In this document: piece after piece, positions 1-64,000 of the stretch
Layout: each line of letters begins with the position of its first letter
How positions within the stretch are numbered: the first letter of the stretch is position 1
DNA from: an uncultured Agathobacter sp.
GTDB lineage: Bacteria > Bacillota > Clostridia > Lachnospirales > Lachnospiraceae
Assembly: GCA_934307695.1 (NCBI GenBank)
Contig: CAKRCS010000002.1
Location: forward strand, 1 to 64,000
DNA length: 64,000 bases
Reading direction: 5' to 3'
Notes under the pieces: model-generated
The model's input: the letters and a program-made list of their open reading frames with translations, nothing else
Told to the model about the DNA's origin: nothing
The model's database searches: none
Translations under genes and position numbers: made by a program

Positions 1-998
1 GGGGCATATTTAGATATTCCATAATCTTCAACAATACTGGTTATTCTAGCTCCTGCATCCTTTGATGAAGCCCCACATAAGAAAACCCTTTCATCAGCAG
101 TTCCATAATCCAATACGATAAATCGATCATGAAATATACCGCCTGTCTTTTTCATTGACAAATTTACTGTTGGGTACTCCTTGCAGAAATCTATAAATTC
201 TATGTTGTGAAGTTTATTATTTCCAACATTATCACTGAATAAAATAATATCTACTCCGATCGGAGAATTTTTAAGATGTACCAGCGTTCTTAATCCAATA
301 TAATTATCAACGACATATATTGATGACTTTGCCTGCTTATAAATGGACTCATATACCTCATCTGCACTACTAAATTTTGCATTAAACATGAGCCACTTTT
401 CGTCATCATCTGAAACAAAGCCATTCATCATATCAGCCAGCTCCGATTTTGTCACAACATCCTTCAAGCCCTCTGCGACATCAGAAATCTGTTTTTCAAG
501 AGACATCATATCTGAGTTGATTTTGTTAATTTCTATTCTGTTGTCAGCAGTCTCCATGCTTAACTGAAGTATTTCCCGCTGACCAATAAGATCTCGATTT
601 TCTAATATGTAATCTTTCATTCTTTTGAAGGTTCTCACCAGCGCAATACTTTGTGTTACCGCAAGTTCACCTTTTAGTACAGTCATTAACATGTATACGC
701 CTTGTTCCGTAAAAACATAAGGGTTGCTGCGGGATTTACTGCTTATATTTGCGGTCACAAATTGTGACCGCAAATATTCAACTTCATTATCAGTTAATTG
801 AAACATCATATCATTCTGAAATCTTTCCATATTCCTTTTTACCTGCTGATTAAAAGCCTTAAGTTCATATCCATATACTTCAGCCAAATCTGCATCTAAT
901 AGCACTTTACATCCCCGAAATTCATATAATTTTTGTTTCATAAATTGTTCATTGATTTCAATTACTGCGATTTCTTCTTTCCTTTTATCTTCTGCCAT
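1..998 (-). CDS. ORF6N-domain protein with C-terminal PLD-like domain (3' end cut by window edge)
   Basis: My own translation from the ATG at 998 stays open to the window edge, giving 332 codons without a stop. A good ribosome site (AGGAG near 1003-1008) precedes the start. Residues about 20-125 match the ORF6N domain of phage and mobile-element proteins: a conserved start (FRGCKVLLDADLAEVYG), an RFQNDMMFQLT stretch and the hallmark PYVFTEQGVYML. A helical linker follows (about 130-210). The last part has DRFIVLDYG and CGASSKDAG and resembles the PLD-like tail of clostridial ORF6N proteins. ORF6N is thought to bind DNA; the function here is unknown. A perfect 33-bp palindrome lies inside the ORF6N codons and two related ones lie upstream. 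The C-terminus is not visible. Confidence 0.85.
   Translation of the reverse strand, partial: MAEDKRKEEIAVIEINEQFMKQKLYEFRGCKVLLDADLAEVYGYELKAFNQQVKRNMERFQNDMMFQLTDNEVEYLRSQFVTANISSKSRSNPYVFTEQGVYMLMTVLKGELAVTQSIALVRTFKRMKDYILENRDLIGQREILQLSMETADNRIEINKINSDMMSLEKQISDVAEGLKDVVTKSELADMMNGFVSDDDEKWLMFNAKFSSADEVYESIYKQAKSSIYVVDNYIGLRTLVHLKNSPIGVDIILFSDNVGNNKLHNIEFIDFCKEYPTVNLSMKKTGGIFHDRFIVLDYGTADERVFLCGASSKDAGARITSIVEDYGISKYA
745..777. repeat. 33-bp perfect palindrome inside the ORF6N coding region
   Basis: The arms ATATTTGCGGTCACAA (745-760) and its exact complement (762-777) flank a single A at 761. It covers codons for about residues 74-85, just before the FTEQG motif. The core TTTGCGGTC recurs in two inverted repeats between this gene and the next. 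It may be a DNA-binding site, a recombination site or an mRNA hairpin; the role is inferred only. Confidence 0.8.
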
Positions 999-1015
999 AG
1001 AACTCCTCTATCCAT

Positions 1016-1042
1016 TTTGCGGTCAAAAAAATTGACCGCAAA
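1016..1042. promoter_or_regulatory. Inverted repeat upstream of the ORF6N gene (candidate operator or leader hairpin)
   Basis: The 11-bp arms TTTGCGGTCAA and TTGACCGCAAA are separated by AAAAA. The repeat lies 18 bp upstream of the ORF6N start codon and shares its TTTGCGGTC core with the palindrome inside the gene. The position suits autoregulation by the ORF6N protein, or an mRNA hairpin next to the ribosome site; neither is shown. Confidence 0.6.
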
Positions 1043-1059
1043 CATTTTCTGTCTTATTA

Positions 1060-1086
1060 TTTGCGGTACAAAAAATGCACCACAAA
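1060..1086. promoter_or_regulatory. Third, degenerate TTTGCGGT inverted repeat
   Basis: TTTGCGGT (1060-1067) and ACCACAAA (1079-1086) pair with one mismatch across an 11-nt A-rich spacer. It is the outermost of the three related inverted repeats and lies between the ORF6N gene and the HTH gene. Confidence 0.5.
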
Positions 1087-1123
1087 ATCTATGCAATCAT
1101 TTTCATAACACAATGAAAATAGT

Positions 1124-1408
1124 CTACTCCTTATCCTCTACTTTCCTTACCTGGTCATAATAAGCCTTATACCTGTAAATCGTCCTCTCACTGACATTGT
1201 TCCGCTTCGCAATCTCTACCATTGTCATGCCGCTCTCATACCCAACAACAAAATCATTATAAATTGTCATCCACTTAGCGTTATGTTTCTGTCTGCCGCT
1301 TAATTTACGATTTCTGTAATACTCCAATTCTTCCCGAAGTTCTGTATTCTCTCTTTCCAATTCCTCAATTCTTTTTAATGCTGCTTCAAGTGTTACAGCT
1401 TTCTCCAT
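1124..1408 (-). CDS. Small coiled-coil / helix-turn-helix protein
   Basis: The 94-residue protein begins with a coiled coil (about 8-35, rich in E, L and R). It ends with a resolvase-type helix-turn-helix (MTMVEIAKRNNVSERTIYRY, about 64-83), as in the DNA-binding domain of Hin-like recombinases, but has no catalytic domain. I start it at the ATG at 1408, 8 nt after GGAGG; an ATG two codons upstream (1414) sits only 2 nt from that site. It is probably a DNA-binding accessory protein. The target is unknown, and the neighbouring inverted repeats are one possibility. No close named homologue is recognised. Confidence 0.7.
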   Translation of the reverse strand: MEKAVTLEAALKRIEELERENTELREELEYYRNRKLSGRQKHNAKWMTIYNDFVVGYESGMTMVEIAKRNNVSERTIYRYKAYYDQVRKVEDKE

Positions 1409-1517
1409 TATCATATCCTCCGATCATGCCATTCTCATTTTGTCTATATTATAAATATCTATGTTCGTTTCGTCAATCTGATTATGTCATGTTATATCAT
1501 TTTTCTTATCCTCTGTC

Positions 1518-1545
1518 TTGCAATCTCTTCCCATTGTGTTATACT
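1518..1545 (+). promoter_or_regulatory. Promoter of tRNA-Ala
   Basis: TTGCAA (1518-1523) and TATACT (1540-1545) are 16 bp apart. The -10 box ends 9 bp before the first base of the tRNA. Confidence 0.65.
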
Positions 1546-1554
1546 AATTGTCAT

Positions 1555-1627
1555 GGGGCATTAGCGCAGTTGGGAGCGCGCCACATTCGCATTGTGGAGG
1601 TCGTGAGTTCGAATCTCATATGCTCCA
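1555..1627 (+). tRNA. tRNA-Ala (anticodon CGC)
   Basis: A full cloverleaf of 73 nt is visible. The acceptor stem GGGGCAT/ATGCTCC has one G-U pair, the anticodon stem CCACA/TGTGG holds loop TTCGCAT (anticodon 1588-1590), and the T loop is TTCGAAT. The discriminator is A and CCA is not encoded. It reads GCG alanine codons, a minor isoacceptor. An intrinsic terminator follows 42 nt downstream. Confidence 0.95.
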
Positions 1628-1668
1628 TTTTTTCTATGATAGATTTGTCATATATCCCAGCAAAAGCA

Positions 1669-1706
1669 ATGACTGCCATCACATCTGTGATGACAGTCAT
1701 TTTTTA
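1669..1706 (+). terminator. Intrinsic terminator after tRNA-Ala
   Basis: A 14-bp stem with one mismatch (1669-1682 with 1687-1700) and loop ATCT is followed by six T. The T tract is also the first part of the 135-bp repeat. Confidence 0.8.
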
Positions 1707-1834
1707 CTTTATAGAAAATTCCTTTTCCTATAAAGTAAAAATGCTCCGCAGGGATGCGACCCATGTGGAGTTGAAGATGCACTTGCGTGCCCACACGGGC
1801 GCGCAAAGAGTCACAACGTGACTCTTTGTTCTAG
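1700..1834 (+). repeat. 135-bp multi-hairpin repeat, copy A
   Basis: This is 132/135 identical to the reverse complement of 51687-51821. It starts in the T tract of an intrinsic terminator and ends at TTCTAG. It folds into three hairpins: ACTTTATAG.../...CTATAAAGT, CCCATGTGG.../...CCACACGGG and CAAAGAGTCAC/GTGACTCTTTG. Copy B keeps every pair, while the three changes in copy A weaken two stems and alter one loop. There is no convincing ORF. It could be a structured RNA or a non-autonomous mobile repeat. The following 1835-1959 holds nothing I recognise. Confidence 0.8.
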
Positions 1835-1959
1835 CCTTAATTTTCTTCCATTCAGTGCCGGATTTTACGCGTCCTATTTACCATCCATTCATTCCGATCC
1901 GGCAACCTTGCTCTCCGGTATGATCCACCAGCCCGGCTCTCCCGTTACTTGCAGGAAGC

Positions 1960-2184
1960 CTACTCTCCCGTCACCTCCGGCAATCCCGCGATTGAAGTCA
2001 GAAACGATGCAAGCCCTGCCACAAGCGCGGTCTCAAGCATAAGTGTCCACGCAGTCTCGTTAAAAGCGCCGATGACGAGCATAGAGCCCGCCACCTGCGC
2101 GATCGTTTTGACTGCGCGTATCACTGCCGCCTTTAACCACTTTTTCGTGTCGATACATTCTTTGAATACACAGTTTTTCGGCAT
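1960..2184 (-). CDS. r1t-like phage-type holin, last gene of the cotJ operon
   Basis: The 74-residue membrane protein has a KKWLKAAVIRAVKTIAQ start, two hydrophobic segments (about 27-45 and 47-62) and the typical ending LASFLTSIAGLPEV of r1t-type phage holins. These normally form membrane lesions that let endolysin reach the wall. It follows cotJC by 14 bp on the same strand with its own ribosome site (AAAGGGG), so it is probably co-transcribed with the coat genes. No endolysin or other phage gene is near. A role in the sporulating mother cell is an inference. Confidence 0.75.
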   Translation of the reverse strand: MPKNCVFKECIDTKKWLKAAVIRAVKTIAQVAGSMLVIGAFNETAWTLMLETALVAGLASFLTSIAGLPEVTGE

Positions 2185-2198
2185 ATCATGCCCCTTTC

Positions 2199-2828
2199 TC
2201 AGCCGCAGTTACAGTTGCCCTTGTTCCCGCATCCCTTGTCAAACTGTGGATTGCACATATAATAATTCTTGCTGTCTAACTCATCGCAGATCATGCGAAG
2301 TCCTTCCCCGAATCTCTGGAAATGAACAATCTCACGCTCTCTTAAGAACCGGATCGGATCTGCGACCTCCTGATCCTTGACCAGACGCAGGATATTATCG
2401 TAGGTTGTTCTCGCCTTCTGCTCTGCCGCCATATCTTCAAACAGATCCGTGATGGTGTCGCCTTTTGACTGGAACTCGCACGCGTTGAACGGGATTCCTC
2501 CCGCCGCCTGCGGCCAGACTGCCGCCGTATGATCGATGTAATACGGTGCAAATCCGGCATCTTCAAGCTCCTTGGCGCTCAGTCCCTTGGTAAGCTGTCT
2601 TACGATCGTTGCAACCATCTCAAGATGTGCAAGCTCCTCGGTTCCAATATCTGTCAAAAGTCCTGCAACCTTCCGGTTCTCCATGGAATATCTCTGGGAG
2701 AGATAGCGCATGGAAGCACCCATCTCGCCATCGGGTCCACCATACTGACTGATAATAAAGGAAGCCATCTTCGCATTCGGCTGCGTGATATTAACCGGAT
2801 ACTCTAAGCGTTTCTCATACAACCACAT
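2199..2828 (-). CDS. cotJC: Spore coat protein CotJC (manganese-catalase-like)
   Basis: The 209-residue protein begins MWLYEKRLEYPVNI, the usual CotJC start, and I chose the ATG at 2828 because AAGGAGG lies 6 nt upstream; an ATG 13 codons earlier lacks this. It carries the diiron/dimanganese ferritin-like helices of Mn-catalase, with metal-ligand-type motifs EELAHLEMV and EREIVHFQRFGE. The C-terminus is Cys/Gly-rich (CGNKGNCNCG). CotJC is a coat component made in the mother cell. The gene overlaps cotJB by 25 bp, indicating translational coupling. Confidence 0.95.
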   Translation of the reverse strand: MWLYEKRLEYPVNITQPNAKMASFIISQYGGPDGEMGASMRYLSQRYSMENRKVAGLLTDIGTEELAHLEMVATIVRQLTKGLSAKELEDAGFAPYYIDHTAAVWPQAAGGIPFNACEFQSKGDTITDLFEDMAAEQKARTTYDNILRLVKDQEVADPIRFLREREIVHFQRFGEGLRMICDELDSKNYYMCNPQFDKGCGNKGNCNCG

Positions 2829-3103
2829 ACCTTGCCTCCTTCCCATGGAAGCGGATAATCCGTCCATGTAAAATACGCATCATACGGAGCCCCGTCATAC
2901 GCGAGTGTGCAGCCGCACATCGCACAATACCTTTGTTTTGCCTGCCGGAGCATTTCTACACACTGGTTAAAATACGCGATACCATCCGCATCGTCCGGGT
3001 GCGTATCCAGATAAAGCAGCATATCGTATGCGCAGAAATTGAGCATGCCGATCCAATCGTTAAGCTGGGACACACTCATGTTATTCATGGTCATTGTGTT
3101 CAT
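2804..3103 (-). CDS. cotJB: Spore coat protein CotJB
   Basis: The 99-residue protein has the CotJB core LNFCAYDMLLYLDTHPDD and ALxY-type ending ARQ/CMRNA-like; a KQRY segment and Cys pairs (CAMCGC) follow in the middle. The family partners CotJC in the spore coat. The start at 3103 lies 9 nt after GGAGG and overlaps the cotJA stop by ATGA. The C-terminus runs into cotJC. The order cotJA-B-C is that of Bacillus and Clostridia. Confidence 0.92.
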   Translation of the reverse strand: MNTMTMNNMSVSQLNDWIGMLNFCAYDMLLYLDTHPDDADGIAYFNQCVEMLRQAKQRYCAMCGCTLAYDGAPYDAYFTWTDYPLPWEGGKVCGCMRNA

Positions 3104-3282
3104 CTTCTCTTACCTCCTGCTCCCAGGAAAGGTTTATCCAGCTCCGGAAAGATCGTTCCGGTATTCCATGCCCTCTGCGGCTCATACGCGCGGGTGAAGT
3201 TCTGCCACGGCACATAAGCCATCGCCGCCTCGTATCCGGACGGGCAGCTTCCATCCATCGGATTAATTAAGTTCTGATTCAT
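3100..3282 (-). CDS. cotJA: CotJA-like spore coat-associated protein
   Basis: The 60-residue protein has CotJA features: AMAYVPWQNF, followed by the proline-containing segment GTIFPELDKPFLG. CotJA is needed in Bacillus for CotJC to join the coat. I start at the ATG at 3282, with AAAGGA 6 nt upstream, not at 3336, where a longer reading would cross the upstream terminator. First gene of the cotJABC-holin operon. No certain sigma-E promoter was identified. Confidence 0.85.
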   Translation of the reverse strand: MNQNLINPMDGSCPSGYEAAMAYVPWQNFTRAYEPQRAWNTGTIFPELDKPFLGAGGKRR

Positions 3283-3319
3283 GGATGATCCTTTCTTATA
3301 TGCAATTACACTATATAAT

Positions 3320-3351
3320 ATACAAAAAAGAGCCACAATGTGACTCTTTTT
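3320..3351 (-). terminator. Terminator of the DUF5717 operon
   Basis: On the minus strand, AAAAAGAGTCACA/TGTGGCTCTTTTTT forms a hairpin ending in a T tract, between the coiled-coil membrane gene and cotJA. It is similar to the last hairpin of the 135-bp repeat. Confidence 0.75.
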
Positions 3352-3427
3352 CTTCCGAAGCCGGATTCCATATAAACGCCGGCTATACTATTCATTCTTT
3401 TGTAACTATATAGCTCAGACAGTTCTT

Positions 3428-4669
3428 TTAGGGCTGCAACGGATGGTTCAGCTCGTCGATCTTTTGTAAGATCTGCTTTACCTGTTCCGATATTTCTCCC
3501 ATATAGCGGGTATTGTTCAGAACCTCCCTCTTCATGCTGTCTATCGCCGTCAGGCTGTCCTCCATGCTGCTTCGCAGCTTCTGCCGCCGCACGGTAAAAT
3601 CCTTGCGGACAGCCTCCATCTTCTTCTCATCCAGCAACAGCATCGGATCATGCGCCCAGAAAGACGCATCAAACAGATGAAGCTGCTCCAGCTGCCCGGT
3701 CAGCTTCTCCGTGTAAAAGACCAGATCATCGTTGGTCTGCTTAAAGCGCTCCTGCTCCTTGACCGCAGCCTGAAACTTTTCGTACATATAGGTCAGCTCG
3801 TAGGAATTTTTGACATGATATTTCTCGCATGTATAATCGACCGCATTCTTGATGTTGACAAACTTCAGCTTGACACGGTTTTCAAGCAGGATCGCCTGAT
3901 TGCAGTTGACATCACAGCGCTTGATCTCCTTGGTACAATCCTGATATTTCAGCAGGACATACGCACCGATCAGTGTCGTAATAAATGCCGCGATAAGCAG
4001 CATCAGCTGGATATCGTAATCCATGTAGTAGCGCACTACAAGAAGCACCAGCACCGCAATGGAAAAAAGCGCCAAAAGAAGCACCGCGATCCGGCGCAGC
4101 ATGATCTGCTCCCGCTCGCATTCCTGCTTAAGAATCGTCCACTCGACCTTCTCCCCCTCTAAGTAATGCATATCGCGCTTGATTGCGTCCAGATATGCCT
4201 CATTGGATTTGAGCCGCTTTACGGAGGTTGGCACCTCGTCCTCTTCCTCCTGCATCTGCGCGAACTGCGTATCGGTAAGCTGCTTTTCGTTCTTCAAAAG
4301 CTGTGCTCTCGTCTCATCCAGCTTCTGGATCTGGCGCGCGGTCTCAAGAATCGGTGCGCGCTCCTGTTCGGACAGCTCCTGCCACAACATAATATCATTA
4401 AGCTGCGAGGTTACCTGCTGATATTCACTTCTGGTATTTTCGAGTTCTCTTGAGGAATCGATGATCTCCTCACACAGCTCCACGACATGCCGCCTGCCCG
4501 TGACGGTTTTTCGGACAGTCTGTGCCGTCCTGCGCTCGGCAGATCTTCGTCTTGATCCGGGATCATCTGCGGTATCCCTCTCCGGCTGCTCCTTAAGTGG
4601 TGCGTAGCCTCCGCCCCAGTCCTCGTCCTCGTTTTGTCTTTTTTTCTTCCGCAAAAAATCAAATATCAT
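3428..4669 (-). CDS. Coiled-coil membrane protein of the DUF5717/DUF5716 operon
   Basis: This 413-residue protein has a charged N-terminus, a long coiled coil (about 62-190), two membrane segments (about 194-213 and 220-241) with a short link, and a second coiled coil to the C-terminus (about 245-405). The two membrane passes probably place both coiled coils on the same, presumably cytoplasmic, face. It is the last gene of a four-gene operon, 10 bp after the TPR gene. I know no characterised homologue. It may be the membrane anchor of a complex with its neighbours; this is inference from layout. Confidence 0.8.
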   Translation of the reverse strand: MIFDFLRKKKRQNEDEDWGGGYAPLKEQPERDTADDPGSRRRSAERRTAQTVRKTVTGRRHVVELCEEIIDSSRELENTRSEYQQVTSQLNDIMLWQELSEQERAPILETARQIQKLDETRAQLLKNEKQLTDTQFAQMQEEEDEVPTSVKRLKSNEAYLDAIKRDMHYLEGEKVEWTILKQECEREQIMLRRIAVLLLALFSIAVLVLLVVRYYMDYDIQLMLLIAAFITTLIGAYVLLKYQDCTKEIKRCDVNCNQAILLENRVKLKFVNIKNAVDYTCEKYHVKNSYELTYMYEKFQAAVKEQERFKQTNDDLVFYTEKLTGQLEQLHLFDASFWAHDPMLLLDEKKMEAVRKDFTVRRQKLRSSMEDSLTAIDSMKREVLNNTRYMGEISEQVKQILQKIDELNHPLQP

Positions 4670-4679
4670 ATATCAGACC

Positions 4680-5519
4680 TTACATCCTGCATATTCTGCG
4701 ATAATCATCCTTCCATTTCAGTATGATATCCCGCAGTTCCTTCTGTTTGCGCATGTGGGCATCCTCACCCACATATCCTGCGATGCGCTCCAGCTGCTCC
4801 TCAAGCGCCGCGTTGTCCTCGCCCCTGCTTGCCATCGAAGCCTCGTTCCGGAGTGCCTGCATCGCGGTATCGTCATATCCATGCTCCAATGCAACGCGGA
4901 TAAAGCCCTGCTCGTCATGGCGGCACCGGTAGCACATCAAAAGCTCCCTGACCGACTCCTCACTGTTGTTCTTTTCGTACGCCTTCTCATAGCAGTTTGC
5001 TGCCTCATCAAACAAAAAGAGCCTTGCATACGCCGTTCCGAGGTTGTGCCAGATATTTCCGATTGTTACCGGATTCTCCTCCCTCGCCTCCTCGCTCTCC
5101 AACAGATGGCGGTACTCATAGATGCTGCCTAAATACTTCTGGCGTTCCATCAGGCGGTCAGCGCGGATCTTGCTGCACTCAAAGTCAGACTTTTCCTCCA
5201 TCTCGGCGATCACACTTAGGATATGCTCTGCCTCTTCCTTCGTACAGTACCCGGTCTCTAAGATGATCTCGCGGACAAAGTCGGACAGTTTGCCATTCGT
5301 GCGCATGATGTCGCGCAGGCGGTCTGCAAGCCGTATCCGACCCACTTCCTTCTCGATCCAGGTACAGAGCTCCTCACTCATAAAATCGCGCTCGATCAGG
5401 TATATGTTGTTCATAAAGTAATAGCAAAGCTCTTCCAGCGAATACACATTGACAGATACCCCGTCAATATAATATGGCATTGCCGCTATCGGTTCTTTGC
5501 ATAAAAGAAGTTCGCCCAC
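4680..5519 (-). CDS. TPR-repeat protein of the DUF5717/DUF5716 operon
   Basis: The 279-residue soluble protein starts with GTG at 5519 behind GGAGG. The N-terminal 120 residues are helical (PYYIDGVSVNVYSLEELCYY, then YCTKEEAEHILSVI). Residues about 120-260 hold TPR-like repeats, clearest in NIWHNLGTAYARLFLFDEAANCYEKAYE. TPRs usually bind other proteins, so it may be an adaptor linking the upstream Hsp70-like protein and the downstream membrane protein. It follows the DUF5716 gene by 13 bp. The specific role is unknown. Confidence 0.82.
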   Translation of the reverse strand: MGELLLCKEPIAAMPYYIDGVSVNVYSLEELCYYFMNNIYLIERDFMSEELCTWIEKEVGRIRLADRLRDIMRTNGKLSDFVREIILETGYCTKEEAEHILSVIAEMEEKSDFECSKIRADRLMERQKYLGSIYEYRHLLESEEAREENPVTIGNIWHNLGTAYARLFLFDEAANCYEKAYEKNNSEESVRELLMCYRCRHDEQGFIRVALEHGYDDTAMQALRNEASMASRGEDNAALEEQLERIAGYVGEDAHMRKQKELRDIILKWKDDYRRICRM

Positions 5520-5532
5520 AAAAAAGCCTCCG

Positions 5533-6768
5533 TCAGACAGACATCATATAACGCCAGTTCTTATCCGTGCTGCGGTAAAACTCGCCGAAGCCCAGATCCT
5601 TGATCTCAATCTCTACCTTGTCATCCGCAACCGGCTTTGCCGTGATCCGAAGCCGCGTCGTCTTGTCCGGTCTCTGCGGAATATCCGTCAGTTCAAGTGT
5701 CTCGATCTTTGCCTCACGGCTGTTTGGAAGCTGTTTCCAGAAATCGATCTCGCAGCTTCCGTTTAGGATAACCTCACACTCTCCCCGCGTCTCAAACCAG
5801 TTCTTTCCGGCACTGATCAGGTTAAAAAACTCAAGCCTTCCCTGATTGCGCACCTTGAGACTGATGTTAAATTTCATTTCGTTTTCGCCCATGTAGATAT
5901 AGGGCCATGACTCCTCATTGTCCCGGATCCATGCACCGTAGCAGGCACCCTTGGAATACAGGTTCTTCCCGACAAATGCCCGCCGTCCCCGGCACAGAAA
6001 TACCAGTGACTCTTTCATCCAGTCACCGTCAAAGCCATCCCCGACCAGATATACAGCGGAAATGATCTTATTCTCAAACGCCTTCTGTAAGATCCTGCCA
6101 AAATCGGCATCGCGGTCAACGCCGAGCGCCTGCCTGCTGCTCTCCGCGATCGTAACGACCTGCGGTGTCGTGCGCATATTGCGCGACAATGCATAGTAAT
6201 ACAGGTTGTCCTGATTGCATTCGAGCAGATACACATCGTGCACCCACAGATCCGGCTTCTGATTGAGTGCAAAAAAATAAAAGCACTCTCTATGGTCGAT
6301 CACCATGAACTGTTCCTTGGAAAAGCCAAGCTTGGAGGCTGCTTTCCACAGCACATCCATGTTCTCCCTCGTAAGACGGTCAACCGTTATCACAAGGCGG
6401 TCACAGTAGATAGGGTTGCCAAGCTTCTGCGGAAGCTGGATCAGCTTCTTTAAGAAAAGCGTAAGCAGCTCCTCCGCCTCAAAGCTCTCGTCCTCCATGC
6501 GGATGCTTTCGTGGTTCACCGCACGTTTTAGCAGGTTGTCCACGCAGATCATCTCGCTGGTCTTTGCAAGGCGTCTCGCGTCCTCACCGTAGTACCACTG
6601 TCCAAGCCCTTTTCGCTTGGCGAGCACCAGCGGGATCTGGTACATTTCGCTGCCCGCAACCGTACTTACCGTATCAGGTTCGCTCATATTCGGTTGAAAA
6701 TAACTTATCATGGCATAACGGTCATTCAGATCGATGCCAAGATAATACGGGATACGTTTTGCCTCCAC
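5533..6768 (-). CDS. DUF5716-family protein, Hsp70/actin-like ATPase fold
   Basis: The 411-residue protein starts with GTG at 6768, behind AAAGGAT. Its N-terminus YYLGIDLNDRYAMISYF looks like the phosphate-1 loop of the actin/Hsp70 superfamily, and VYLVGDGFDGDW (about residue 240) like its adenosine motif. The C-terminal 120 residues look beta-rich, with alternating hydrophobic residues (KTRLRITAKPVADDKVEIEI). From memory, this matches the DUF5716 family of Lachnospiraceae, which is uncharacterised. Nucleotide binding is predicted, not shown. It lies 13 bp after the giant DUF5717 gene. Confidence 0.82.
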   Translation of the reverse strand: MEAKRIPYYLGIDLNDRYAMISYFQPNMSEPDTVSTVAGSEMYQIPLVLAKRKGLGQWYYGEDARRLAKTSEMICVDNLLKRAVNHESIRMEDESFEAEELLTLFLKKLIQLPQKLGNPIYCDRLVITVDRLTRENMDVLWKAASKLGFSKEQFMVIDHRECFYFFALNQKPDLWVHDVYLLECNQDNLYYYALSRNMRTTPQVVTIAESSRQALGVDRDADFGRILQKAFENKIISAVYLVGDGFDGDWMKESLVFLCRGRRAFVGKNLYSKGACYGAWIRDNEESWPYIYMGENEMKFNISLKVRNQGRLEFFNLISAGKNWFETRGECEVILNGSCEIDFWKQLPNSREAKIETLELTDIPQRPDKTTRLRITAKPVADDKVEIEIKDLGFGEFYRSTDKNWRYMMSV

Positions 6769-6781
6769 GTTTTATCCTTTC

Positions 6782-9700
6782 TTACAATAGCTTAAACAGC
6801 TTCTCCGTCACTTCCTGATATCCTGCGTACTGCTTCATGTTGTGGTAAAGTGCCTTCTCATCCTGCAGGGTATTGGAGATCATCATCTGGTTGAGCAGAT
6901 TGTATCTGCTTAAGTCATTCTCACTGTATACATCATTGTTGGCAATGCGGCTGCTCTCCGTCACCTGTACTTCATTGCCGTACTCCTCCGAGATGTAATA
7001 CTGCACCATCTCACCGAAGAACATCACGAATGCCTTCACGAAAATGCCATCGTACACATCCGGCATATCCTCCGCGATAAACTGCTCTCCATCCTCATCC
7101 CGGCTGTAATGCAGCACCACATGGTTGCGCGGGTTGGTGCGGTATTCCAGAAATATCTTATCGTAAAAATGATATTTCTGCACAAGTCTGTGATCAAGCT
7201 TCTTGAAGAAACCGAAATTCATATTGCGGCAGGTATACTCGGATAACAATTCATCCTCGATCTTATACTGCGCGTCATCCGTACCCGGACAATCCGAGTA
7301 GAACTTTAACAGGGCGAGCTTGCACGCATCGTTTAGCTCCATCCGGTACACATAGCGCGCCTCGATCATCTCAAAAACATACTTCTCCACCGCCGTGCGA
7401 TATACAAAATAATCATGCGCCCGGTAGGAAAGATACGCCAGCACCACCAGTTCTCTTCCACCGTCCTCATAGTAGCTCTGGAAGATTTCATCCGCCTGCG
7501 GCAGGATATGATCGGCATACATCATCTGGACAAGAATGCGCTCCTCCAGCTCAAAGGTCTCCACATGAAAATCCTTTGCAGCCTTCCACAGTGCGCACAT
7601 CTGCTCTGTCGGACCATTGTAATACCGGCTCATGTAAAGCAGCATGTCCTCATTATACTTGCCCGCATAAAAAGCCTGCTCAACCAGAAGGGAAAGCGCA
7701 TCGTCCTCCTCCCCGCCGAGCGTGTGGATCATATAGCTTGCAAGCGCGACCTTGGAGGCGGAGCCAACCTGATCGATGCCAAACTCCGTAACCATCGCGT
7801 ATGCCTTCTCGTACTTGTGATTCTGTGCGAGCAGCTCCATCATAAAACGCCGCGTCTCCGCCGGCATCCACGAGAAGTCCGTCTCATCCAGATATTCCTT
7901 TAGCGTCGCATCGTACTCTCCGGTCTGATAGAATCGCACGATCTCCGGAACGATCTCTGCCTGATACTCCGGGCTTAGATCCGTTGCGAACAGGATTCTC
8001 CGGAAAAAGCGCTTATCGCTGGAAACAAACGTCAGATACGTCTGTCTTGTATCAAAGTAGGACACGATATAAGAAAGCTCGTTCGGTGCGAGCGTCATGC
8101 ATTTTTCCTCGAATGCCGCCGCATCCATAAGCGGTTCGATGCGGTAGGAAACACTTCCCGCATAGCGCCGTCCCTTGGCATCCTCAAACAGGATCACATA
8201 CTCTCTGGAATAGAGCTGGAAATATGCCGTCTGGTCGGAAATCGGTACGATCTGCGGATCGCGGAGCTGTCTCTGATAGATAAAAGCGCGCACCATGCGT
8301 TTGTCATCCACGTACAGCTTATTGGTATAGAGAATGTGGGACAGTGCGTGTGCGATCTCCTCATTGATCAGACCAAGCTCAAGCATATCACGGTAGACAA
8401 CCGCAAGGTTGTCATCCATGTGTTCCTGCTCCACCTGTTCCATCGCAAAGCGTCCCATTGCCCGCCGGTATTTGTGATATGTCTCCGGATCTTTCTCTTT
8501 GTTAGCAATGATATTGTTGTACAAAACCGCCAGCTTACGGTAAGGCACCTTGCTCTCGTACTGGAAATACATCTGGATGATCTTCGGCACAGCGGCGATC
8601 TCCCGCTCATCCGCAGAAAGCAGATACGCCTCGTACAGTCCGGTGATCCGAAGTTCCTGCCCGATCCCCTGCTCATACCACTTGTGATAGCATTTGTCGT
8701 ACTGCTGGCCGCGGATCAGATAGCTGCAGATGATCCCGACATTGGCAGGCTTCGGGTTGACCTCATACGCCGCCACCAGAAGCTGGTACATGACCGGATC
8801 AAAGGCTTTGCTCGCCTCCACGATCTGGAAGATCTGGATGGAAATATCCTTCGTGATCGCCTTGTGCCGGATCGCCCAGCGCAGGATGCGCACCTCAAAC
8901 TTATCCAGCTTCGTCAGTAGATACGGATCCTGCCAAATCAGATAGTACGCCTCCAGATACAGATACGGGGACGCACAGCCCTTTAACACCCAGTATTCGA
9001 TTGCCTTGAGCTTGTGTGCGTTGTTGTTGTAATACTCCTCCTCCAGAAAGGACAATACCCAGAATAGCATGACCGAATCCGGGTTTTCCCGGAAGATTGC
9101 CTCGATCTCATGCGTCATCCGGTCCACATAGGACGGTTCGCGCTCCATCAGCGTCATCAGATACAGATAATATCCCCAGACAGGCGCCTTGCGGTCGATC
9201 CATTCCCGTTTGAAGTCGTCGAGGATCCACTCTGCCTCCTGCCTCTGGCGGTTGATGATAAACACCTGCGCCTTCATCAGCGGATACATCGGCTCCTCCG
9301 GCAGCATCGCATGCAGATGATCCAGAATCTCGATCGTCTCATTCGCCCACACGCCGGTCACGATCCGCTTCAGGCGGTACGCCTGGTACAGCTCCATGAT
9401 GCCGACCTTGCATTCTCGGATATCCAGCCGGTCTTTTCTTGCATTTTCATCAATCTCTGCTGCCTTTGACGCGGTGACAGAGACGGTGTAGGACTGATGC
9501 GGTCCCGTGAATGTGATAAGCCCGGTATTTTTGCCCGCATGCAGCTTCTCGTGATCGATATAGAACTCAAAGAAGCAGGAGCTTCCGATAAAGTCCTCCG
9601 TCGTGATAAGACTCTTGGAAAGCTGTATAAAATCGCCCTTGACTGTGATCTCGATCGACAAAAAGCCCCACTGGTTCTTCGTGATCTCGACCGTCTCCTT

Positions 9701-10327
9701 GTACGTCTGTGCAAGAGCAGTATATTCATACTCCGTCTTTGCCACAGAAAAGGTGACCGGTTCCTTCTTGCGGATTCCGACTAAAAACTCCTCCAGATTC
9801 TGGTTGGAAGGCTTCGCCCCGATCATTCCGCGGTAGATCATGGACTCCTTCAGTTCTTTTTTCTTGATGATATTTGGAAAACTCTTGTGATAGAACAGCT
9901 GGTATGCCTCGTCCCAGTTATCCTTTGCCAGATTGGAAAAATCATAAAGCGTCTCAACCGTTCCGGTAGATGCATGCGCATATCTCTTGGAAATGGACAC
10001 ACAAAAAGAAAGACTGTATTCCTTCTGGTTGCATACAATCACAAACTCGCCCTTCTGTGTCTCGCCTTCTGTAAGTCCCTTGCTGTGAAACCGGTAACGG
10101 ATATGGACTTCTCTTCCCTCGAACTGTGGTGTGAGGCATTCCATTCTCGCGTTGGTGGAGTACACCACACCGCGCAGGAGCAGATCCTCCGATGCCGTGA
10201 AGGAAAAATCCCCGGACATTTCGGTATTCTCTGTCACATCCAGCTCGATAGAGTCCTTGGAAAACGATAAAACAGGCTTCGTATATTCAAATTTGCCTCT
10301 GGCTATCTGCCGGATGCGCTTACGCAC
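6782..10327 (-). CDS. Giant DUF5717-family protein (1181 aa)
   Basis: GTG start at 10327 behind GGGTGA. The N-terminus contains two beta-sandwich-like segments (about 15-110 and 190-285), each ending in an alternating Ig-like strand (KEYSLSFCVSISK; HQSYTVSVTAS). Residues about 300-1000 are helical, TPR/SEL1-like with irregular repeats (ILDDFKREWIDRKAPVWGYYLYL). No signal peptide or membrane segment is evident, so it is probably cytoplasmic. It matches the DUF5717 family as I remember it, always large and next to DUF5716. As first gene of the operon with its own promoter, it is probably a scaffold. Function unknown. Confidence 0.82.
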   Translation of the reverse strand: MRKRIRQIARGKFEYTKPVLSFSKDSIELDVTENTEMSGDFSFTASEDLLLRGVVYSTNARMECLTPQFEGREVHIRYRFHSKGLTEGETQKGEFVIVCNQKEYSLSFCVSISKRYAHASTGTVETLYDFSNLAKDNWDEAYQLFYHKSFPNIIKKKELKESMIYRGMIGAKPSNQNLEEFLVGIRKKEPVTFSVAKTEYEYTALAQTYKETVEITKNQWGFLSIEITVKGDFIQLSKSLITTEDFIGSSCFFEFYIDHEKLHAGKNTGLITFTGPHQSYTVSVTASKAAEIDENARKDRLDIRECKVGIMELYQAYRLKRIVTGVWANETIEILDHLHAMLPEEPMYPLMKAQVFIINRQRQEAEWILDDFKREWIDRKAPVWGYYLYLMTLMEREPSYVDRMTHEIEAIFRENPDSVMLFWVLSFLEEEYYNNNAHKLKAIEYWVLKGCASPYLYLEAYYLIWQDPYLLTKLDKFEVRILRWAIRHKAITKDISIQIFQIVEASKAFDPVMYQLLVAAYEVNPKPANVGIICSYLIRGQQYDKCYHKWYEQGIGQELRITGLYEAYLLSADEREIAAVPKIIQMYFQYESKVPYRKLAVLYNNIIANKEKDPETYHKYRRAMGRFAMEQVEQEHMDDNLAVVYRDMLELGLINEEIAHALSHILYTNKLYVDDKRMVRAFIYQRQLRDPQIVPISDQTAYFQLYSREYVILFEDAKGRRYAGSVSYRIEPLMDAAAFEEKCMTLAPNELSYIVSYFDTRQTYLTFVSSDKRFFRRILFATDLSPEYQAEIVPEIVRFYQTGEYDATLKEYLDETDFSWMPAETRRFMMELLAQNHKYEKAYAMVTEFGIDQVGSASKVALASYMIHTLGGEEDDALSLLVEQAFYAGKYNEDMLLYMSRYYNGPTEQMCALWKAAKDFHVETFELEERILVQMMYADHILPQADEIFQSYYEDGGRELVVLAYLSYRAHDYFVYRTAVEKYVFEMIEARYVYRMELNDACKLALLKFYSDCPGTDDAQYKIEDELLSEYTCRNMNFGFFKKLDHRLVQKYHFYDKIFLEYRTNPRNHVVLHYSRDEDGEQFIAEDMPDVYDGIFVKAFVMFFGEMVQYYISEEYGNEVQVTESSRIANNDVYSENDLSRYNLLNQMMISNTLQDEKALYHNMKQYAGYQEVTEKLFKLL

Positions 10328-10398
10328 GAAATCACCCGCTTTATATTTATCTGTATGTATTCTTCTTTATGAACAAAATATAACAATATTCGTCCACA

Positions 10399-10427
10399 AT
10401 TATATACGATTTTGACAATTTTCGCAA
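10399..10427 (-). promoter_or_regulatory. Promoter of the DUF5717 operon
   Basis: On the minus strand TTGCGA (10427-10422) and a perfect TATAAT (10404-10399) are 17 bp apart, 72 bp upstream of the GTG start of the DUF5717 gene. The sequence is vegetative (sigma-A) in type, not sporulation-specific. Confidence 0.75.
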
Positions 10428-10430
10428 GAT

Positions 10431-10482
10431 AAAACGGCAGGTAATCCGATTCTCCCTGTAAGGATTTTGGACTGCCTGCCGT
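10431..10482 (-). terminator. Terminator of the P-type ATPase gene
   Basis: On the minus strand ACGGCAGG and CCTGCCGT pair around a second inner pairing (AATCC/GGATT) and are followed by TTTT. It lies 4 bp after the ATPase stop codon. Confidence 0.75.
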
Positions 10483-10486
10483 ATGG

Positions 10487-12964
10487 CTATGCGTGTATTC
10501 TCTTTTTGCGGTTACTGAACTTTTCGTAGCCCCACTCTACCCAGATACTTAGGTATCGTAAGCACGGTTCCGTGATCAGCGCAAAAATCACCATAAGCAT
10601 TGCCGTCTGCTTGGAGATAAACGTGATCGCGAAAAATTCGCTCACGCAGAACATGCAGAACAGCCAGCCTGCCACCAGCGAAACCATCATGACCGCATGC
10701 AGCTTGTTCATCGGTCTTGCAATGCGGTAAAGGATCATAAAGCCTACGATTGCCACAAGCACCGTGCAGGAGGTTGATAAGCTGTCAAGGTTGACACGGA
10801 ACTCCCTGCAGAACAGCACCAGACCGCTCACGACGATAAAGTCCGTGATTCCTGCCGGAAATGCCTTTACAAGCACATTGGCAAGGAAATGCCCCTTGAT
10901 CTGCTCCTTATTCGGTTCGAGCGCAAGGACGAAGGACGGGATTCCGATCGTAAACATACTGATGAGTGATACCTGTGTCGGTTTCAGCGGATAATCCCAG
11001 ACCAGAAGGACGGAAAAGATCGCCAGCAGCATGGAAAAGATATTCTTTACAATATAAAGTGCCGCCGAGCGCTGGATGTTGTTGACCACTCTGCGCCCCT
11101 CCATGACAACGGACGGCATCCTTGAAAAGTCGGAATCCAAAAGAACGAGCTGCGATACGTTGGAAGCCGCATCACTTCCCGACGCCATCGCAACGCTGCA
11201 ATCCGCATCCTTTAACGCAAGGACATCGTTCACACCGTCTCCGGTCATTGCAACCGTCTTTTTGTGCGCCTTAAGCGCCTGTACCAGATAGCGTTTCTGA
11301 TTCGGTGTCACTCTGCCGAATACCGTATATTCTTCAACCGCATTGTAGTAATCCTTCTTCGTCTTAAGCTCTGAGGCATCGATGTAACGCTCTGCCCCCG
11401 CAATGCCTGCCTCCTTTGCGATCACGGACACCGTCAGCGGATTGTCGCCGGAGATGACCTTGATCTCCACGTCACGCTCCGCAAAATAGCCAAACGTCTC
11501 CTTCGCGCCCTTTCGGATCGGGTTCGACAGCATCACAAAGCCGAGCGGCTTTGCCGCCTCCGTAAGTGGCTTTCCGTCCAAAGTTCCCGGATACTCCGCA
11601 AACACCAGCACGCGGAAGCCCTGTCCCTGGTAGTGGCTTAATGTCTCCTCATATGCACCGATCTGATCCTTTAAGATAAATTCCGGAGCGCCGAGAACGT
11701 AGCCCGTATCATCTATGACCGCACCGGAATATTTCGTCTCGGAAGAAAATCCGAATACCTTCTGCGCACGGCGCGAGGAGCCATCGTTAAAATACTCCTG
11801 CATTGCCGCCATCGTCTCATTATCCCGCTGCATACTCTGTGCAAAATCAGAGATCAGCTTTTTCAGTGCCTGATCCGGCTCGCTATCCTGCTCTTTCGCG
11901 TCCGTCTCCGCTGCACACAATTCCTTTTTCTGGTCAGCTGGCTCCTTAACACCCGTAAAAGCGTACACCTTCATGCCCGGCTCCGTGATGGTTCCGGTCT
12001 TATCGACACACAGTACATTTACGCGCGCAAGTGTCTCGATACACTTCATGTCATGCACCAGAACCTTTTTCTTTGCGAGCCGCACAGTGCTGACCGCCAT
12101 TGCAACACTCGCGAGCAGATACAAGCCCTCCGGGATCATTCCGATCACGGCAGCGACCATTCCCGTCACGCTGTCGTACATCCCCATCTCATTAAAGAAG
12201 AAGGACTGGACAAACAGTGCAATGCCGATCGGCACAACGAGGATTCCAAGAAAAATGATCAGATAATTCAGGGAGCGGATCATCTCCGACTGCTCGCCGT
12301 CCTTGGACTTGGTTGCCTGCAGTGTCAGCTTGGAGATATACGATTCCCTTCCAACCTTTGTCAGCCGTGCAACCGCACGCCCGGACACCACGAAGCTTCC
12401 GGATAACAGCGGATCTCCCGGCTGCTTTGCGATTTCGTCTGCCTCACCGGTGATAAGTGCCTCGTTGACCTGTGCGCTTCCGTCGACCACGACCGCATCC
12501 GCCGGGATCTGACTTCCCGCCTCGAAGATCACAATGTCATCACGCACCAGCCGGTCGGACGGCAGTTCGCTTATCCTGCCCTCACGAACCGTCTTTGTCT
12601 TTGGCGCATTTAAAATAGATAAGCGGTCAAGCACCTTCTTTGAGTGTACCTCCTGAATGATTCCGATTGCCGTGTTGGCAAGAATGACACCTAAGAAAAG
12701 CATATCGCGCCACGCGCCTACCAGAGCAAGCAGCATGCCGAGGATTGCAAAGATCAGGTTAAAATACGTAAATATGTTCTCTTTAAAAATATCCGATACG
12801 GATTTGGTTGCGGACTCCACCTTGCAATTATCCACATGTGCTGCAAACCGCTCCTCGACCTCTGCACGGGTAAGTCCCGCAGCCGGGTCGGTTTCCTTCT
12901 CCGGAACCGGTATATGTTCAGTGATCTGTTCATTTTTAACTGCTATGTCTGTTTTGTGTTTCAT
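10487..12964 (-). CDS. Cation-transporting P-type ATPase (CtpE-like)
   Basis: The 825-residue protein shows every P-type landmark: TGEA (172-175), PEG in a membrane helix (278-280), the phosphorylated Asp in DKTGT (D321), and a C-terminal GDGVNDVLALKDADC hinge followed by six hydrophobic segments. It lacks N-terminal heavy-metal CxxC domains. The N-terminal LTRAEVEERF and general form are like mycobacterial CtpE, a calcium importer, so Ca or Mg transport is more likely than heavy metal; the ion cannot be read from sequence. I use the ATG at 12964; a reading extended to 13327 would run into nfnB. Monocistronic, with a terminator on each side. Confidence 0.88.
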   Translation of the reverse strand: MKHKTDIAVKNEQITEHIPVPEKETDPAAGLTRAEVEERFAAHVDNCKVESATKSVSDIFKENIFTYFNLIFAILGMLLALVGAWRDMLFLGVILANTAIGIIQEVHSKKVLDRLSILNAPKTKTVREGRISELPSDRLVRDDIVIFEAGSQIPADAVVVDGSAQVNEALITGEADEIAKQPGDPLLSGSFVVSGRAVARLTKVGRESYISKLTLQATKSKDGEQSEMIRSLNYLIIFLGILVVPIGIALFVQSFFFNEMGMYDSVTGMVAAVIGMIPEGLYLLASVAMAVSTVRLAKKKVLVHDMKCIETLARVNVLCVDKTGTITEPGMKVYAFTGVKEPADQKKELCAAETDAKEQDSEPDQALKKLISDFAQSMQRDNETMAAMQEYFNDGSSRRAQKVFGFSSETKYSGAVIDDTGYVLGAPEFILKDQIGAYEETLSHYQGQGFRVLVFAEYPGTLDGKPLTEAAKPLGFVMLSNPIRKGAKETFGYFAERDVEIKVISGDNPLTVSVIAKEAGIAGAERYIDASELKTKKDYYNAVEEYTVFGRVTPNQKRYLVQALKAHKKTVAMTGDGVNDVLALKDADCSVAMASGSDAASNVSQLVLLDSDFSRMPSVVMEGRRVVNNIQRSAALYIVKNIFSMLLAIFSVLLVWDYPLKPTQVSLISMFTIGIPSFVLALEPNKEQIKGHFLANVLVKAFPAGITDFIVVSGLVLFCREFRVNLDSLSTSCTVLVAIVGFMILYRIARPMNKLHAVMMVSLVAGWLFCMFCVSEFFAITFISKQTAMLMVIFALITEPCLRYLSIWVEWGYEKFSNRKKRIHA

Positions 12965-13121
12965 CCTGCGTCCCGCCTGTTGTCTCTCATAATAGAACTC
13001 TATTACCCGATTATTCCATATATTACCAAACAATTTTTTAAAGTCTTTATTATATACTACCCATTTTGTCTGCTTTTTCCTAGTAGGTTCATCGAAATTT
13101 AATAAAACTTTATGAAATATC

Positions 13122-13160
13122 AAAAAATCCCTCTGGAAAGCGTCTGCCCTCCGGAGGGAA
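13122..13160 (-). terminator. Terminator of nfnAB
   Basis: On the minus strand TCCCTCCGG and CCAGAGGGA pair (one mismatch), followed by TTTTTTG, 10 bp after the nfnB stop codon. The stretch from here to the ATPase start (about 160 bp) is AT-rich and should hold the ATPase promoter, which I could not place. Confidence 0.8.
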
Positions 13161-13170
13161 ATCATATATT

Positions 13171-14559
13171 TTATGCTCTTGCAGAAAGGTACTCGTGGAT
13201 ACCCTTTGCTGCCGCTTTTCCCGCACCCATTGCAAGGATAACGGTCGCTGCACCGGTAACGGCATCTCCTCCGGCATATACGCCTTCCTTGGAGGTTGCA
13301 CCGGTGTCCTCGGTTGCAACAATACATTTTCTGCGGTTTGTCTCAAGTCCTGCCGTCGTAGAAGAGATCAGCGGATTCGGTGAGGTTCCGAGTGACATGA
13401 TAACGGTGTCACAGTCGATCTCGTACTCAGAGCCTTCGATCTCAACCGGGCTTCTTCTTCCGGACTCATCTGGCGCTCCAAGCTCCATCTTGATCAGACG
13501 GATGCCCTTTACCCAGCCGTTGTCATCGACAAGGATCTCGGTCGGATTCTGAAGGAGATCAAAGATGATTCCTTCTTCCTTTGCGTGATGGACTTCCTCT
13601 TTACGGGCAGGAAGCTCTTCCTCGCCGCGGCGGTATACGATATGTACCTCTGCGCCAAGACGGAGTGCGGTTCTTGCAGCATCCATCGCAACGTTTCCAC
13701 CACCGACAACGACAACCTTCTTGCCGTGAGAGATCGGTGTCTCGTAGCCTTCCTTAAATGCCTTCATAAGGTTGTTTCTGGTAAGGAACTCATTTGCAGA
13801 AAATACGCCGTTTGCCTGCTCTCCCGGTATTCCCATGAATCTTGGGAGTCCTGCACCGGAACCGATAAATACTGCCTCAAAGCCTTCCTCTGCCATGAGC
13901 TCGTCAATCTTTACAGATTTTCCGATTACGACATTGGTTTCTATTTTAACACCAAGTGACTTTACATTCTCCACTTCTGCGGCGACAACCTTGTCCTTCG
14001 GAAGACGGAACTCCGGAATACCGTAGCTTAACACGCCGCCCGCCTGATGCAGTGCCTCAAAAATGGTAACATCATAACCGAGCTTTGCAAGGTCTCCGGC
14101 ACAGGTAAGTCCTGCAGGACCGGAACCGATCACTGCAACCTTGTGTCCGTTCTTCTTCTCTGCTGTCTTTGGCTTGATGCCGTTCTCTCTTGCCCAGTCA
14201 GCAACAAAGCGCTCCAGCTTTCCGATAGCGATTGCCTCGCCCTTGATGCCGCGGATACACTTGCCCTCGCACTGGCTCTCCTGCGGACATACACGTCCAC
14301 ATACTGCCGGGAGTGCGGAGGACTCGGAAATGATCTGATAAGCCGCCTCAAAGTTGCGTTCTTTTACCTGTGCGATAAATGCCGGAATGTTGATAGATAC
14401 CGGGCATCCCTTTACACACAGCGGATTCTTACAATTTAAGCAACGGGAAGCCTCTGCGACAGCCTCCTCCTCGTTGTAGCCATAACATACCTCTTCAAAA
14501 TTCGTTGCACGGACCTTTGGCTCCTGCTCACGAACCGGAACTCGTACCATACCTTCCAT
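13171..14559 (-). CDS. nfnB: NADPH-binding subunit NfnB of electron-bifurcating transhydrogenase (GltA-like)
   Basis: The 462-residue protein has an N-terminal Fe-S cluster region (CLNCKNPLCVKGCP and CGRVCPQESQCEGKC, about 38-107), an FAD Rossmann motif (VIGSGPAGLTCAGDLA) and an NADPH motif (VVGGGNVAMDAARTA). This is the glutamate-synthase small-subunit fold, often annotated gltA. The partner directly upstream, overlapping by one base (TAATG), is a dihydroorotate-dehydrogenase-type reductase. There is no large glutamate synthase gene beside it. The pair is therefore NfnAB: NADH + 2 reduced ferredoxin + 2 NADP+ giving NADPH, as in Clostridium kluyveri. It supplies NADPH for biosynthesis. Confidence 0.9.
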   Translation of the reverse strand: MEGMVRVPVREQEPKVRATNFEEVCYGYNEEEAVAEASRCLNCKNPLCVKGCPVSINIPAFIAQVKERNFEAAYQIISESSALPAVCGRVCPQESQCEGKCIRGIKGEAIAIGKLERFVADWARENGIKPKTAEKKNGHKVAVIGSGPAGLTCAGDLAKLGYDVTIFEALHQAGGVLSYGIPEFRLPKDKVVAAEVENVKSLGVKIETNVVIGKSVKIDELMAEEGFEAVFIGSGAGLPRFMGIPGEQANGVFSANEFLTRNNLMKAFKEGYETPISHGKKVVVVGGGNVAMDAARTALRLGAEVHIVYRRGEEELPARKEEVHHAKEEGIIFDLLQNPTEILVDDNGWVKGIRLIKMELGAPDESGRRSPVEIEGSEYEIDCDTVIMSLGTSPNPLISSTTAGLETNRRKCIVATEDTGATSKEGVYAGGDAVTGAATVILAMGAGKAAAKGIHEYLSARA

Positions 14560-15449
14560 TATTTGTCACCTCCGCACTGTCCACATCCACCGTGGTGGGT
14601 GGCACCTTCTTCATAAGCAAGCTTTGCTCTGCCCTCTTCGGTCTTGTATTGCTGCATTCTCTTCATCGCCTGATCGAAGTCTACCAGATGTCCGTCAAAC
14701 TCCGGTCCGTCTACGCAGGCAAACTTCACCTTGCCATCAACGACAAGACGGCAGGCACCACACATACCGGTTCCGTCAACCATGATCGGGTTCATGGAAA
14801 CGATCGTCGGAATGCCAAGCTGCTTGGTGAGCAGACATACAAACTTCATCATGATCATCGGTCCGATGGACACGCACAGGTCGTAGGTCTTGCCCTCATC
14901 GACAAGTGCCTGAAGCTGCTGGCAGCCGTTGCCGTGGAAGCCGTAAGAGCCATCGTCGGTTGCGACATAGACATTCTTTGCGACAGACTTCATCTCGTCC
15001 TCGTAGAACAACAGATCCTTGCTGCGGTAGCCGATGATGACATCCGCATCGATTCCGTGCTCATGAAGCCATTTTACCTGTGGGTAAACCGGAGCTGTTC
15101 CAAGACCACCCGCGATAAAAACGATCTTCTTGTCTTTATTCTTCTCTAAATTCTCCTCTAAGCATAACTCGGAAGGACATCCAAGAGGTCCGACAAAATC
15201 TTCCAGTGCATCCCCCTCCTGCAATGCCATCATGCGCTCGGTTCCGGCACCGATCGTCTGCACAACGATCGTGACAGTCTCCTCCTTGCGGTCATAATCA
15301 CAAATGGTAAGCGGGATTCGCTCTCCATACTCATCGGTTTTTGCAATAATAAACTGTCCCGGCAGACATTCTCTGGCAACGCGCGGTGCCTTGATATCCA
15401 TAAGGACAATGTTATTCTGCAGTTGTCTTCTGCGAACAATTTGGTACAT
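14559..15449 (-). CDS. nfnA: NADH-binding subunit NfnA of electron-bifurcating transhydrogenase
   Basis: The 296-residue protein has an N-terminal flavin-binding beta-barrel (LPGQFIIAKTDEYGERIPLTI), an NAD domain (FIAGGLGTAPVYPQ, about 110) and a [2Fe-2S] cluster site (DGTGMCGACRLVVDGKVKFAC, about 225-245). It belongs to the PyrK/sulfide dehydrogenase beta-subunit family. A further Cys/His tail (HHGGCGQCGGDK) ends the protein, which may bind metal and is not needed in the family as I know it. Start ATG at 15449 behind AGGAGG. It is the first gene of the nfnAB operon, and the overlap with nfnB implies coupled translation. Confidence 0.9.
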   Translation of the reverse strand: MYQIVRRRQLQNNIVLMDIKAPRVARECLPGQFIIAKTDEYGERIPLTICDYDRKEETVTIVVQTIGAGTERMMALQEGDALEDFVGPLGCPSELCLEENLEKNKDKKIVFIAGGLGTAPVYPQVKWLHEHGIDADVIIGYRSKDLLFYEDEMKSVAKNVYVATDDGSYGFHGNGCQQLQALVDEGKTYDLCVSIGPMIMMKFVCLLTKQLGIPTIVSMNPIMVDGTGMCGACRLVVDGKVKFACVDGPEFDGHLVDFDQAMKRMQQYKTEEGRAKLAYEEGATHHGGCGQCGGDK

Positions 15450-15468
15450 GACTTTCCTCCTAGATGTT

Positions 15469-15483
15469 TACGAATGATTCGTA
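15469..15483. promoter_or_regulatory. 15-bp palindrome in the nfnAB leader
   Basis: TACGAATGATTCGTA is a perfect inverted repeat around one G. It lies in the 5' leader between the nfn promoter and the ribosome site, where a repressor could act. It does not match the Rex consensus I know, so no regulator is named. Confidence 0.45.
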
Positions 15484-15540
15484 GTTCATTTTGCGGTCGT
15501 ATTTTGCCGCGATAAAGCGTTAAACAGCTATATCTTTCTT

Positions 15541-15569
15541 ATAATAACGAAAATGAGAAAAATACGCAA
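15541..15569 (-). promoter_or_regulatory. Promoter of nfnAB
   Basis: On the minus strand TTGCGT (15569-15564) and TATTAT (15546-15541) are separated by 17 bp. They lie between the stop of the CobW-fusion gene and nfnA. Confidence 0.6.
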
Positions 15570-15574
15570 TATGT

Positions 15575-16519
15575 TTATGAGAAATATACAAGTTCATCTT
15601 CCGGTTTTTGTGCCGGAGTGATGGAAACCGGGTAAAGAACCGGTCCTTTTCCCTTATATTCCCTTGCAAATTCCACATGGATCTTCGCCTCGATGTTGAT
15701 CCATGATTTGTGCGCGATCTCGTTCTCGCGGTCATACTTGCACTTAAACCCGATAAACTGCACATCCTCGATGCAGCAGGTCATCGCAAAACGTCCCGGT
15801 ACAAAAATACCCTTTTTCAGGTTGTCCGGGTTGTAGCACAACGCAAGGAACCTGACGGTCTTACCCTCGTACTTTTTGTAATTCTCCATTGCATCCATAT
15901 ACCAGATTGCATAATCCGCATCGGAAAGCTCGATCACATCCTGATTGATGTCAAACGGAAGCTCCTCCGGGCGCTCGTCGATCGTGCCATCCTTGCGCTC
16001 ATAGACGATCTGCGCCTTGCGGTTGATGTTCTTGATCGTGCGGCGTAAGTGTCCGCGGTCGGTATCGTCATCCGTCCGGTTAAAAATAACAACATCCGAT
16101 GCAAATACCTGCTCCTGCATCATGGCACGCATATTGTTCATATACAGGTCGAATGTGGTCGAATCCACCGTTGTCAGATGCTGGACGATCGTCCACCCCT
16201 CCGGGAGCGGCGCATCAAGGATCTTGTCCATGCCCCATGTGCCGTTGTACTCGATAAATACCTGTTCCGGCAGATACGACTTGTTGATCTCGTTTAGCTT
16301 TTCAAGCGTAAACTCTTCCTCGGAATCGATCGTAACCAGCTTGATGTTGATCGTTGCAAGCTTTGCCTCATCGTACTCCTTCTCGCCATCCTCACACATG
16401 ATGATGATGCCCTTTGCGCCCTCGCCAAAGTTATTTTCAAACAAGGTTTCCTGAACGAGCGACGTCTTGCCGCTGTCCATAAAACCGCTAAATAAATATA
16501 CTGGAATCTCTTCTGCCAT
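15575..16519 (-). CDS. CobW-type GTPase fused to a YcgQ/DUF1980-like C-terminal domain
   Basis: The N-terminal half of this 314-residue protein is a COG0523/G3E GTPase: Walker A GFMDSGKT (12-19) and NRTD (about 144-147) as guanine specificity loop. The CxCC metal motif of the family is missing; the region reads MCEDGEKEYDE instead. The C-terminal 100 residues (from about 210: YEGKTVRFLALCY, FVPGRFAMTCCIEDVQFIGF) resemble the end of the YcgQ/TIGR03943 (DUF1980) proteins, which work with a permease in zinc-regulated loci. It follows the His-rich CobW gene by 13 bp. A metal-trafficking role is inferred. Confidence 0.75.
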   Translation of the reverse strand: MAEEIPVYLFSGFMDSGKTSLVQETLFENNFGEGAKGIIIMCEDGEKEYDEAKLATINIKLVTIDSEEEFTLEKLNEINKSYLPEQVFIEYNGTWGMDKILDAPLPEGWTIVQHLTTVDSTTFDLYMNNMRAMMQEQVFASDVVIFNRTDDDTDRGHLRRTIKNINRKAQIVYERKDGTIDERPEELPFDINQDVIELSDADYAIWYMDAMENYKKYEGKTVRFLALCYNPDNLKKGIFVPGRFAMTCCIEDVQFIGFKCKYDRENEIAHKSWINIEAKIHVEFAREYKGKGPVLYPVSITPAQKPEDELVYFS

Positions 16520-16532
16520 ACTGCCTCCTAAA

Positions 16533-17741
16533 TTAGTTCAGACCAAAAATCGCTTCCAGCTCATGTGGATGGATCTCTGTTCCGATTACCACAAGACGTC
16601 CTGTGTAATCCGGCTCGCCGTCGCGGAGTTCATACTCGCCTGGAACCATATCAAAGTAGATCCATGAGCCGTCTGTGCTCTCAACCATACCCTTTGCACG
16701 CAGGATCGTGTCATCCTCCACGAACTTCTTCAAGATCTCCTCGATCTGGCTGCGCTCAAACTTGTGAGGTGTCTCCTTGCCCCAGCTTGTAAATACCTCA
16801 TCTGCATGATGATGGTGATGATGCTCGTGCTCGTCATGGTGACCACCGCAGCAAGGACATACGCCATCCTCGTCATGGTCGTGATGATGATGCTCATGCT
16901 CCTCGTCATGGTCATGATGATGCTCATGCTCCTCGTCATGGTCGTGGTGATGCTCATGCTCCTCATCGTGGTCATGGTGATGCTCATGCTCCTCATCATG
17001 GTCATGGTGGTGCTCATGCTCCTCGTCATGGTCATGATGATGCTCATGCTCCTCGTCGTGGTCATGATGGTGATGATGCTCGTGCTCATGCTCTGCCGCA
17101 TCCTGTGCATGACGTGCCTCTGCAAGCACCTTCATCTCAAGGTTGTCCTGTCCCTCGATAACCTTAAGGATCTGCTCACCGCTGATTGCCTTCCAGTCGG
17201 TTGTGATGATTGCTGCCTTCGGGTTCAACTGCTGGATCTGCTTTACACAGAACTCAAGCTGCTCCGGTGTGGCATTCTGGCTGCGGCTTAAGATCACGGT
17301 GGTCGCATACTCGATCTGGTTGTTGAAGAACTCGCCAAAAGCCTTCATCTGCTTGCTTGCCTTTACCGCATTTACAACAGTTACAAGTGCATTCAGCTTT
17401 ACGCCCTCTGACTCCTCAATGTCGATTACAGATTTCATGACATCGGAAAGCTTTCCGACACCAGATGGCTCGATCAGGATACGATCCGGATGGAACTTGT
17501 TGATCACTTCATGAAGGTTCTTTGCAAAATCTCCAACCAGTGAACAGCAGATGCAGCCGGAGTTCATCTCTGTGATCTCAATACCTGCATCCTTTAAAAA
17601 TCCACCGTCGATTCCGACCTCTCCGAACTCATTCTCGATCAGAACGATCTGCTCGCCCTTAAAGCTCTCCTCGATCATCTTCTTGATGAAGGTTGTCTTT
17701 CCTGCTCCGAGGAAACCAGATATAATATCAATTTTTGTCAT
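16533..17741 (-). CDS. CobW-family GTP-binding metallochaperone with His-rich tandem repeats
   Basis: The 402-residue protein has Walker A GFLGAGKT (9-16), the metal motif GCICC (62-66), and EPSGVGK. A His-rich insertion (218-290) with six copies of the decapeptide EEHEHHHDHD, plus CPCC (295-298) and more His, separates the GTPase from the C-terminal CobW_C domain (about 318-402). In place of the usual NKxD, it reads SRSQN. COG0523 proteins use GTP to deliver zinc, cobalt or iron; His richness favours zinc or nickel storage and delivery. It leads a two-gene operon with the CobW fusion. No recognisable Zur box was found upstream. Confidence 0.88.
   Translation of the reverse strand: MTKIDIISGFLGAGKTTFIKKMIEESFKGEQIVLIENEFGEVGIDGGFLKDAGIEITEMNSGCICCSLVGDFAKNLHEVINKFHPDRILIEPSGVGKLSDVMKSVIDIEESEGVKLNALVTVVNAVKASKQMKAFGEFFNNQIEYATTVILSRSQNATPEQLEFCVKQIQQLNPKAAIITTDWKAISGEQILKVIEGQDNLEMKVLAEARHAQDAAEHEHEHHHHHDHDEEHEHHHDHDEEHEHHHDHDEEHEHHHDHDEEHEHHHDHDEEHEHHHDHDEEHEHHHHDHDEDGVCPCCGGHHDEHEHHHHHHADEVFTSWGKETPHKFERSQIEEILKKFVEDDTILRAKGMVESTDGSWIYFDMVPGEYELRDGEPDYTGRLVVIGTEIHPHELEAIFGLN
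16872..17090 (-). repeat. 30-bp tandem repeats coding for the His-rich region
   Basis: Six consecutive 30-bp units encode EEHEHHHDHD, five with identical amino acids and a last one with an extra His. The units differ at silent sites (for example CAT/CAC and GAC/GAT choices), so they are not brand-new copies. Copy number could vary between strains by slippage. Confidence 0.85.
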
Positions 17742-17809
17742 TTTACATCGCTCCTATCTTTTCTTTTTATATGCCTATGAGGGTTTACACCTATCATGTT
17801 TGCCCAACT

Positions 17810-17838
17810 ATTCTACTATTCTTTTCATGAAATTGCAA
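17810..17838 (-). promoter_or_regulatory. Promoter of the CobW operon
   Basis: On the minus strand TTGCAA (17838-17833) and TAGAAT (17815-17810) are separated by 17 bp, about 70 bp upstream of the CobW start codon. Confidence 0.6.
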
Positions 17839-17858
17839 ATTTTTGAAAAAATTATTTG

Positions 17859-19634
17859 TCAATGCATATGATACAGTTTTTCGTAGATTCCGCCTTTTTG
17901 TAAAAGTTCCTCATGCGAACCGCTCTCGGCGATTCCCTCCTCCGTCAGTACCAGAATCTTCTCTGCATTCTGGATGGTCGTAAGCCGGTGTGCGATCACG
18001 AACGTTGTACGGTTCTTTGCGAGCTTTTCCAGTGAATCCTGCACCACCTTCTCGCTCTCATTGTCGAGTGCGGAGGTTGCCTCGTCAAAAATCAGTATTT
18101 CCGGATTTTTAAGGAATACACGCGCGATGGAAAGCCGCTGCTTCTGGCCTCCGGAGAGCTTGATGCCGCGCTGTCCGATGTCGGTATCGTAGCCGTCCGG
18201 GAAGGACATGATAAATTCATGTGCATTTGCATTCTTTGCAGCTTCGATTACTTCCTCCCGCGTACAGCCGGGCTTTCCGTAGGAGATATTTTCAAAGATT
18301 GTTCCGGAAAACAGGTACACGTCCTGCTGAACCATGCCGATATGGTTGCGCAGGCTCTTTAACGTCACGTCCCGGATGTCTGTGCCGTCAATGCGGATTG
18401 CGCCCTCCGTCACATCATAGAAACGCGGAATCAGTGAACAGAGCGTTGTCTTCCCGGCTCCCGATGATCCCACCAGTGCCATATACGCACCCGCCGGGAC
18501 ATCCAGCGAAACATTGTTTAATACCTTGTCCGCGCCATCCCTATATTGGAAGGAGACATTTTCAAACGTGATGCTTCCCTTCACATCGGTAAGCTCCTTC
18601 GCATCCGGCGCATCCTTGATATCCGGCTCGATATCCATGATCTCGCGGAACCGTTCAAAGCCTGTATAGCCATTTTGGAACTGCTCAGTAAAATCGACCA
18701 GTGTGCGGATCGGATCGGTAAATACACCGATGTACAGCATGAATGTCAACAGATCCTGAATGTTTAGCTGCCTGTATGCGATCAGGATTCCGCCGACGAT
18801 GATCACATTTACCTGGATCAACGTAGTAAATACGCCGACTCCCGCCTGAAACGTTCCCATATTAAAGTAGCTGTTCTTCTTCGCCGCCAAAAATCCATCG
18901 TTGCCTTTTTTAAACTTTTCATTCTCGACATGCTCATTGGCAAAGGATTTTACCACACGGATACCGGAAAGGTTGTCCTCGATCTGCTCGTTGATCTCCG
19001 CGATCTTGACACGGTTCTGCTTAAATGCACGGCGCATCCGCTTATTTAGGATAAATGCAAATCCAAACATGAACGGAAGCACGATAAACGCTGCAAGAGC
19101 CAGCCACTTATTGATGTTTAGCAGAATGACAAACGCTCCTACGATCTTGAGCAGCGATAGAATGATATTCTCCGGTCCATGATGCAGCAGCTCCGTGATA
19201 TCGAACAGATCGGATGTGATACGGCTCATAAGCTGCCCGACCTTCGCATCGTCATAGAAGGAAAAGGACAGCTTCTGCATGTGTGCGAATATCTCCGCAC
19301 GCATATCGTATTCCATCTTTGCGCCCATCACATGTCCGTAATTGCCGATAAAAAATTTACTAAAGCAGTCTACTGCCAGAAGCGCGAACAGGAAAATTCC
19401 GATATAGATCATCCTTTGCACGATCACTTCCGGCTCCATATAGATCAGTGTTGTTGTGACATACCGCACCACCAGCGGTATCGTCAGCGCCACTCCCGCT
19501 GAGAGCATCGCAAAGAACATATCCGCCCAGAAAATTCCCATATACGGCTTATAGTATCCAAACATCTTCTTCAAATTTTCCTTCAATTCCTCATCTTCCT
19601 TTCCCTCTTTATCCTCCCGTACCCCACATTTCAC
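17859..19634 (-). CDS. ABC exporter, fused permease and ATPase
   Basis: The 591-residue protein has six membrane segments (about 35-310) and one ATPase domain (from about 350): Walker A GSSGAGKTT, Q loop QQDVYLFSGTI, signature LSGGQKQR, Walker B EILIFDEATSALD and switch H in IAHRLTT. It is a half-transporter of the MsbA/LmrA type and should form a homodimer, as no second half gene lies next to it. Substrate unknown. The start is uncertain: GTG at 19634 has a weak ribosome site, and its first codons belong to the outer arm of a foldback repeat. The ATG at 19565 (MFGYYKPYMG) is a fair alternative. Confidence 0.88.
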   Translation of the reverse strand: MKCGVREDKEGKEDEELKENLKKMFGYYKPYMGIFWADMFFAMLSAGVALTIPLVVRYVTTTLIYMEPEVIVQRMIYIGIFLFALLAVDCFSKFFIGNYGHVMGAKMEYDMRAEIFAHMQKLSFSFYDDAKVGQLMSRITSDLFDITELLHHGPENIILSLLKIVGAFVILLNINKWLALAAFIVLPFMFGFAFILNKRMRRAFKQNRVKIAEINEQIEDNLSGIRVVKSFANEHVENEKFKKGNDGFLAAKKNSYFNMGTFQAGVGVFTTLIQVNVIIVGGILIAYRQLNIQDLLTFMLYIGVFTDPIRTLVDFTEQFQNGYTGFERFREIMDIEPDIKDAPDAKELTDVKGSITFENVSFQYRDGADKVLNNVSLDVPAGAYMALVGSSGAGKTTLCSLIPRFYDVTEGAIRIDGTDIRDVTLKSLRNHIGMVQQDVYLFSGTIFENISYGKPGCTREEVIEAAKNANAHEFIMSFPDGYDTDIGQRGIKLSGGQKQRLSIARVFLKNPEILIFDEATSALDNESEKVVQDSLEKLAKNRTTFVIAHRLTTIQNAEKILVLTEEGIAESGSHEELLQKGGIYEKLYHMH

Positions 19635-20183
19635 ATATTAACTTACCGCCTTTTACACATTTTAGTATATTATCGCGCTTCTTTCCTTTTTAGAAAGTCA
19701 TTCCACAAAAATTGCAGAAATTCTTTCAACCGTTCCAGCGGTGATACGATTGTGTCTTTGTACGGCTTTGACACTCCTCGCCCGACTGCTTTGTGTCAGA
19801 CGGACTTGCACTCAAACTTTCTAGTCTGCCTAAGTGGGCGGTCTCGCGAAGTTGATATTAAAGCATGCGACGCGAACTCGCATTTTATGTACTTTATATA
19901 TTTACACAACAAGCTCAGACAGCGCGTTCGCATGCTTACATTTCGCTCGGCACGCCCACCAAGGCAGACACGAAAGTTCTCGGATGACAAGTCCGCTCTG
20001 ACGCAAACAGCCGGGCTGGAGTGTTCAAACCTTACGAAGACATAATCAATAAATAAACCGCTGGTCGGTTGAACTAGAATTTCGTAATTTTTGCGGTGCT
20101 TTCTAACCAAAGGGAAGAAATGCGATAATATATTGATATATGTAAAATAAATGTGTAAATGAGTATGTGAAATATGGGGTGCA
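19619..20183. repeat. 565-bp imperfect foldback element (long inverted repeat)
   Basis: Left arm 19619-about 19880 and right arm about 19920-20183 are inverted copies with small gaps. Matching blocks include ACCCCA(C/T)ATTTCACATA at the ends, TTTACACATTT, TATATTATCGC, TTAGAAAG, CAAAAATT, CAGCGGT, ACACTCC, CGGACTTG, GTCTGCCT, GTGGGCG and GCATGCG. A centre of about 40 bp is unpaired. There is no transposase and the small ORFs inside are not plausible genes. The left end overlaps the proposed start of the ABC exporter. A MITE-like or degenerate palindromic element is most likely. No clear target duplication was seen. Confidence 0.8.
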
Positions 20184-20204
20184 GATGCATGATCTAAAAA
20201 TATG

Positions 20205-20232
20205 AAAAGGAACTACCAAAAATGGTAGTTCC
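20205..20232 (-). terminator. Terminator of rpsU
   Basis: GGAACTACCA and TGGTAGTTCC pair perfectly with loop AAAA (plus-strand reading). On the minus strand TTTTC follows. It lies 12 bp after the rpsU stop. Confidence 0.88.
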
Positions 20233-20244
20233 CCTGATCATACA

Positions 20245-20421
20245 TTAATTGTATTTTCTTTTTCTAGCTGCTTCAGATTTCTTCTTGCGCTTAACGCTTG
20301 GCTTCTCGTAATGCTCACGCTTACGGATTTCCTGCTGGATACCAGCCTTAGCACAGTTTCTCTTGAATCTGCGTAATGCGCTATCTAAAGTCTCATTCTC
20401 TTTTACGATAACACTTGACAT
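20245..20421 (-). CDS. rpsU: 30S ribosomal protein S21
   Basis: Translating the minus strand from the ATG at 20421 gives a 58-residue basic protein beginning [20 protein letters not shown], the standard S21 start, and ending with the Lys/Arg-rich tail [13 protein letters not shown]. The length is typical for Firmicutes. S21 sits near the anti-Shine-Dalgarno end of 16S rRNA and helps initiation. The ribosome site is AGGAAAG, with a second GGAGG further up. It has its own promoter and terminator. Confidence 0.97.
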
Positions 20422-20492
20422 TTGCTTTCCTAACCTCCCTCCAGTTGCTTATTGTGCACCAACTGTAGGTATTTCTAATTGCACTAACAGAT

Positions 20493-20520
20493 ATTTTAGC
20501 AAAATATCCATTTTTGTCAA
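20493..20520 (-). promoter_or_regulatory. Promoter of rpsU
   Basis: On the minus strand TTGACA (20520-20515) and TAAAAT (20498-20493) are separated by 16 bp. An inverted repeat GATATTTT/AAAATATC (20490-20508) overlaps the -10 box. Confidence 0.75.
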
Positions 20521-20548
20521 GAGGAATCTCAAAAATTACTTTAAATAA

Positions 20549-23206
20549 TTACAGCATTGCTTCCAGAGCATTCTTTGCTTCTGCGATCGCATCCGGGATA
20601 CCGGCAGGATTCTTGCCGCCTGCCTGAGCCATGTTCGGACGACCGCCGCCGCCACCGCCGACCTTCTGGGCAATCGCTTTGATGAGGTTGCCCGCATGAG
20701 CACCCTTCTTCTGGGCTTCATCGGTTGCCATTGCGATCAGGTTGACCTTGCCCTCGCAGTCAGATGCCAGAACAACGACACCCTCGCCGATCTTGGTCTT
20801 TAACTGGTCGCCGAGATCACGCAGTCCGTTCATGTCTACGCCAGATACGCTGACAGCCAGAAGCTTTACGCCCTTAACCTCAGTAACCTGATCCATAACA
20901 TCGCCGAGTGCATCCTTTGCAGCCTTGCTCTTTAAGGACTCATTCTCGCTCTGTAACTCCTTAAGCTCTGCCATCAGCTTCTCCAGACGCTCGGTAAGGT
21001 TTGCCGGAGTAGATTTTACAACCTTTGCAGCAGCCTCAAGCTCTTTTTCGATCTTCGCATAGTAAGCAAGCACGTTATCTCCGGTAAGTGCCTCAATACG
21101 GCGCACGCCTGCAGCGACACCGCTCTCGGAAATGATCTTGAATGCAGCGATATCAGAAGTATTCTTTACATGTGTACCACCACAGAACTCCTTGGAGTAA
21201 TCTCCCATAGAAACGACACGAACCTTCTCGCCGTACTTCTCACCGAAAAGTGCCATTGCTCCGGTCTTTTTTGCCTCATCGACGGTCATTACGTCGGTGC
21301 GTACCTCAAGTCCCTCTGCGATCTTGTCATTGACGATCTGCTCTACGCGGGCGATCTCATCCGGTGTCATGGCAGCAAAATGGGAAAAGTCAAATCTGGT
21401 ACGCTCGCTGTCCTGATAAGAACCAGCCTGCTCAACATGTGTTCCAAGTACTTCTCGAAGAGCCTTCTGGAGCAGATGCGTTGCGGAATGATTGCGGCAG
21501 GTTCTTGCCCGAAGCCTCTCATCAACCGAAAGAGTAACCTTCTCGCCGGTGCGGATCATTCCCTCGGATACATATCCGACATGTGCATATCGGTTGCCGA
21601 CTACCTTGACGGTATCCTCAACAACAAAGGTTCCGCCCTCAGAAGTAATGATACCCTTATCGCCCTGCTGTCCACCCATCGTTGCATAAAACGGGGTTGC
21701 CGGAACGATGATAGAGCCCTTCTGTCCATCGGAAAGTGCCTCAACCACTTCTGTCTCGGTAGTAAGGAATACAGCCTCTGATATATCACTTGTCCGGTCA
21801 TATCCGGTAAACTCAGTTGTAACCGGTGAGTCGATCTCATTGTATACATTGGCATCTGCCCCCATGTAGTTCGTCTCTTTACGGGCACCACGCGCAGTCG
21901 CACGCTGCTTCTCCATACATGCAGCAAAGCCTTCCTCATCATAAGAGAATCCCTTTTCCTCAAGGATCTCCCCTGTAAGATCGATCGGGAATCCGTAAGT
22001 ATCATAAAGCTTGAATGCATCCTCGCCGGAAAGCGTCCTGCTGCCCTCTGCCTGCATCTTTGCTTCCATATCTGCCAGAATGGAAAGTCCCTGGTCGATC
22101 GTCTTTGCAAACTTCTCTTCTTCCTGGGTAAGTACCTTTAAGATAAAATCCTTCTTCTCTTCCAGCTCAGAGTAGCCATCCTTGCTCTCGTTGATAACGA
22201 CCTGTGCGATCTTTGCAAGGAATGTTCCCTCGATTCCGAGCATTTTTCCATGTCTTGCGGCACGACGGATGATCCGGCGGAGTACATATCCTCTTCCCTC
22301 GTTGGACGGCATAACACCATCGGAGATCAGGAATGTAGAAGAACGGATATGGTCTGTGATCAGACGGATGGATACGTCATCTAGAGCATCCGTCTCATAG
22401 GTCTTTCCGGACAGTTCGCATACCTTGTCGCGGATTGCCTTCATGGTATCAATATCAAATACGGAGTCTACATCCTGCATGACAACGGCAAGACGTTCAA
22501 GTCCCATACCGGTATCAATGTTCTTGTTCTCAAGCTCCTCGTAGCCACCATGTCCGTCACCGTTGAACTGGGTAAATACGTTGTTCCATACCTCCATGAA
22601 GCGGTCACAGTCACAGCCTACCTTACAATCCGGCTTGCCGCAGCCGTACTTGGCTCCGCGGTCGTAGTAAATCTCTGAACACGGTCCGCAAGGTCCTGCG
22701 CCATGCTCCCAGAAGTTGTCACACTCACCGGTCACCGGATCACGGTAAAAACGTGTAATGCGGTCAGCCGGAACGCCGACTTCCTTCGTCCAGATGTCAA
22801 ATGCCTCGTCATCCTCGCCATAGATGGAAGGATACAGACGATCCTCCTCAAGTCCGAGAACCTTCGTCAGGAATTCCCAGCTCCAGGCAATCGCCTCATG
22901 CTTAAAATAATCGCCAAAGGAGAAGTTACCAAGCATCTCAAAGAAGGTAAGATGTCTTGCGGTCTTACCGACATTCTCGATGTCTCCGGTACGCACACAC
23001 TTCTGGCATGTGGTCACTCTTCTTCTCGGCGGGATCTCCTGTCCTGTAAAATATGGCTTCAGCGGTGCCATACCTGCATTGATAAGCAGCAAGCTGTTAT
23101 CATTGTGTGGCACAAGCGAAAAGCTCTTCATTGCAAGGTGTCCCTTGCTCTCAAAAAACTCTAAGTACATGCGGCGCAATTCATTTACGCCATAACTCTT
23201 CTTCAT
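20549..23206 (-). CDS. alaS: Alanyl-tRNA synthetase
   Basis: The 885-residue protein is full length. It joins alanine to tRNA-Ala using ATP. Visible are the class II catalytic domain (ELRRMYLEFFESKGHLAM at the start, motif 2 region RRVTTCQKCVRTGDIENVG), the editing domain with the zinc motif HSATH and the distant FCGGTH, and the C-Ala domain with GGGGGGRPNMAQAGG near the end. The start ATG at 23206 shares its A with the stop codon of a small upstream membrane-protein gene (TAATG), so its translation is probably coupled to it. The same operon uses a promoter at 23390-23418. Confidence 0.98.
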   Translation of the reverse strand: MKKSYGVNELRRMYLEFFESKGHLAMKSFSLVPHNDNSLLLINAGMAPLKPYFTGQEIPPRRRVTTCQKCVRTGDIENVGKTARHLTFFEMLGNFSFGDYFKHEAIAWSWEFLTKVLGLEEDRLYPSIYGEDDEAFDIWTKEVGVPADRITRFYRDPVTGECDNFWEHGAGPCGPCSEIYYDRGAKYGCGKPDCKVGCDCDRFMEVWNNVFTQFNGDGHGGYEELENKNIDTGMGLERLAVVMQDVDSVFDIDTMKAIRDKVCELSGKTYETDALDDVSIRLITDHIRSSTFLISDGVMPSNEGRGYVLRRIIRRAARHGKMLGIEGTFLAKIAQVVINESKDGYSELEEKKDFILKVLTQEEEKFAKTIDQGLSILADMEAKMQAEGSRTLSGEDAFKLYDTYGFPIDLTGEILEEKGFSYDEEGFAACMEKQRATARGARKETNYMGADANVYNEIDSPVTTEFTGYDRTSDISEAVFLTTETEVVEALSDGQKGSIIVPATPFYATMGGQQGDKGIITSEGGTFVVEDTVKVVGNRYAHVGYVSEGMIRTGEKVTLSVDERLRARTCRNHSATHLLQKALREVLGTHVEQAGSYQDSERTRFDFSHFAAMTPDEIARVEQIVNDKIAEGLEVRTDVMTVDEAKKTGAMALFGEKYGEKVRVVSMGDYSKEFCGGTHVKNTSDIAAFKIISESGVAAGVRRIEALTGDNVLAYYAKIEKELEAAAKVVKSTPANLTERLEKLMAELKELQSENESLKSKAAKDALGDVMDQVTEVKGVKLLAVSVSGVDMNGLRDLGDQLKTKIGEGVVVLASDCEGKVNLIAMATDEAQKKGAHAGNLIKAIAQKVGGGGGGRPNMAQAGGKNPAGIPDAIAEAKNALEAML

Positions 23207-23361
23207 TACTCGTCTCCTCCGATGTTATTGTCTGCTGTCGCAGCTTTTGCGTTCTTTTTCTTGCGAAGGCGGATTCCAACATAAGCTCCGCATCCGCCGA
23301 CCGCGGCCAAAACCACCATAATCACCAAATACTGTGCAATGCATAAAAGAAACTCAGCCAT
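23206..23361 (-). CDS. 51-residue single-pass membrane protein coupled to alaS
   Basis: The ATG at 23361 lies 8 nt after GGAGG. The protein starts MAEFLLCIAQYLVIMVVL, has one membrane helix (about 4-30), then RLRKKK as a positive-inside stretch and a short polar tail. Its stop overlaps the alaS start by one base. It is too small for standard gene calls but has every sign of a gene: good ribosome site, own promoter and coupling. I do not recognise a family. The function is unknown. Confidence 0.75.
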   Translation of the reverse strand: MAEFLLCIAQYLVIMVVLAAVGGCGAYVGIRLRKKKNAKAATADNNIGGDE

Positions 23362-23389
23362 AGTATCTACCTCCGTTTATCAAATCTTT

Positions 23390-23418
23390 ATTATATATGA
23401 TATCCTTTTCAAATTCAA
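23390..23418 (-). promoter_or_regulatory. Promoter of the small membrane gene and alaS
   Basis: On the minus strand TTGAAT (23418-23413) and a perfect TATAAT (23395-23390) are separated by 17 bp. The -35 overlaps the stop codon of the MBL gene. Confidence 0.75.
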
Positions 23419-24173
23419 GAGTTGTCTCCAAATGGAAATACCTGATTTTCCCGTTCGATCTCGATGATGCGGTCCGCCATGCCAAGATTGGAGATCCGCT
23501 TCTTGTAGGTTCGTATTCCGCTGTAATCCTGCCACATGTGCATCGGGAAAATATACTCCGCATCCGTGTGCCGTATAAAATAATCAATTCCAAGGAACTG
23601 ATTCTCCTTCAGCCGGGGATCCATCGGGATAAATGCAAGGTTGATCGGCTTTGTGGCAAGCTTTCTGATCTGGTGGCGGTACTCACGGCTCATCCTGCCG
23701 TTGATCAGGTCTCCTGCGCCCTCCAATTTCCAGTCGTTCAAGTCGCCCGCATGGAAAATGGATATGCCGTTGTACTCCACATAAAAGGCAACGCCCGCAT
23801 CCGTCGAGCGCAGCGTCTGGATCTCCATGCCGTCGAGCTTGTAGGTGTGATCCGCCGTCACAAATGTGACAAGGTCGCGCACCGCCGGATCGATATCATG
23901 CTTTTTCAAGAAATTCGGGCTGATCCGTATATCCTTTGACAAAATGTAATGGATATTGGTATAGTGCTCACTCCACCGCAGGATGTCCATATCGAAATGA
24001 TCCCTGTGCGTATGGCTTGCAAACATATAGATCGGTGTGTCAGGCTGGTAGGTCGGGAGCTTCCCGGTAAAGTGATAGCCCTCCACACGGTCGCCACCGA
24101 AATAATCAAAGATCAGCACCTTGTCATCGACTTCAACCAAAAAACAGCTATGATGAATAAAAATTACCTGCAT
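23415..24173 (-). CDS. MBL-fold metallohydrolase (UlaG-like)
   Basis: The 252-residue protein has the metallo-beta-lactamase motif HTHRDHFD (54-61) and later ligand motifs (TDAGVAFYVEYNGISIFHAGDLNDW, His/Asp near 145-150; MHMWQDYS near 215). The short, lone-domain form resembles the UlaG/YtnP-like group, but no RNA-processing domain is fused. Substrate unknown. It lies 11 bp after the purine nucleoside phosphorylase gene and is probably in one transcript with it, though no functional link is known. Confidence 0.85.
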   Translation of the reverse strand: MQVIFIHHSCFLVEVDDKVLIFDYFGGDRVEGYHFTGKLPTYQPDTPIYMFASHTHRDHFDMDILRWSEHYTNIHYILSKDIRISPNFLKKHDIDPAVRDLVTFVTADHTYKLDGMEIQTLRSTDAGVAFYVEYNGISIFHAGDLNDWKLEGAGDLINGRMSREYRHQIRKLATKPINLAFIPMDPRLKENQFLGIDYFIRHTDAEYIFPMHMWQDYSGIRTYKKRISNLGMADRIIEIERENQVFPFGDNS

Positions 24174-24184
24174 TGTGTTCTCCT

Positions 24185-25021
24185 CTATTCCAGTACACTT
24201 TCCATTCCCTTGATGGAATCCGTGACAAGTCTTGTGAACTTGGCAGCAACCTCGTCCGCGGTTCTCTGTACCTCCTCATGAGTCAGGGAGAACGGAGAAA
24301 TTCCTGCTGCAAGGTTCGTTATGCAGGAGATGCCGACAATGCGCATTCCCATGTGGTTTGCCGCGATTGCCTCGCACGCCGTGCTCATTCCGACGGCAGC
24401 TGCGCCGAGCAGCCTGCACATGGCAACCTCCTCCGGGGTCTCATACTGTGGTCCGGTCATCTGTAAATAAGTGCCCTCCTGCAATACCAGATCCTGATCG
24501 AGTGCTGCCTTCCTCACGATCTTCTGAAGCTGCGGATCGTAGATGCCGCTCATATCCGGGAATCTTGTCCCAAGCTCGTCGATGTTTGCGCCGATGAGCG
24601 GTGACGGAACAAACGAAGCGATCTGTCCAGTGATCAGCATGAGGTCTCCCGGCTTCATGCCGAGCTTGATACCGCCTGCGGCATTCGTCAGAAACAGGAT
24701 CTTTGCACCGAGCAGCTTCATGATCCTCGTCGGCAGTACAACATCCTGCATCGGGTAGCCCTCATAATAATGAATGCGCCCCTGCATACAAACAACCGGA
24801 ATGCGGTCTACATATCCAAAGATAAATCTGCCGGCATGTCCCGCAACCGTCGATACCGGAAAGCCCTCGATATCCTTATAATCGATGGTGCATACCACCT
24901 CGATCTGCCTGGCATAATCGCCAAGTCCGGAACCGAGCACCAGAGCGACCTTCGGCTCAAAATCCGTCACCTTGCGGATACTCTCGTAGCATTTCATCAG
25001 TTTTTCATATACTTCATTCAT
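24185..25021 (-). CDS. punA: Purine-nucleoside phosphorylase
   Basis: The 278-residue protein is of the trimeric PNP (PunA) type: VALVLGSGLGDYA near the start binds phosphate, GHAGRFIFG and MQGRIHYYEGY follow, and TNAAGG, MTGPQYETPEEV and GMSTACEAIAANHMG form the nucleoside site. It splits purine nucleosides with phosphate into base and ribose 1-phosphate for salvage. The middle gene of a YczE-PNP-MBL operon. Length and motifs are normal. Confidence 0.95.
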   Translation of the reverse strand: MNEVYEKLMKCYESIRKVTDFEPKVALVLGSGLGDYARQIEVVCTIDYKDIEGFPVSTVAGHAGRFIFGYVDRIPVVCMQGRIHYYEGYPMQDVVLPTRIMKLLGAKILFLTNAAGGIKLGMKPGDLMLITGQIASFVPSPLIGANIDELGTRFPDMSGIYDPQLQKIVRKAALDQDLVLQEGTYLQMTGPQYETPEEVAMCRLLGAAAVGMSTACEAIAANHMGMRIVGISCITNLAAGISPFSLTHEEVQRTADEVAAKFTRLVTDSIKGMESVLE

Positions 25022-25047
25022 CTGTTTTTCCTCGATTCCTGTTTATT

Positions 25048-25704
25048 TTATTCTATATATTTTTGGATGTGTTTTCCGACAAGTGCCGCGATCGGTCCGA
25101 TCGTAAATGCCATGATCACGGTCACGATCCCGACCGTTCCGCCACACAGATATCCGATCAGCGTGACAGCGCAGTCCCACAGGATGCGCACCGTCTTAAA
25201 CGACAGCTTCTTCTGAGCGCCCGCAAGGATAAACGGCAGTGCATCATACGGAGCCGTTCCGAGATCCACGCTCATGTAGACCGCCACCGCAAACACAAAG
25301 ATTGTAAGCATTACAACCATGATAACTATGCGAAGCCACAGCGCATCAAGGGAAATAGCTTCTAAAAAGTGCTCCCTGATCCATGTCATAAAGTCGCAGG
25401 AATACCCCACGATAAACATGTTAAATAACGTACCAAACCCGATCTTAGACTTGTCCTTCCATATTACTACCATAAACAGGCACACGTTTAAAAGTGCCTG
25501 CCAGTTGCCAAAGGTCATTCCAAGGCGCTCGGACACGCCAAAATTCATAACCGAGCACGGATCTGTTCCAAGCTCGATCGCATTGAGCCAGGAAATACAA
25601 AATCCCATCACAACAACTGCCAAAAAGCACCAGATCATCCGCCGCGCAAAATGTGGCTTCTGATAGATGCCCTTAATAAAAGTCTTCCAATCCAACCGTT
25701 TCAC
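25048..25704 (-). CDS. YczE/YyaS/YitT-family membrane protein
   Basis: The 218-residue protein has five to six hydrophobic segments. The repeated pattern ELGTDPCSVMNFGVS (about 46-60) and DLGTAPYDALPFIL (about 146-159) is the family mark, one per half. Function in the family is not firmly known; some members act with transporters or are regulated as membrane exporters. GTG start at 25704 behind AAAGGAA. First gene of the operon with the nucleoside phosphorylase, which hints at a nucleoside- or base-related role but does not prove it. Confidence 0.82.
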   Translation of the reverse strand: MKRLDWKTFIKGIYQKPHFARRMIWCFLAVVVMGFCISWLNAIELGTDPCSVMNFGVSERLGMTFGNWQALLNVCLFMVVIWKDKSKIGFGTLFNMFIVGYSCDFMTWIREHFLEAISLDALWLRIVIMVVMLTIFVFAVAVYMSVDLGTAPYDALPFILAGAQKKLSFKTVRILWDCAVTLIGYLCGGTVGIVTVIMAFTIGPIAALVGKHIQKYIE

Positions 25705-25737
25705 CTATTCCTTTACATTTTTCTTTTGTGCTTTATT

Positions 25738-25766
25738 AGTTTATCGTCTTTTCCTGTAATGTGCAA
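25738..25766 (-). promoter_or_regulatory. Promoter of the YczE-punA-MBL operon
   Basis: On the minus strand TTGCAC (25766-25761) and TAAACT (25743-25738) are separated by 17 bp, downstream of the spoIVA stop. Confidence 0.6.
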
Positions 25767-25774
25767 CCCAATCT

Positions 25775-27283
25775 TTATATGATAATGCAGATCATGCCGC
25801 CATTGCTGTCGTTTACGATCTTTTTCATCGTATCCTGCAACTTGAGCTGGCACTCATCGTCCATCTGCGTGATCTTGCTGCGGATGCCGTCCTCCATCCA
25901 GTCGCCGAGATTCTTGCCAAAGATATTGGTATTCCATATACCCGCGCTGCTCTCCCTGCCCTCCTTGATATAGTTGATCAGATCCTCTGCCTGCTCCTTG
26001 CTTCCGACGATCGGTGCAATCTCGGTGTCGATGTCCGTCTTTATCATGTGGACTGATGGCGAAACCGCTTTCATCTTGACACCGTATTTGCTTCCATGCT
26101 GGATCAGCACCGGCTCCTCCAGCGTAATGTCCGACAGTGCAGGCATCACAACGCCATAGCCCTTCTGATCCACCTGCAGCATGGCATCCTTTACCTTGTC
26201 ATACTCGTCTTTTTTCTGTGCAAGATCCCGGATCATGGAGATCATCTGGTATTCCCCTTCGATCGGCACGCCGGTCATCTCACTCATGTAGTCGTAATAA
26301 TATTTGTCCGCGACCGTGAGTGTGATGCTGACAGAGCCATCCGCAAGGGAGATCTTATTTAAGATTGCAGACTGGATGTAATGCTCCGGTTCCTCCTCAC
26401 CGAAAAAAGCATTTTTCCAGTCATCCCTTTTCAGGTCACTCATCTTCGTGATGTGGTTCATCGCACGGATGGCACTTCCGGTCAGATCCCGCTTTACCTT
26501 GTTGTCCGAGCCAAGCATCTCCGTCCATTTCGGAATGGAGAAATCCACGCGCGTCACCGGAAATTCCTTTAAGACCGCCTCTAAAATGCTCCACGCATCC
26601 TCCTTTTTCATCTGTTTGACATTGACCGCGAGCACCGGCGTGTGGTACTGCTGTTCCATATAACCCACAAGCTGTTTCGTGTCCTCGCTGTACGGCCGCT
26701 CGCAGTTTAGGACGATCACATACGGCTTTGCGATGCTTTGCATCTCCTCCATCGTCTCCTGCTCTGCAGCTATGTAATTTTCTCTCGGCAATTCCCCGAT
26801 CGATCCGTCCGTTGTCACAACGATCCCAATTGTTGCATGGTCGCGGATGACCTTCTGCGTTCCGATCCTCGCCGCATCCGCAAACGGGATCTCCTCCTCC
26901 ATCCACGGTGTCTTTACCATCCGGTCGCCCTTTTCATCCATGTGCCCGTTTGCGCCATCTACCATATATCCCACGCAGTCGATCAGCCGGACTTTGACAC
27001 TCTCCCCTTCAGGCAGGGTGATTTCCACCGCCTCCTGCGGGATAAACTTCGGCTCCGTCGTCATGATCGTCTTGCCCTGAGCCGACTGTGGAAGTTCATC
27101 GATCGCACGGGTCTTCTGGTTTTCATCCGTTATGTTCGGGATCACACACAAGTCCATGAACTGCTTGATGAAGGTCGATTTGCCCGTGCGGACCGGTCCG
27201 ACTACGCCGATGTAGATCTCACCGTTCGTCCGCTTCTCAATATCTCTATACAGACCAAATTCTCTTTGCTTCTCTTTTTCCAT
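25775..27283 (-). CDS. spoIVA: Stage IV sporulation protein A (coat-basement ATPase)
   Basis: The 502-residue protein starts MEKEKQREFGLYRDIEKRT; Walker A is GPVRTGKS (29-36). The conserved C-terminus GGMICIII is typical for SpoIVA. SpoIVA uses ATP to polymerise on the forespore surface and forms the base layer on which the coat assembles. I use the ATG at 27283, with AAAGGGG 10 nt upstream, not the one 7 codons earlier. It fits with the cotJ operon as evidence that the host makes spores. A sigma-E-like promoter lies upstream. Confidence 0.97.
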   Translation of the reverse strand: MEKEKQREFGLYRDIEKRTNGEIYIGVVGPVRTGKSTFIKQFMDLCVIPNITDENQKTRAIDELPQSAQGKTIMTTEPKFIPQEAVEITLPEGESVKVRLIDCVGYMVDGANGHMDEKGDRMVKTPWMEEEIPFADAARIGTQKVIRDHATIGIVVTTDGSIGELPRENYIAAEQETMEEMQSIAKPYVIVLNCERPYSEDTKQLVGYMEQQYHTPVLAVNVKQMKKEDAWSILEAVLKEFPVTRVDFSIPKWTEMLGSDNKVKRDLTGSAIRAMNHITKMSDLKRDDWKNAFFGEEEPEHYIQSAILNKISLADGSVSITLTVADKYYYDYMSEMTGVPIEGEYQMISMIRDLAQKKDEYDKVKDAMLQVDQKGYGVVMPALSDITLEEPVLIQHGSKYGVKMKAVSPSVHMIKTDIDTEIAPIVGSKEQAEDLINYIKEGRESSAGIWNTNIFGKNLGDWMEDGIRSKITQMDDECQLKLQDTMKKIVNDSNGGMICIII

Positions 27284-27312
27284 AAAAAAGACCCCTTTAC
27301 TCATATATTCCT

Positions 27313-27341
27313 AATATATGGGTAACGAGGTCTGTTTATGC
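27313..27341 (-). promoter_or_regulatory. Candidate sigma-E promoter of spoIVA
   Basis: On the minus strand GCATAAA (27341-27335), 14 bp, then CATATATT (27320-27313). This is near the sigma-E pattern (-10 CATACAAT) and leaves room for the spoIVA ribosome site. Confidence 0.4.
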
Positions 27342-27377
27342 GTATATTTGTTGTGGAACAAAGAGTCACCTTGTGGC

Positions 27378-28895
27378 TTACGCTTCCTCTTCGCTCTCAG
27401 GCTTCTTCGTCAGTGCTTCGTTTACTCTTGCATACATCTGCATGTAGGTAAGCAGGTGCTTTGCGAGCTTGTTGCTGATCTGGTCTTCGGTCGCACGCCA
27501 CTTCCAGTTATTGCCGATCGTGGACGGAGTATTGATTCTCGCCTCAGATCCAAGTCCGATCAGATCCTGCATCGGAACGATCGCAAGGTCTGCAACAGAT
27601 GACCATGCTGCTCTCATCATGCCCCAGTTGTAGCCCTCCTCCTTGGTCAGGTTCAGGTACTTCTTGGCAAAGCGCACAGAAGGCTTCGGAGCAGTCTTCA
27701 TCCAGCCCATAACGGTGTCATTGTCATGTGTTCCCGTGTATACAACACAGTTGGTTGGATAATTGTGCGGCAGATAATCGCTGTCCTCTCTGGAATCGAA
27801 CGCAAACTGGATGACCTTCATGCCAGGGAAGCCGGAATCCTTAAGCAGCTTATGTACGGAAGGTGTAAGGAATCCAAGATCCTCCGCGATGATCGGGAGC
27901 TTTCCAAGCTTCTTCTCCAGGGTGTGGAACAGATCCATTCCCGGTCCTTTCTTCCAGCAGCCGTTGCGCGCAGTCTCCTCACGGGCCGGGATCGCATAGA
28001 AGCTGTCAAAACCTCTGAAATGGTCAATGCGTACGATGTCGTACAGCTTTGAAACGGCACGGATCCGGTTCGTCCACCAGGTATATCCATCCTTCTTCAT
28101 GACATCCCAGCGGAACAGCGGATTGCCCCAGAGCTGTCCGTCTTCTGAAAAAGCATCCGGTGGGCAGCCTGCAACTTCAATCGGATTGAGCTCCTCATCC
28201 AGATAAAACAGGTTCGGATTTGTCCATACATCGGCACTATCCATTGCAACATAGATCGGCACATCACCGATGATACTGATATTCTTCTCGTTGGCATACG
28301 CCTTGAGTTCTCTCCACTGCTTAAAGAACAGATACTGTAACATCTTATAAAAGCTGATATCATCTGCATAGGAATTCTTTGCCTCTGCGATTGCAGAAGC
28401 CTCACGGTGCTTTAATGCCTCGTCCCACTCTGCCCATGCGACTCCACCGTTGGCATCCTTAAGCGCCATGAACAGGGAATAATCATCCAGCCATGCCTTT
28501 TCCTTCTCGCAAAAGTCCTCATAATCTGCCGGAATGTTCTTAACAAAACGCGCATACGCCTTCTTTAAAAGTGCATATCTTGACTCATACATAGTTCCGT
28601 AATCAACATAACGGATGCTGCCCCCCCAGTCGAAGGAGTCACATTCTGCCTTCTTCAAAAGCTTATCCTTGCACAGATACTCTAAGTCAATAAAATATGG
28701 GTTGCCGGCAAAGCTCGAAAATGACTGATACGGGGAATCCCCATAGCTTGTCTGACAGATTGGAAGTATCTGCCAGTAGGTCTGTCCTGATTTCTGCAAA
28801 AAGTCTACGAATTTTCTTGCTGCCTTACCCATCGTTCCGATTCCATAAGGCGATGGCAATGATGAAATTGGCATCAATACGCCACTTGTTCTCAT
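27378..28895 (-). CDS. malQ: 4-alpha-glucanotransferase (GH77 amylomaltase)
   Basis: The 505-residue protein carries the GH77 motifs: SSLPSPYGIGTMG near the start, the nucleophile Asp in VRIDHFRGFDSFYAIPA, acid/base Glu in IIAEDLGFLTP and GTHDNDTVMGW. It moves alpha-1,4-glucan segments between chains, and so helps convert maltodextrin and glycogen. Start ATG 28895 behind AGGAGGAG; a longer reading to 28964 crosses the promoter. A pullulanase gene lies close by on the same strand beyond a ClC channel gene, so both fit starch or glycogen use. Confidence 0.97.
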   Translation of the reverse strand: MRTSGVLMPISSLPSPYGIGTMGKAARKFVDFLQKSGQTYWQILPICQTSYGDSPYQSFSSFAGNPYFIDLEYLCKDKLLKKAECDSFDWGGSIRYVDYGTMYESRYALLKKAYARFVKNIPADYEDFCEKEKAWLDDYSLFMALKDANGGVAWAEWDEALKHREASAIAEAKNSYADDISFYKMLQYLFFKQWRELKAYANEKNISIIGDVPIYVAMDSADVWTNPNLFYLDEELNPIEVAGCPPDAFSEDGQLWGNPLFRWDVMKKDGYTWWTNRIRAVSKLYDIVRIDHFRGFDSFYAIPAREETARNGCWKKGPGMDLFHTLEKKLGKLPIIAEDLGFLTPSVHKLLKDSGFPGMKVIQFAFDSREDSDYLPHNYPTNCVVYTGTHDNDTVMGWMKTAPKPSVRFAKKYLNLTKEEGYNWGMMRAAWSSVADLAIVPMQDLIGLGSEARINTPSTIGNNWKWRATEDQISNKLAKHLLTYMQMYARVNEALTKKPESEEEA

Positions 28896-28935
28896 GTTAA
28901 CTCCTCCTAGTATTCCAAAATACATATTATTTTCT

Positions 28936-28964
28936 ATCATATCATTCTTTTCGTTCACCTGCAA
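28936..28964 (-). promoter_or_regulatory. Promoter of malQ
   Basis: On the minus strand TTGCAG (28964-28959) and TATGAT (28941-28936) are separated by 17 bp. The box lies 40 bp upstream of the start codon. Confidence 0.65.
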
Positions 28965-28986
28965 CCTCCGTTTTCATTTTACGCAC

Positions 28987-29015
28987 TTGTAAAATTGCGG
29001 AGCGGATGTTAGTAT
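28987..29015 (+). promoter_or_regulatory. Promoter of the ClC channel gene
   Basis: TTGTAA (28987-28992) and TAGTAT (29010-29015) are separated by 17 bp, 33 bp upstream of the start codon. It points away from the malQ promoter. Confidence 0.55.
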
Positions 29016-29048
29016 AGCCTTTGAAAAAAATAAAATGAGGTATTACAA

Positions 29049-30308
29049 ATGAATGCATATATCAAACATAAAATCGCGCACAACGCGCACAGAGCACTTG
29101 TCTCTGTCAAATGGGTCATTTTTGCGATCCTCGTCGGCACCATTGTCGGGCTGTGTGGAAGTGCCTTCTATTTCGGAATGTCGTACGTAACTTTCCTTCG
29201 CACGGCACATTCGTGGCTGATCCTTCTGCTGCCTGCCGGTGGACTTGTCATCGTCGGGTTATATCATCTGTTCCACGATGAGAAGGATACCGGGACCAAT
29301 CTGGTCATCTCCGCGATCCACTCCGGGGATGAACTGCCGTTTCGCATGGCTCCGCTGATTTTTATCTCCACCCTGATCACGCATCTGTTCGGCGGTTCTG
29401 CCGGTCGTGAGGGGGCTGCACTGCAGATGGGCGGCAGCATCGGAAACGCGCTCGGCCGTCTGTTCCGTTTTGACGAAAAGGACAAGCATGTGATGATCAT
29501 GTGTGGCATGAGTGCTGCTTTCTCCGCACTGTTTGGCACCCCGATGGCGGCTGCGATCTTTCCGATGGAGATGGTAAGCGTTGGTGTCATGTACTATATT
29601 GCGCTGGTTCCCTGCGTCATCAGTTCCCTTGTCGCACACGGAATCGCAGTCTCCTTCGGTGTCTCTAATGAGCTGTTTCTGATCGGCGAGATTCCGGCGT
29701 TTGGCATTTTATCATCGGTAAAAATATCCGTGCTTGCCATCCTGTGCGCACTTGTCAGCATCCTGTTCTGTGTCATTTTGCATCAGACCGGGCATCTATA
29801 TAAGAAGCTGTTCAAGAATCCGTACCTGCGCGTGTTCGCCGGTGGCTGCCTGATCGTGCTCCTCACCTGTCTGGTCGGAAGCCAGAGCTACAACGGAACC
29901 GGAATCAACATCATCGAAAACTGCATCAACGGCACGGTCCGTCCGGAAGCATTTCTGCTTAAGATGATCTTTACCGCGCTGACGCTCGGTGCCGGCTACA
30001 AGGGCGGCGAGATCGTTCCGTCCTTCTTTACCGGAGCGGCATTCGGATGCCTGTTCGGCAATCTGCTCGGCTTCTCACCGACACTCTGTACAGCGGTCGG
30101 CATGACCTCCGTTTTCTGTGGTGTGACCAACTCTCCGATCACCTCACTGCTTATCAGCTTTGAGCTGTTCGGCTACGATGGCATGCCGTATTTTCTTCTT
30201 GCGACCGCATTCAGCTACATGCTTTCCGGCTATTTCGGTCTATATCACAGCCAGAAGATCGTCTACTCGAAATACAAGACCAACTACATCAACAAGGCAA
30301 CCCACTAG
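29049..30308 (+). CDS. ClC-family anion channel/antiporter
   Basis: The 419-residue protein has the ClC fold, ten or more hydrophobic helices. The selectivity-filter motif GSAGREGAALQMG holds the gating Glu (E121); the second filter region reads GGEIVPSFFTGAAFG. The canonical first GSGIP reads DTGTN here. It has no CBS domains. ClC proteins carry chloride, or fluoride in the CLC-F group, which also has GREG followed by a small residue; the substrate is therefore open. It is one of the two plus-strand proteins of the window, and its stop overlaps that of pulA (4 bp, tail to tail). Confidence 0.88.
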   Translation: MNAYIKHKIAHNAHRALVSVKWVIFAILVGTIVGLCGSAFYFGMSYVTFLRTAHSWLILLLPAGGLVIVGLYHLFHDEKDTGTNLVISAIHSGDELPFRMAPLIFISTLITHLFGGSAGREGAALQMGGSIGNALGRLFRFDEKDKHVMIMCGMSAAFSALFGTPMAAAIFPMEMVSVGVMYYIALVPCVISSLVAHGIAVSFGVSNELFLIGEIPAFGILSSVKISVLAILCALVSILFCVILHQTGHLYKKLFKNPYLRVFAGGCLIVLLTCLVGSQSYNGTGINIIENCINGTVRPEAFLLKMIFTALTLGAGYKGGEIVPSFFTGAAFGCLFGNLLGFSPTLCTAVGMTSVFCGVTNSPITSLLISFELFGYDGMPYFLLATAFSYMLSGYFGLYHSQKIVYSKYKTNYINKATH

Positions 30309-32236
30309 GCTTCTCTGTTGGGCTGTACCGCAAATACCGCGGACTTAGGCAGGATCTCGATATTCTCTGCAGCACTGTACAGGATATCGCATCCTGCCTT
30401 TTCCCCGCTTACATATACCTGGAAACGTCCATCAAGCGGAAGGGCTGCTTTCTTTGTCTCCCAGTTTGCATTCAGTGCAACATATACCGTTTCTTCCGGT
30501 GTTTCAATCCAGAATGCAACCACATTGTCCGGTGTCGTATTGTCAAAATGCAGCTGCATACGCACCTGTTCCGCGTTCTCAAATCGAAGTGCCGGATGTG
30601 CCTTACGGAATGCAATCAGTCCTCTGTAATAGTCGATCAGCGCACGGTGCGCATACGCCGCATCGTAGCGGATATTGTTGGTAAACTTCGGCATATTGTA
30701 GCTATTCTCGCACAGTTCATCCGATCCCTCGATCGGCTTTGTCCTGCCAAACTCCTCTCCCAATAAGAAAAACGGAATGCCCTGGCTCGCAAAGACAACC
30801 GAAGCACCCAGCCGGTTCATCGCAAGAAGCTCTTTTTCTGTCGCATTCGGGCAGGTGGTCAGAAGCTTATCCCATAGTGTCAGGTTATCATGGCAGGAAA
30901 CATAGTTGATGACCTCCGCCGGGTTGGCCGCCCATGGTCCGGTCGTTGTATAGGTATAAGCACCGTAATCCACCTGCGGGTGCATCGTTGCACCGGTCAC
31001 AGAATAGCGGATGTCATTCTCGTAGTGCTCTTTTCCGTTGATAAATCCGGTCTCCAAATGGTAAAACACATGTCCGCGCACCGAATCCCGGATGTCATCC
31101 GAGAATGCGCCAATTCCCTTGAGCTTTGAGATATTTGTCTTTAACGCACGCTTGTCATCCGGCAGCGTGGACGCTCCGCCGGTCCAGCCCTCTCCATATA
31201 AAAGCACATCCGGGCGGAGCTTATGCAGTTCATCCGAGATTGTCTGCATCGTTTCCAGATCCAGTACCCCCATAAGGTCAAACCGGAAACCGTCGATATG
31301 GTACTCCGTCATCCAGTATTTCAGGGAATCCACGATATATTTGCGCACCATCGGACGCTCAGATGCAACCTCATTGCCACAGTCTGACGCATTCGAATAT
31401 CCGGTTTCTGTCCTGCGGTAAAAATAATCCGGTGCCGTCTTCTGGAAACAGCTGCCCTCAATATCGTAGGTATGGTTGTATACCACATCCATGATCACAC
31501 CGATGCCTTTTGCATGGAGTGCCTGGATCATAGTCTTCATCTCGCGTATACGAACCTCCCCGTGAAACGGATCGGTCGAATAGGAGCCTTCCGGAACGTT
31601 GTAATTGACCGGATCATAGCCCCAGTTATACTGATCTGCCGAGGTGTCGGCTTCGTCAATACTTCCAAAGTCATAGGATGGCATGATCTGCACATGCGTA
31701 ACCCCAAGCCACTCCAGATAATCCAGACCGGTCGGCAGCCCCTGTGGACTCTTCGTTCCCTTCTCCGCAAGTCCTAAGAATTTGCCCTTATGGCGTACTC
31801 CGGAGGTTGCGTCATTTGTGATATCCGCCACCGATATCTCGCAGATGATCGCATCCGTCGGGGCTTTCAGCTTTGGTCCCTTCTCATCCAGAAATCCGTC
31901 CGGGTTTGTCTCTAAAAGATCAACTACCATTGCGCGCTTACCGTTCACCCCGGCAGCTACCGCATACGGATCGACCGTCTCCCTTGTCACACCGTCGATG
32001 GTAACAAGATAGGTATAATAGACTCCCGCAAAATCTGCGCGGCGCTCAAAAATCCATGTTCCTCCGTTGCTCTTTGTCATATCTGCCGTCGTGATCAGAC
32101 AGTCTCCATCCCCCTCTTTGTACAGGCAGATTTTAACCTGCTCGGCAGTTGGAGCCCACAGCCGGAAAATCGTCTTTTCCGATGTGTATGTTACTCCGAG
32201 GTCATTTCCAAGATAGGTCTCCCATTGTTTTTCCAT
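30305..32236 (-). CDS. pulA: Type I pullulanase (GH13)
   Basis: The 643-residue protein lacks a signal peptide, so it is cytoplasmic. An N-terminal CBM48 (about 10-100, TIFRLWAPTAEQV) precedes the GH13 barrel. YNWGYDPVNYNVPEGSY is the pullulanase signature; the catalytic residues lie in DGFRFDLMG (Asp), LYGEGW (Glu) and VSCHDN (Asp). It cuts alpha-1,6 branches of pullulan, starch dextrin or glycogen and gives linear chains to MalQ. Start ATG at 32236 behind GAGGTGAG. The stop overlaps that of the convergent ClC gene. Confidence 0.96.
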   Translation of the reverse strand: MEKQWETYLGNDLGVTYTSEKTIFRLWAPTAEQVKICLYKEGDGDCLITTADMTKSNGGTWIFERRADFAGVYYTYLVTIDGVTRETVDPYAVAAGVNGKRAMVVDLLETNPDGFLDEKGPKLKAPTDAIICEISVADITNDATSGVRHKGKFLGLAEKGTKSPQGLPTGLDYLEWLGVTHVQIMPSYDFGSIDEADTSADQYNWGYDPVNYNVPEGSYSTDPFHGEVRIREMKTMIQALHAKGIGVIMDVVYNHTYDIEGSCFQKTAPDYFYRRTETGYSNASDCGNEVASERPMVRKYIVDSLKYWMTEYHIDGFRFDLMGVLDLETMQTISDELHKLRPDVLLYGEGWTGGASTLPDDKRALKTNISKLKGIGAFSDDIRDSVRGHVFYHLETGFINGKEHYENDIRYSVTGATMHPQVDYGAYTYTTTGPWAANPAEVINYVSCHDNLTLWDKLLTTCPNATEKELLAMNRLGASVVFASQGIPFFLLGEEFGRTKPIEGSDELCENSYNMPKFTNNIRYDAAYAHRALIDYYRGLIAFRKAHPALRFENAEQVRMQLHFDNTTPDNVVAFWIETPEETVYVALNANWETKKAALPLDGRFQVYVSGEKAGCDILYSAAENIEILPKSAVFAVQPNREA

Positions 32237-32365
32237 TTTCTCACCTCATGCAGAAAGCATTCCGCAAAAATATTTTCGTTTTTTTTCGTATTTATTATAT
32301 TTTATATATTTTCATCTGTAAATCGTAACTTTATACTAACTTTTTGTAATTCTTTTGGGCTATTT

Positions 32366-33538
32366 TCACATATTATCACGGAACAGTTTCCGAACCTCGT
32401 CCATTACAGCATCCCCGAAGGAGGCACTGTGCCGCACTGCCTTCTCCACCGAGCAGATGATCCTGGCAAGCTCCTCCTCGCAAAGCTTTGTCCCCTCCTC
32501 ATAAGCAACAAGCACAAAAAGCATCATGCATTCAAAATGGAACAGGCTCTTTATGACCGGTCCAAGAAGATAGCAATCCGCCTGCGCCTCCAGATAGGAC
32601 TGCATAAATATATAGAAAAAATAAGTGTGGAACAGACGCACCAGCTTCGGCTCTCTTGCAAGCATCTGCGCAAAATGCTCCTCAAAAAACACATCCGCTT
32701 CCGCTTCGTAGAGACTACCAAACCTCTTTTTGTAACACCGGATCAGATGGTACATATAAGGGTTGCGTGCCTTCGTACAGGAGACACTAAGCCTGCCGTA
32801 GATAAATGTATTCAAGAATCGAATCGAAAAAAATCCATACGCTGTCTTTGTTTTTGCAATATCCGGCACATGGATCAGCTTCCTTTGTTCCTCTGCAAGC
32901 GGAAGGCTTAATGCTTCTGCCGCGGTGATTCCCTCGCTTCCAAGCACATACTGCTTGACATAGGTATGCTCGTAGATAGCAAGGAGACCGTCTCCCCAGC
33001 CGCTTGGATGTGCATTCCAATAGGTAAGTACCCGTTTGCGGTCACGCAGGAAAAAGGCAAACAGCTCCGCATCCACATGCGGCACTTCAAAGTACGTCTC
33101 CGTCTCGGTATCCGTCTGTTCAAAACCGATCGCACCGAGCGTATCTGTCCTTGCAGCGCGCCCGACAAAAAGCCGTGCCGCCTCGTAGCATGCCAGCTCC
33201 AGGCTGCTCTCCCGGTAATCGCCATACGCGATGCACCGCCGCGGAAAAACGCGGCAGATCTTCGGCATCAGTTCCTCCCGGTTTTTGCATGTCAGTTCAC
33301 AGAGACGATCCCCGGTAAAAAACGGGCAGCGCCCATCTGCCAGGAAGCGTACCTCACGCTCCGCCGCTTTATTTTGATACGAAAAAAGGCGAAGCCTTGC
33401 TCCCAGCAGGCCTCGCTCATTTTTTTGTCTCATATAGGCTGCATCATCGATCAGTATTCCCCAGCCCTTACAACAGGTAAACGGGCACCGATCTTTGATA
33501 CAGGTAAAATCTTTTCCAAAATCAACCACATGGTTCAT
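32366..33538 (-). CDS. fliB: Flagellin lysine-N-methylase
   Basis: The 390-residue protein matches the FliB family: the Cys-rich N-terminus FTCIKDRCPFTCCKGWGILID (C13, C18, C22, C23), then CPFFTGDRLCELTCKN and KICRVFPRRC. FliB methylates surface lysines of flagellin in Salmonella. The Cys cluster looks like a metal site. No flagellar genes lie in the window, so the substrate is assumed; the gene is usually an orphan in Clostridia. It lies 30 bp before bioY's stop but has no proven link to it. Confidence 0.85.
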   Translation of the reverse strand: MNHVVDFGKDFTCIKDRCPFTCCKGWGILIDDAAYMRQKNERGLLGARLRLFSYQNKAAEREVRFLADGRCPFFTGDRLCELTCKNREELMPKICRVFPRRCIAYGDYRESSLELACYEAARLFVGRAARTDTLGAIGFEQTDTETETYFEVPHVDAELFAFFLRDRKRVLTYWNAHPSGWGDGLLAIYEHTYVKQYVLGSEGITAAEALSLPLAEEQRKLIHVPDIAKTKTAYGFFSIRFLNTFIYGRLSVSCTKARNPYMYHLIRCYKKRFGSLYEAEADVFFEEHFAQMLAREPKLVRLFHTYFFYIFMQSYLEAQADCYLLGPVIKSLFHFECMMLFVLVAYEEGTKLCEEELARIICSVEKAVRHSASFGDAVMDEVRKLFRDNM

Positions 33539-33568
33539 GTAGTCTTCCTCCCCGCTATCGCGTTTCCC

Positions 33569-34132
33569 TTATTCGGCGAGAAGATTTGCCTTTCTCAGTG
33601 CATTTCTTATTGCAATCGCGATCAGATACGCCGCAGCAACTGATGCGATATCCTTTGCCAGATAAGGAAGTGATCCTACTGAAAACGCATACAAAAGTGT
33701 AGTACCGGCAACGAATTTCAGCTGGATGCTTCCGAGAATGTGGCAGCATGCAAGTCCGACCGCTGCAAATACGATCGACAAGCCGACACCGGCTGCCTTA
33801 TTCTTCTGCCTGCTTCTGATATCAAATGCAAGCCCGCTGAAAAACGCCATCAGGATAAATCCAAACAGATATCCGCCGCTTGTTCCAAACAACACACCCG
33901 GACCTGCCTTCATCCCTGCGTACACCGGTACTCCGACAAGGCCAAGCAGCACATAGAGTGCAGCAGACGCTGTACCGCACTTTTTTCCGAGAACAAATCC
34001 GGCAAGCGCGATCGCAAAGGTCTGTAAGGTAAACGGAACTCCCCACGGTGTCGGGATCGTAAGGATCGACAGCACGGAGATCACCGCAGCGAACATAGCA
34101 ATAAAACAAATGGAACGAATCGATAATTTCAT
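33569..34132 (-). CDS. bioY: Biotin transporter S component BioY
   Basis: The 187-residue protein has six membrane segments and the BioY pattern: TIPTPWGVPFTLQTFAIALAG, then ALYVLLGLVGVPVYAG and FGTSGGYLFGF. It binds and imports biotin, alone or with the ECF energising module. I start at ATG 34132, after GAGGAGG, not at 34171, which would place the start next to the promoter. It has an unusually strong promoter with a palindrome in it. No biotin synthesis gene lies near. Confidence 0.93.
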   Translation of the reverse strand: MKLSIRSICFIAMFAAVISVLSILTIPTPWGVPFTLQTFAIALAGFVLGKKCGTASAALYVLLGLVGVPVYAGMKAGPGVLFGTSGGYLFGFILMAFFSGLAFDIRSRQKNKAAGVGLSIVFAAVGLACCHILGSIQLKFVAGTTLLYAFSVGSLPYLAKDIASVAAAYLIAIAIRNALRKANLLAE

Positions 34133-34176
34133 AACACAAAAATCCTCCTCTTTTTCATCTATCGATGTCAAGGAGG

Positions 34177-34205
34177 ATTCTAGCGCAATCGTTTTCGATT
34201 GTCAA
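34177..34205 (-). promoter_or_regulatory. Promoter of bioY with an internal palindrome
   Basis: On the minus strand TTGACA (34205-34200) and TAGAAT (34182-34177) are separated by exactly 17 bp. The palindrome CAATCGTTTTCGATTG (34186-34201) fills the spacer. This is a standard place for a repressor. It does not match the BirA operator as I know it (TTGTAAACC type). Confidence 0.75.
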
Positions 34206-34218
34206 CCATATTTCAAAA

Positions 34219-35223
34219 TTAGTTTACAATCTTTTTTTGAAAGATCAGATCGTAATTGATCTTATGATAAAACATCTCTTCCTGCTGCTCCTGCCGGATG
34301 TTGGCAAGCAGCCACATCAGCTTCGCGACAACGGACTCCAGCGTCATGTCGTAGGACTCTAATATATGGCAGGCGCTCTTGATCTCGTTGCCGACCTCAT
34401 ACACCGTCATGTCACTGCCCTCATGTGCCACCTGCGTTGAAATGACCACCAGCTTCTGCGGAAACTCCCTGCACAGCCCGGCAAATGCCTCCCGGATGGA
34501 ATGCGGGATACCGCCCACACCGAAGCTCTCCACGATCAGCGCGTCATAGTTTTCAAAGATCATGCATAGGAACTTCGGGCTGATGCCCGGTATCAGCTTT
34601 AGCAGAAATACATTCGGATCCATCTGCGGGTAAAAACGCACCTCCCCGCTATACGGCAGCATCGGGATGTAGCGCATGACCGTCCTGTCCTGAATAACGG
34701 CAAGCGAAGGAAAATCGATGCTCGAAAACGCGTTGTAGCTCTTCGAACGCACCTTCTTTGCGCGCGTCCCCGCGATCACCTTCCCATCAAATACGATCTG
34801 CACGCCCTGCGACTCATCATCCGCCGCATACAAAAAGCTGTCCGTCAGGTTCGTCTTTGCGTCCGTGATATCGAGATCGATCGGCTTTTGTGAACCGGTG
34901 ATCACGATCGGTTTACGGGAATTCTGGATCATGTAGGACAATGCCGCCGCCGTGTACGCCATCGTGTCGGTTCCATGTGCCAGCACAAACCCGTCATACG
35001 CCTCGTAATTGTCCCGGATGCACTCGGTCATCTTCTTCCAGTGCTCCGGCTCGATGTTCGTGCTGTCTAAATTTAACAGCTGGATCGTCTCGACCTGACA
35101 GATTTCCCGCACATCCGGCACATACGAAAGCAGCTCCTCCGGTGTGATCTGCGGTGTCAGTCCGGTCTGCGAACGTTTGGATGCGATCGTCCCGCCGGTT
35201 GCGATCAGTAAGATTTTTTTCAT
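34219..35223 (-). CDS. ansA: L-asparaginase, type I
   Basis: The 334-residue protein has the asparaginase motifs LIATGGTIAS (nucleophile Thr near residue 11) and VLAHGTDTMAYTAAALS (second Thr near 88), without signal peptide. It splits asparagine to aspartate and ammonia in the cytoplasm. It starts just 3 bp after the trpD stop and has no promoter of its own, so it probably belongs to the trp transcript. Why it should be tied to tryptophan is not clear. It ends before the bioY promoter. Confidence 0.92.
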   Translation of the reverse strand: MKKILLIATGGTIASKRSQTGLTPQITPEELLSYVPDVREICQVETIQLLNLDSTNIEPEHWKKMTECIRDNYEAYDGFVLAHGTDTMAYTAAALSYMIQNSRKPIVITGSQKPIDLDITDAKTNLTDSFLYAADDESQGVQIVFDGKVIAGTRAKKVRSKSYNAFSSIDFPSLAVIQDRTVMRYIPMLPYSGEVRFYPQMDPNVFLLKLIPGISPKFLCMIFENYDALIVESFGVGGIPHSIREAFAGLCREFPQKLVVISTQVAHEGSDMTVYEVGNEIKSACHILESYDMTLESVVAKLMWLLANIRQEQQEEMFYHKINYDLIFQKKIVN

Positions 35224-35226
35224 GTA

Positions 35227-36249
35227 TTATCGGTTGGTAGCCTCGATAAACGCCTCCAGCTTCTGCAATGCCTTTCCGCTGTCGATCAGCTCTGCCGCAA
35301 GGGCTATGCCCTCCGCGAGGGTGGATGCCTTCTCCCCGATATAGAGGGATGCACCTGCATTGAGAAGCACGGTGTCTCTCTTGGCTCCACGCTCCTTTCC
35401 GCTTAATATATCGCGCGTGATCTGCGCGTTTACCTCCGGCGTGCCGCCAACCAGATCTTCCTTTTTGCAGCGGTTAAGTCCGAAGTCCTCCGGCGCAATA
35501 TCATACGTCCGGTAATCGCCATTGTTAAATTCGCATACCATCGTCGGTCCGACCAGCGAGATCTCATCTAAGCGTTCTCTGCCGAATACCACCATGCCGT
35601 TCCTGACACCTAAGCTGTAAAGTACATGTGCAAGCGGCTCAACAAGCGTCTCGTCATAGACACCGAGGAGCTGGCGCTTCGGGTGTACCGGGTTGGTCAG
35701 CGGTCCTAAGATATTAAATACGGTGCGGATGCCAAGCTCCTTGCGGATCGCTCCGACATACTTCATGGAAGTGTGGTATTTCTGTGCGAAGAAAAAGCAC
35801 AGACCGGTCTCCTTTAACAGCTCCACGCACTTTTCCGGCTCCAGATTGATGTTGACTCCGAGCGCCTCCAGACAGTCTGCGGTTCCGCAGCTTGAGGATG
35901 CCGCGCGGTTGCCGTGCTTGGATACCTTCATTCCGCCCGCCGCTGCGACAAACGCAGAGGTTGTCGAGATGTTAAAGCTGTGCGCATTGTCTCCGCCTGT
36001 GCCGACGATCTCGAAGGTGTCCATATCCCCCGCATCGACCGTCAGCGCGTGCTCGCGCATGGCTGCCGCACAGCCTGCAATCTCATCGGTCGTCTCCGCC
36101 TTCGTGCTCTTGGTCGAGAGTGCCGCCAAAAATGCCGCATTCTGTGTCGGTGTTGTCTCCCCGTTCATGATCTCGTTCATGACCGCATACGCCTCATCGT
36201 ATGTCAAATCCTGCTTATCAACGATTTTTACAATAGCTTCTTTGATCAT
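35227..36249 (-). CDS. trpD: Anthranilate phosphoribosyltransferase
   Basis: The 340-residue protein has the phosphoribosyl-pyrophosphate loop [14 protein letters not shown] (about 80-93), [21 protein letters not shown] and DEISLVGPT. It joins anthranilate to PRPP (second step of tryptophan synthesis). It is not fused to TrpG, which is separate here. In most Firmicutes trpD lies third, before trpC; here it is last, after trpA. Gap to trpA: 12 bp. Confidence 0.97.
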
Positions 36250-36261
36250 TTTATCATCCTC

Positions 36262-37062
36262 CTACATTGCATTCAATTCTTTCTTAAAATTCTTTATATA
36301 ATCCTCGGCAGCCTTCGCTTCAAAATTATTTTCACGCAAAAGCCCGATAAAGTGTGTCCCGACGATTGCTCCGTCGATATGCTCCTTTACCGGGGCAACA
36401 TCCGCTGCGGTGCGGATTCCAAATCCCATCATGACCGGGATCTTTGACTGTGCCTTTACCGAAGCAAGATATTCTGCGACCTTGCTGTGGAAGGCGGCAC
36501 CCTGACCGGTAACGCCCATCTGGGAAACACAGTAGACAAAACCTCTCGCATGTTCGAGTATCATCGGGATGCGCTGTGCCGATACCGGGGAAACTAATTG
36601 CAGCAGGATCGTCTTGTCGCTGTCTGAAAGTGCCTGCATCAGCTCATCCTGTTCCTCAAACGGCAGATCCGGAACGATCAGTCCGTCCACGCCTGCCTCC
36701 TTGCATTTATCCGCAAACGCCTGCACGCCGTAATGGACGATCGTGTTGTAATACATCATAAAAACGATCGGCACCTGCACACCCTCCGCGCGAAGCTCCT
36801 CCAGACAGGCGAAAATTTTCTTTAGTGTTGCGCCATTTTGGATTGCCTCGTAGGATGCCTGCTGGATCACCGGTCCGTCCGCGATCGGATCGGAAAACGG
36901 GATTCCAAGCTCTATGATGTCGCAGCCGGCGCGCTCCTGCGCCCTAACAAGCTCCTTCGTTTTTTCCATATCGGGAAGTCCCGCTGTCAGATAGGTGATA
37001 AATGCCTTTTCCTGTCTCTCCTTTAATTTGTCCAGACACGCCTCGATTCGATTTATGCTCAT
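36262..37062 (-). CDS. trpA: Tryptophan synthase alpha subunit
   Basis: The 266-residue protein has AFITYLTAGLPDMEKT, the catalytic Glu and Asp in DIIELGIPFSDPIADGP, and GFGIRTAADV near the end. It cleaves indole-3-glycerol phosphate to indole, which passes through a tunnel to TrpB. Length is typical. It follows trpB by 18 bp. Confidence 0.97.
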   Translation of the reverse strand: MSINRIEACLDKLKERQEKAFITYLTAGLPDMEKTKELVRAQERAGCDIIELGIPFSDPIADGPVIQQASYEAIQNGATLKKIFACLEELRAEGVQVPIVFMMYYNTIVHYGVQAFADKCKEAGVDGLIVPDLPFEEQDELMQALSDSDKTILLQLVSPVSAQRIPMILEHARGFVYCVSQMGVTGQGAAFHSKVAEYLASVKAQSKIPVMMGFGIRTAADVAPVKEHIDGAIVGTHFIGLLRENNFEAKAAEDYIKNFKKELNAM

Positions 37063-37080
37063 TGTCGTTTCCTCCCTCTT

Positions 37081-38268
37081 CTAGTTCATATAGCCTTTTC
37101 CTGCAAGATAATCCGCGATCGTGTTGACATCCTTGTCACCACGTCCGGACAGGCACATCACGATGGACTGATCCATCGTCATCTCCTTTGCCAGCTTGAA
37201 CACATACGCCATCGCGTGTGCGCTCTCGATTGCCGGGATGATGCCCTCCATCTGGGTAAGCTCCATGAGTGCGTCCATTGCCTCCTTATCCGTGATGGAA
37301 ACATACTCGGCACGCTTCGTATCCCTAAGGTATGCGTGCTCCGGTCCTACGCCCGGATAATCCAGTCCTGCGGAGATGGAATGCGCAAGCTGTACGTTGC
37401 CGTCCGTATCCTGTAACAGATAGGATCTCATTCCGTGCAGCACGCCCGGCTGTCCGAGTGCCATCGCAGAAGCATGCTCCCCGGTCTCGATTCCCTTCCC
37501 GGCTGCCTCAACACCGATCAGTCTTACGTCCGGCTCATCGATAAAATCCGCAAACATTCCGATGGAGTTGGAGCCGCCGCCCACGCAGGCAACCACAACG
37601 TCCGGGTTCTTTCCCTCCGCTTCCATATGCTGACGCTTTGCCTCGCGGCTGATCACCGACTGAAATTCCTTGACCATCTTCGGGTACGGATACGGTCCGA
37701 CCGCAGAGCCGATGATGTAGAACGTATCCTCCGCCGTCTTAGCCCAGGTGCGGATTGCCTCATTAGTGGCATCCTTTAGCGTGTTGCTTCCGGATTCCAC
37801 CGACACGACCTTTGCGCCGAGCATCTCCATGCGCATGACGTTGAGTGCCTGACGCGCGATATCCTCTTTTCCCATATAGACCGTGCATTCCATGTTAAAA
37901 AGCGCTGCGCCGGTCGCGGTCGCAACACCGTGCTGTCCGGCGCCGGTCTCCGCGATCACCTTCGTCTTTCCCATCCGCTTTGCAAGCAGGATCTGTCCGA
38001 TGACGTTGTTGATCTTGTGTGCGCCGGTGTGGTTGAGATCCTCTCTCTTTAAGTAGATCTTGGTGCCATACTTCTCGCTTAAGCGCTCCGCGTAGTACAA
38101 CGGCGTCTCTCGTCCGACATACTGTGTGAGATAATAGTGATACTGCCGGATAAATTCCGGATCGCGGATTGCCTCCTCAAACGCCTTGTCAACCTCCGCG
38201 AGTGTATTCATCAACGACTCGGACACATACTGTCCGCCAAATTCTCCGTAATATGCTTTCTTATTCAT
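37081..38268 (-). CDS. trpB: Tryptophan synthase beta subunit
   Basis: The 395-residue PLP enzyme has [13 protein letters not shown] at the start, the PLP lysine in [11 protein letters not shown] and the phosphate cup [12 protein letters not shown]. It joins indole with serine to give tryptophan. Its start overlaps the trpF stop by 8 bp. This is the standard TrpB1, not the stand-alone TrpB2 type. Confidence 0.97.
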
Positions 38269-38929
38269 GCCTAATATCCTCCCTTATGTTCTTTACCATC
38301 CTTGTGATCTCTAAGACCTTTTGCTCATTCTTGCCGTTTTCGCCCTCCACCTTGGAGCTTACGTCGATGACATCCGGTGAAAGCAGCGCCATTGCCCGCT
38401 GTACGTTGTCACTTCCGATTCCTCCTGCAAGGATCCGCTTCCTGCCGCCAAACACATCCGAAAACCGTGGATCTTCGCACAGCCCTTTTAGAAGCTGCCA
38501 GTCGAAGGGGATTCCGCTTCCGCTCTTTGCCCCGTCGACCACGATTCCCTGTATTTTTCCCTGCTGCTCCTTGGAAAGTTCTTTTAAAAAGAGCTGCTGT
38601 CCGATCAGATCCTCCTCCCTTGCAATATGAAATGCATACCATACCGGAAGGTTCGTCTGCTCTAACACCTTACGGCTTAACGTGCCGTGTACCTGAAGAA
38701 TGTCAAACCCGTTTTTTTCTATCTGCGCTGCAAGCGCCATATCCGGCGATACCGTAACCGCCACACGCTTAATGCGCTTATCCAGCCGCTCCATGACCAC
38801 CCGCGCCTGCTCCTGTGTCACGTTCCGTTTGCTCTTTTCGTAAAAGACGAAGCCTGCGTAATCTACTCCCGCCTCGTTTAAATACTGCGCTTCCGCTTCC
38901 CTTGTCAGTCCGCATATCTTGATCTGCAT
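38261..38929 (-). CDS. trpF: Phosphoribosylanthranilate isomerase
   Basis: The 222-residue TIM-barrel protein begins [17 protein letters not shown], with the catalytic Cys in KICGLT, and has [14 protein letters not shown] and [17 protein letters not shown] at the phosphate site. It isomerises PRA to CdRP. It is separate from TrpC. It overlaps trpB by 8 bp and follows trpC by 17 bp. Confidence 0.95.
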
Positions 38930-38946
38930 GCTGCCTCACCTTCCTG

Positions 38947-39735
38947 TCAAAGAGTTTCCTGTTTCCATCGCCTTGCAAGGAGTCCCGGATCTGCCGCCTC
39001 CATAAGCGCCCTTCCGATCAGAAAGCCGTCCGCGCCGACCTCCTTTAAATACGCCACATCCGCATCGCTCATGATCCCGCTCTCCGCGACAAACACCTTA
39101 TCCTTCGGCACTTCCTTGCGCAGCCGCCCGGTCGTCTCAAGCGAGATGGAAAAGTCGTTTAGGTTGCGGTTGTTTACCCCGATGATCCTCGGATCAAACC
39201 GAAGCGCACGCTCGATCTCTTTTTCATCGTGTGTCTCGACAAGCACATCCAGCTCCAACGATCTTGCAAGCTGATAAAAGTCCTTCATCTGCACATCGTC
39301 TAGGATCGCCGCTATGAGCAGCACCGCGTCCGCTCCGATTGCCTTCGCCTCGTAGAACTGATACGGATCGATCATAAAATCCTTCCGCAGGATCGGCAGT
39401 GTCGTCTGCGTCCGGATTTCCTTCAGATACCCGGTGTTCCCTAGGAAGTGATCCTCCTCCGTCAGACAGGAGATCGCATCCACCGAATCGCTGTATGCCC
39501 GGATCCGCTCGGCAAGGTCGATCCTGCTGTCGATCTTTCCGAGGCTTGGTGATGCCTTTTTAAATTCTCCAATGATGGAGATGCCCGGCTTCTTTAGGTT
39601 ATCGTAGAAGGAATGTGCGGCGTAAGTCTTTCCCGCTGCCTCCTCCGCCATCCGGCGCATCTCGGTTTCACTTATATTTTTCTTATGTTCAACCAGCCTT
39701 ACTTTTTTGTCCTCAACGATTTTATCCAGTATCAT
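38947..39735 (-). CDS. trpC: Indole-3-glycerol-phosphate synthase
   Basis: The 262-residue TIM barrel has ISIIGEFKKASPSLG with the catalytic Glu and Lys, IGVNNRNLNDFSISLETT and VAESGIMSDADVAYLK. It closes the indole ring (CdRP to indoleglycerol phosphate). It follows trpG directly by 11 bp, with no trpD between, unlike the common order. Confidence 0.96.
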   Translation of the reverse strand: MILDKIVEDKKVRLVEHKKNISETEMRRMAEEAAGKTYAAHSFYDNLKKPGISIIGEFKKASPSLGKIDSRIDLAERIRAYSDSVDAISCLTEEDHFLGNTGYLKEIRTQTTLPILRKDFMIDPYQFYEAKAIGADAVLLIAAILDDVQMKDFYQLARSLELDVLVETHDEKEIERALRFDPRIIGVNNRNLNDFSISLETTGRLRKEVPKDKVFVAESGIMSDADVAYLKEVGADGFLIGRALMEAADPGLLARRWKQETL

Positions 39736-39746
39736 ATCTGCATCCC

Positions 39747-40316
39747 CTATATCTGGTCATTTACAAAATTTTCGATCATGCGCTTGCCGTGCTCCGTGTA
39801 GATGGACTCCGGATGGAACTGCAATCCAACGATCGGATATTCCTTGTGGCGCATCGCCATGATCTCGCCGTCCTCCGTCTTTGCCAGTACCCGCAGGCAA
39901 TCCGGAAGGTCATCCTCCTGTACCGCAAGTGAGTGGTATCTGGCAACCTTGATCGGGGAATCGATGCCCGAAAACACGCTGCTGCCGTCGTGGGTGATCA
40001 GCGACTGTTTTCCGTGGAACAGCTGCTTTGCGTAGGTGACAGTGCCGCCGAATGCCTCCCCGATGCACTGGTGTCCAAGACAGATGCCAAGGATCGGCTT
40101 TACCCCTGCGAACGCTTTTACCACGTCCATGCAGATGCCTGCCTCCTTCGGGCTTTTCGGTCCCGGTGATAAAATGATGCGGTCGGGATTCATCTCTTTG
40201 ATCTCCCCGATCGTGATCTTGTCATTTCGCTCTACCCGGATATCCGGTTCAAAAATCCCTACATACTGATACAGGTTGTAGGTAAAAGAATCGTAATTAT
40301 CAATCAACAGAATCAT
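39747..40316 (-). CDS. trpG: Anthranilate synthase glutamine amidotransferase subunit
   Basis: The 189-residue class I amidotransferase has the nucleophile Cys in LGICLGHQCIGEAFGG and HPESIYTEHG with the triad His and Glu. It releases ammonia from glutamine for TrpE. I start it at ATG 40316 (GGAGGAGG upstream), which overlaps the trpE stop as ATGA; a longer frame to 40370 runs inside trpE. It may also serve folate synthesis. Confidence 0.96.
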   Translation of the reverse strand: MILLIDNYDSFTYNLYQYVGIFEPDIRVERNDKITIGEIKEMNPDRIILSPGPKSPKEAGICMDVVKAFAGVKPILGICLGHQCIGEAFGGTVTYAKQLFHGKQSLITHDGSSVFSGIDSPIKVARYHSLAVQEDDLPDCLRVLAKTEDGEIMAMRHKEYPIVGLQFHPESIYTEHGKRMIENFVNDQI

Positions 40317-41722
40317 AGGTTTTCCTCCTCCACGAGTGTCTTTGCAAGAGCCATTACCTTGTTGCAGCACTCCGCGTATTCGTTCTCAGGAACGGAATCT
40401 GCAACGATCCCGGCACCCGCCTGCAAATATACCCGGTCTCCCTTTTTGATCATCGTCCGGATTGTGATACAGAAATCCATGTTGCCGGAAAAGTCGATGT
40501 ATCCGGTTGCTCCGCCGTACAGTCCTCTCCGCACGTTCTCTAACTCATCGATGATTTCCATTGCTCTTATCTTCGGTGCTCCGGAGAGCGTTCCTGCCGG
40601 AAGGAAGGAGGATACCAGATCAAGCGGATGGAACTCTCCCTTTTTTCTGCCCTCGACCTCGGACACGATATGCATTACATGGGAATAATTATGTACCTGC
40701 ATGAACTGTGTGACCTTTACGCTTCCAAACTCTGCGATGCGTCCCATGTCGTTTCTTGCCAGATCCACAAGCATCACATGCTCGGCACGCTCCTTTTCAT
40801 CCGAGAGCAGTTCTTTTCTTAAGCGCTCATCCTCCGCCGCATCCCTGCCACGCTTTCTCGTTCCTGCGATTGGACAGGTATATACGCGGCTGCCCTGCTG
40901 CTTGACGATCATCTCCGGTGAGCTTCCGATCACTTCAAAATCGCCGTAATTAAAATAATACAGATACGGGGATGGGTTAAGCTCACGAAGCTGCCGGTAC
41001 AGCTCGAAGCCGTCCTGCTTTGTCTCGATCTCCCAGCGCTGTGACAGGACGGTCTGGAAAATATGTCCCTGCCGGATGTACTCTTTGATCTTTTCTACCT
41101 TGCTGCTGTATTGCTCCAGCGTGTCGGACTTCTTTACGATCCTGCCGTCATGGATCAGTGCCGTTTTTTGCGTCTTCTTACTCTTTGTCCGCACTGCTTC
41201 GATCATTTTCTCGATCGCCTGCTCCGCGGCTTTTCTTCCGTCCTCATCATCCGCCTCCAGCGCTACCGCTGTCAGCGTCTCCGCAACATGATCGACCATG
41301 ACAAAATGTGTCATGAGCATCATCTGGATCGTCTCGATCCCGATCTCGTCCGGGTTGTCATCCGGAAGCTGTTCGGTGTACCGCACAAAATCGTATCCGA
41401 GGTTTCCGACCAGCCCGCCCGGAAAGTGGATACTGTCCGCGTCCTTTACGATTTCAAAGTCGCTGTAATATTCCTTGAGCAGCTCCAGCGGATTGCCCTC
41501 CCGGATCGTCTCTGTCCCGTCGGCGGCTGTGATCACAAGCGCATTGCCTCTTGAGGTGATGATCTCCTCCGGCTCCGCCCCGAAAAAGGTATAACGGTCA
41601 TAATTCTTATCGTAGCTCTCCAAGAGAAATCCCTTTTTCTTACCTACGAGATTCTCATACATCTCCATCGGTGTCTCATTTACGATACTGATCGTCTTTT
41701 TGTATACGCTTCGTTTTCTCAT
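40313..41722 (-). CDS. trpE: Anthranilate synthase component I
   Basis: The 469-residue protein has the chorismate-binding motifs GHIFQTVLSQRW, ARNDMGRIAEFGSV and AGTLSGAPKIRAMEIIDELE. It makes anthranilate from chorismate with TrpG's ammonia. The feedback-type segment LLES near residue 35 is present. The N-terminus is about 15 residues shorter than common TrpE; an 18-codon reading frame ends exactly on its start codon (ATGA), and its own ribosome site is weak. First gene of the trp operon, under a tryptophan T-box. Confidence 0.96.
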   Translation of the reverse strand: MRKRSVYKKTISIVNETPMEMYENLVGKKKGFLLESYDKNYDRYTFFGAEPEEIITSRGNALVITAADGTETIREGNPLELLKEYYSDFEIVKDADSIHFPGGLVGNLGYDFVRYTEQLPDDNPDEIGIETIQMMLMTHFVMVDHVAETLTAVALEADDEDGRKAAEQAIEKMIEAVRTKSKKTQKTALIHDGRIVKKSDTLEQYSSKVEKIKEYIRQGHIFQTVLSQRWEIETKQDGFELYRQLRELNPSPYLYYFNYGDFEVIGSSPEMIVKQQGSRVYTCPIAGTRKRGRDAAEDERLRKELLSDEKERAEHVMLVDLARNDMGRIAEFGSVKVTQFMQVHNYSHVMHIVSEVEGRKKGEFHPLDLVSSFLPAGTLSGAPKIRAMEIIDELENVRRGLYGGATGYIDFSGNMDFCITIRTMIKKGDRVYLQAGAGIVADSVPENEYAECCNKVMALAKTLVEEENL

Positions 41723-41775
41723 ATTCTTTCTTGCCTTTCCTGCGCCTGTAATTTCGCAACTGCCTGCCGGTTCAT
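41719..41775 (-). CDS. 18-residue upstream ORF coupled to trpE
   Basis: ATG at 41775 lies behind AGGAGA. The peptide MNRQAVAKLQAQERQERI ends with TGA, which overlaps the trpE start as ATGA. It lies just after the T-box terminator, in the place where trpE's own ribosome site would be. It has no Trp codon, so it is not an attenuation leader peptide. It may be a coupling peptide, or the true N-terminal helix of TrpE separated by a frameshift. Confidence 0.6.
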   Translation of the reverse strand: MNRQAVAKLQAQERQERI

Positions 41776-41802
41776 GGTATGTCTCCTAAATTTCCCTATA
41801 AA

Positions 41803-41846
41803 GCAAAAAGTCCCTGACAAAACTTACCTTAAGTCTTGTCAGGGAC
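41803..41846 (-). terminator. T-box terminator hairpin of the trp leader
   Basis: GTCCCTGACAA.../...TTGTCAGGGAC pair over 16 positions with one mismatch (41810-41825 with 41831-41846). On the minus strand CTTTTTG follows. The antiterminator with the T-box sequence lies immediately before it. Confidence 0.9.
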
Positions 41847-42161
41847 GAATGATCGCGGTGCCACCCTTGTTCGCTGCATATCCGGTATTCAGAAAATGCT
41901 CCTGGAAAATAACAAAGGCGGATTTCCTAATCAGAAAATCCGCCACCAATTATGCAACATCTCTATGATACAGAAGATTTCTCTTCGATATCTCACCCCT
42001 GTAACGTGGGGATACGGCGCCGCTACTAGCTCATGCGTTCACTTTGCATCTTACGAATCCATTCCATTCAAACTATCCTGTCTGCTCTCACCACCGCAGG
42101 CTCTCTGTGAGGAATCACCTGATGTACTACTTTCGCTCATTGACTTTGTCATCTTTAATTA
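41803..42161 (-). promoter_or_regulatory. Tryptophan T-box riboswitch
   Basis: On the minus strand the leader has the conserved T-box AGGGTGGCACCGCG (41867-41854), which pairs with the CCA end of uncharged tRNA. A Stem I with AGAGAGCC and GGTGGTGAG motifs lies 5' of it, and the segment GAATGGAATGGATT holds two possible TGG (Trp) specifier codons at 42066-42064 and 42061-42059. The terminator follows. Uncharged tRNA-Trp should therefore switch on trpE to trpD. The 5' end is estimated from the promoter. Confidence 0.92.
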
Positions 42162-42167
42162 TTTTGG

Positions 42168-42196
42168 AGTTTAACCGATTAACGTGTCAATGTCAA
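42168..42196 (-). promoter_or_regulatory. Promoter of the trp operon
   Basis: On the minus strand TTGACA (42196-42191) and TAAACT (42173-42168) are separated by 17 bp. A second TTGACA starts 6 bp further on but would give a spacer of only 11 bp. Confidence 0.75.
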
Positions 42197-42211
42197 CCCC
42201 ATTTTTAAAAT

Positions 42212-44623
42212 TTAATCCAGTTTCATAAAAAGTCCGATCACACGGCTTGCACAATGCTCCAGATCACTGCGATCAAGCTCTCCAAGCTCCATTGCCTTTT
42301 TCACACGATCCGGGAATCCCGCAGCCATCTTTACATCATTTCCTGCCTTGATCTCTTTATAATGCTCTCCGCGGTTCCACCAGTCTGTTGTCACGAGACC
42401 TCTAAAGCCCCACTCTCCTCGCAGAATATCCTCTAAAAGCTCTTTGCACTCCGATGCACGGTAACCGTTGATCGCATTGTAGGCAGACATCATCAGCCAC
42501 GGATCTGCCTCCCTGACGATCATTTCAAAGCCCTTCAGATAGATTTCACGGAGTGCCCGCTCTGAGACACGCGAGTCACTGTTCTTGCGGTTTGTTTCCT
42601 TGTTATTGCATGCAAAATGCTTGACCTCAGCGCCGACACCATTTGACTGGATTCCCTGTACCATAGCACTTCCCATCTTTCCGGTCAGATACGGATCCTC
42701 GGAATAATATTCAAAGTTGCGCCCACACAGTGGATTACGATGGATATTTACCGCCGGGGTCAGCCAGATTGCAAGGTTGTTCTCTTTAAGCTCCGCGCCA
42801 CCTGCTTCACCGACTTTTCTGACAAGCTCCGTGTCCCATGTCGATGCCAGAAGCGTTGCACAAGGCCATGCCGTTGTACAGATTTCACACACATCTGAAA
42901 GGCGCACGCCCGCCGGTCCGTCTGCCGTCATCGCACTTGGAATGCCATATTCCGGGAGATTGCCGATTCCCCATGTATTTGCCACGCCAAGGTTCGGCTG
43001 TCCACCAAGCAGATGGATCAGTTCATCATCCGTAAGCTGCGCAATAAATTCGTCCGCAGAGAGCTTTCCGTCAAGCACATCCATAAGCGGATGATGGTTC
43101 TCTCCGTAAGGCTTTATCAAAAGCCACTGGTCTCTTGCCCGTACCTGCGGGACGATAGCTTCCTCTGAACCCGGAAGCATTTTTTCAAATGCGCAGGCAT
43201 TCATATCGTTAGATTCTGACACCGGAAGTGCCTCGTAAGTTCCATCTGCAAGCAGGCGCCGCTTTAAAGCAGTCGGCGCAAGATGCTGTGCAAGCTGCTC
43301 GACAACGGTATCCTTATCTATATGGAATACTGTTTCAAGCTCAAGTGCATCTCTGACCGAAGTACCTACATACAGCTTATAATCCCCTGCCTCCAGCACA
43401 TACGCAGATTTTGCAATCTTTCCAAGATCATCATAAGAGGCCATCTGCTTCTTATCCAGCACAAAGGAGATCACTCGGCTCTCTCCCGGTGCAAGAAGCT
43501 GTGTTTTTTCAAATGCGTACAACGCCCGATGCGGTTTTTGCAGCTTTCCCTGCGGCGCCCCATAATAGATCTGGACAACCTCTTTTCCCGCACATTTACC
43601 GATATTTGTCACCCGGACAAGCAGATTGATCTTATCCTCTTCCTCCCAAACATCCGTCGTCTGGATCATAAAATCGGTATAGGAAAGGCCATATCCAAAC
43701 GGATACACAACCGCTTCCGCAGCGCCTTTTATCGTCTCAAAATAGCGATATCCGACATAGATATCTTCCTCATACTCTGCATAATGCGGGGATTCATGGA
43801 AGTGCTCTGTTGAAGGATAATCGTCCAGCCGTTTTGCAAATGTATCCGGCAGTTTGCCGGATGGATTGACAAGCCCGCACAAAATCCGTGCCATCGCAAG
43901 TCCGCCCTCCATTCCAGCCTGCCATGCCAGAAGTGCCGCAGAAATATGCTCATTGTCTTTGATCCAGCTTGTATCTACCACTCCGCCCACATTCAGGACA
44001 ACGATCACTTTCGCAAAATTTCCGGTTACCTGCTCGATGAGTTTCTTTTCTTCTTTGGAAAGATAGAAATCCATGTCCGGAAATACCTGTTCCGACAGCT
44101 GCGGCATTGTAACCTCAGATTCCCACGGATTGTATTCTCCGTCATAATCCACCGAAGATCTGTCCCATCCCTCACCGGAAAAACGGCTTAGCGTAATAAT
44201 TGCGGTATCTGTATAATTCTTAGCGCCACAAACCAGTTCCTCTGTCACATCAGGTTCCCGAAACATTCCTGCCGCGGCACCGCCTGCATACTCCGCCTCC
44301 ACATATCCACGGTAAAAATCGGCTACCGGCTCATAGATCTGTACACACCCAGTTTTCTTGAAGCCTTCATAAATATTGCGTACATAGCTGGTATACACGT
44401 CTCCGCTTCCGCCGCCGCCCTTTACATAATCAAATGTACCTTTTCCAAACAGAGCGATCTTTGCTCCCTTTTTCAGAGGAAGTGTCTGGGCTTCATTCTT
44501 CAGCAATACCATACCTTCCTCTGCGGCCTGCAGGGAAAGTGCAATATGCTCCTTGCTGCAGGTAACATTATGCTCCTTTAGCGGCTTATTGGGCTGATAC
44601 AGTATTCTTGTCCATTTATTCAT
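42212..44623 (-). CDS. GH3 beta-glucosidase with permuted domain order
   Basis: The 803-residue protein has the GH3 domains in reversed order. The alpha/beta sandwich domain comes first (about 25-300, LLKNEAQTLPL, GGGGSGD), then a fibronectin III-like domain (about 330-420, VRVTNIGKCAGKEVVQIYY), then the catalytic barrel (about 500-800): TADGPAGVRL, VKHFACNNKETNR and GLVTTDWW with the nucleophile Asp. Such circularly permuted GH3 enzymes are known from ruminal Firmicutes. No signal peptide, so probably cytoplasmic. It should cut beta-glucosides (or related beta-glycosides) taken up by the cell. Confidence 0.93.
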   Translation of the reverse strand: MNKWTRILYQPNKPLKEHNVTCSKEHIALSLQAAEEGMVLLKNEAQTLPLKKGAKIALFGKGTFDYVKGGGGSGDVYTSYVRNIYEGFKKTGCVQIYEPVADFYRGYVEAEYAGGAAAGMFREPDVTEELVCGAKNYTDTAIITLSRFSGEGWDRSSVDYDGEYNPWESEVTMPQLSEQVFPDMDFYLSKEEKKLIEQVTGNFAKVIVVLNVGGVVDTSWIKDNEHISAALLAWQAGMEGGLAMARILCGLVNPSGKLPDTFAKRLDDYPSTEHFHESPHYAEYEEDIYVGYRYFETIKGAAEAVVYPFGYGLSYTDFMIQTTDVWEEEDKINLLVRVTNIGKCAGKEVVQIYYGAPQGKLQKPHRALYAFEKTQLLAPGESRVISFVLDKKQMASYDDLGKIAKSAYVLEAGDYKLYVGTSVRDALELETVFHIDKDTVVEQLAQHLAPTALKRRLLADGTYEALPVSESNDMNACAFEKMLPGSEEAIVPQVRARDQWLLIKPYGENHHPLMDVLDGKLSADEFIAQLTDDELIHLLGGQPNLGVANTWGIGNLPEYGIPSAMTADGPAGVRLSDVCEICTTAWPCATLLASTWDTELVRKVGEAGGAELKENNLAIWLTPAVNIHRNPLCGRNFEYYSEDPYLTGKMGSAMVQGIQSNGVGAEVKHFACNNKETNRKNSDSRVSERALREIYLKGFEMIVREADPWLMMSAYNAINGYRASECKELLEDILRGEWGFRGLVTTDWWNRGEHYKEIKAGNDVKMAAGFPDRVKKAMELGELDRSDLEHCASRVIGLFMKLD

Positions 44624-44715
44624 ATTGAATCCTCCTGCTGTTGTATATTGATACTAACTTTAAGCCATTATAAACACGATCGAAAGTATCCTTTTTTTAA
44701 AACCGTCTATATATT

Positions 44716-45291
44716 TTACTTCTGGAAGTTCGGACCGAGATTTCCCTCTCTGTGGTGTTTTCGGCATAGTGCAATATAAGAATCGTTTCCGGCGAGAAAT
44801 ACCTGATCCCCCTCACGGATAATACCGTGATCATTAAAGCGGGCATTGAACCGTGCTGCCTTTCCACACCAGCATACCGTCTTGATCTCCTCGATCACAT
44901 CCGCCCAGGCAAGCAGCCACATGCTTCCTTCAAACAATTCATTGCGGAAATCTGTGCGAAGACCATAACAGATCACCGGAACATTCAGATCATCCACAAC
45001 ATGCACAAAAAACTCGATCTGTGCCTTTGTGCAGAACTGTGCCTCGTCCACGATCACACACGCATACTGCTTGATCTGTTCATCCGACATCTCCGTCAGC
45101 TCCTCCACCAGCACGCACGGTCTGGCAAGTCCGATCCGCGACTTGATGATAAGCTGTCCGTCTCTTGAATCTGTCCTTGGCTTGCAGAGAATCGCTTCCT
45201 TTCCACGTTCCCTGTAATTGTACTCAACCATAAGTGCGTTGGCAGACTTGGAGCTGCCCATTGCGCCATATCGGAAAAACAGTTTTGCCAT
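44716..45291 (-). CDS. tdk: Thymidine kinase
   Basis: The 191-residue protein has the type II thymidine kinase motifs FRYGAMGSSKSANAL (P-loop), VIVDEAQFCTKAQ and a zinc site (CWCG plus CRKH). It phosphorylates thymidine for salvage. It follows the alpha-galactosidase gene by 12 bp and may share its transcript; no functional link is known. Confidence 0.95.
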   Translation of the reverse strand: MAKLFFRYGAMGSSKSANALMVEYNYRERGKEAILCKPRTDSRDGQLIIKSRIGLARPCVLVEELTEMSDEQIKQYACVIVDEAQFCTKAQIEFFVHVVDDLNVPVICYGLRTDFRNELFEGSMWLLAWADVIEEIKTVCWCGKAARFNARFNDHGIIREGDQVFLAGNDSYIALCRKHHREGNLGPNFQK

Positions 45292-45303
45292 TGTTCTATT
45301 CCC

Positions 45304-47703
45304 CTATTCCTCTTCCTTTTCTTTTTGTTCAGACACTTGCATATCTTCATTGATTGTACCCGTTTCCTGCATAAAATACAAGCGCGAACCAAAATCCTGG
45401 AAGAAACGCACCTCCTCATTATATCCGGTGGCACCAAAGCCCTGCTTTAACTTATATCCGCCCTCCATCAAAAGTGAGCCGGACACAGCCGCAGCCTCCT
45501 TCTCGCCCGGCATCGTGACAAACTTTGCTAAGATATTGTGCACGATGGAATCCTGCCGGATATGTACCGGGGATGCGGTATTGACCAGATTACCGAACTC
45601 CTTGATATTATATCTTAAATCTCGATTATATAAATTGTATATCTTGTCAGCGTCCAGTCCCTTCGGGAAAAACTGTTCAAACTGCATGTTCGGTGTCACC
45701 AGCTCCTGCAGGATCATTCCGACCGCCCGCGTCTGATCCTTAGACACACACGTCCACTCATGGATGTTTCCGTTTCTGCCCCGGTAAAAACGTCCGGTCT
45801 GCAAGGTAGATCTCCACTCCTTATACAGGCTGATCTGTGCCTTGATCTCGTCAAGCTCCTCTTTCTTCATATCGCACAGATTGCACTCATAGCCCAGCGC
45901 GCCGAATGCCGCCACTGCAAACCTTGTGGAGAGCGGTGTCGTGCGGAGCGTCTGGTGGTTCGGGCATGCGGAGACATGCGCGCTCACCGTATTCATCGGG
46001 TAGCCGTAGCTGTATCCGGTCTGCCCGTTCACGCGGTACAAAGCATCCGTGTCATCGCTCGCCCAGATCTGCGGGAAATAGCACAGGATTCCAAGGTCGA
46101 ACCGGTTGCCGCCCGCCGCGCAGCCCTCAAACAGTATCTTCGGGAAGCGCTCTGTCAGCTCCTTCATCATCCGGTACAGTCCCATGATATAGCGGTGCGC
46201 CATCTCTCCCTGCCGCTCCGGCGGAAGATACGGGGAATAATAATCCGAAAAGGTGCGGTTCATATCCCACTTTACATAGGAGATGTCCGCAGAAGAAAAT
46301 ACCCCCGTCAGAAGCTCGGTCATGTAGTCTGTCACCTGCGGGTTCGCAAGGTCAAGGATATACTGGTTGCGCCCCATGGAATGTGGCTTGCCCGGAATCC
46401 GCATCACCCATTCCGGGTGCTTGCGGTAGAGGACACTCTGCTCGTTTACCATCTCCGGCTCCACCCAGATTCCGAAATCCAGCCCTAAGCCTTTTATCTT
46501 GTCCGTCAGGCCTTTCAGCCCGCTCGGCAGCTTCTTGGCATTGACGATATCCCAGTCTCCGAGCGAATGGCTGTCATCATTGCGCTCCCCGAACCATCCG
46601 TCATCCATCACGAAAAGTTCGATCCCAACATTCTTGGCTTCCTTTGCCAGACGAAGCAGCCTGCTCTCATTGAAATTAAAATAGGCAGCCTCCCAGCTAT
46701 TAAGGAGTACCGGTCGCTCCTTTTCCTTCCACTCGCCCCGCACGATGCAGTTTCTCACAAAATCGTGCATGTTCTGGCTCATTCCGTCAAAGCCGTTCCC
46801 GGAGAATGTCATGACCGCCTCCGGAGCCTCGAACTCCTCCTGTGGCTCCAGCAAAAAACAGAAGGACTGCGGGTTGATCCCGCTTACCACACGGGTTTTT
46901 CCGTAGGCATTTACCTCCGCAGCCTCATAATGGTTGCCACTGTAAATCAGGTTAAAGCCGTAGCACGCTCCCGCATCCTCCGTGGTCTGCTCCTTTGACA
47001 GCATGACAAACGGATTCGCCCGGCTTGACGAGCAGCCACAGTAGGAGGCATTCACATGCTTGCCGATCCGGATTGGGATATCATAACGCTTCATCTCGCG
47101 CGCCCAGCCCCCGTTGAAGGTCGACAGCACCCAGTCGTCCGTCTCCAGATCAAGCTGCATACTGAGCAGCCGTGTAAGCCTTACCGTCTCCTCGCTCTTA
47201 TTTATCAGCTTTGCGCTTTTTGAAATTATATCGTAATTTAAGAAAACATAATAATGCAATTCCAGCTCGATCGCATAGGAATGATCGATCAGTGTGACGA
47301 TCAGCTCGTCCACCTGCCCCTGCTCCTCGTAGGAGGAAGGAAGTGTCTTAAGCGGTGCCTTTTCCTCACAGATTTTCGCATGATCATACACGAAATCCTG
47401 TGTTGCACTTCCGTCCGCGTGGATCACCTCCACGAACGGCTCCCGGATATCGCCCTTTCCGTATCCGGACATTTCAAGCCGCATATCCTCCAGGGAATAC
47501 TGCGGATGCTGCTGGTCATACAGGATCGAGTTGCCCGGTGCAAAGGCGTGTTTTTCAAAGAGTGCCTCTGCCTCCTGCTCCGATCCGATGCGGATGTAGC
47601 TGCCATAATACAGATGCTCTAATTGTCCTGTTTCCAATACCCGGAAACAATAGGTGGTATGCGCGGTGTCAAGTACAAACACCTTCCCAAGCTGTCGTAT
47701 CAT
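45304..47703 (-). CDS. Alpha-galactosidase, GH36
   Basis: The 799-residue protein shows GH36 motifs: the nucleophile Asp in YVKWDMNRTF, FEGCAAGGNRFD, and the acid/base Asp in WASDDTDALYR. The N-terminal beta-supersandwich (IRIGSEQEAEAL..) is complete. It is a bit long for the family, with a charged tail QEKEKEEE. No signal peptide: a cytoplasmic enzyme that cuts galactose from melibiose or raffinose-type sugars. The upstream GPH symporter probably brings these in. Start 47703 behind AAGGAGAG. Confidence 0.95.
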   Translation of the reverse strand: MIRQLGKVFVLDTAHTTYCFRVLETGQLEHLYYGSYIRIGSEQEAEALFEKHAFAPGNSILYDQQHPQYSLEDMRLEMSGYGKGDIREPFVEVIHADGSATQDFVYDHAKICEEKAPLKTLPSSYEEQGQVDELIVTLIDHSYAIELELHYYVFLNYDIISKSAKLINKSEETVRLTRLLSMQLDLETDDWVLSTFNGGWAREMKRYDIPIRIGKHVNASYCGCSSSRANPFVMLSKEQTTEDAGACYGFNLIYSGNHYEAAEVNAYGKTRVVSGINPQSFCFLLEPQEEFEAPEAVMTFSGNGFDGMSQNMHDFVRNCIVRGEWKEKERPVLLNSWEAAYFNFNESRLLRLAKEAKNVGIELFVMDDGWFGERNDDSHSLGDWDIVNAKKLPSGLKGLTDKIKGLGLDFGIWVEPEMVNEQSVLYRKHPEWVMRIPGKPHSMGRNQYILDLANPQVTDYMTELLTGVFSSADISYVKWDMNRTFSDYYSPYLPPERQGEMAHRYIMGLYRMMKELTERFPKILFEGCAAGGNRFDLGILCYFPQIWASDDTDALYRVNGQTGYSYGYPMNTVSAHVSACPNHQTLRTTPLSTRFAVAAFGALGYECNLCDMKKEELDEIKAQISLYKEWRSTLQTGRFYRGRNGNIHEWTCVSKDQTRAVGMILQELVTPNMQFEQFFPKGLDADKIYNLYNRDLRYNIKEFGNLVNTASPVHIRQDSIVHNILAKFVTMPGEKEAAAVSGSLLMEGGYKLKQGFGATGYNEEVRFFQDFGSRLYFMQETGTINEDMQVSEQKEKEEE

Positions 47704-47719
47704 ATCTTCTCTCCTTTTT

Positions 47720-47755
47720 CAAAACAGGAGGCCGCCATGATAGCTGCCTCCCTCT
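47720..47755 (-). terminator. Possible terminator between the GPH symporter and alpha-galactosidase genes
   Basis: On the minus strand AGGGAGGC and GCCTCCT pair (one bulge) with TGTTTTG behind. The stem is short, so partial readthrough into the alpha-galactosidase gene is possible. Confidence 0.5.
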
Positions 47756-47772
47756 TTTTGTTCTCTTGCTAT

Positions 47773-49185
47773 TTAAGAGTTTCTCTCCGCCTTTAACTGT
47801 GCATTGATTTCCTCTAGCTTCTCATCTGTTAAGATGTAGTGCTTACGGAATACGATCAGTCCGATGATCAGCACAACGATCGGGATAAGCGTCATGCACA
47901 TGCGAAGTCCGATCCTTGAGGATGCATCGATTGCAGTCAGCACCTCCGCAGTCTCATCCTTCTGGATATGGAAAATGGAAATCACAAGCGATGCAGCAAG
48001 TGCTGCGATACCGGATGCCAGCTTATACACAAAGGTCTGCATTGAGCAGATGACAGACTCGTCTCTTCTGTGGTTTCTCAGCTCGCCATAGTCTACGGTG
48101 TTTGCAAGAAATACCGTCACGATAACGTTGAGCATTCCAATCGCAGACATAATGAGGAATGCCGGGATCAGCAGCAGATATACCTGCTGTGTGCCGGAAA
48201 ATGCGATTCCAAGCAGAATCACATATCCAACCATCGCCATCGTAAAGCTCACATAGAAGATCTTCATGGTATTCATAAACTTGCGCAGCAGCGGGAACAA
48301 GATCATCATCGCAAGGATCTGGAATCCACCGCCGAAGGTGTTAAACAGGGTGTAGTTTGCCTGCCACTGTGCCAGGCTGAAATCATATTTAAAGAAATAG
48401 ATCACAAGGTTTGAGGTAATGTAAAGTGCAGTGTTGATCATTACGATCGCAACAACCATCGTCATCGCCTGATCGTTCTGTACCAGTGCCTTAAACATTT
48501 CTTTGACCGAAGCAGTCTGCATCTCAACGGAAGACTTTTCCTTGATCTTGACACAGGTGATTGTCGTAAAGATCACAAATAACACTGCGATACAGAGTGC
48601 AAAATATTTGTAGCCGAGCCGCTCAATATCGGTGCCCGTTGTGCCCCCCGCCATCTTTCCGAGTGCGGATACGCTGAGTACGGTGATGATGGAGATAATT
48701 GCAGATCCAACGCCTGCACAGGAACGTGCAAGTGCGGAAAGTCCCTCTCTCTCCCTGCCGCTCTCCGTGAACGCCGGAACCATTGACCAGTACGGAATAT
48801 CCATCATTGTGTAGGTAACACCCCAGAGGATGTAGGTAGTTGCCGCATAAGCAACCAGTCCGCTTCCGCTCAAGGTTGGTGGTGCGGCAAACATCAGATA
48901 CAGCACGATCGCATTCAAAACAGTTCCCACAAACAGCCACGGGCGGAACTTGCCCCAGCGTGTCTTTGTCTTTGCAACCAGCACACCCATGATCGGATCA
49001 TTGAACGCATCAAACACACGCGCCACAAACAGGATGATTCCCATTGCTACCGCGCTAACACCCATGATATCCTGATAGTAATAAAGGATATAGGATGCGG
49101 AAAGCATGTATACCATATCCTTTCCGACTGCCCCGATGCCGTATGCGAACTTCTCGCCACCGCTTAATTTCTTTTTTGTTTCCAT
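47773..49185 (-). CDS. GPH-family sugar:cation symporter (MelB-like)
   Basis: The 470-residue protein has twelve predicted membrane segments and the GPH signature DAFNDPIMGVLVAKTKTRWGK (about 63-84), the Asp of which binds the coupling cation in MelB. Family members import melibiose, xylosides and other glycosides with Na+ or H+. Context with the GH36 alpha-galactosidase suggests melibiose or raffinose-type galactosides. It follows the GT-B-like gene by 18 bp. Confidence 0.92.
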   Translation of the reverse strand: METKKKLSGGEKFAYGIGAVGKDMVYMLSASYILYYYQDIMGVSAVAMGIILFVARVFDAFNDPIMGVLVAKTKTRWGKFRPWLFVGTVLNAIVLYLMFAAPPTLSGSGLVAYAATTYILWGVTYTMMDIPYWSMVPAFTESGREREGLSALARSCAGVGSAIISIITVLSVSALGKMAGGTTGTDIERLGYKYFALCIAVLFVIFTTITCVKIKEKSSVEMQTASVKEMFKALVQNDQAMTMVVAIVMINTALYITSNLVIYFFKYDFSLAQWQANYTLFNTFGGGFQILAMMILFPLLRKFMNTMKIFYVSFTMAMVGYVILLGIAFSGTQQVYLLLIPAFLIMSAIGMLNVIVTVFLANTVDYGELRNHRRDESVICSMQTFVYKLASGIAALAASLVISIFHIQKDETAEVLTAIDASSRIGLRMCMTLIPIVVLIIGLIVFRKHYILTDEKLEEINAQLKAERNS

Positions 49186-49203
49186 CTTCTTTTCCCCCTG
49201 CTT

Positions 49204-50709
49204 TTATTTGTTTTCCTTCATTCCCATTGCAAGCTCCACAACCTTGTATGCGCCGTCATAGATGCCGATCGATTTGTTGACCATGATGTTATCGCACATG
49301 TCATTTAAAATCAAATCGTCATTTAAGAACATGTCAACCATCTGTAAGGTATGTGGAATATCTCTGCACTCTAACGTGCCATCCCCGATCTCCGCGGAGT
49401 GGATCGCGCCCCACATCTCATGCTTTCCGACTCTCTTGATGAACAGCTTCGGGATCGGATAAAAGGCAAGCTCACTCGGCTTCGTCACAAGGACATCGGC
49501 ACTTCGCATCAGAAGGTTCGTGCAATATACCGCCTCAAAGATATTGGCATGCCAGAAGCCGTGAATGCCGGTCACTTCCTGATCCGCATCAAGTGCCTTT
49601 TGTGCAAAGCCTTCGGTCTCCTCCCAGTGGTCGAAATGCTCGGTCGAAAGCGACTTCATCTCCGGAATCTCCTGCAACAGCGCATCCCACACGTTCTTAT
49701 AGTCTCCGACATTGACGTAGAGTGCTGCCTTCTGCTCCCTGATGTACGGGATCAGGTATTTGATGATCGCCGCAAAGATTTCCTTCTGTGCGCCTGCTCC
49801 TCCGATTGTCAGGAGAAACCGCATCGGCTTTCCCGCTGCCTTACGCTCCATGCGGGATTTACAGTCCGCCTCGATGTTAGAGACAAGCTCATGGTCGATG
49901 TAGTGTCCGGTATAGACCAGCGCGCCGTCCGGCATCGGCTTGTTGACCGCGTCCTTGTTCATGCCATTTAAGATCTTGTAGCCCATATATGCGTTGTGGC
50001 ACTGGATCGTGTGTACGCTTCCCTCTGACAGATGAAGCGCCATCGGCCAGTTGTCCGGGATCGCGTTGACAACGTGCTTCATGCCTGCATGGATCGCTGC
50101 CTGCGCCGGCCATACATGCGTTCCGATCACCGGGATCTCCTTCGGGATATTGCGGTAGACCGGGGCCATCAGCTCGGCATTTTTCTGGTCTGAGGAATTG
50201 TAGGCCAAAGCCCGGAAGCCCTCGTAGTTCATCGGTTCCCATACCAGACGGTTAAACAGCGGATTCTTGGACAGCCGCGAGCCGAGCGAATACAGATCGT
50301 TCTGCGCCCCGATCACCTTCGTGCAGGTAGTCTGCCGGTAGGAATTGAGATCCATCCAGTACGGCGTATAGCCCATCGCCTTTGCCGCAGATGCCATCGC
50401 CATTGAGATCCGGTAGTGTCCAAAGCCCATGCGGATATTTCCGACAATGATTCCTTTTTCGGTATCGAACGTTTCCTCCGGAAAATGGTTCTTCGGATCA
50501 TAGTGCGCGTTCTGCCCCAGATCTCCGATGAGGACATTTCTCACGCCGAGCGAATCCCCGATATATGGATTCTTCTCTATCCGCACCGGATAGTTGGCGT
50601 TAGAATCATCCCCGTATTTCTTTTGATACTTCCGTTTGGATCTTACGGCTTTTTTGTAAGCCTTGTCGCTGATCACATTGCCAAAAATGACCTTTGATCT
50701 CTCCTGCAT
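49204..50709 (-). CDS. GT-B-like protein of unknown function
   Basis: The 501-residue soluble protein has GNIRMGFGHYRISMAMASAAKAMG near residue 90 and VLVTKPSELAFYPIPKLFIKR near residue 410; both look like the two halves of a GT-B glycosyltransferase such as the MGDG-synthase type. FLLTIGGAGAQKEIFAAIIK (about 290-310) would be the start of the second Rossmann half. I do not recognise a characterised family. It sits between a TetR regulator and a sugar symporter, so it may alter a sugar or glycolipid. Start 50709 behind GGAGG. Confidence 0.7.
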   Translation of the reverse strand: MQERSKVIFGNVISDKAYKKAVRSKRKYQKKYGDDSNANYPVRIEKNPYIGDSLGVRNVLIGDLGQNAHYDPKNHFPEETFDTEKGIIVGNIRMGFGHYRISMAMASAAKAMGYTPYWMDLNSYRQTTCTKVIGAQNDLYSLGSRLSKNPLFNRLVWEPMNYEGFRALAYNSSDQKNAELMAPVYRNIPKEIPVIGTHVWPAQAAIHAGMKHVVNAIPDNWPMALHLSEGSVHTIQCHNAYMGYKILNGMNKDAVNKPMPDGALVYTGHYIDHELVSNIEADCKSRMERKAAGKPMRFLLTIGGAGAQKEIFAAIIKYLIPYIREQKAALYVNVGDYKNVWDALLQEIPEMKSLSTEHFDHWEETEGFAQKALDADQEVTGIHGFWHANIFEAVYCTNLLMRSADVLVTKPSELAFYPIPKLFIKRVGKHEMWGAIHSAEIGDGTLECRDIPHTLQMVDMFLNDDLILNDMCDNIMVNKSIGIYDGAYKVVELAMGMKENK

Positions 50710-50736
50710 AGTTTCCTCCTGTAATTTGTTATCCTC

Positions 50737-51309
50737 TCATGCCGTTTCTTTCCCCGGACGGACGATAATTCCGTCCACGATCACCCGGACGACCTCGTCA
50801 AGTGCCTCTTGGTATGTCAGTCCGTTGCGGATCAGGATATCCCTTGCAAAAAACTGTTCAATAGAAGCCTCCAGCATCATCTTCACGATCTGCACATTGA
50901 CCGGACGGACAATGCCATCTTCCATGCCCTGACTGATCAGCGCGATCGTCTTTTCCCAGCCGCTCTCCAGTCGCTGTTCCACCTTTCGGTACGTCTTTGG
51001 GTATTTCGCTTTCAAAGAATACAACTGCCTGAAATCAATATCCATATAGCTCTCCGGCAGCACGCCTAAGATTTTCCTGATCTTCTCCGCGGTCGAAAGC
51101 GTTTCATCGCTTAGGACGGCATCCTCGCTCTCCTTGATCTTGTCGAAGCAGTAATCGACCATTTCAAAAAGCAGTGACTCTTTATCCTCAAACACCGTAT
51201 AGATTGTTTTCTTGCTCATCGACAATTCCTTTGCGATATCGTCCATCGTGAACTTTAAGCCCTTTTGATTGAAAACCCGTATGGTTGCCTCTATAATCTT
51301 CTCTTTCAT
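50737..51309 (-). CDS. TetR/AcrR-family repressor
   Basis: The 190-residue protein has the TetR helix-turn-helix at the start: IIEATIRVFNQKGLKFTMDDIAKELSMSKKTIYTVFEDKE. The C-terminal ligand domain is unrelated to well-known members. The promoter upstream is bracketed by two GGAAAC-type inverted repeats, so it probably represses itself and the genes downstream (GT-B-like, symporter, alpha-galactosidase). The inducer is unknown. Confidence 0.93.
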   Translation of the reverse strand: MKEKIIEATIRVFNQKGLKFTMDDIAKELSMSKKTIYTVFEDKESLLFEMVDYCFDKIKESEDAVLSDETLSTAEKIRKILGVLPESYMDIDFRQLYSLKAKYPKTYRKVEQRLESGWEKTIALISQGMEDGIVRPVNVQIVKMMLEASIEQFFARDILIRNGLTYQEALDEVVRVIVDGIIVRPGKETA

Positions 51310-51324
51310 ACGTCACTCCTATTC

Positions 51325-51352
51325 GGAAACTGGTTTTTCATTTTTGGTTTCC
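51325..51352. promoter_or_regulatory. TetR operator O2
   Basis: GGAAAC (51325-51330) and GTTTCC (51347-51352) are inverted with 16 bp between. It lies between the -10 box and the TetR start codon and shares its half-site with O1 above the promoter. Confidence 0.6.
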
Positions 51353-51361
51353 TATATTGGT

Positions 51362-51390
51362 ATTGTAGCATTCTGCCTATTTCTCCGCAA
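51362..51390 (-). promoter_or_regulatory. Promoter of the TetR operon
   Basis: On the minus strand TTGCGG (51390-51385) and TACAAT (51367-51362) are separated by 17 bp. The two operators lie directly on either side. Confidence 0.7.
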
Positions 51391-51416
51391 GAAACCGAAT
51401 TAACAAAATCGGTTTC
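51391..51416. promoter_or_regulatory. TetR operator O1
   Basis: GAAACCGA (51391-51398) and TCGGTTTC (51409-51416) are perfect inverted half-sites with 10 bp between. The site directly abuts the -35 box. Confidence 0.65.
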
Positions 51417-51515
51417 CTATTTTTGTGCAGAATCACAAAAAGCTGCTGGAAAAGAAACACGAAACCACACAGACCAGACAGATGCAAAGAAATTGAAAAT
51501 ATCTTCTCTCCTGCG

Positions 51516-51544
51516 TTGACATTCCGGCACGATTATGATAAGTT
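51516..51544 (+). promoter_or_regulatory. Promoter of tRNA-Arg
   Basis: A perfect TTGACA (51516-51521) is followed after 17 bp by a weak TAAGTT (51539-51544), 14 bp before the tRNA. Confidence 0.5.
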
Positions 51545-51558
51545 ATAGTTTGTTATCC

Positions 51559-51630
51559 GCAATCGTAGTTTAATGGATAAAATGCAGGACTCCGACTCCT
51601 GTGATGTGGGTTCGATTCCCGTCGATTGCA
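51559..51630 (+). tRNA. tRNA-Arg (anticodon CCG)
   Basis: A 72-nt cloverleaf: acceptor GCAATCG/CGATTGC, anticodon stem CAGGA/TCCTG around loop CTCCGAC (anticodon 51592-51594), T loop TTCGATT, discriminator A. CCA is not encoded. It reads CGG codons. A terminator follows at once. Confidence 0.95.
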
Positions 51631-51633
51631 TAC

Positions 51634-51664
51634 AAAAGCTGCTGGATTTTCCGGCAGCTTTTTG
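51634..51664 (+). terminator. Terminator of tRNA-Arg
   Basis: AAAAGCTGCTGG pairs with CCGGCAGCTTTT (one G-U) over the loop ATTTT, then T tract. Confidence 0.85.
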
Positions 51665-51686
51665 GCTTTATAGGATTAGAAATTTC

Positions 51687-51821
51687 CTAGAACAAAGAGT
51701 CACTTTGTGACTCTTTGCGCGCCCGTGTGGGCACGCAAGTGCATCTTCAACTCCACACGGGTCGCATCCCTGCGGAGCATTTTTACTTTATAGGAAAAGG
51801 AATTTCCTATAAAGTAAAAAA
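51687..51821 (-). repeat. 135-bp multi-hairpin repeat, copy B
   Basis: The minus strand is 132/135 identical to 1700-1834. All three hairpins are perfect here: a 12-bp ACTTTATAGGAA stem, a 9-bp CCCGTGTGG stem and an 11-bp CAAAGAGTCAC stem. It starts in the T tract of a terminator that faces it (51816-51839), in the same relation as copy A. A related half-hairpin (CTTTATAGGA...AATTTCCTA, 51666-51689) flanks the other end. There is no coding potential I trust. Structured RNA or mobile repeat. Confidence 0.8.
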
Positions 51822-51839
51822 GGCCGTCGTAAGACAGCC
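51816..51839 (-). terminator. Terminator after the 51910-52952 gene pair
   Basis: On the minus strand GGCTGTC, TTAC, GACGGCC forms a 7-bp stem (one G-U) followed by six T. The T tract is shared with repeat copy B. Confidence 0.75.
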
Positions 51840-51909
51840 ATACATGAATATGATGATATCTATTCTATGGAAGGGGATTTTCCCATGAATTGTAACCGGT
51901 AAATGGGAA

Positions 51910-52179
51910 TCAGCATTCTTTGGGATCATTCTTCCCCATAAAAGCATCCAGCACGTTTACGCTTGCAGCCAGTCTCTTTAAGGTTGCAAGTTCCTGCTTC
52001 ATATAGCGTTGAAGCTGAAGCACTTCGTCCTCCGTAAAGCCTTCATTGGAAAGGATTACGCAATCCGGTATCCTCCCCTCTGCCGTTCTCGTTCCATCGG
52101 TAAAAGAAACATATGCGATCCGCGTTCCGCCCTTCTGACAAATCGGTGAAACGGACATTTTAAGTTCTTCCTCTGCCAT
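51910..52179 (-). CDS. Conserved hypothetical protein (89 aa)
   Basis: The protein is soluble, with a beta-rich first half (RIAYVSFTDGTRTAEGRIPDC) and a helical second half (EDEVLQLQRYMKQELATLKRLA). No known domain is recognised. The start at 52179 has a good site (AGGAGG). It follows the MetH-activation-domain gene by 17 bp and ends before a terminator, so the two make a small operon. The function is not known. Confidence 0.7.
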   Translation of the reverse strand: MAEEELKMSVSPICQKGGTRIAYVSFTDGTRTAEGRIPDCVILSNEGFTEDEVLQLQRYMKQELATLKRLAASVNVLDAFMGKNDPKEC

Positions 52180-52196
52180 TGTGCCTCCCTCCTGTC

Positions 52197-52952
52197 TTAA
52201 ACGTTCTCCGGTGTTTGAATCCTGCGCTTATCGCAGAAATCGCAGCCTGCGCTTCCCCCGATGCAGTCCTCGCAGTCACTTCCCGGCTGCAAAAGCTCAT
52301 GCCCGCTGAGCAGATATACCCCGACAAGACTCATCTGCGGGTTCATCGCACCCTGCGCCCACTCGATCCCGATTCTTTTTGCATCCAGTATCTTAACCAG
52401 CTTCGGCACATCCTCTAACTTCATCCCATAATACCCCGGACCAAATGACGGACTGCAGACGCAAGGCTTCTCCACGCTGTGCTTTTTCTGCAGGTAGTCC
52501 TGCATCCATGCCCTCGCCACATCCATGCACGCCACCTGAAACGCTTCCACATAATACTGCTGTAAAAGTGATTGCGGTGCATTGCTCTCCTCATTTTGCT
52601 CCGGTACCCGAAGTGCATACAGATAGCCCTTCTGGATCTGATTTCTGTCAATCTGGTTTAGAATCCTGCACTGGATATGCTCATCCGCAAAACAAAACTC
52701 CCCGGCTGCAACACAATCCTTTTCAAACGGCTGCAACAGGATCGACATACAATAGGAATCGCGGCAGCTGTCCCATAGCTGTTGGATGCACGCATAAGCG
52801 TATTCCCTCTGCTGAGCTGCCGTCTCCCTGTCCATCTGCTCCCAACAGGCGATCTCCGCGACCCGCGCGTAAACCTGCTGCCTTATATCCCACATGTCAA
52901 GTGTCCATATTTCATCTTGTCCATCTATAATCTTTGTGCCAATATTTTTCAT
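52197..52952 (-). CDS. MetH activation-domain-like protein
   Basis: The 251-residue protein contains SFGPGYYGMKLEDVPKLVKILDAKRIGIEW and MNPQMSLVGVYLLSG, which resemble the C-terminal S-adenosylmethionine-binding activation domain of cobalamin-dependent methionine synthase (SPGYxD and P-K-S-x-S-G). No catalytic domain is present. The C-terminus has a Cys cluster (CEDCIGGSAGCDFC). Lone activation-domain proteins are found with split MetH or corrinoid systems, but no methionine-synthase gene is here. Role inferred only from this resemblance. Confidence 0.7.
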   Translation of the reverse strand: MKNIGTKIIDGQDEIWTLDMWDIRQQVYARVAEIACWEQMDRETAAQQREYAYACIQQLWDSCRDSYCMSILLQPFEKDCVAAGEFCFADEHIQCRILNQIDRNQIQKGYLYALRVPEQNEESNAPQSLLQQYYVEAFQVACMDVARAWMQDYLQKKHSVEKPCVCSPSFGPGYYGMKLEDVPKLVKILDAKRIGIEWAQGAMNPQMSLVGVYLLSGHELLQPGSDCEDCIGGSAGCDFCDKRRIQTPENV

Positions 52953-53042
52953 AAGTCAGCCTCTCCGATATTTTCTACCATACGTCTACATTATTATGTT
53001 TCAAGGTAGATTTTGTCAAGCCTAACTCCATCCCATCTGACA

Positions 53043-55109
53043 TCATTCATAAGAAATCTCGCCATCATTCTGGATCGAGCCGTCCGTCTGTCTTAAATCT
53101 GCTCTTACGATCATCCTTCCGGAATTGATGATCTGCGAAGCATCTACCGAAAGTACATTTTCCGGGAATCCTGTTACCGCAAACACCCCTTCATTATCGA
53201 TCACGCACTGCTCTTTCAAGCTCAGATCCGTATAAAAAGCATGAAACTCAGAGGTATCGTCAACCGCAATCCTGCAGCCGCTAAAGTCTGCTGTTTTACC
53301 CATAAGCTGTAAATAGCTCTCCTTCTGTTCCTGCACGGCCGCATTGCCAAATGATACGTTGCTATTGCAGATGAAGCTCGCCTCATCCATGTTTAAGCTC
53401 CAGTTGTCCGCTGTTATCTCTGACAGAAATGAAAGTGAGATCACCGATTTCTCCTCCATCATAATGTTGCTTCCGGAAAAGTCCATCTGTCCATCATAGA
53501 TTGTGATCGCGGAGCCATTATCCAGCAGGATCTGTGCGTCTGCAAGTGCCAGATCTCCATCTGGCGCCACGATAAGCGAGTTGTCCATCCTAAGATCCTG
53601 CGTTTCAATCGAGCCATCCTCCAAAAGAACCATATAGGTATTTTTGAGTACGACCGGTGTATCAGCCCTGGCACTTACTTTGCCACATACAAATACCGGC
53701 TTTGTGATCTCCGTCTCACCGGTCACTTCGATCGGTTTTGAAATAACGACCGCAGAAACCTCCGAATCCTCCATCGCGGCGGCAAGCTCCTCCTCTGTGG
53801 CAACGCTTTGGTATGCATCGTCCATGCTCCAGTCCAATGTCTTCCACACCGCGACATTGGCGATGCCATTCATACGGAATTCACCGTTCCCGTAATAGAT
53901 CCCACTCTTTTCATCCAGAACAGAGGAAAAACCGCTCTCAAAATAATTCCGGTTATAGAACACATTGTTGTCAAGCTGCACATCATTTTTAACCACAAAG
54001 CTGCCGGCATTTTCAATCCAGCCGTTATTCTCAACCCTTGCATCTTCTTCGGCGGTAAATGTGCCATAATTGTACAGGCTGCTTCCGTTTTGTATGGAGA
54101 CAGCGAGGTTATCCGCCTTCGCATAAAATTCTCCATAATTGTAGCCATTACCGCCCATCAGCAGAAAATGGTACGCATTTAACGTGCCTGCATTGTAAAA
54201 GCCTGCCCCCTCCCACACACAGGAGGAATTGCCGCATTCCATTGTTCCCATATTTAGGTACAGTGTCCCATTCTCCTGCCAGAACGCAGCCGCAGTTTCG
54301 TCCCGGAATGCAGCTGTTCCATAATTTACCGCAAACACGCCCTCCTTTAAGCAGCAGCCACCGGTCAGGCTTCCGTAATTAACAAAGACGCCTCCCTCCA
54401 GCGTAAGCTCCTTTGCATCTTCAATCTCTAAGGAAGCACCCTCTCCAATCAAAAGCGGCACTCCGACATGGATTTCGTCCGCCACCCTGATCTGCGCATC
54501 TATGCGTATCGGAAGCGTTCCCTTTGCAGCTGCAATAAGCTCCTCCTGGGTGCTGACAGACACTGCATTTTCAAACATCTGCTCCTCGCCAAACACAAGA
54601 TGATGCCCGATCAGCTTATTCACATAGCTGCTCTCCAAGGCAATATTCGCATCGTCTTCCGCCCAGATCAACGTATTCGTACTCTCCGTGATACGCCCGG
54701 TCTTTGTCACGGAAATACATGCCTTTTCTCCCCGCAGACGCAGCACAGCATTTCGGATGTCAAGCGTTCCTTCTACCCTTAGCGTCCCACTTCCGTTCAG
54801 CTCCATATAGCCGGTTTCAAGCATTCCGCCCTGTTCGACAACAATATCCTTTTGCAGAAAGCAGCGATCCACCACCGCATGAATTCCTTCGGGAATGATG
54901 ATCGTATGGATATCGTTCTGTTCAAGCAGCGTTCCCAGATCATCCAGCTCCGTGAACAGATATTCTCCCTCCTCAAGCACACGCATCGTCTCCTGCGGTG
55001 TTTTCACCTGCGGAAGCATTCTATCCAAAAGCGTAATCCCAATACCAATCACCATCACCAAACCGATTGCAGCGGCGATGCCGAACTTCTTTCGCTTCTT
55101 ATCTATCAT
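53043..55109 (-). CDS. Membrane-anchored predicted beta-helix protein
   Basis: The 688-residue protein has a short basic start, one membrane helix (about 9-28), then an outer part of about 650 residues. This part shows repeats of short beta strands with Asn/Gly turns (VFVNYGSL, VFAVNYGTA, LYLNMGTM, GFYNAGTL, YNYGEF, LYNYGTF), typical of a right-handed beta-helix. It contains no catalytic motif I know. It is probably an anchored surface protein of Lachnospiraceae. A tiny membrane-protein gene lies 50 bp upstream, with aroD before it. Confidence 0.75.
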   Translation of the reverse strand: MIDKKRKKFGIAAAIGLVMVIGIGITLLDRMLPQVKTPQETMRVLEEGEYLFTELDDLGTLLEQNDIHTIIIPEGIHAVVDRCFLQKDIVVEQGGMLETGYMELNGSGTLRVEGTLDIRNAVLRLRGEKACISVTKTGRITESTNTLIWAEDDANIALESSYVNKLIGHHLVFGEEQMFENAVSVSTQEELIAAAKGTLPIRIDAQIRVADEIHVGVPLLIGEGASLEIEDAKELTLEGGVFVNYGSLTGGCCLKEGVFAVNYGTAAFRDETAAAFWQENGTLYLNMGTMECGNSSCVWEGAGFYNAGTLNAYHFLLMGGNGYNYGEFYAKADNLAVSIQNGSSLYNYGTFTAEEDARVENNGWIENAGSFVVKNDVQLDNNVFYNRNYFESGFSSVLDEKSGIYYGNGEFRMNGIANVAVWKTLDWSMDDAYQSVATEEELAAAMEDSEVSAVVISKPIEVTGETEITKPVFVCGKVSARADTPVVLKNTYMVLLEDGSIETQDLRMDNSLIVAPDGDLALADAQILLDNGSAITIYDGQMDFSGSNIMMEEKSVISLSFLSEITADNWSLNMDEASFICNSNVSFGNAAVQEQKESYLQLMGKTADFSGCRIAVDDTSEFHAFYTDLSLKEQCVIDNEGVFAVTGFPENVLSVDASQIINSGRMIVRADLRQTDGSIQNDGEISYE

Positions 55110-55159
55110 GTTTCAACTCTCCAAAAAACGCCAAAATAACACGTTTGCTCCTTGCACCG

Positions 55160-55270
55160 CTATTTTTTCTTCTGATTGCGGTATACGATCCACACGCCGA
55201 TGCTGCATAAGATCATCGAAAGCCACATCGCATAGCCGCCATTATCCGATGACATGAGAATGCCTAGCAT
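55160..55270 (-). CDS. 36-residue membrane protein overlapping aroD
   Basis: The ATG at 55270 follows AAAGGAGAG inside the end of aroD; the reading frame is MLGILMSSDNGGYAMWLSMI and so on to a KKK tail (36 residues). One membrane helix (about 14-30). Its start overlaps the aroD stop, so it is probably translated through coupling. No family is recognised. It lies between aroD and the beta-helix gene. Confidence 0.65.
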   Translation of the reverse strand: MLGILMSSDNGGYAMWLSMILCSIGVWIVYRNQKKK

Positions 55271-56046
55271 CTGTGTGTCTCTCCTTTCATCCGCGCATGC
55301 AGGATATCAAGCACCGTGCCAAGCTCGTCAACCGGGAACTGCCCCGGCGCGCTTGCCTTATCAAATGCCCCGAACGTCACGCAGGAACCAGCCAGCTCGC
55401 CCGCCACCCTTGAAAGGCATCCGAGTGAACCCATAGACATCGTGATGACCGGTGTTTCCGGATACCGCTCGTGGAACTCATTGGTTTCCTGCAAAAGCGT
55501 AAGCACATCCGCCACCGTATTCGGCATGACTGCAAGCTTAACGATTGCTGCATTGCTTCCATGCATCCGTTCAAGGATCATCTCCAGAATATCCGCTCTC
55601 GGTGTCTGCTCAAAATCGTGATGGGATGCGATCACATAGGCGCCCTTTTCCTGAAGCCTGCGGATCTCCTTCGGTGCGTTCTTCGCCTCCATAAATTCTA
55701 CGTCGATGAAATCTGCGATATGTTCTTCTGCCGCAATCTCGTGGAGATCATAAATCTCATCCTGCGACAGACCGCCGAGACCTCCCTGATTCTTAGAGCG
55801 ATAGGTATACACTAAGATTGTATCCGTCACCAGCGGTTTTAATTGTGCAAGCACCTCGCGGACCGCATTTAAGTCATCCGCGTGCGAAAATGCATCCACG
55901 CGCCATTCGATCATTTCGACCTTGTGCGCAGTCATCTCCTTTACCTTCTGGACGATTCCGTCCTTCGTCTGTTCCATAACCGGCACGCACACCAGCGGTC
56001 GTCCACTTCCGATCACTCGATTCTTTACGCATAAATATTCTTTCAT
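55264..56046 (-). CDS. aroD: Type I 3-dehydroquinate dehydratase
   Basis: The 260-residue protein has the AroD motifs: EWRVDAF with the catalytic-site Glu and Arg, VIASHHDFEQTP with the active His, and IVKLAVMPNTVADVL with the Schiff-base Lys. It dehydrates 3-dehydroquinate to 3-dehydroshikimate by the shikimate path. Divergent from the DAHP synthase gene, first enzyme of the same path. Start 56046; own promoter. Confidence 0.96.
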   Translation of the reverse strand: MKEYLCVKNRVIGSGRPLVCVPVMEQTKDGIVQKVKEMTAHKVEMIEWRVDAFSHADDLNAVREVLAQLKPLVTDTILVYTYRSKNQGGLGGLSQDEIYDLHEIAAEEHIADFIDVEFMEAKNAPKEIRRLQEKGAYVIASHHDFEQTPRADILEMILERMHGSNAAIVKLAVMPNTVADVLTLLQETNEFHERYPETPVITMSMGSLGCLSRVAGELAGSCVTFGAFDKASAPGQFPVDELGTVLDILHARMKGETHRC

Positions 56047-56081
56047 GGCAGTTCCTTTTCCCTTGCTTTTTTATGGATATG

Positions 56082-56110
56082 ATTATACCTTTTTGCTTTG
56101 CTGAATGCAA
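56082..56110 (-). promoter_or_regulatory. Promoter of aroD
   Basis: On the minus strand TTGCAT (56110-56105) and a perfect TATAAT (56087-56082) are separated by 17 bp. Confidence 0.75.
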
Positions 56111-56127
56111 CGAAAACGGCAAGAAGA

Positions 56128-56156
56128 TTGACATACAAGGTGTTTGGGGGTATGAT
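56128..56156 (+). promoter_or_regulatory. Promoter of the DAHP synthase gene
   Basis: TTGACA (56128-56133) and TATGAT (56151-56156) are separated by 17 bp. It is back to back with the aroD promoter. Confidence 0.75.
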
Positions 56157-56196
56157 AGGCAATGATTTTTGAATTTTATACATGAGGTGAAAATTT

Positions 56197-57234
56197 ATGA
56201 GTTTTACTTTTATAAACCAATTGCCAAGCCCGGAGGAGATCAAACGTGACTATCCACTCTCCCCGGAACTCGCTCAGTTAAAAGCTGCACGCGATGCGCA
56301 GATCTTTGATGTACTCTCCGGAAAGGACGACCGTTTTCTCCTGATCATCGGACCTTGCTCTGCGGACAATGAGGATTCCGTGTGCGACTATGTAAACCGC
56401 CTCACACCGATTCAGGAGGATGTCAAGGACGAGATTATCATCATTCCGCGTATTTACACCAACAAGCCGCGTACCACCGGCGAGGGCTACAAGGGAATTG
56501 CCTCCCAGCCCGATCCGGAAAAAGCGCCTGATATGGTTGAAGGACTGATTGCCATGCGTAAGATGCACATCCGTGCCATCCGCGAAAGCGGTCTGACCTG
56601 TGCCGATGAGATGCTCTACCCGGAGAACTGGGGATATGTGGAGGATCTTCTCTCCTACGTTGCGATCGGCGCACGTTCCGTTGAGGATCAGCAGCATCGC
56701 CTCACCGTCAGCGGTTTTGATGTTGCAAGCGGCATGAAGAATCCAACCAGTGGTGACTTCTCCGTCATGCTCAATTCCGTATATGCAGCACAGCATCCGC
56801 ACCACTTTGTATACCGTGGCTATGAGGTCGAGACGACCGGAAACCCATACACACACGTTGTTCTCCGCGGTGCCGTAAGCAAGCATGGCAACACCACGAC
56901 CAACTATCACTATGAGGATCTGATCCGTCTCCATGAGATGTATGAAAAGATGGATCTTGTCAATCCGGCTGCCATCATCGACACCAACCATTCCAACTCC
57001 GGCAAGAAGTTTAAGGAGCAGATCCGTATTGCAAAAGAGGTTATGCACAACCGTCAGCTCTCCTCCGATATCCACGCTCTGGTGAAGGGACTTATGATCG
57101 AAAGCTACATCGAGGAAGGCTCCCAGAAGATTGGCGAGCACATCTACGGCAAGTCGATCACAGATCCTTGCCTCGGATGGGAAGATTCCAAGCGCCTGAT
57201 CTACGAAATTGCCGAAATGAACGCCAAGAGATAA
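56197..57234 (+). CDS. aroF: 3-deoxy-7-phosphoheptulonate synthase (DAHP synthase, AroFGH type)
   Basis: The 345-residue type I-alpha DAHP synthase has LLIIGPCSADNEDSV with the metal Cys, IIPRIYTNKPRTTGEGYKG, and SGMKNPTSGDF. It joins phosphoenolpyruvate and erythrose 4-phosphate, the first step of the shikimate path. There is no fused chorismate mutase domain. GAGGTG lies 7 nt before the ATG. Its end overlaps that of the SpoIIM-like gene by 34 bp, tail to tail. The F, G or H isoform can't be told; no leader peptide is visible. Confidence 0.94.
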   Translation: MSFTFINQLPSPEEIKRDYPLSPELAQLKAARDAQIFDVLSGKDDRFLLIIGPCSADNEDSVCDYVNRLTPIQEDVKDEIIIIPRIYTNKPRTTGEGYKGIASQPDPEKAPDMVEGLIAMRKMHIRAIRESGLTCADEMLYPENWGYVEDLLSYVAIGARSVEDQQHRLTVSGFDVASGMKNPTSGDFSVMLNSVYAAQHPHHFVYRGYEVETTGNPYTHVVLRGAVSKHGNTTTNYHYEDLIRLHEMYEKMDLVNPAAIIDTNHSNSGKKFKEQIRIAKEVMHNRQLSSDIHALVKGLMIESYIEEGSQKIGEHIYGKSITDPCLGWEDSKRLIYEIAEMNAKR

Positions 57235-57773
57235 TGTCTTAGCAGGAAGTTCCCCGCTGCCGCTTCTATCAGGCAGCCTGCAAGAAAGATCAATACAAGA
57301 AAGAAAACCGATGCAATCTCCGCGAAAACGTAACGTTTACCGCTGTATTGTATCGGTTTTTTCTTATGTAGGATCATGAAAAACAGCACAAGATATATCG
57401 CATAATGCGGGAAAATTGAAAAGAAAAAAATGCCGATTCCAAGTATCCCCTGACTGTACAGACAGACACCAGCATACACTCCGATCAGAAAAAGCAGCAC
57501 CGGCGGCAGCGCCTTTATCAGGATCTGCCGGAAGGACGTTGCACACAGCAAAAACAGTACAAAAAAGAATCTGCCTCTTGTCCACACAATACTCCAGAAC
57601 AATTCCTTCCAATTCCAGCCCTGCCCTGCAAAATGTGTCAGATGATATGCATCCAGCAGATTATCGGTCGCATACCAGCTTCCGAAAAGCTGTGCCAGCA
57701 ATATGCCCGCCAAGAATACGACCAGCCACCAGGTTTTTATCCATTTTGCGTTCTGACTTTCTTTCCGTTTCAT
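57201..57773 (-). CDS. SpoIIM-like membrane protein
   Basis: The 190-residue protein has five membrane segments and a SpoIIM/DUF95 form: WWLVVFLAGILLAQLFGS start, then SFRQILIKALPPVLLFLIGVYAGV and GIFFFSIFPHYAIYL. SpoIIM is part of the engulfment peptidoglycan machine with SpoIID and SpoIIP. Sequence resemblance alone is modest, but a NUDIX gene upstream recalls the Bacillus nudF-spoIIM order. The end overlaps the convergent DAHP synthase gene. Confidence 0.7.
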   Translation of the reverse strand: MKRKESQNAKWIKTWWLVVFLAGILLAQLFGSWYATDNLLDAYHLTHFAGQGWNWKELFWSIVWTRGRFFFVLFLLCATSFRQILIKALPPVLLFLIGVYAGVCLYSQGILGIGIFFFSIFPHYAIYLVLFFMILHKKKPIQYSGKRYVFAEIASVFFLVLIFLAGCLIEAAAGNFLLRHYLLAFISAIS

Positions 57774-57821
57774 GTACTACATCAAGTTCCTTTTCCATTA
57801 CTCCTTTTAGAATATGTCCCA

Positions 57822-58361
57822 CTATTTGATTTTATTACTATATGCCATAATTGCCGCAACTGTTTTGGAGTCCTGGATCTTGCCCTCATAGATCATCTGG
57901 CACAGCTCGGAAAGCTCGTATGCCTGCACATCGATGGACTCTCCCTCATCCAGATGCTGTGTCCCCGGTATCAGATCGGTCGCAAGATAAACATCGATAA
58001 ATTCATCGCAAAATGCGACGGTGGTGCGCAAGGATAACAGGTAGCTTACATTTTCGCTCCGGTATCCGGTCTCCTCCTCAAGCTCGCGCACTGCGCACGC
58101 TTTGGTATCCTCCGTCCTGCTGTCTCTCGCTCCCGCCGGGATTTCGATTGTCTCCCGCTCTAAGGCATTCCGGTACTGGCGCACCAAAAGCAGCCGCCCG
58201 TCCGGCAGAACCGGAAGGATCGCAGCCGCTCCCATCCGGTGGGACACCAGATCCCACTCCTCGGTCTTTCCATTTGCAATCTGCATGGTGTCCTTGTACA
58301 CATCAAGGATCGTTCCCTGATACATCAGTTCTCGCTTGATCCGCTTCGGTCTATCTGCCAT
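57822..58361 (-). CDS. NUDIX hydrolase (ADP-ribose pyrophosphatase type)
   Basis: The 179-residue protein has the NUDIX region PAGARDSRTEDTKACAVREL followed by EEETGY. Here one extra residue lies between the first Gly and Glu (the usual pattern is GX5E). The length, ALERETIEIPAG and VRQYRNA match ADP-ribose pyrophosphatase (NudF). It splits ADP-ribose to AMP and ribose 5-phosphate. I use the ATG at 58361, behind GGAGGG; the longer frame overlaps the HAD gene too much. It overlaps the HAD gene by 11 bp. Confidence 0.9.
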   Translation of the reverse strand: MADRPKRIKRELMYQGTILDVYKDTMQIANGKTEEWDLVSHRMGAAAILPVLPDGRLLLVRQYRNALERETIEIPAGARDSRTEDTKACAVRELEEETGYRSENVSYLLSLRTTVAFCDEFIDVYLATDLIPGTQHLDEGESIDVQAYELSELCQMIYEGKIQDSKTVAAIMAYSNKIK

Positions 58362-58968
58362 TGCTTCCGCCCTCCAAAAGTGCTCTAAGCTCTTTGTCTG
58401 CCTGTTCATAATTTTGGAACAGGATGCCTGCGATATTGCAGTTTCTTGCCCCATCGATATTGATCTGCCGGTCATCGATAAATACCGATTCCTCCGCCAG
58501 AAGTCCGTAAGTGTTCAACAGGTACTCATAAATCTCCCGATCCGGCTTTAGCTCGCTGATCTGGTAGGAAATGACCATGCCGTCTGCATATTTTAAGAAA
58601 TCATACGTCTTTGAGTTGATCTCAAATGCATTCTTGCCGTAATTCGACAGGATGTATACACCATAGCCTTGCTCTTTTAATGAGCGAAGCCACTCGTTGG
58701 AGTATTCATACACATGCGTGATTGTCGGCAGATTGTCCCACAGACGGTCTACCTCCGCCTCAAAGCCCGGCACCCGCTCCTTGAAAAGCGCGCGGATTTC
58801 CTGATCCTCGTAAGGATATTTGTCACATTCCTCCCAGAATACCGGGAATATATTCGCATGAAAAGCATCAACCGCCTCTTTCGAAAATCCGAGCATTTTC
58901 ATGCATGCATCCGGGTGAAAGTCAACGAGCACACACCCCAGATCAAATATCACATTTTTAATTGCCAT
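58351..58968 (-). CDS. HAD-superfamily phosphatase (subfamily IA)
   Basis: The 205-residue protein has motif I VIFDLGCVLVDF, with the second Asp of DxD replaced by Gly as in many IA members, motif II VYILSNYG, motif III Lys in ELKPDREIYEYLL and motif IV ESVFIDDR. It is a small-molecule phosphatase or related hydrolase; the substrate is not known. Start 58968 behind AGGAGG. Probably one transcript with the NUDIX and SpoIIM-like genes. Confidence 0.88.
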   Translation of the reverse strand: MAIKNVIFDLGCVLVDFHPDACMKMLGFSKEAVDAFHANIFPVFWEECDKYPYEDQEIRALFKERVPGFEAEVDRLWDNLPTITHVYEYSNEWLRSLKEQGYGVYILSNYGKNAFEINSKTYDFLKYADGMVISYQISELKPDREIYEYLLNTYGLLAEESVFIDDRQINIDGARNCNIAGILFQNYEQADKELRALLEGGSNGR

Positions 58969-58995
58969 TAAATCATCCTCCTGTTGCCTATTTTG

Positions 58996-59036
58996 AAAAA
59001 AACCGGAAGCTGTTCCCTAAGGAAAAACTTCCGGTT
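58996..59036 (-). terminator. Terminator of rny
   Basis: On the minus strand AACCGGAAG and CTTCCGGTT pair, followed by seven T. It lies 15 bp after the rny stop codon. Confidence 0.9.
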
Positions 59037-59051
59037 AATTTTTGATTGATC

Positions 59052-60599
59052 TTACTTTGCATAATCAACGACTCTGGATTCACGGATAACATTGATCTTA
59101 ATCTGCCCCGGATATTCTAACTCAGATTCAATCTGCTTAGAAATATCTCTAGCCATCAATACCATGTCAGCGTCACTGATCTGCTCAGGAACTACCATAA
59201 TACGAACCTCTCTGCCTGCCTGAATAGCAAAAGATTTTTCAACACCCTTATAACCATTTGTAATATCTTCTAACTGCTTTAACCGATTAGAGTAAGTCTC
59301 TAAGGTCTCTCTTCTCGCACCCGGTCTTGCTGCGCTGATCGTGTCAGCCGCCTGTACCAGACACGCGATAAGAGATGTCGGTTCAACATCCCCGTGATGT
59401 GATTCTACTGCATTAATCACCAGTGGGGATTCCTTGTATTTCTTACATAATTCTACACCCAGTTGAATATGTGAGCCTTCCATATCATGATCAACGGCTT
59501 TTCCAATATCATGTAATAATCCGGCACGCTTTGCCATGCGAACATCTTCGCCGATCTCAGCAGCCAGAAGTCCAGTCAACTGTGCGACCTCGATGGAATG
59601 CTTTAACGCATTCTGACCATAACTGGTACGGAACTTCATCTTTCCAAGTAAACGAACCAATTCCGGATGGATGCCATGAATACCGACCTCAAGGACTGCG
59701 TTCTCGCCTTCCTCGCGGATCATGGTCTCAACTTCTTTCTGAGCCTTCTCAACCATCTCTTCAATACGAGCTGGATGAATACGTCCATCAACAATCAGCT
59801 TCTCCAGAGCGATCCTTGCGACCTCTCTGCGGATTGGATCAAAGCTTGATAAAATGACAGCCTCCGGTGTATCATCAATGATCAGATCAACACCGGTCAT
59901 CGTCTCAAGGGTACGGATGTTACGTCCCTCGCGGCCGATGATACGTCCCTTCATCTCATCGTTCGGAAGCTGGACAACAGATATCGTTGTCTCTGACACA
60001 TGATCAGCAGCACATTTCTGAATGGCTGTAACCACATAGTCCTTTGCCTTCTTGCCTGCTTCCTCCTTCGCCTGATTCTCCAATTCCTTGACTAACTTTG
60101 CAGTATCAATTTTTACATCTTCTTCAATGGTTTTTAAGAGGTATTCCTTTGCTTGTTCGGAGGTTAATCCAGAGATTCTTTCGAGTTCCTGTAAGCGTTG
60201 CTCATTAAGCTTTGCAATCTCTTCCTTCTGCTTGTTCAGTGCTTCTTCCTTCGCTGTAAAACCAGCCTCACGCTTCTCAACGGCTTCTAACTTCTTGTCC
60301 AGACTCTCTTCCTTCTGAACAATTCGTCTCTCATTCCGCTGAATCTCACCTCTGCGCTCTTTGATCTCTTTGTCGAGTTCATTCTTCGCCTTGATGTTCT
60401 CTTCCTTTGCTTCGAGCAAGGCTTCGCGCTTCTTGGTTTCGGCTGTTTTAACTGCCTCATCAATGATCTCTCTGGCTTTTTCCTCAGCACTACCAATCTT
60501 GGAATTGGCAGCATTCTGATGGTAAGCGCCTGCGACAAACCATACAATGACTGCAGCTACAAGGACAGAAACTACGGCAGTGATTACATAAGATAACAC
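59052..60599 (-). CDS. rny: Ribonuclease Y
   Basis: The 515-residue protein has one N-terminal membrane helix (about 3-23), a long coiled coil (about 35-190), a KH RNA-binding domain ([20 protein letters not shown], about 220) and an HD nuclease domain ([17 protein letters not shown], about 365). It is the membrane-bound endonuclease that begins mRNA decay in Firmicutes. GTG start at 60599. The ribosome site AGGAG can pair with CTCCT three bases on (AGGAGGTGCTCCT), so the site may be hidden in a hairpin. Confidence 0.98.
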
Positions 60600-60684
60600 T
60601 ACAGGAGCACCTCCTTTATTAAATTTTCATTGTACATATAACAAAAAGAAAACCCTTTTTTGTGTCATAAACTACAACGTATAA

Positions 60685-60713
60685 ATTGTATCGTTTTTAT
60701 AGAAATATGTCAA
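60685..60713 (-). promoter_or_regulatory. Promoter of rny
   Basis: On the minus strand TTGACA (60713-60708) and TACAAT (60690-60685) are separated by 17 bp, leaving an 80-nt leader. The rest of 60714-60819, up to recX, shows only a weak GC-rich hairpin. Confidence 0.8.
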
Positions 60714-60819
60714 GAAGTTGTGTTATTTTTGAAACAATTCTATACATTCTGATTATTATCCGCTCCGCTTGCGGCAGGATACGCGGCTTTATGCATAATT
60801 ACTCCGTGAATAAACCCCA

Positions 60820-61425
60820 TCACGCTTTCATGCATTTTAGGATGTCACTGCTACGAAATCCCCGCCTTAGAATGTACTGATAGATTCTCGCAAACTCCTT
60901 CTGATCACAATTCTCCGGTTCATAATGCCGCTTGGCAAGCAGCGCCATGATCTGCTCTGTCTCATCCCCATCACAGCCGTCCTCGACCGCCCGCTCTGCA
61001 ACGTCACGCTCCACCCCCTTTGCAAGAAGCTTCTGCTTGAGCTGTCCCCTGCTCATCCGATCCTTGTGATACTGCACATAGGTGGCAGCATAACGCTCGT
61101 CGTCGAGATAGTGAAAATCCTTCACATACTGGATAGCATCGTCAATGCAGTCCTGCGGATATTCCCCGGCAGCCAGCTTGTCGCGGAGTTGGCGCTCCGT
61201 GCGATCCATCTGCTCAAGCAGATGCATAGTGCGCTTCTTTGCGCGCTTTCCGAGCGTATTTTTCATCAGATCCTCATACTGCCTGTAAGACAAAGAGGCA
61301 TGCTCCTGTATCCGATAGGTGCGTGCCTCTCCTCTGTAAAGCAGACAAGTGATTCCATTGGAAAACTTCACCCGAAGCTTTCCCTTTCCAACCGGCTCAC
61401 AGCCGATCACCTCTACACTGTCCAT
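60820..61425 (-). CDS. recX: Recombination regulator RecX
   Basis: The 201-residue protein has the RecX form, with three tandem three-helix repeats (ASLSYRQYEDLMKN, DAIQYVKDFHYLDDERYAATYV, GQLKQKLLAKGVERDVAERAVED). RecX binds RecA filaments and tunes their activity. It lies 9 bp after recA, so the two are co-transcribed under the SOS box. Confidence 0.93.
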   Translation of the reverse strand: MDSVEVIGCEPVGKGKLRVKFSNGITCLLYRGEARTYRIQEHASLSYRQYEDLMKNTLGKRAKKRTMHLLEQMDRTERQLRDKLAAGEYPQDCIDDAIQYVKDFHYLDDERYAATYVQYHKDRMSRGQLKQKLLAKGVERDVAERAVEDGCDGDETEQIMALLAKRHYEPENCDQKEFARIYQYILRRGFRSSDILKCMKA

Positions 61426-61434
61426 AGCCTGCTG

Positions 61435-62469
61435 TTATTCTTTCTCGGTGTTCTCTTCCGGCGCTTCCTCTTCCTGCTCTGCGAAGAAATGCTCGCGCAC
61501 CTTCTCCTCGATCATCGCGGCAAATGCCGGGTTATCACGCAGATAAGTCTTGGCATTCTCACGTCCCTGGCCGATCTTATCGCCCTCGTAAGCATACCAC
61601 GCACCGGACTTATTGATGATATTCAGATCTGATGCAAGGTCTAAGATGTCACCCTCTCTGGAAATTCCCTGACCAAACATAATATCAAACTCTGCTTCCT
61701 TAAATGGCGGTGCAACCTTGTTCTTTACGATCTTTACGCGGACATGGTTACCAACGACCTCTCCTGCCTGCTTCAAGGATTCTACTCGTCTGACATCCAG
61801 ACGGACAGATGCATAGAACTTAAGCGCACGTCCACCGGTCGTCGTCTCCGGGTTACCAAACATCACGCCAACCTTCTCACGAAGCTGATTGATAAAGATA
61901 ACGATACAGTTGGACTTGCTGATCACACCGGTCAACTTACGAAGTGCCTGGCTCATAAGTCTTGCCTGTAAGCCCACATGGGAATCACCCATGTCACCAT
62001 CAATCTCCGCCTTCGGAACAAGGGCTGCGACAGAATCGACAACAACGATATCTACCGCACCGGAGCGCACCATCGTCTCGGTGATCTCAAGCGCCTGCTC
62101 TCCACAGTCCGGCTGTGATATGTAAAGATTGTCAATATCTACTCCGATATTCTTCGCGTATACCGGATCAAGTGCGTGCTCCGCATCAATAAATCCGGCA
62201 ATTCCGCCCATCTTCTGAACCTCTGCAACGCAGTGCAGGGCAACGGTTGTCTTACCACTGGATTCCGGTCCGTAGATCTCGATGATACGTCCCTTTGGCA
62301 GCCCGCCGATTCCAAGTGCAATATCAAGACTTAAAGATCCGGTCGGCACCGTCTCAACATTCATGTGTGCGGCATTGTCACCAAGCTTCATGACAGATCC
62401 CTTACCATACTGCTTCTCAATCTGTGCAATTGCCGCGTCCAATGCTTTCAATTTATCTTCTTTTGCCAT
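61435..62469 (-). CDS. recA: RecA recombinase
   Basis: The 344-residue protein starts [20 protein letters not shown], with ATG at 62469 behind AAAGGAGA. Walker [22 protein letters not shown], Walker [12 protein letters not shown] and L2 loop [16 protein letters not shown] are all intact. It forms filaments on single-stranded DNA, drives strand exchange and induces LexA cleavage. A LexA box lies 19 bp upstream of the start codon. Confidence 0.99.
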
Positions 62470-62487
62470 AGTTAATCTCCTTTTGTT

Positions 62488-62501
62488 CGAACTTATGTTC
62501 G
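62488..62501. promoter_or_regulatory. LexA (SOS) box of recA
   Basis: CGAACTTATGTTCG matches the Gram-positive SOS consensus (CGAAC-N4-GTTCG) exactly. It lies between the promoter and the ribosome site. Confidence 0.88.
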
Positions 62502-62512
62502 TCTCTTGTTTC

Positions 62513-62541
62513 ATAGTAGTATACTTTTACTTCTTTGTCAA
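62513..62541 (-). promoter_or_regulatory. Promoter of recA
   Basis: On the minus strand TTGACA (62541-62536) and TACTAT (62518-62513) are separated by 17 bp; the LexA box follows at the start of the transcript. Confidence 0.75.
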
Positions 62542-62586
62542 CCACAAAACTCTAAAAAAGGGAAAAACAGCGAATATGCTGTATAA

Positions 62587-62618
62587 GAAAAAAGAGCAGT
62601 CGCTTTTGCAACTACTCT
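62587..62618 (-). terminator. Terminator of trxA
   Basis: On the minus strand AGAGTAGTTGC, AAAA, GCGACTGCTCT gives an 11-bp stem with two G-U pairs, then six T. It insulates recA from trxA. Confidence 0.9.
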
Positions 62619-62637
62619 CATTATACCGATTATTCCA

Positions 62638-62964
62638 TTAACCGTCAATAAGCGTATTCAAATAATCCATGATCGTCTGCTTGTCCTGCAGTCCGACCAT
62701 GCGCTCCTGAAATACACCTTTATTCATAAATACAAGTGTCGGGATGCTGACTACGCGGTAATCCAGCGCAAGTGAAGGCTGTTCGTCCACATTGACCTTG
62801 CACACTTTAACCTTTCCAGCCATCTCTTCTGCAATCTCGTCCACGATTGGTCCCTGCATCATGCATGGTCCACACCAGCTCGCCCAGAAATCAATTACAA
62901 CCGGCACATCTGCGCCAAGCACTTCCTGCTCAAAAGTATCCTTCGTTAATTCTACAACACTCAT
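62638..62964 (-). CDS. trxA: Thioredoxin
   Basis: The 108-residue protein has the active site WASWCGPC (C31, C34), the cis-proline segment VVSIPTLVFM and normal length. It reduces protein disulfides with electrons from thioredoxin reductase. Residues after the active site read MMQGP in place of the usual KMLAP/KAIAP. Single gene with a terminator; RBS AAAGGA. Confidence 0.96.
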   Translation of the reverse strand: MSVVELTKDTFEQEVLGADVPVVIDFWASWCGPCMMQGPIVDEIAEEMAGKVKVCKVNVDEQPSLALDYRVVSIPTLVFMNKGVFQERMVGLQDKQTIMDYLNTLIDG

Positions 62965-63088
62965 TTTTCTTCCATCCTTTCTTCGCTTATTTTATCTATG
63001 CCAATCCAGACGGACAGTCTCCGGCTTCATGCAGCCAATAATCAGCCACCTGTATATGCAGCCGGATGCCCATTCTGGATATCACACA

Positions 63089-64000
63089 CTAATTGCGGCT
63101 GAACTCCTCAAGAACCAGTCCTTTGTTGCGGTCGAGCACCATGCCGACGCTCCATGCATTGACAAACAGAAGCAGCGGATTGCCCTTCATATCCATGACC
63201 TTCTTCATATCGGAGGTTCCAACGATCGCATCCACATCCGTCTCCTCCTTATTCGCGATCCAGCGGATATGCTCATACGGAAGATTCTCCAGACGGATCT
63301 CCACATTGTATTCATTCTCCAGACGGAACCGCAGAACATCAAACTGCAGGACACCTACTACACCTACTATGATTTCCTCCATGCCGCCTTTGTATTCCTG
63401 GAAAATCTGAATCGCACCTTCCTGCGCGATCTGTGTCACGCCCTTTACGAACTGCTTGCGCTTCATGGAATCCACAAGGCGCACGCGCGCGAAGTGCTCC
63501 GGAGCGAAGGTCGGAATACCCTCAAACGCAAATTTTTCCTTGGCGGTGGTAAGCGTATCTCCGATTGAGAAGATGCCCGGATCGAAAATACCGATAATAT
63601 CTCCGGCATACGCCTCCTCGATCATTTTGCGCTCGTCCGCCATCATCTGCTGTGGCTGGGACAGCTTGATATTCTTCTGTCCCTGCACATGGTAGACCTC
63701 CATGCCGGCGGTAAACTTGCCGGAACAGATACGCATAAATGCGATACGGTCTCTGTGGTTCTTGTTCATATTTGCCTGAATCTTAAATACAAACGCGGAA
63801 AAATCCTCACGGAACGGATCGATCATTCCCTGATCTGACTTTCTTGCAAGCGGTGCGTAAGTCATCTGCAAAAAGTGCTGCAAAAATGTCTCCACACCAA
63901 AGTTGGTAAGAGCCGATCCGAAAAATACCGGGGAAAGCTCTCCCTTTGTCACCTGATCGATGTCAAAGGTTGCGCTTGCACCATCCAAAAGCTCGATTTC
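63089..64000 (-). CDS. prfC: Peptide chain release factor 3 (5' part beyond window)
   Basis: The last 303 codons are present; the GTPase start lies beyond position 64000. The part seen has VFFGSALTNFGVETFLQHFLQM, the EF-G-like domain II (DRIAFMRICSGKFTAGM) and RF3 features such as SQPQQMMADER and VVGVLQFDVLRFRLENEYNV. RF3 uses GTP to recycle RF1 and RF2 after stop-codon release. Its end, FSRN, is complete. No terminator was found in the 120 bp before trxA. Confidence 0.95.
   Translation of the reverse strand, partial: EIELLDGASATFDIDQVTKGELSPVFFGSALTNFGVETFLQHFLQMTYAPLARKSDQGMIDPFREDFSAFVFKIQANMNKNHRDRIAFMRICSGKFTAGMEVYHVQGQKNIKLSQPQQMMADERKMIEEAYAGDIIGIFDPGIFSIGDTLTTAKEKFAFEGIPTFAPEHFARVRLVDSMKRKQFVKGVTQIAQEGAIQIFQEYKGGMEEIIVGVVGVLQFDVLRFRLENEYNVEIRLENLPYEHIRWIANKEETDVDAIVGTSDMKKVMDMKGNPLLLFVNAWSVGMVLDRNKGLVLEEFSRN

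Follow-up and report, generated by a model that had tools for sequence, protein, structure and literature searches.

Canonical Hsp70 chaperones such as DnaK combine an actin-type nucleotide-binding domain, in which Lys70, Glu171, Thr199 and Asp201 (DnaK numbering) are catalytic residues, with a substrate-binding beta domain (SBDbeta) and a helical lid (SBDalpha). Subdomain IIB of Hsp70 is the lobe that binds GrpE and clamps the nucleotide. The non-canonical Hsp70 Ssz1 of the fungal ribosome-associated complex has a full-size nucleotide-binding domain. According to PMC7083937, Ssz1 is a lidless protein that binds ATP without hydrolysing it and hands nascent chains on to Ssb, the active Hsp70. 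Two other protein families, DUF5716 (PF18980) and DUF5717 (PF18984/PF18983), are both named as of unknown function, and members of each are encoded by the locus analysed here.

The window, 64,000 nucleotides of DNA from an uncultured Agathobacter sp., contains four ORFs arranged head to tail on the minus strand in the order A, B, C, D, with intergenic gaps of 13, 13 and 10 bp. The first-pass annotation had described an operon of four closely spaced genes, and the ORF calls confirmed this layout. The gene junctions carry purine runs that resemble Shine-Dalgarno sites. The features of the locus are as follows.

10427-10399, minus strand: promoter-like site upstream of A, TTGCGA-N17-TATAAT (consensus match only)
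10327-6782, minus strand: gene A, 1181 aa, DUF5717
10276-9986, minus strand: first Ig-fold domain of A, residues 18-114, PapD/ASH-like
9760-9455, minus strand: second Ig-fold domain of A, residues 190-291; matches include a GH115 domain, PapD-type chaperones and OCRL1
6768-5533, minus strand: gene B, 411 aa, DUF5716
5871-5536, minus strand: SBDbeta-like domain of B, residues about 300-411, with D391, G393 and G395 invariant
5519-4680, minus strand: gene C, 279 aa, TPR-type protein
4669-3428, minus strand: gene D, 413 aa, two transmembrane segments; optional member
4093-4031, minus strand: transmembrane segment 1 of D, residues about 193-213, from hydropathy
4012-3950, minus strand: transmembrane segment 2 of D, residues about 220-240, from hydropathy
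3352-3324, minus strand: terminator-like hairpin after D, 13 pairs and a T tract (consensus match only)

Promoter-like sites numbered 14 against 9.3 in shuffles, and terminator-like sites 9 against 6.1. A perfect sigma-70-type site (12/12, TTGACA-N16-TATAAT) lies antisense within gene D at 3810-3837 on the plus strand. Elsewhere in the window, 16533-17741 (minus strand) encodes a protein that by eye resembles CobW/G3E GTPases and bears a long run of near-identical His/Asp/Glu-rich repeats, which probably bind metal.

The nearest locus found belongs to an Agathobacter MAG (L008), whose B is 96% identical to that of the window. An NCBIfam scan of the operon proteins returned nothing above a cut-off, and none of the four matched a PADLOC model at E 0.01 in a library of systems known or proposed by 2023. 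The open-access literature, judged mainly by titles, yielded nothing describing the operon, DUF5716/DUF5717 or a Lachnospiraceae Hsp70/GrpE/TPR operon, in keeping with the earlier view that these families are uncharacterised.

A putative scaffold, a degenerate Hsp70 and their partners

Structure prediction with AlphaFold covered single proteins. A matched PF18984 (E 8.9e-288) and PF18983 (E 8.9e-102), both above curated cut-offs, and its AlphaFold2 model (pLDDT 88.6, pTM 0.62) displays two Ig-like domains (about 18-114 and 190-291) followed by an alpha-solenoid (294-662), a beta stretch (668-732), helices (736-1051), a second beta stretch (1057-1129) and two C-terminal helices. Both the model and the fold comparisons bear out the helical-repeat protein with an Ig-like start that had been proposed. 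There was no full-length match among the matches listed for the full-length fold comparison of A, which is no proof of a new fold, and its profile gave only weak TPR matches in the PDB (E 0.014 or more). No 19-residue window of A, B or C reached a mean hydropathy above 1.3, and these three proteins thus have no transmembrane-like segment.

B was assigned to PF18980 (E 2e-110, above the curated cut-off). Its predicted fold is an Hsp70/actin-type nucleotide-binding domain followed by an SBDbeta-type domain, and nearly all of the best 50 rows of the fold and profile comparisons were named as Hsp70-family chains, which supports the Hsp70/actin-type fold first suggested for B. The protein ends in a strand at residues 404-410 of 411, and there is therefore no helical lid. 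Furthermore, in an alignment of the window B with 56 relatives (n = 57), the equivalents of DnaK Lys70, Glu171, Thr199 and Asp201 were kept in 0, 1, 2 and 0 sequences, respectively. A putative subdomain IIB block, defined by residues 201-255 of the Hsp70 H2 of a longer operon (L085, see below), was represented by zero residues in all 57. By its sequence, B should be unable to run the Hsp70 ATP cycle, and the labels "ATPase-type" and "ATP-driven" given to this locus by the first-pass annotation are not supported.

C gave sub-threshold Pfam TPR matches only (best E 2.1e-5); these are clearer in its relatives from the longer operons, and the TPR-type assignment stands. B and C form a single open frame of 690-727 aa in 6 of 147 family genomes (sampling described below). 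In all six fusions, the B part extends to model position 400 or beyond and the C part is covered from position 18 or earlier to position 242 or later; one of them (L118) is missing B positions about 29-100. Mapped onto a FastTree phylogeny of 71 A proteins, which has long branches near L118, the fusions require three changes. Because B and C are fused in six genomes, the best evidence for a contact in our analysis, these sequences suggest that B and C touch directly.

Hydropathy of D revealed two hydrophobic segments between long charged, coiled-coil-like regions, as expected of the two-pass membrane protein previously described. Pfam gave nothing above a cut-off for D, and its profiles produced only weak matches in the PDB (E 0.028 or more), several of which are coiled coils.

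Conservation in Lachnospiraceae and a longer operon in the order

We examined 45 loci picked for their resemblance to B, which biases the sample towards close relatives. In these, tblastn located B in all 45, C in 44, A in 43 and D in 42. The A-B-C-D order on a single strand holds wherever the genes are present, and by order and strand the four-gene clustering exceeds chance across these loci. Both absences of A, the one of C and two of the three of D fall at contig ends; the remaining locus (L044) has no D within the roughly 1.2 kb left after C.

A broader draw comprised 150 genomes around Roseburia porci (G001), family and order membership being that of the draw and Lachnospiraceae being read from this centre genome. 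B was found in 147 of them with a single match each, and A in the same 147. The three others (G318, G371 and G377) lack A, B and C altogether, indicating that within this draw the three genes are either all present or all absent. From handles G299 to G346, the loci of 40 genomes were examined; of the eight others in this range, G317, G321, G322, G330 and G332 went into a separate 20-locus set, G318 has no match, and G337 and G340 were left out with B near a contig edge. In all 40 loci C lies next to B or, in L140, is joined to it in a fusion, and A adjoins B in 38, the exceptions being L130, which ends at B, and L147, which has A on another contig. D follows C in 18 of the 40, three stretches leaving less than 1.2 kb past C. 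The separate 20 loci, chosen mostly because D had not been seen, carry A-B-C together in every case and D in two. Across 100 family genomes, D was present in 42 and not found in 58. Therefore, the steady unit is A-B-C with D as an optional member, and the core function cannot depend on attachment to the membrane. The test set by the first-pass annotation, whether the genes stay together in other genomes, is passed by A-B-C and failed in part by D.

Over the class, PF18980 matched 14 of 293 genomes, with 13 above the cut-off and one false match. At least six of the 13 belong to the same family as R. porci, since G001, G181, G260, G276 and G291 recur in the draw around R. porci and the draw around G245 has handles in common with it. 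Class-level matches in G281, a MarR-GNAT protein, and in G494, a partial Hsp70-like frame at a contig end, were dropped.

A draw at the order level gave 29 PF18980 matches in 57 genomes, 27 of them above the cut-off, and many came from two neighbouring DUF5716-like genes of about 500-560 codons. Examination of 20 such loci from 19 genomes revealed a shared order A, H1, E, B1, B2, H2, C in 12 (L084, L085, L087-L093 and L095-L097); L087 and L090 each have one small additional gene. H1 is an Hsp70, B2 an Hsp70 with DUF5716_C, and H2 an Hsp70 with a C-terminal vWA domain (6287-8362 in L085 and 4647-6722 in L182). A usually comes in two pieces, one beta and one helical, and the beta piece went unrecognised nearby in L093 and L097. 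The remaining eight loci (L086, L094 and L098-L103) are contig-cut, rearranged or incomplete. In L084 (5205-8384), both H2 and C are interrupted, each giving two frames, as though decay had begun there, or through assembly error.

The C-terminus of E matched the Pfam GrpE domain (7.1e-11; 42.5 bits vs a cut-off of 25.8, and 45.8 bits in the L182 scan), the NCBIfam GrpE model at 4.3e-5, far below its cut-off, and GrpE in the PDB at 0.0033. Public records for Defluviitalea and Epulopiscium name it "nucleotide exchange factor GrpE". In G468, E is identical to that of the Defluviitalea phaphyphila record, and the genome encodes an ordinary GrpE as well; the Roseburia genome G001 has a single GrpE only. 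D comes after C in L088, and L182 has the complete row of eight (A, H1, E, B1, B2, H2, C, D), with D as its last gene. In L182, A, H1, E, B2, H2 and D were recognised by sequence. The C-place gene has TPRs and the B1-place gene (433 aa) gave a BLAST E of 6.7e-4 over 22 residues; both were assigned chiefly by their position. PF18980 missed this genome (G488), and the order-level count is consequently a lower bound.

A profile of the long-operon A2 matched 15 of 243 genomes of the class, ten strongly, all in PF18980-positive genomes, and five weakly (E 8e-10 to 8e-4). Across the class, the GrpE-type profile returned 0 of 391 at E 1e-15, in a draw without a known positive, where an empty result carries no weight. 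Pfam reported no J domain among the scanned operon proteins, short and long, and the C-termini inspected, at most eight per group for family B, B1, B2 and H1, showed no EEVD-type tail. Among five long-operon proteins, PADLOC matched two Hsp70s (E 2e-7 and 3.9e-11) and the GrpE-type protein (0.0014). We read these matches as shared Hsp70 or coiled-coil sequence and, with no match for the window four, discarded a defence system. The first-pass annotation was borne out in part; it had missed the longer operon, with its intact Hsp70s and GrpE-domain protein, as well as the B-C fusions.

Proposed reduction of an Hsp70 machine and its alternatives

The computed gene order, distribution, predicted fold, catalytic-residue loss and fusions are the ground from which we infer a chaperone-type role, membrane attachment, contacts between the proteins, with the fusions supporting that of B and C, and a direction of change. 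We put at about even the chance that the operon is a reduced form of the eight-gene Hsp70 machine (A, H1, E, B1, B2, H2, C, D), with B as a nucleotide-independent chaperone or adaptor. Lachnospiraceae would have kept A, the degenerate Hsp70 B and the TPR protein C, with D in about 40% of genomes. The lidless SBDbeta of B could serve as a permanently open module for binding clients or partners, or as a structural subunit; C would bind B and link it to scaffold A, and D, where present, would anchor the assembly to the membrane on its cytoplasmic side. By analogy with Ssz1, B may hold clients or relay them, perhaps to the ordinary DnaK.

Conversely, B may have left chaperone work to become a pseudo-enzyme, a structural or sensory part of an envelope, division or secretion complex in which A is the scaffold and C the glue. 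We regard this as a possibility clearly weaker than the chaperone reading. It is favored by the near-universal single-copy presence of the operon in the family amid differing flanking genes, by the catalytic loss in B, by the Ig-plus-solenoid architecture of A, typical of a binding scaffold, and by the membrane protein D. However, three of the eight invariant columns among the 57 aligned B sequences cluster where the SBDbeta domain ends, and relatives sit among genuine Hsp70s and a GrpE-domain protein; both points tell against this reading, though not decisively.

The direction of change was examined with a tree of 45 rows (16 of 57 family B, 19 B1, 6 of 16 B2 and 4 of 14 H1) rooted with H1. 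Family B groups with the B1 of a long operon, L084 (SH-aLRT 100; 95 for the family clade, by a quick method and with long branches). The equivalents of T199, K70 and D201 are each kept in 0 of 19 B1 sequences; B1 of the long operons is thus already degenerate, and the pseudo-Hsp70 state is older than the reduction. The simplest history is that, within an operon of several Hsp70s, one paralogue turned into a pseudo-Hsp70 and that a Lachnospiraceae ancestor then lost the H1-E and B2-H2 blocks, with B losing its IIB lobe, although the direction is itself inferred. As IIB is the GrpE site, its loss would fit that of the GrpE-type protein. That the short operon is ancestral and sister lineages built the long form by inserting Hsp70 and GrpE genes seems improbable to us. 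In favor of it, both forms exist, the class draw has one match of the short type per genome among matches above the cut-off, and a second short form outside the family (L101, 4817-9916) consists of A1, A2 and B1, with no Hsp70 or GrpE-type protein recognised. Yet the putative IIB block retains 45-56 residues in 19/19 B1 sequences against none in family B, whose closest relative lies in a long operon.

The fate of the intact Hsp70s was followed with an HSP70 scan of five family genomes (G001-G004 and G006, a MAG without a full DnaK match) and five order genomes. Long-operon H1, H2 and B2 scored at E about 1e-46 to 1e-89. Extra Hsp70s in G001, G002 and G003 have E values of 2e-154 or lower and do not form such a row. 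R. porci also encodes an 891-aa Hsp70-like protein (L183, 5874-8549) that starts with GIDLGTTNS and scores in the H1/H2/B2 range; its gene sits among unrelated genes. By score and place only, H1, H2 and B2 appear to have been lost rather than moved in Lachnospiraceae.

We rejected an ATP-driven, membrane-linked assembly with B as its motor, which the loss of motifs and of a subdomain makes very unlikely. The fold of B is of the Hsp70/actin type. The absence of a nucleotide pocket, which the first-pass annotation had named as a refuting result, is borne out in part by sequence, although two nucleotide-contact positions survive: the phosphate-1 Asp is retained in 52 of 57 B sequences and the first adenosine-motif Gly in all 57, so B might still bind ATP. 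Against a motor stand the near-complete loss of the catalytic Lys, Glu, Thr and Asp equivalents, the empty IIB block and the missing lid, and Pfam gives no ATPase family in the window operon besides the Hsp70-related B.

A role in sporulation, prompted by the Mn-catalase/CotJC-type and CotJB genes that Pfam identifies directly downstream of D (3103-2199, minus strand) and by a CotJC-type neighbour in 16 of 45 loci, several loci being truncated, was dismissed as scarcely credible and cotJ taken as a neighbour only, since other loci have different neighbours, a terminator-like site separates D from the cotJ-type genes, and the operon is near-universal in the family and present in a MAG (L045) of the non-sporing genus Pseudobutyrivibrio. 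By eye only, a CotJA-like frame lies just upstream of these genes.

Comparison with described systems

What is new here is the relation of DUF5716 to Hsp70, its fusion partner and the history of the operon. Behind two DUF labels, a conserved function that is apparently core to a major bacterial family of the human gut seems to have been overlooked, and the Hsp70 link together with the eight-gene relative gives DUF5716 a testable biochemistry.

Scaffold A resembles the ASH/MSP/PapD-domain scaffolds (HYDIN, CEP192, ciliary central pair) in its N-terminal Ig-type pair followed by a solenoid. Like the DnaK/HscA-type bacterial Hsp70 systems that work with GrpE, the long operon has Hsp70s bearing the tested catalytic residues and a GrpE-domain protein. 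It differs from them in bringing together four Hsp70-related genes, one with a vWA domain, a DUF5717 protein and a TPR protein, in joining GrpE to a long helical region, in having a membrane protein in L088 and L182, and in the absence of any reported J domain. We lean, with somewhat more assurance than for the role of B, toward a second, dedicated Hsp70 machine of Lachnospirales, composed of three Hsp70s that keep their catalytic residues (one with vWA), a dead Hsp70, a GrpE-domain protein of its own, a giant scaffold of Ig and solenoid parts, an adaptor with TPRs and a membrane anchor. Lachnospiraceae would have discarded its motor half and turned the dead Hsp70 and the scaffold into a near-universal, single-copy, ATP-independent core module.

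B shares with canonical DnaK the succession of an actin-type nucleotide-binding domain and a substrate-binding beta domain, and differs in lacking the catalytic residues, IIB and the helical lid. Without an ATP cycle and with an open, lidless SBDbeta, it would be expected to work like Ssz1 in the ribosome-associated complex. Both are lidless, B by its predicted fold; that B does not hydrolyse ATP is predicted from its lost residues. The locus would offer an example from nature of chaperone machinery whose ATPases and GrpE-type protein were lost and whose pseudo-Hsp70 was retained, which bears on the function of pseudo-Hsp70s such as Ssz1. Ssz1, however, binds a J-protein at the ribosome, whereas the fused partner of B is a TPR protein and B has no IIB block.
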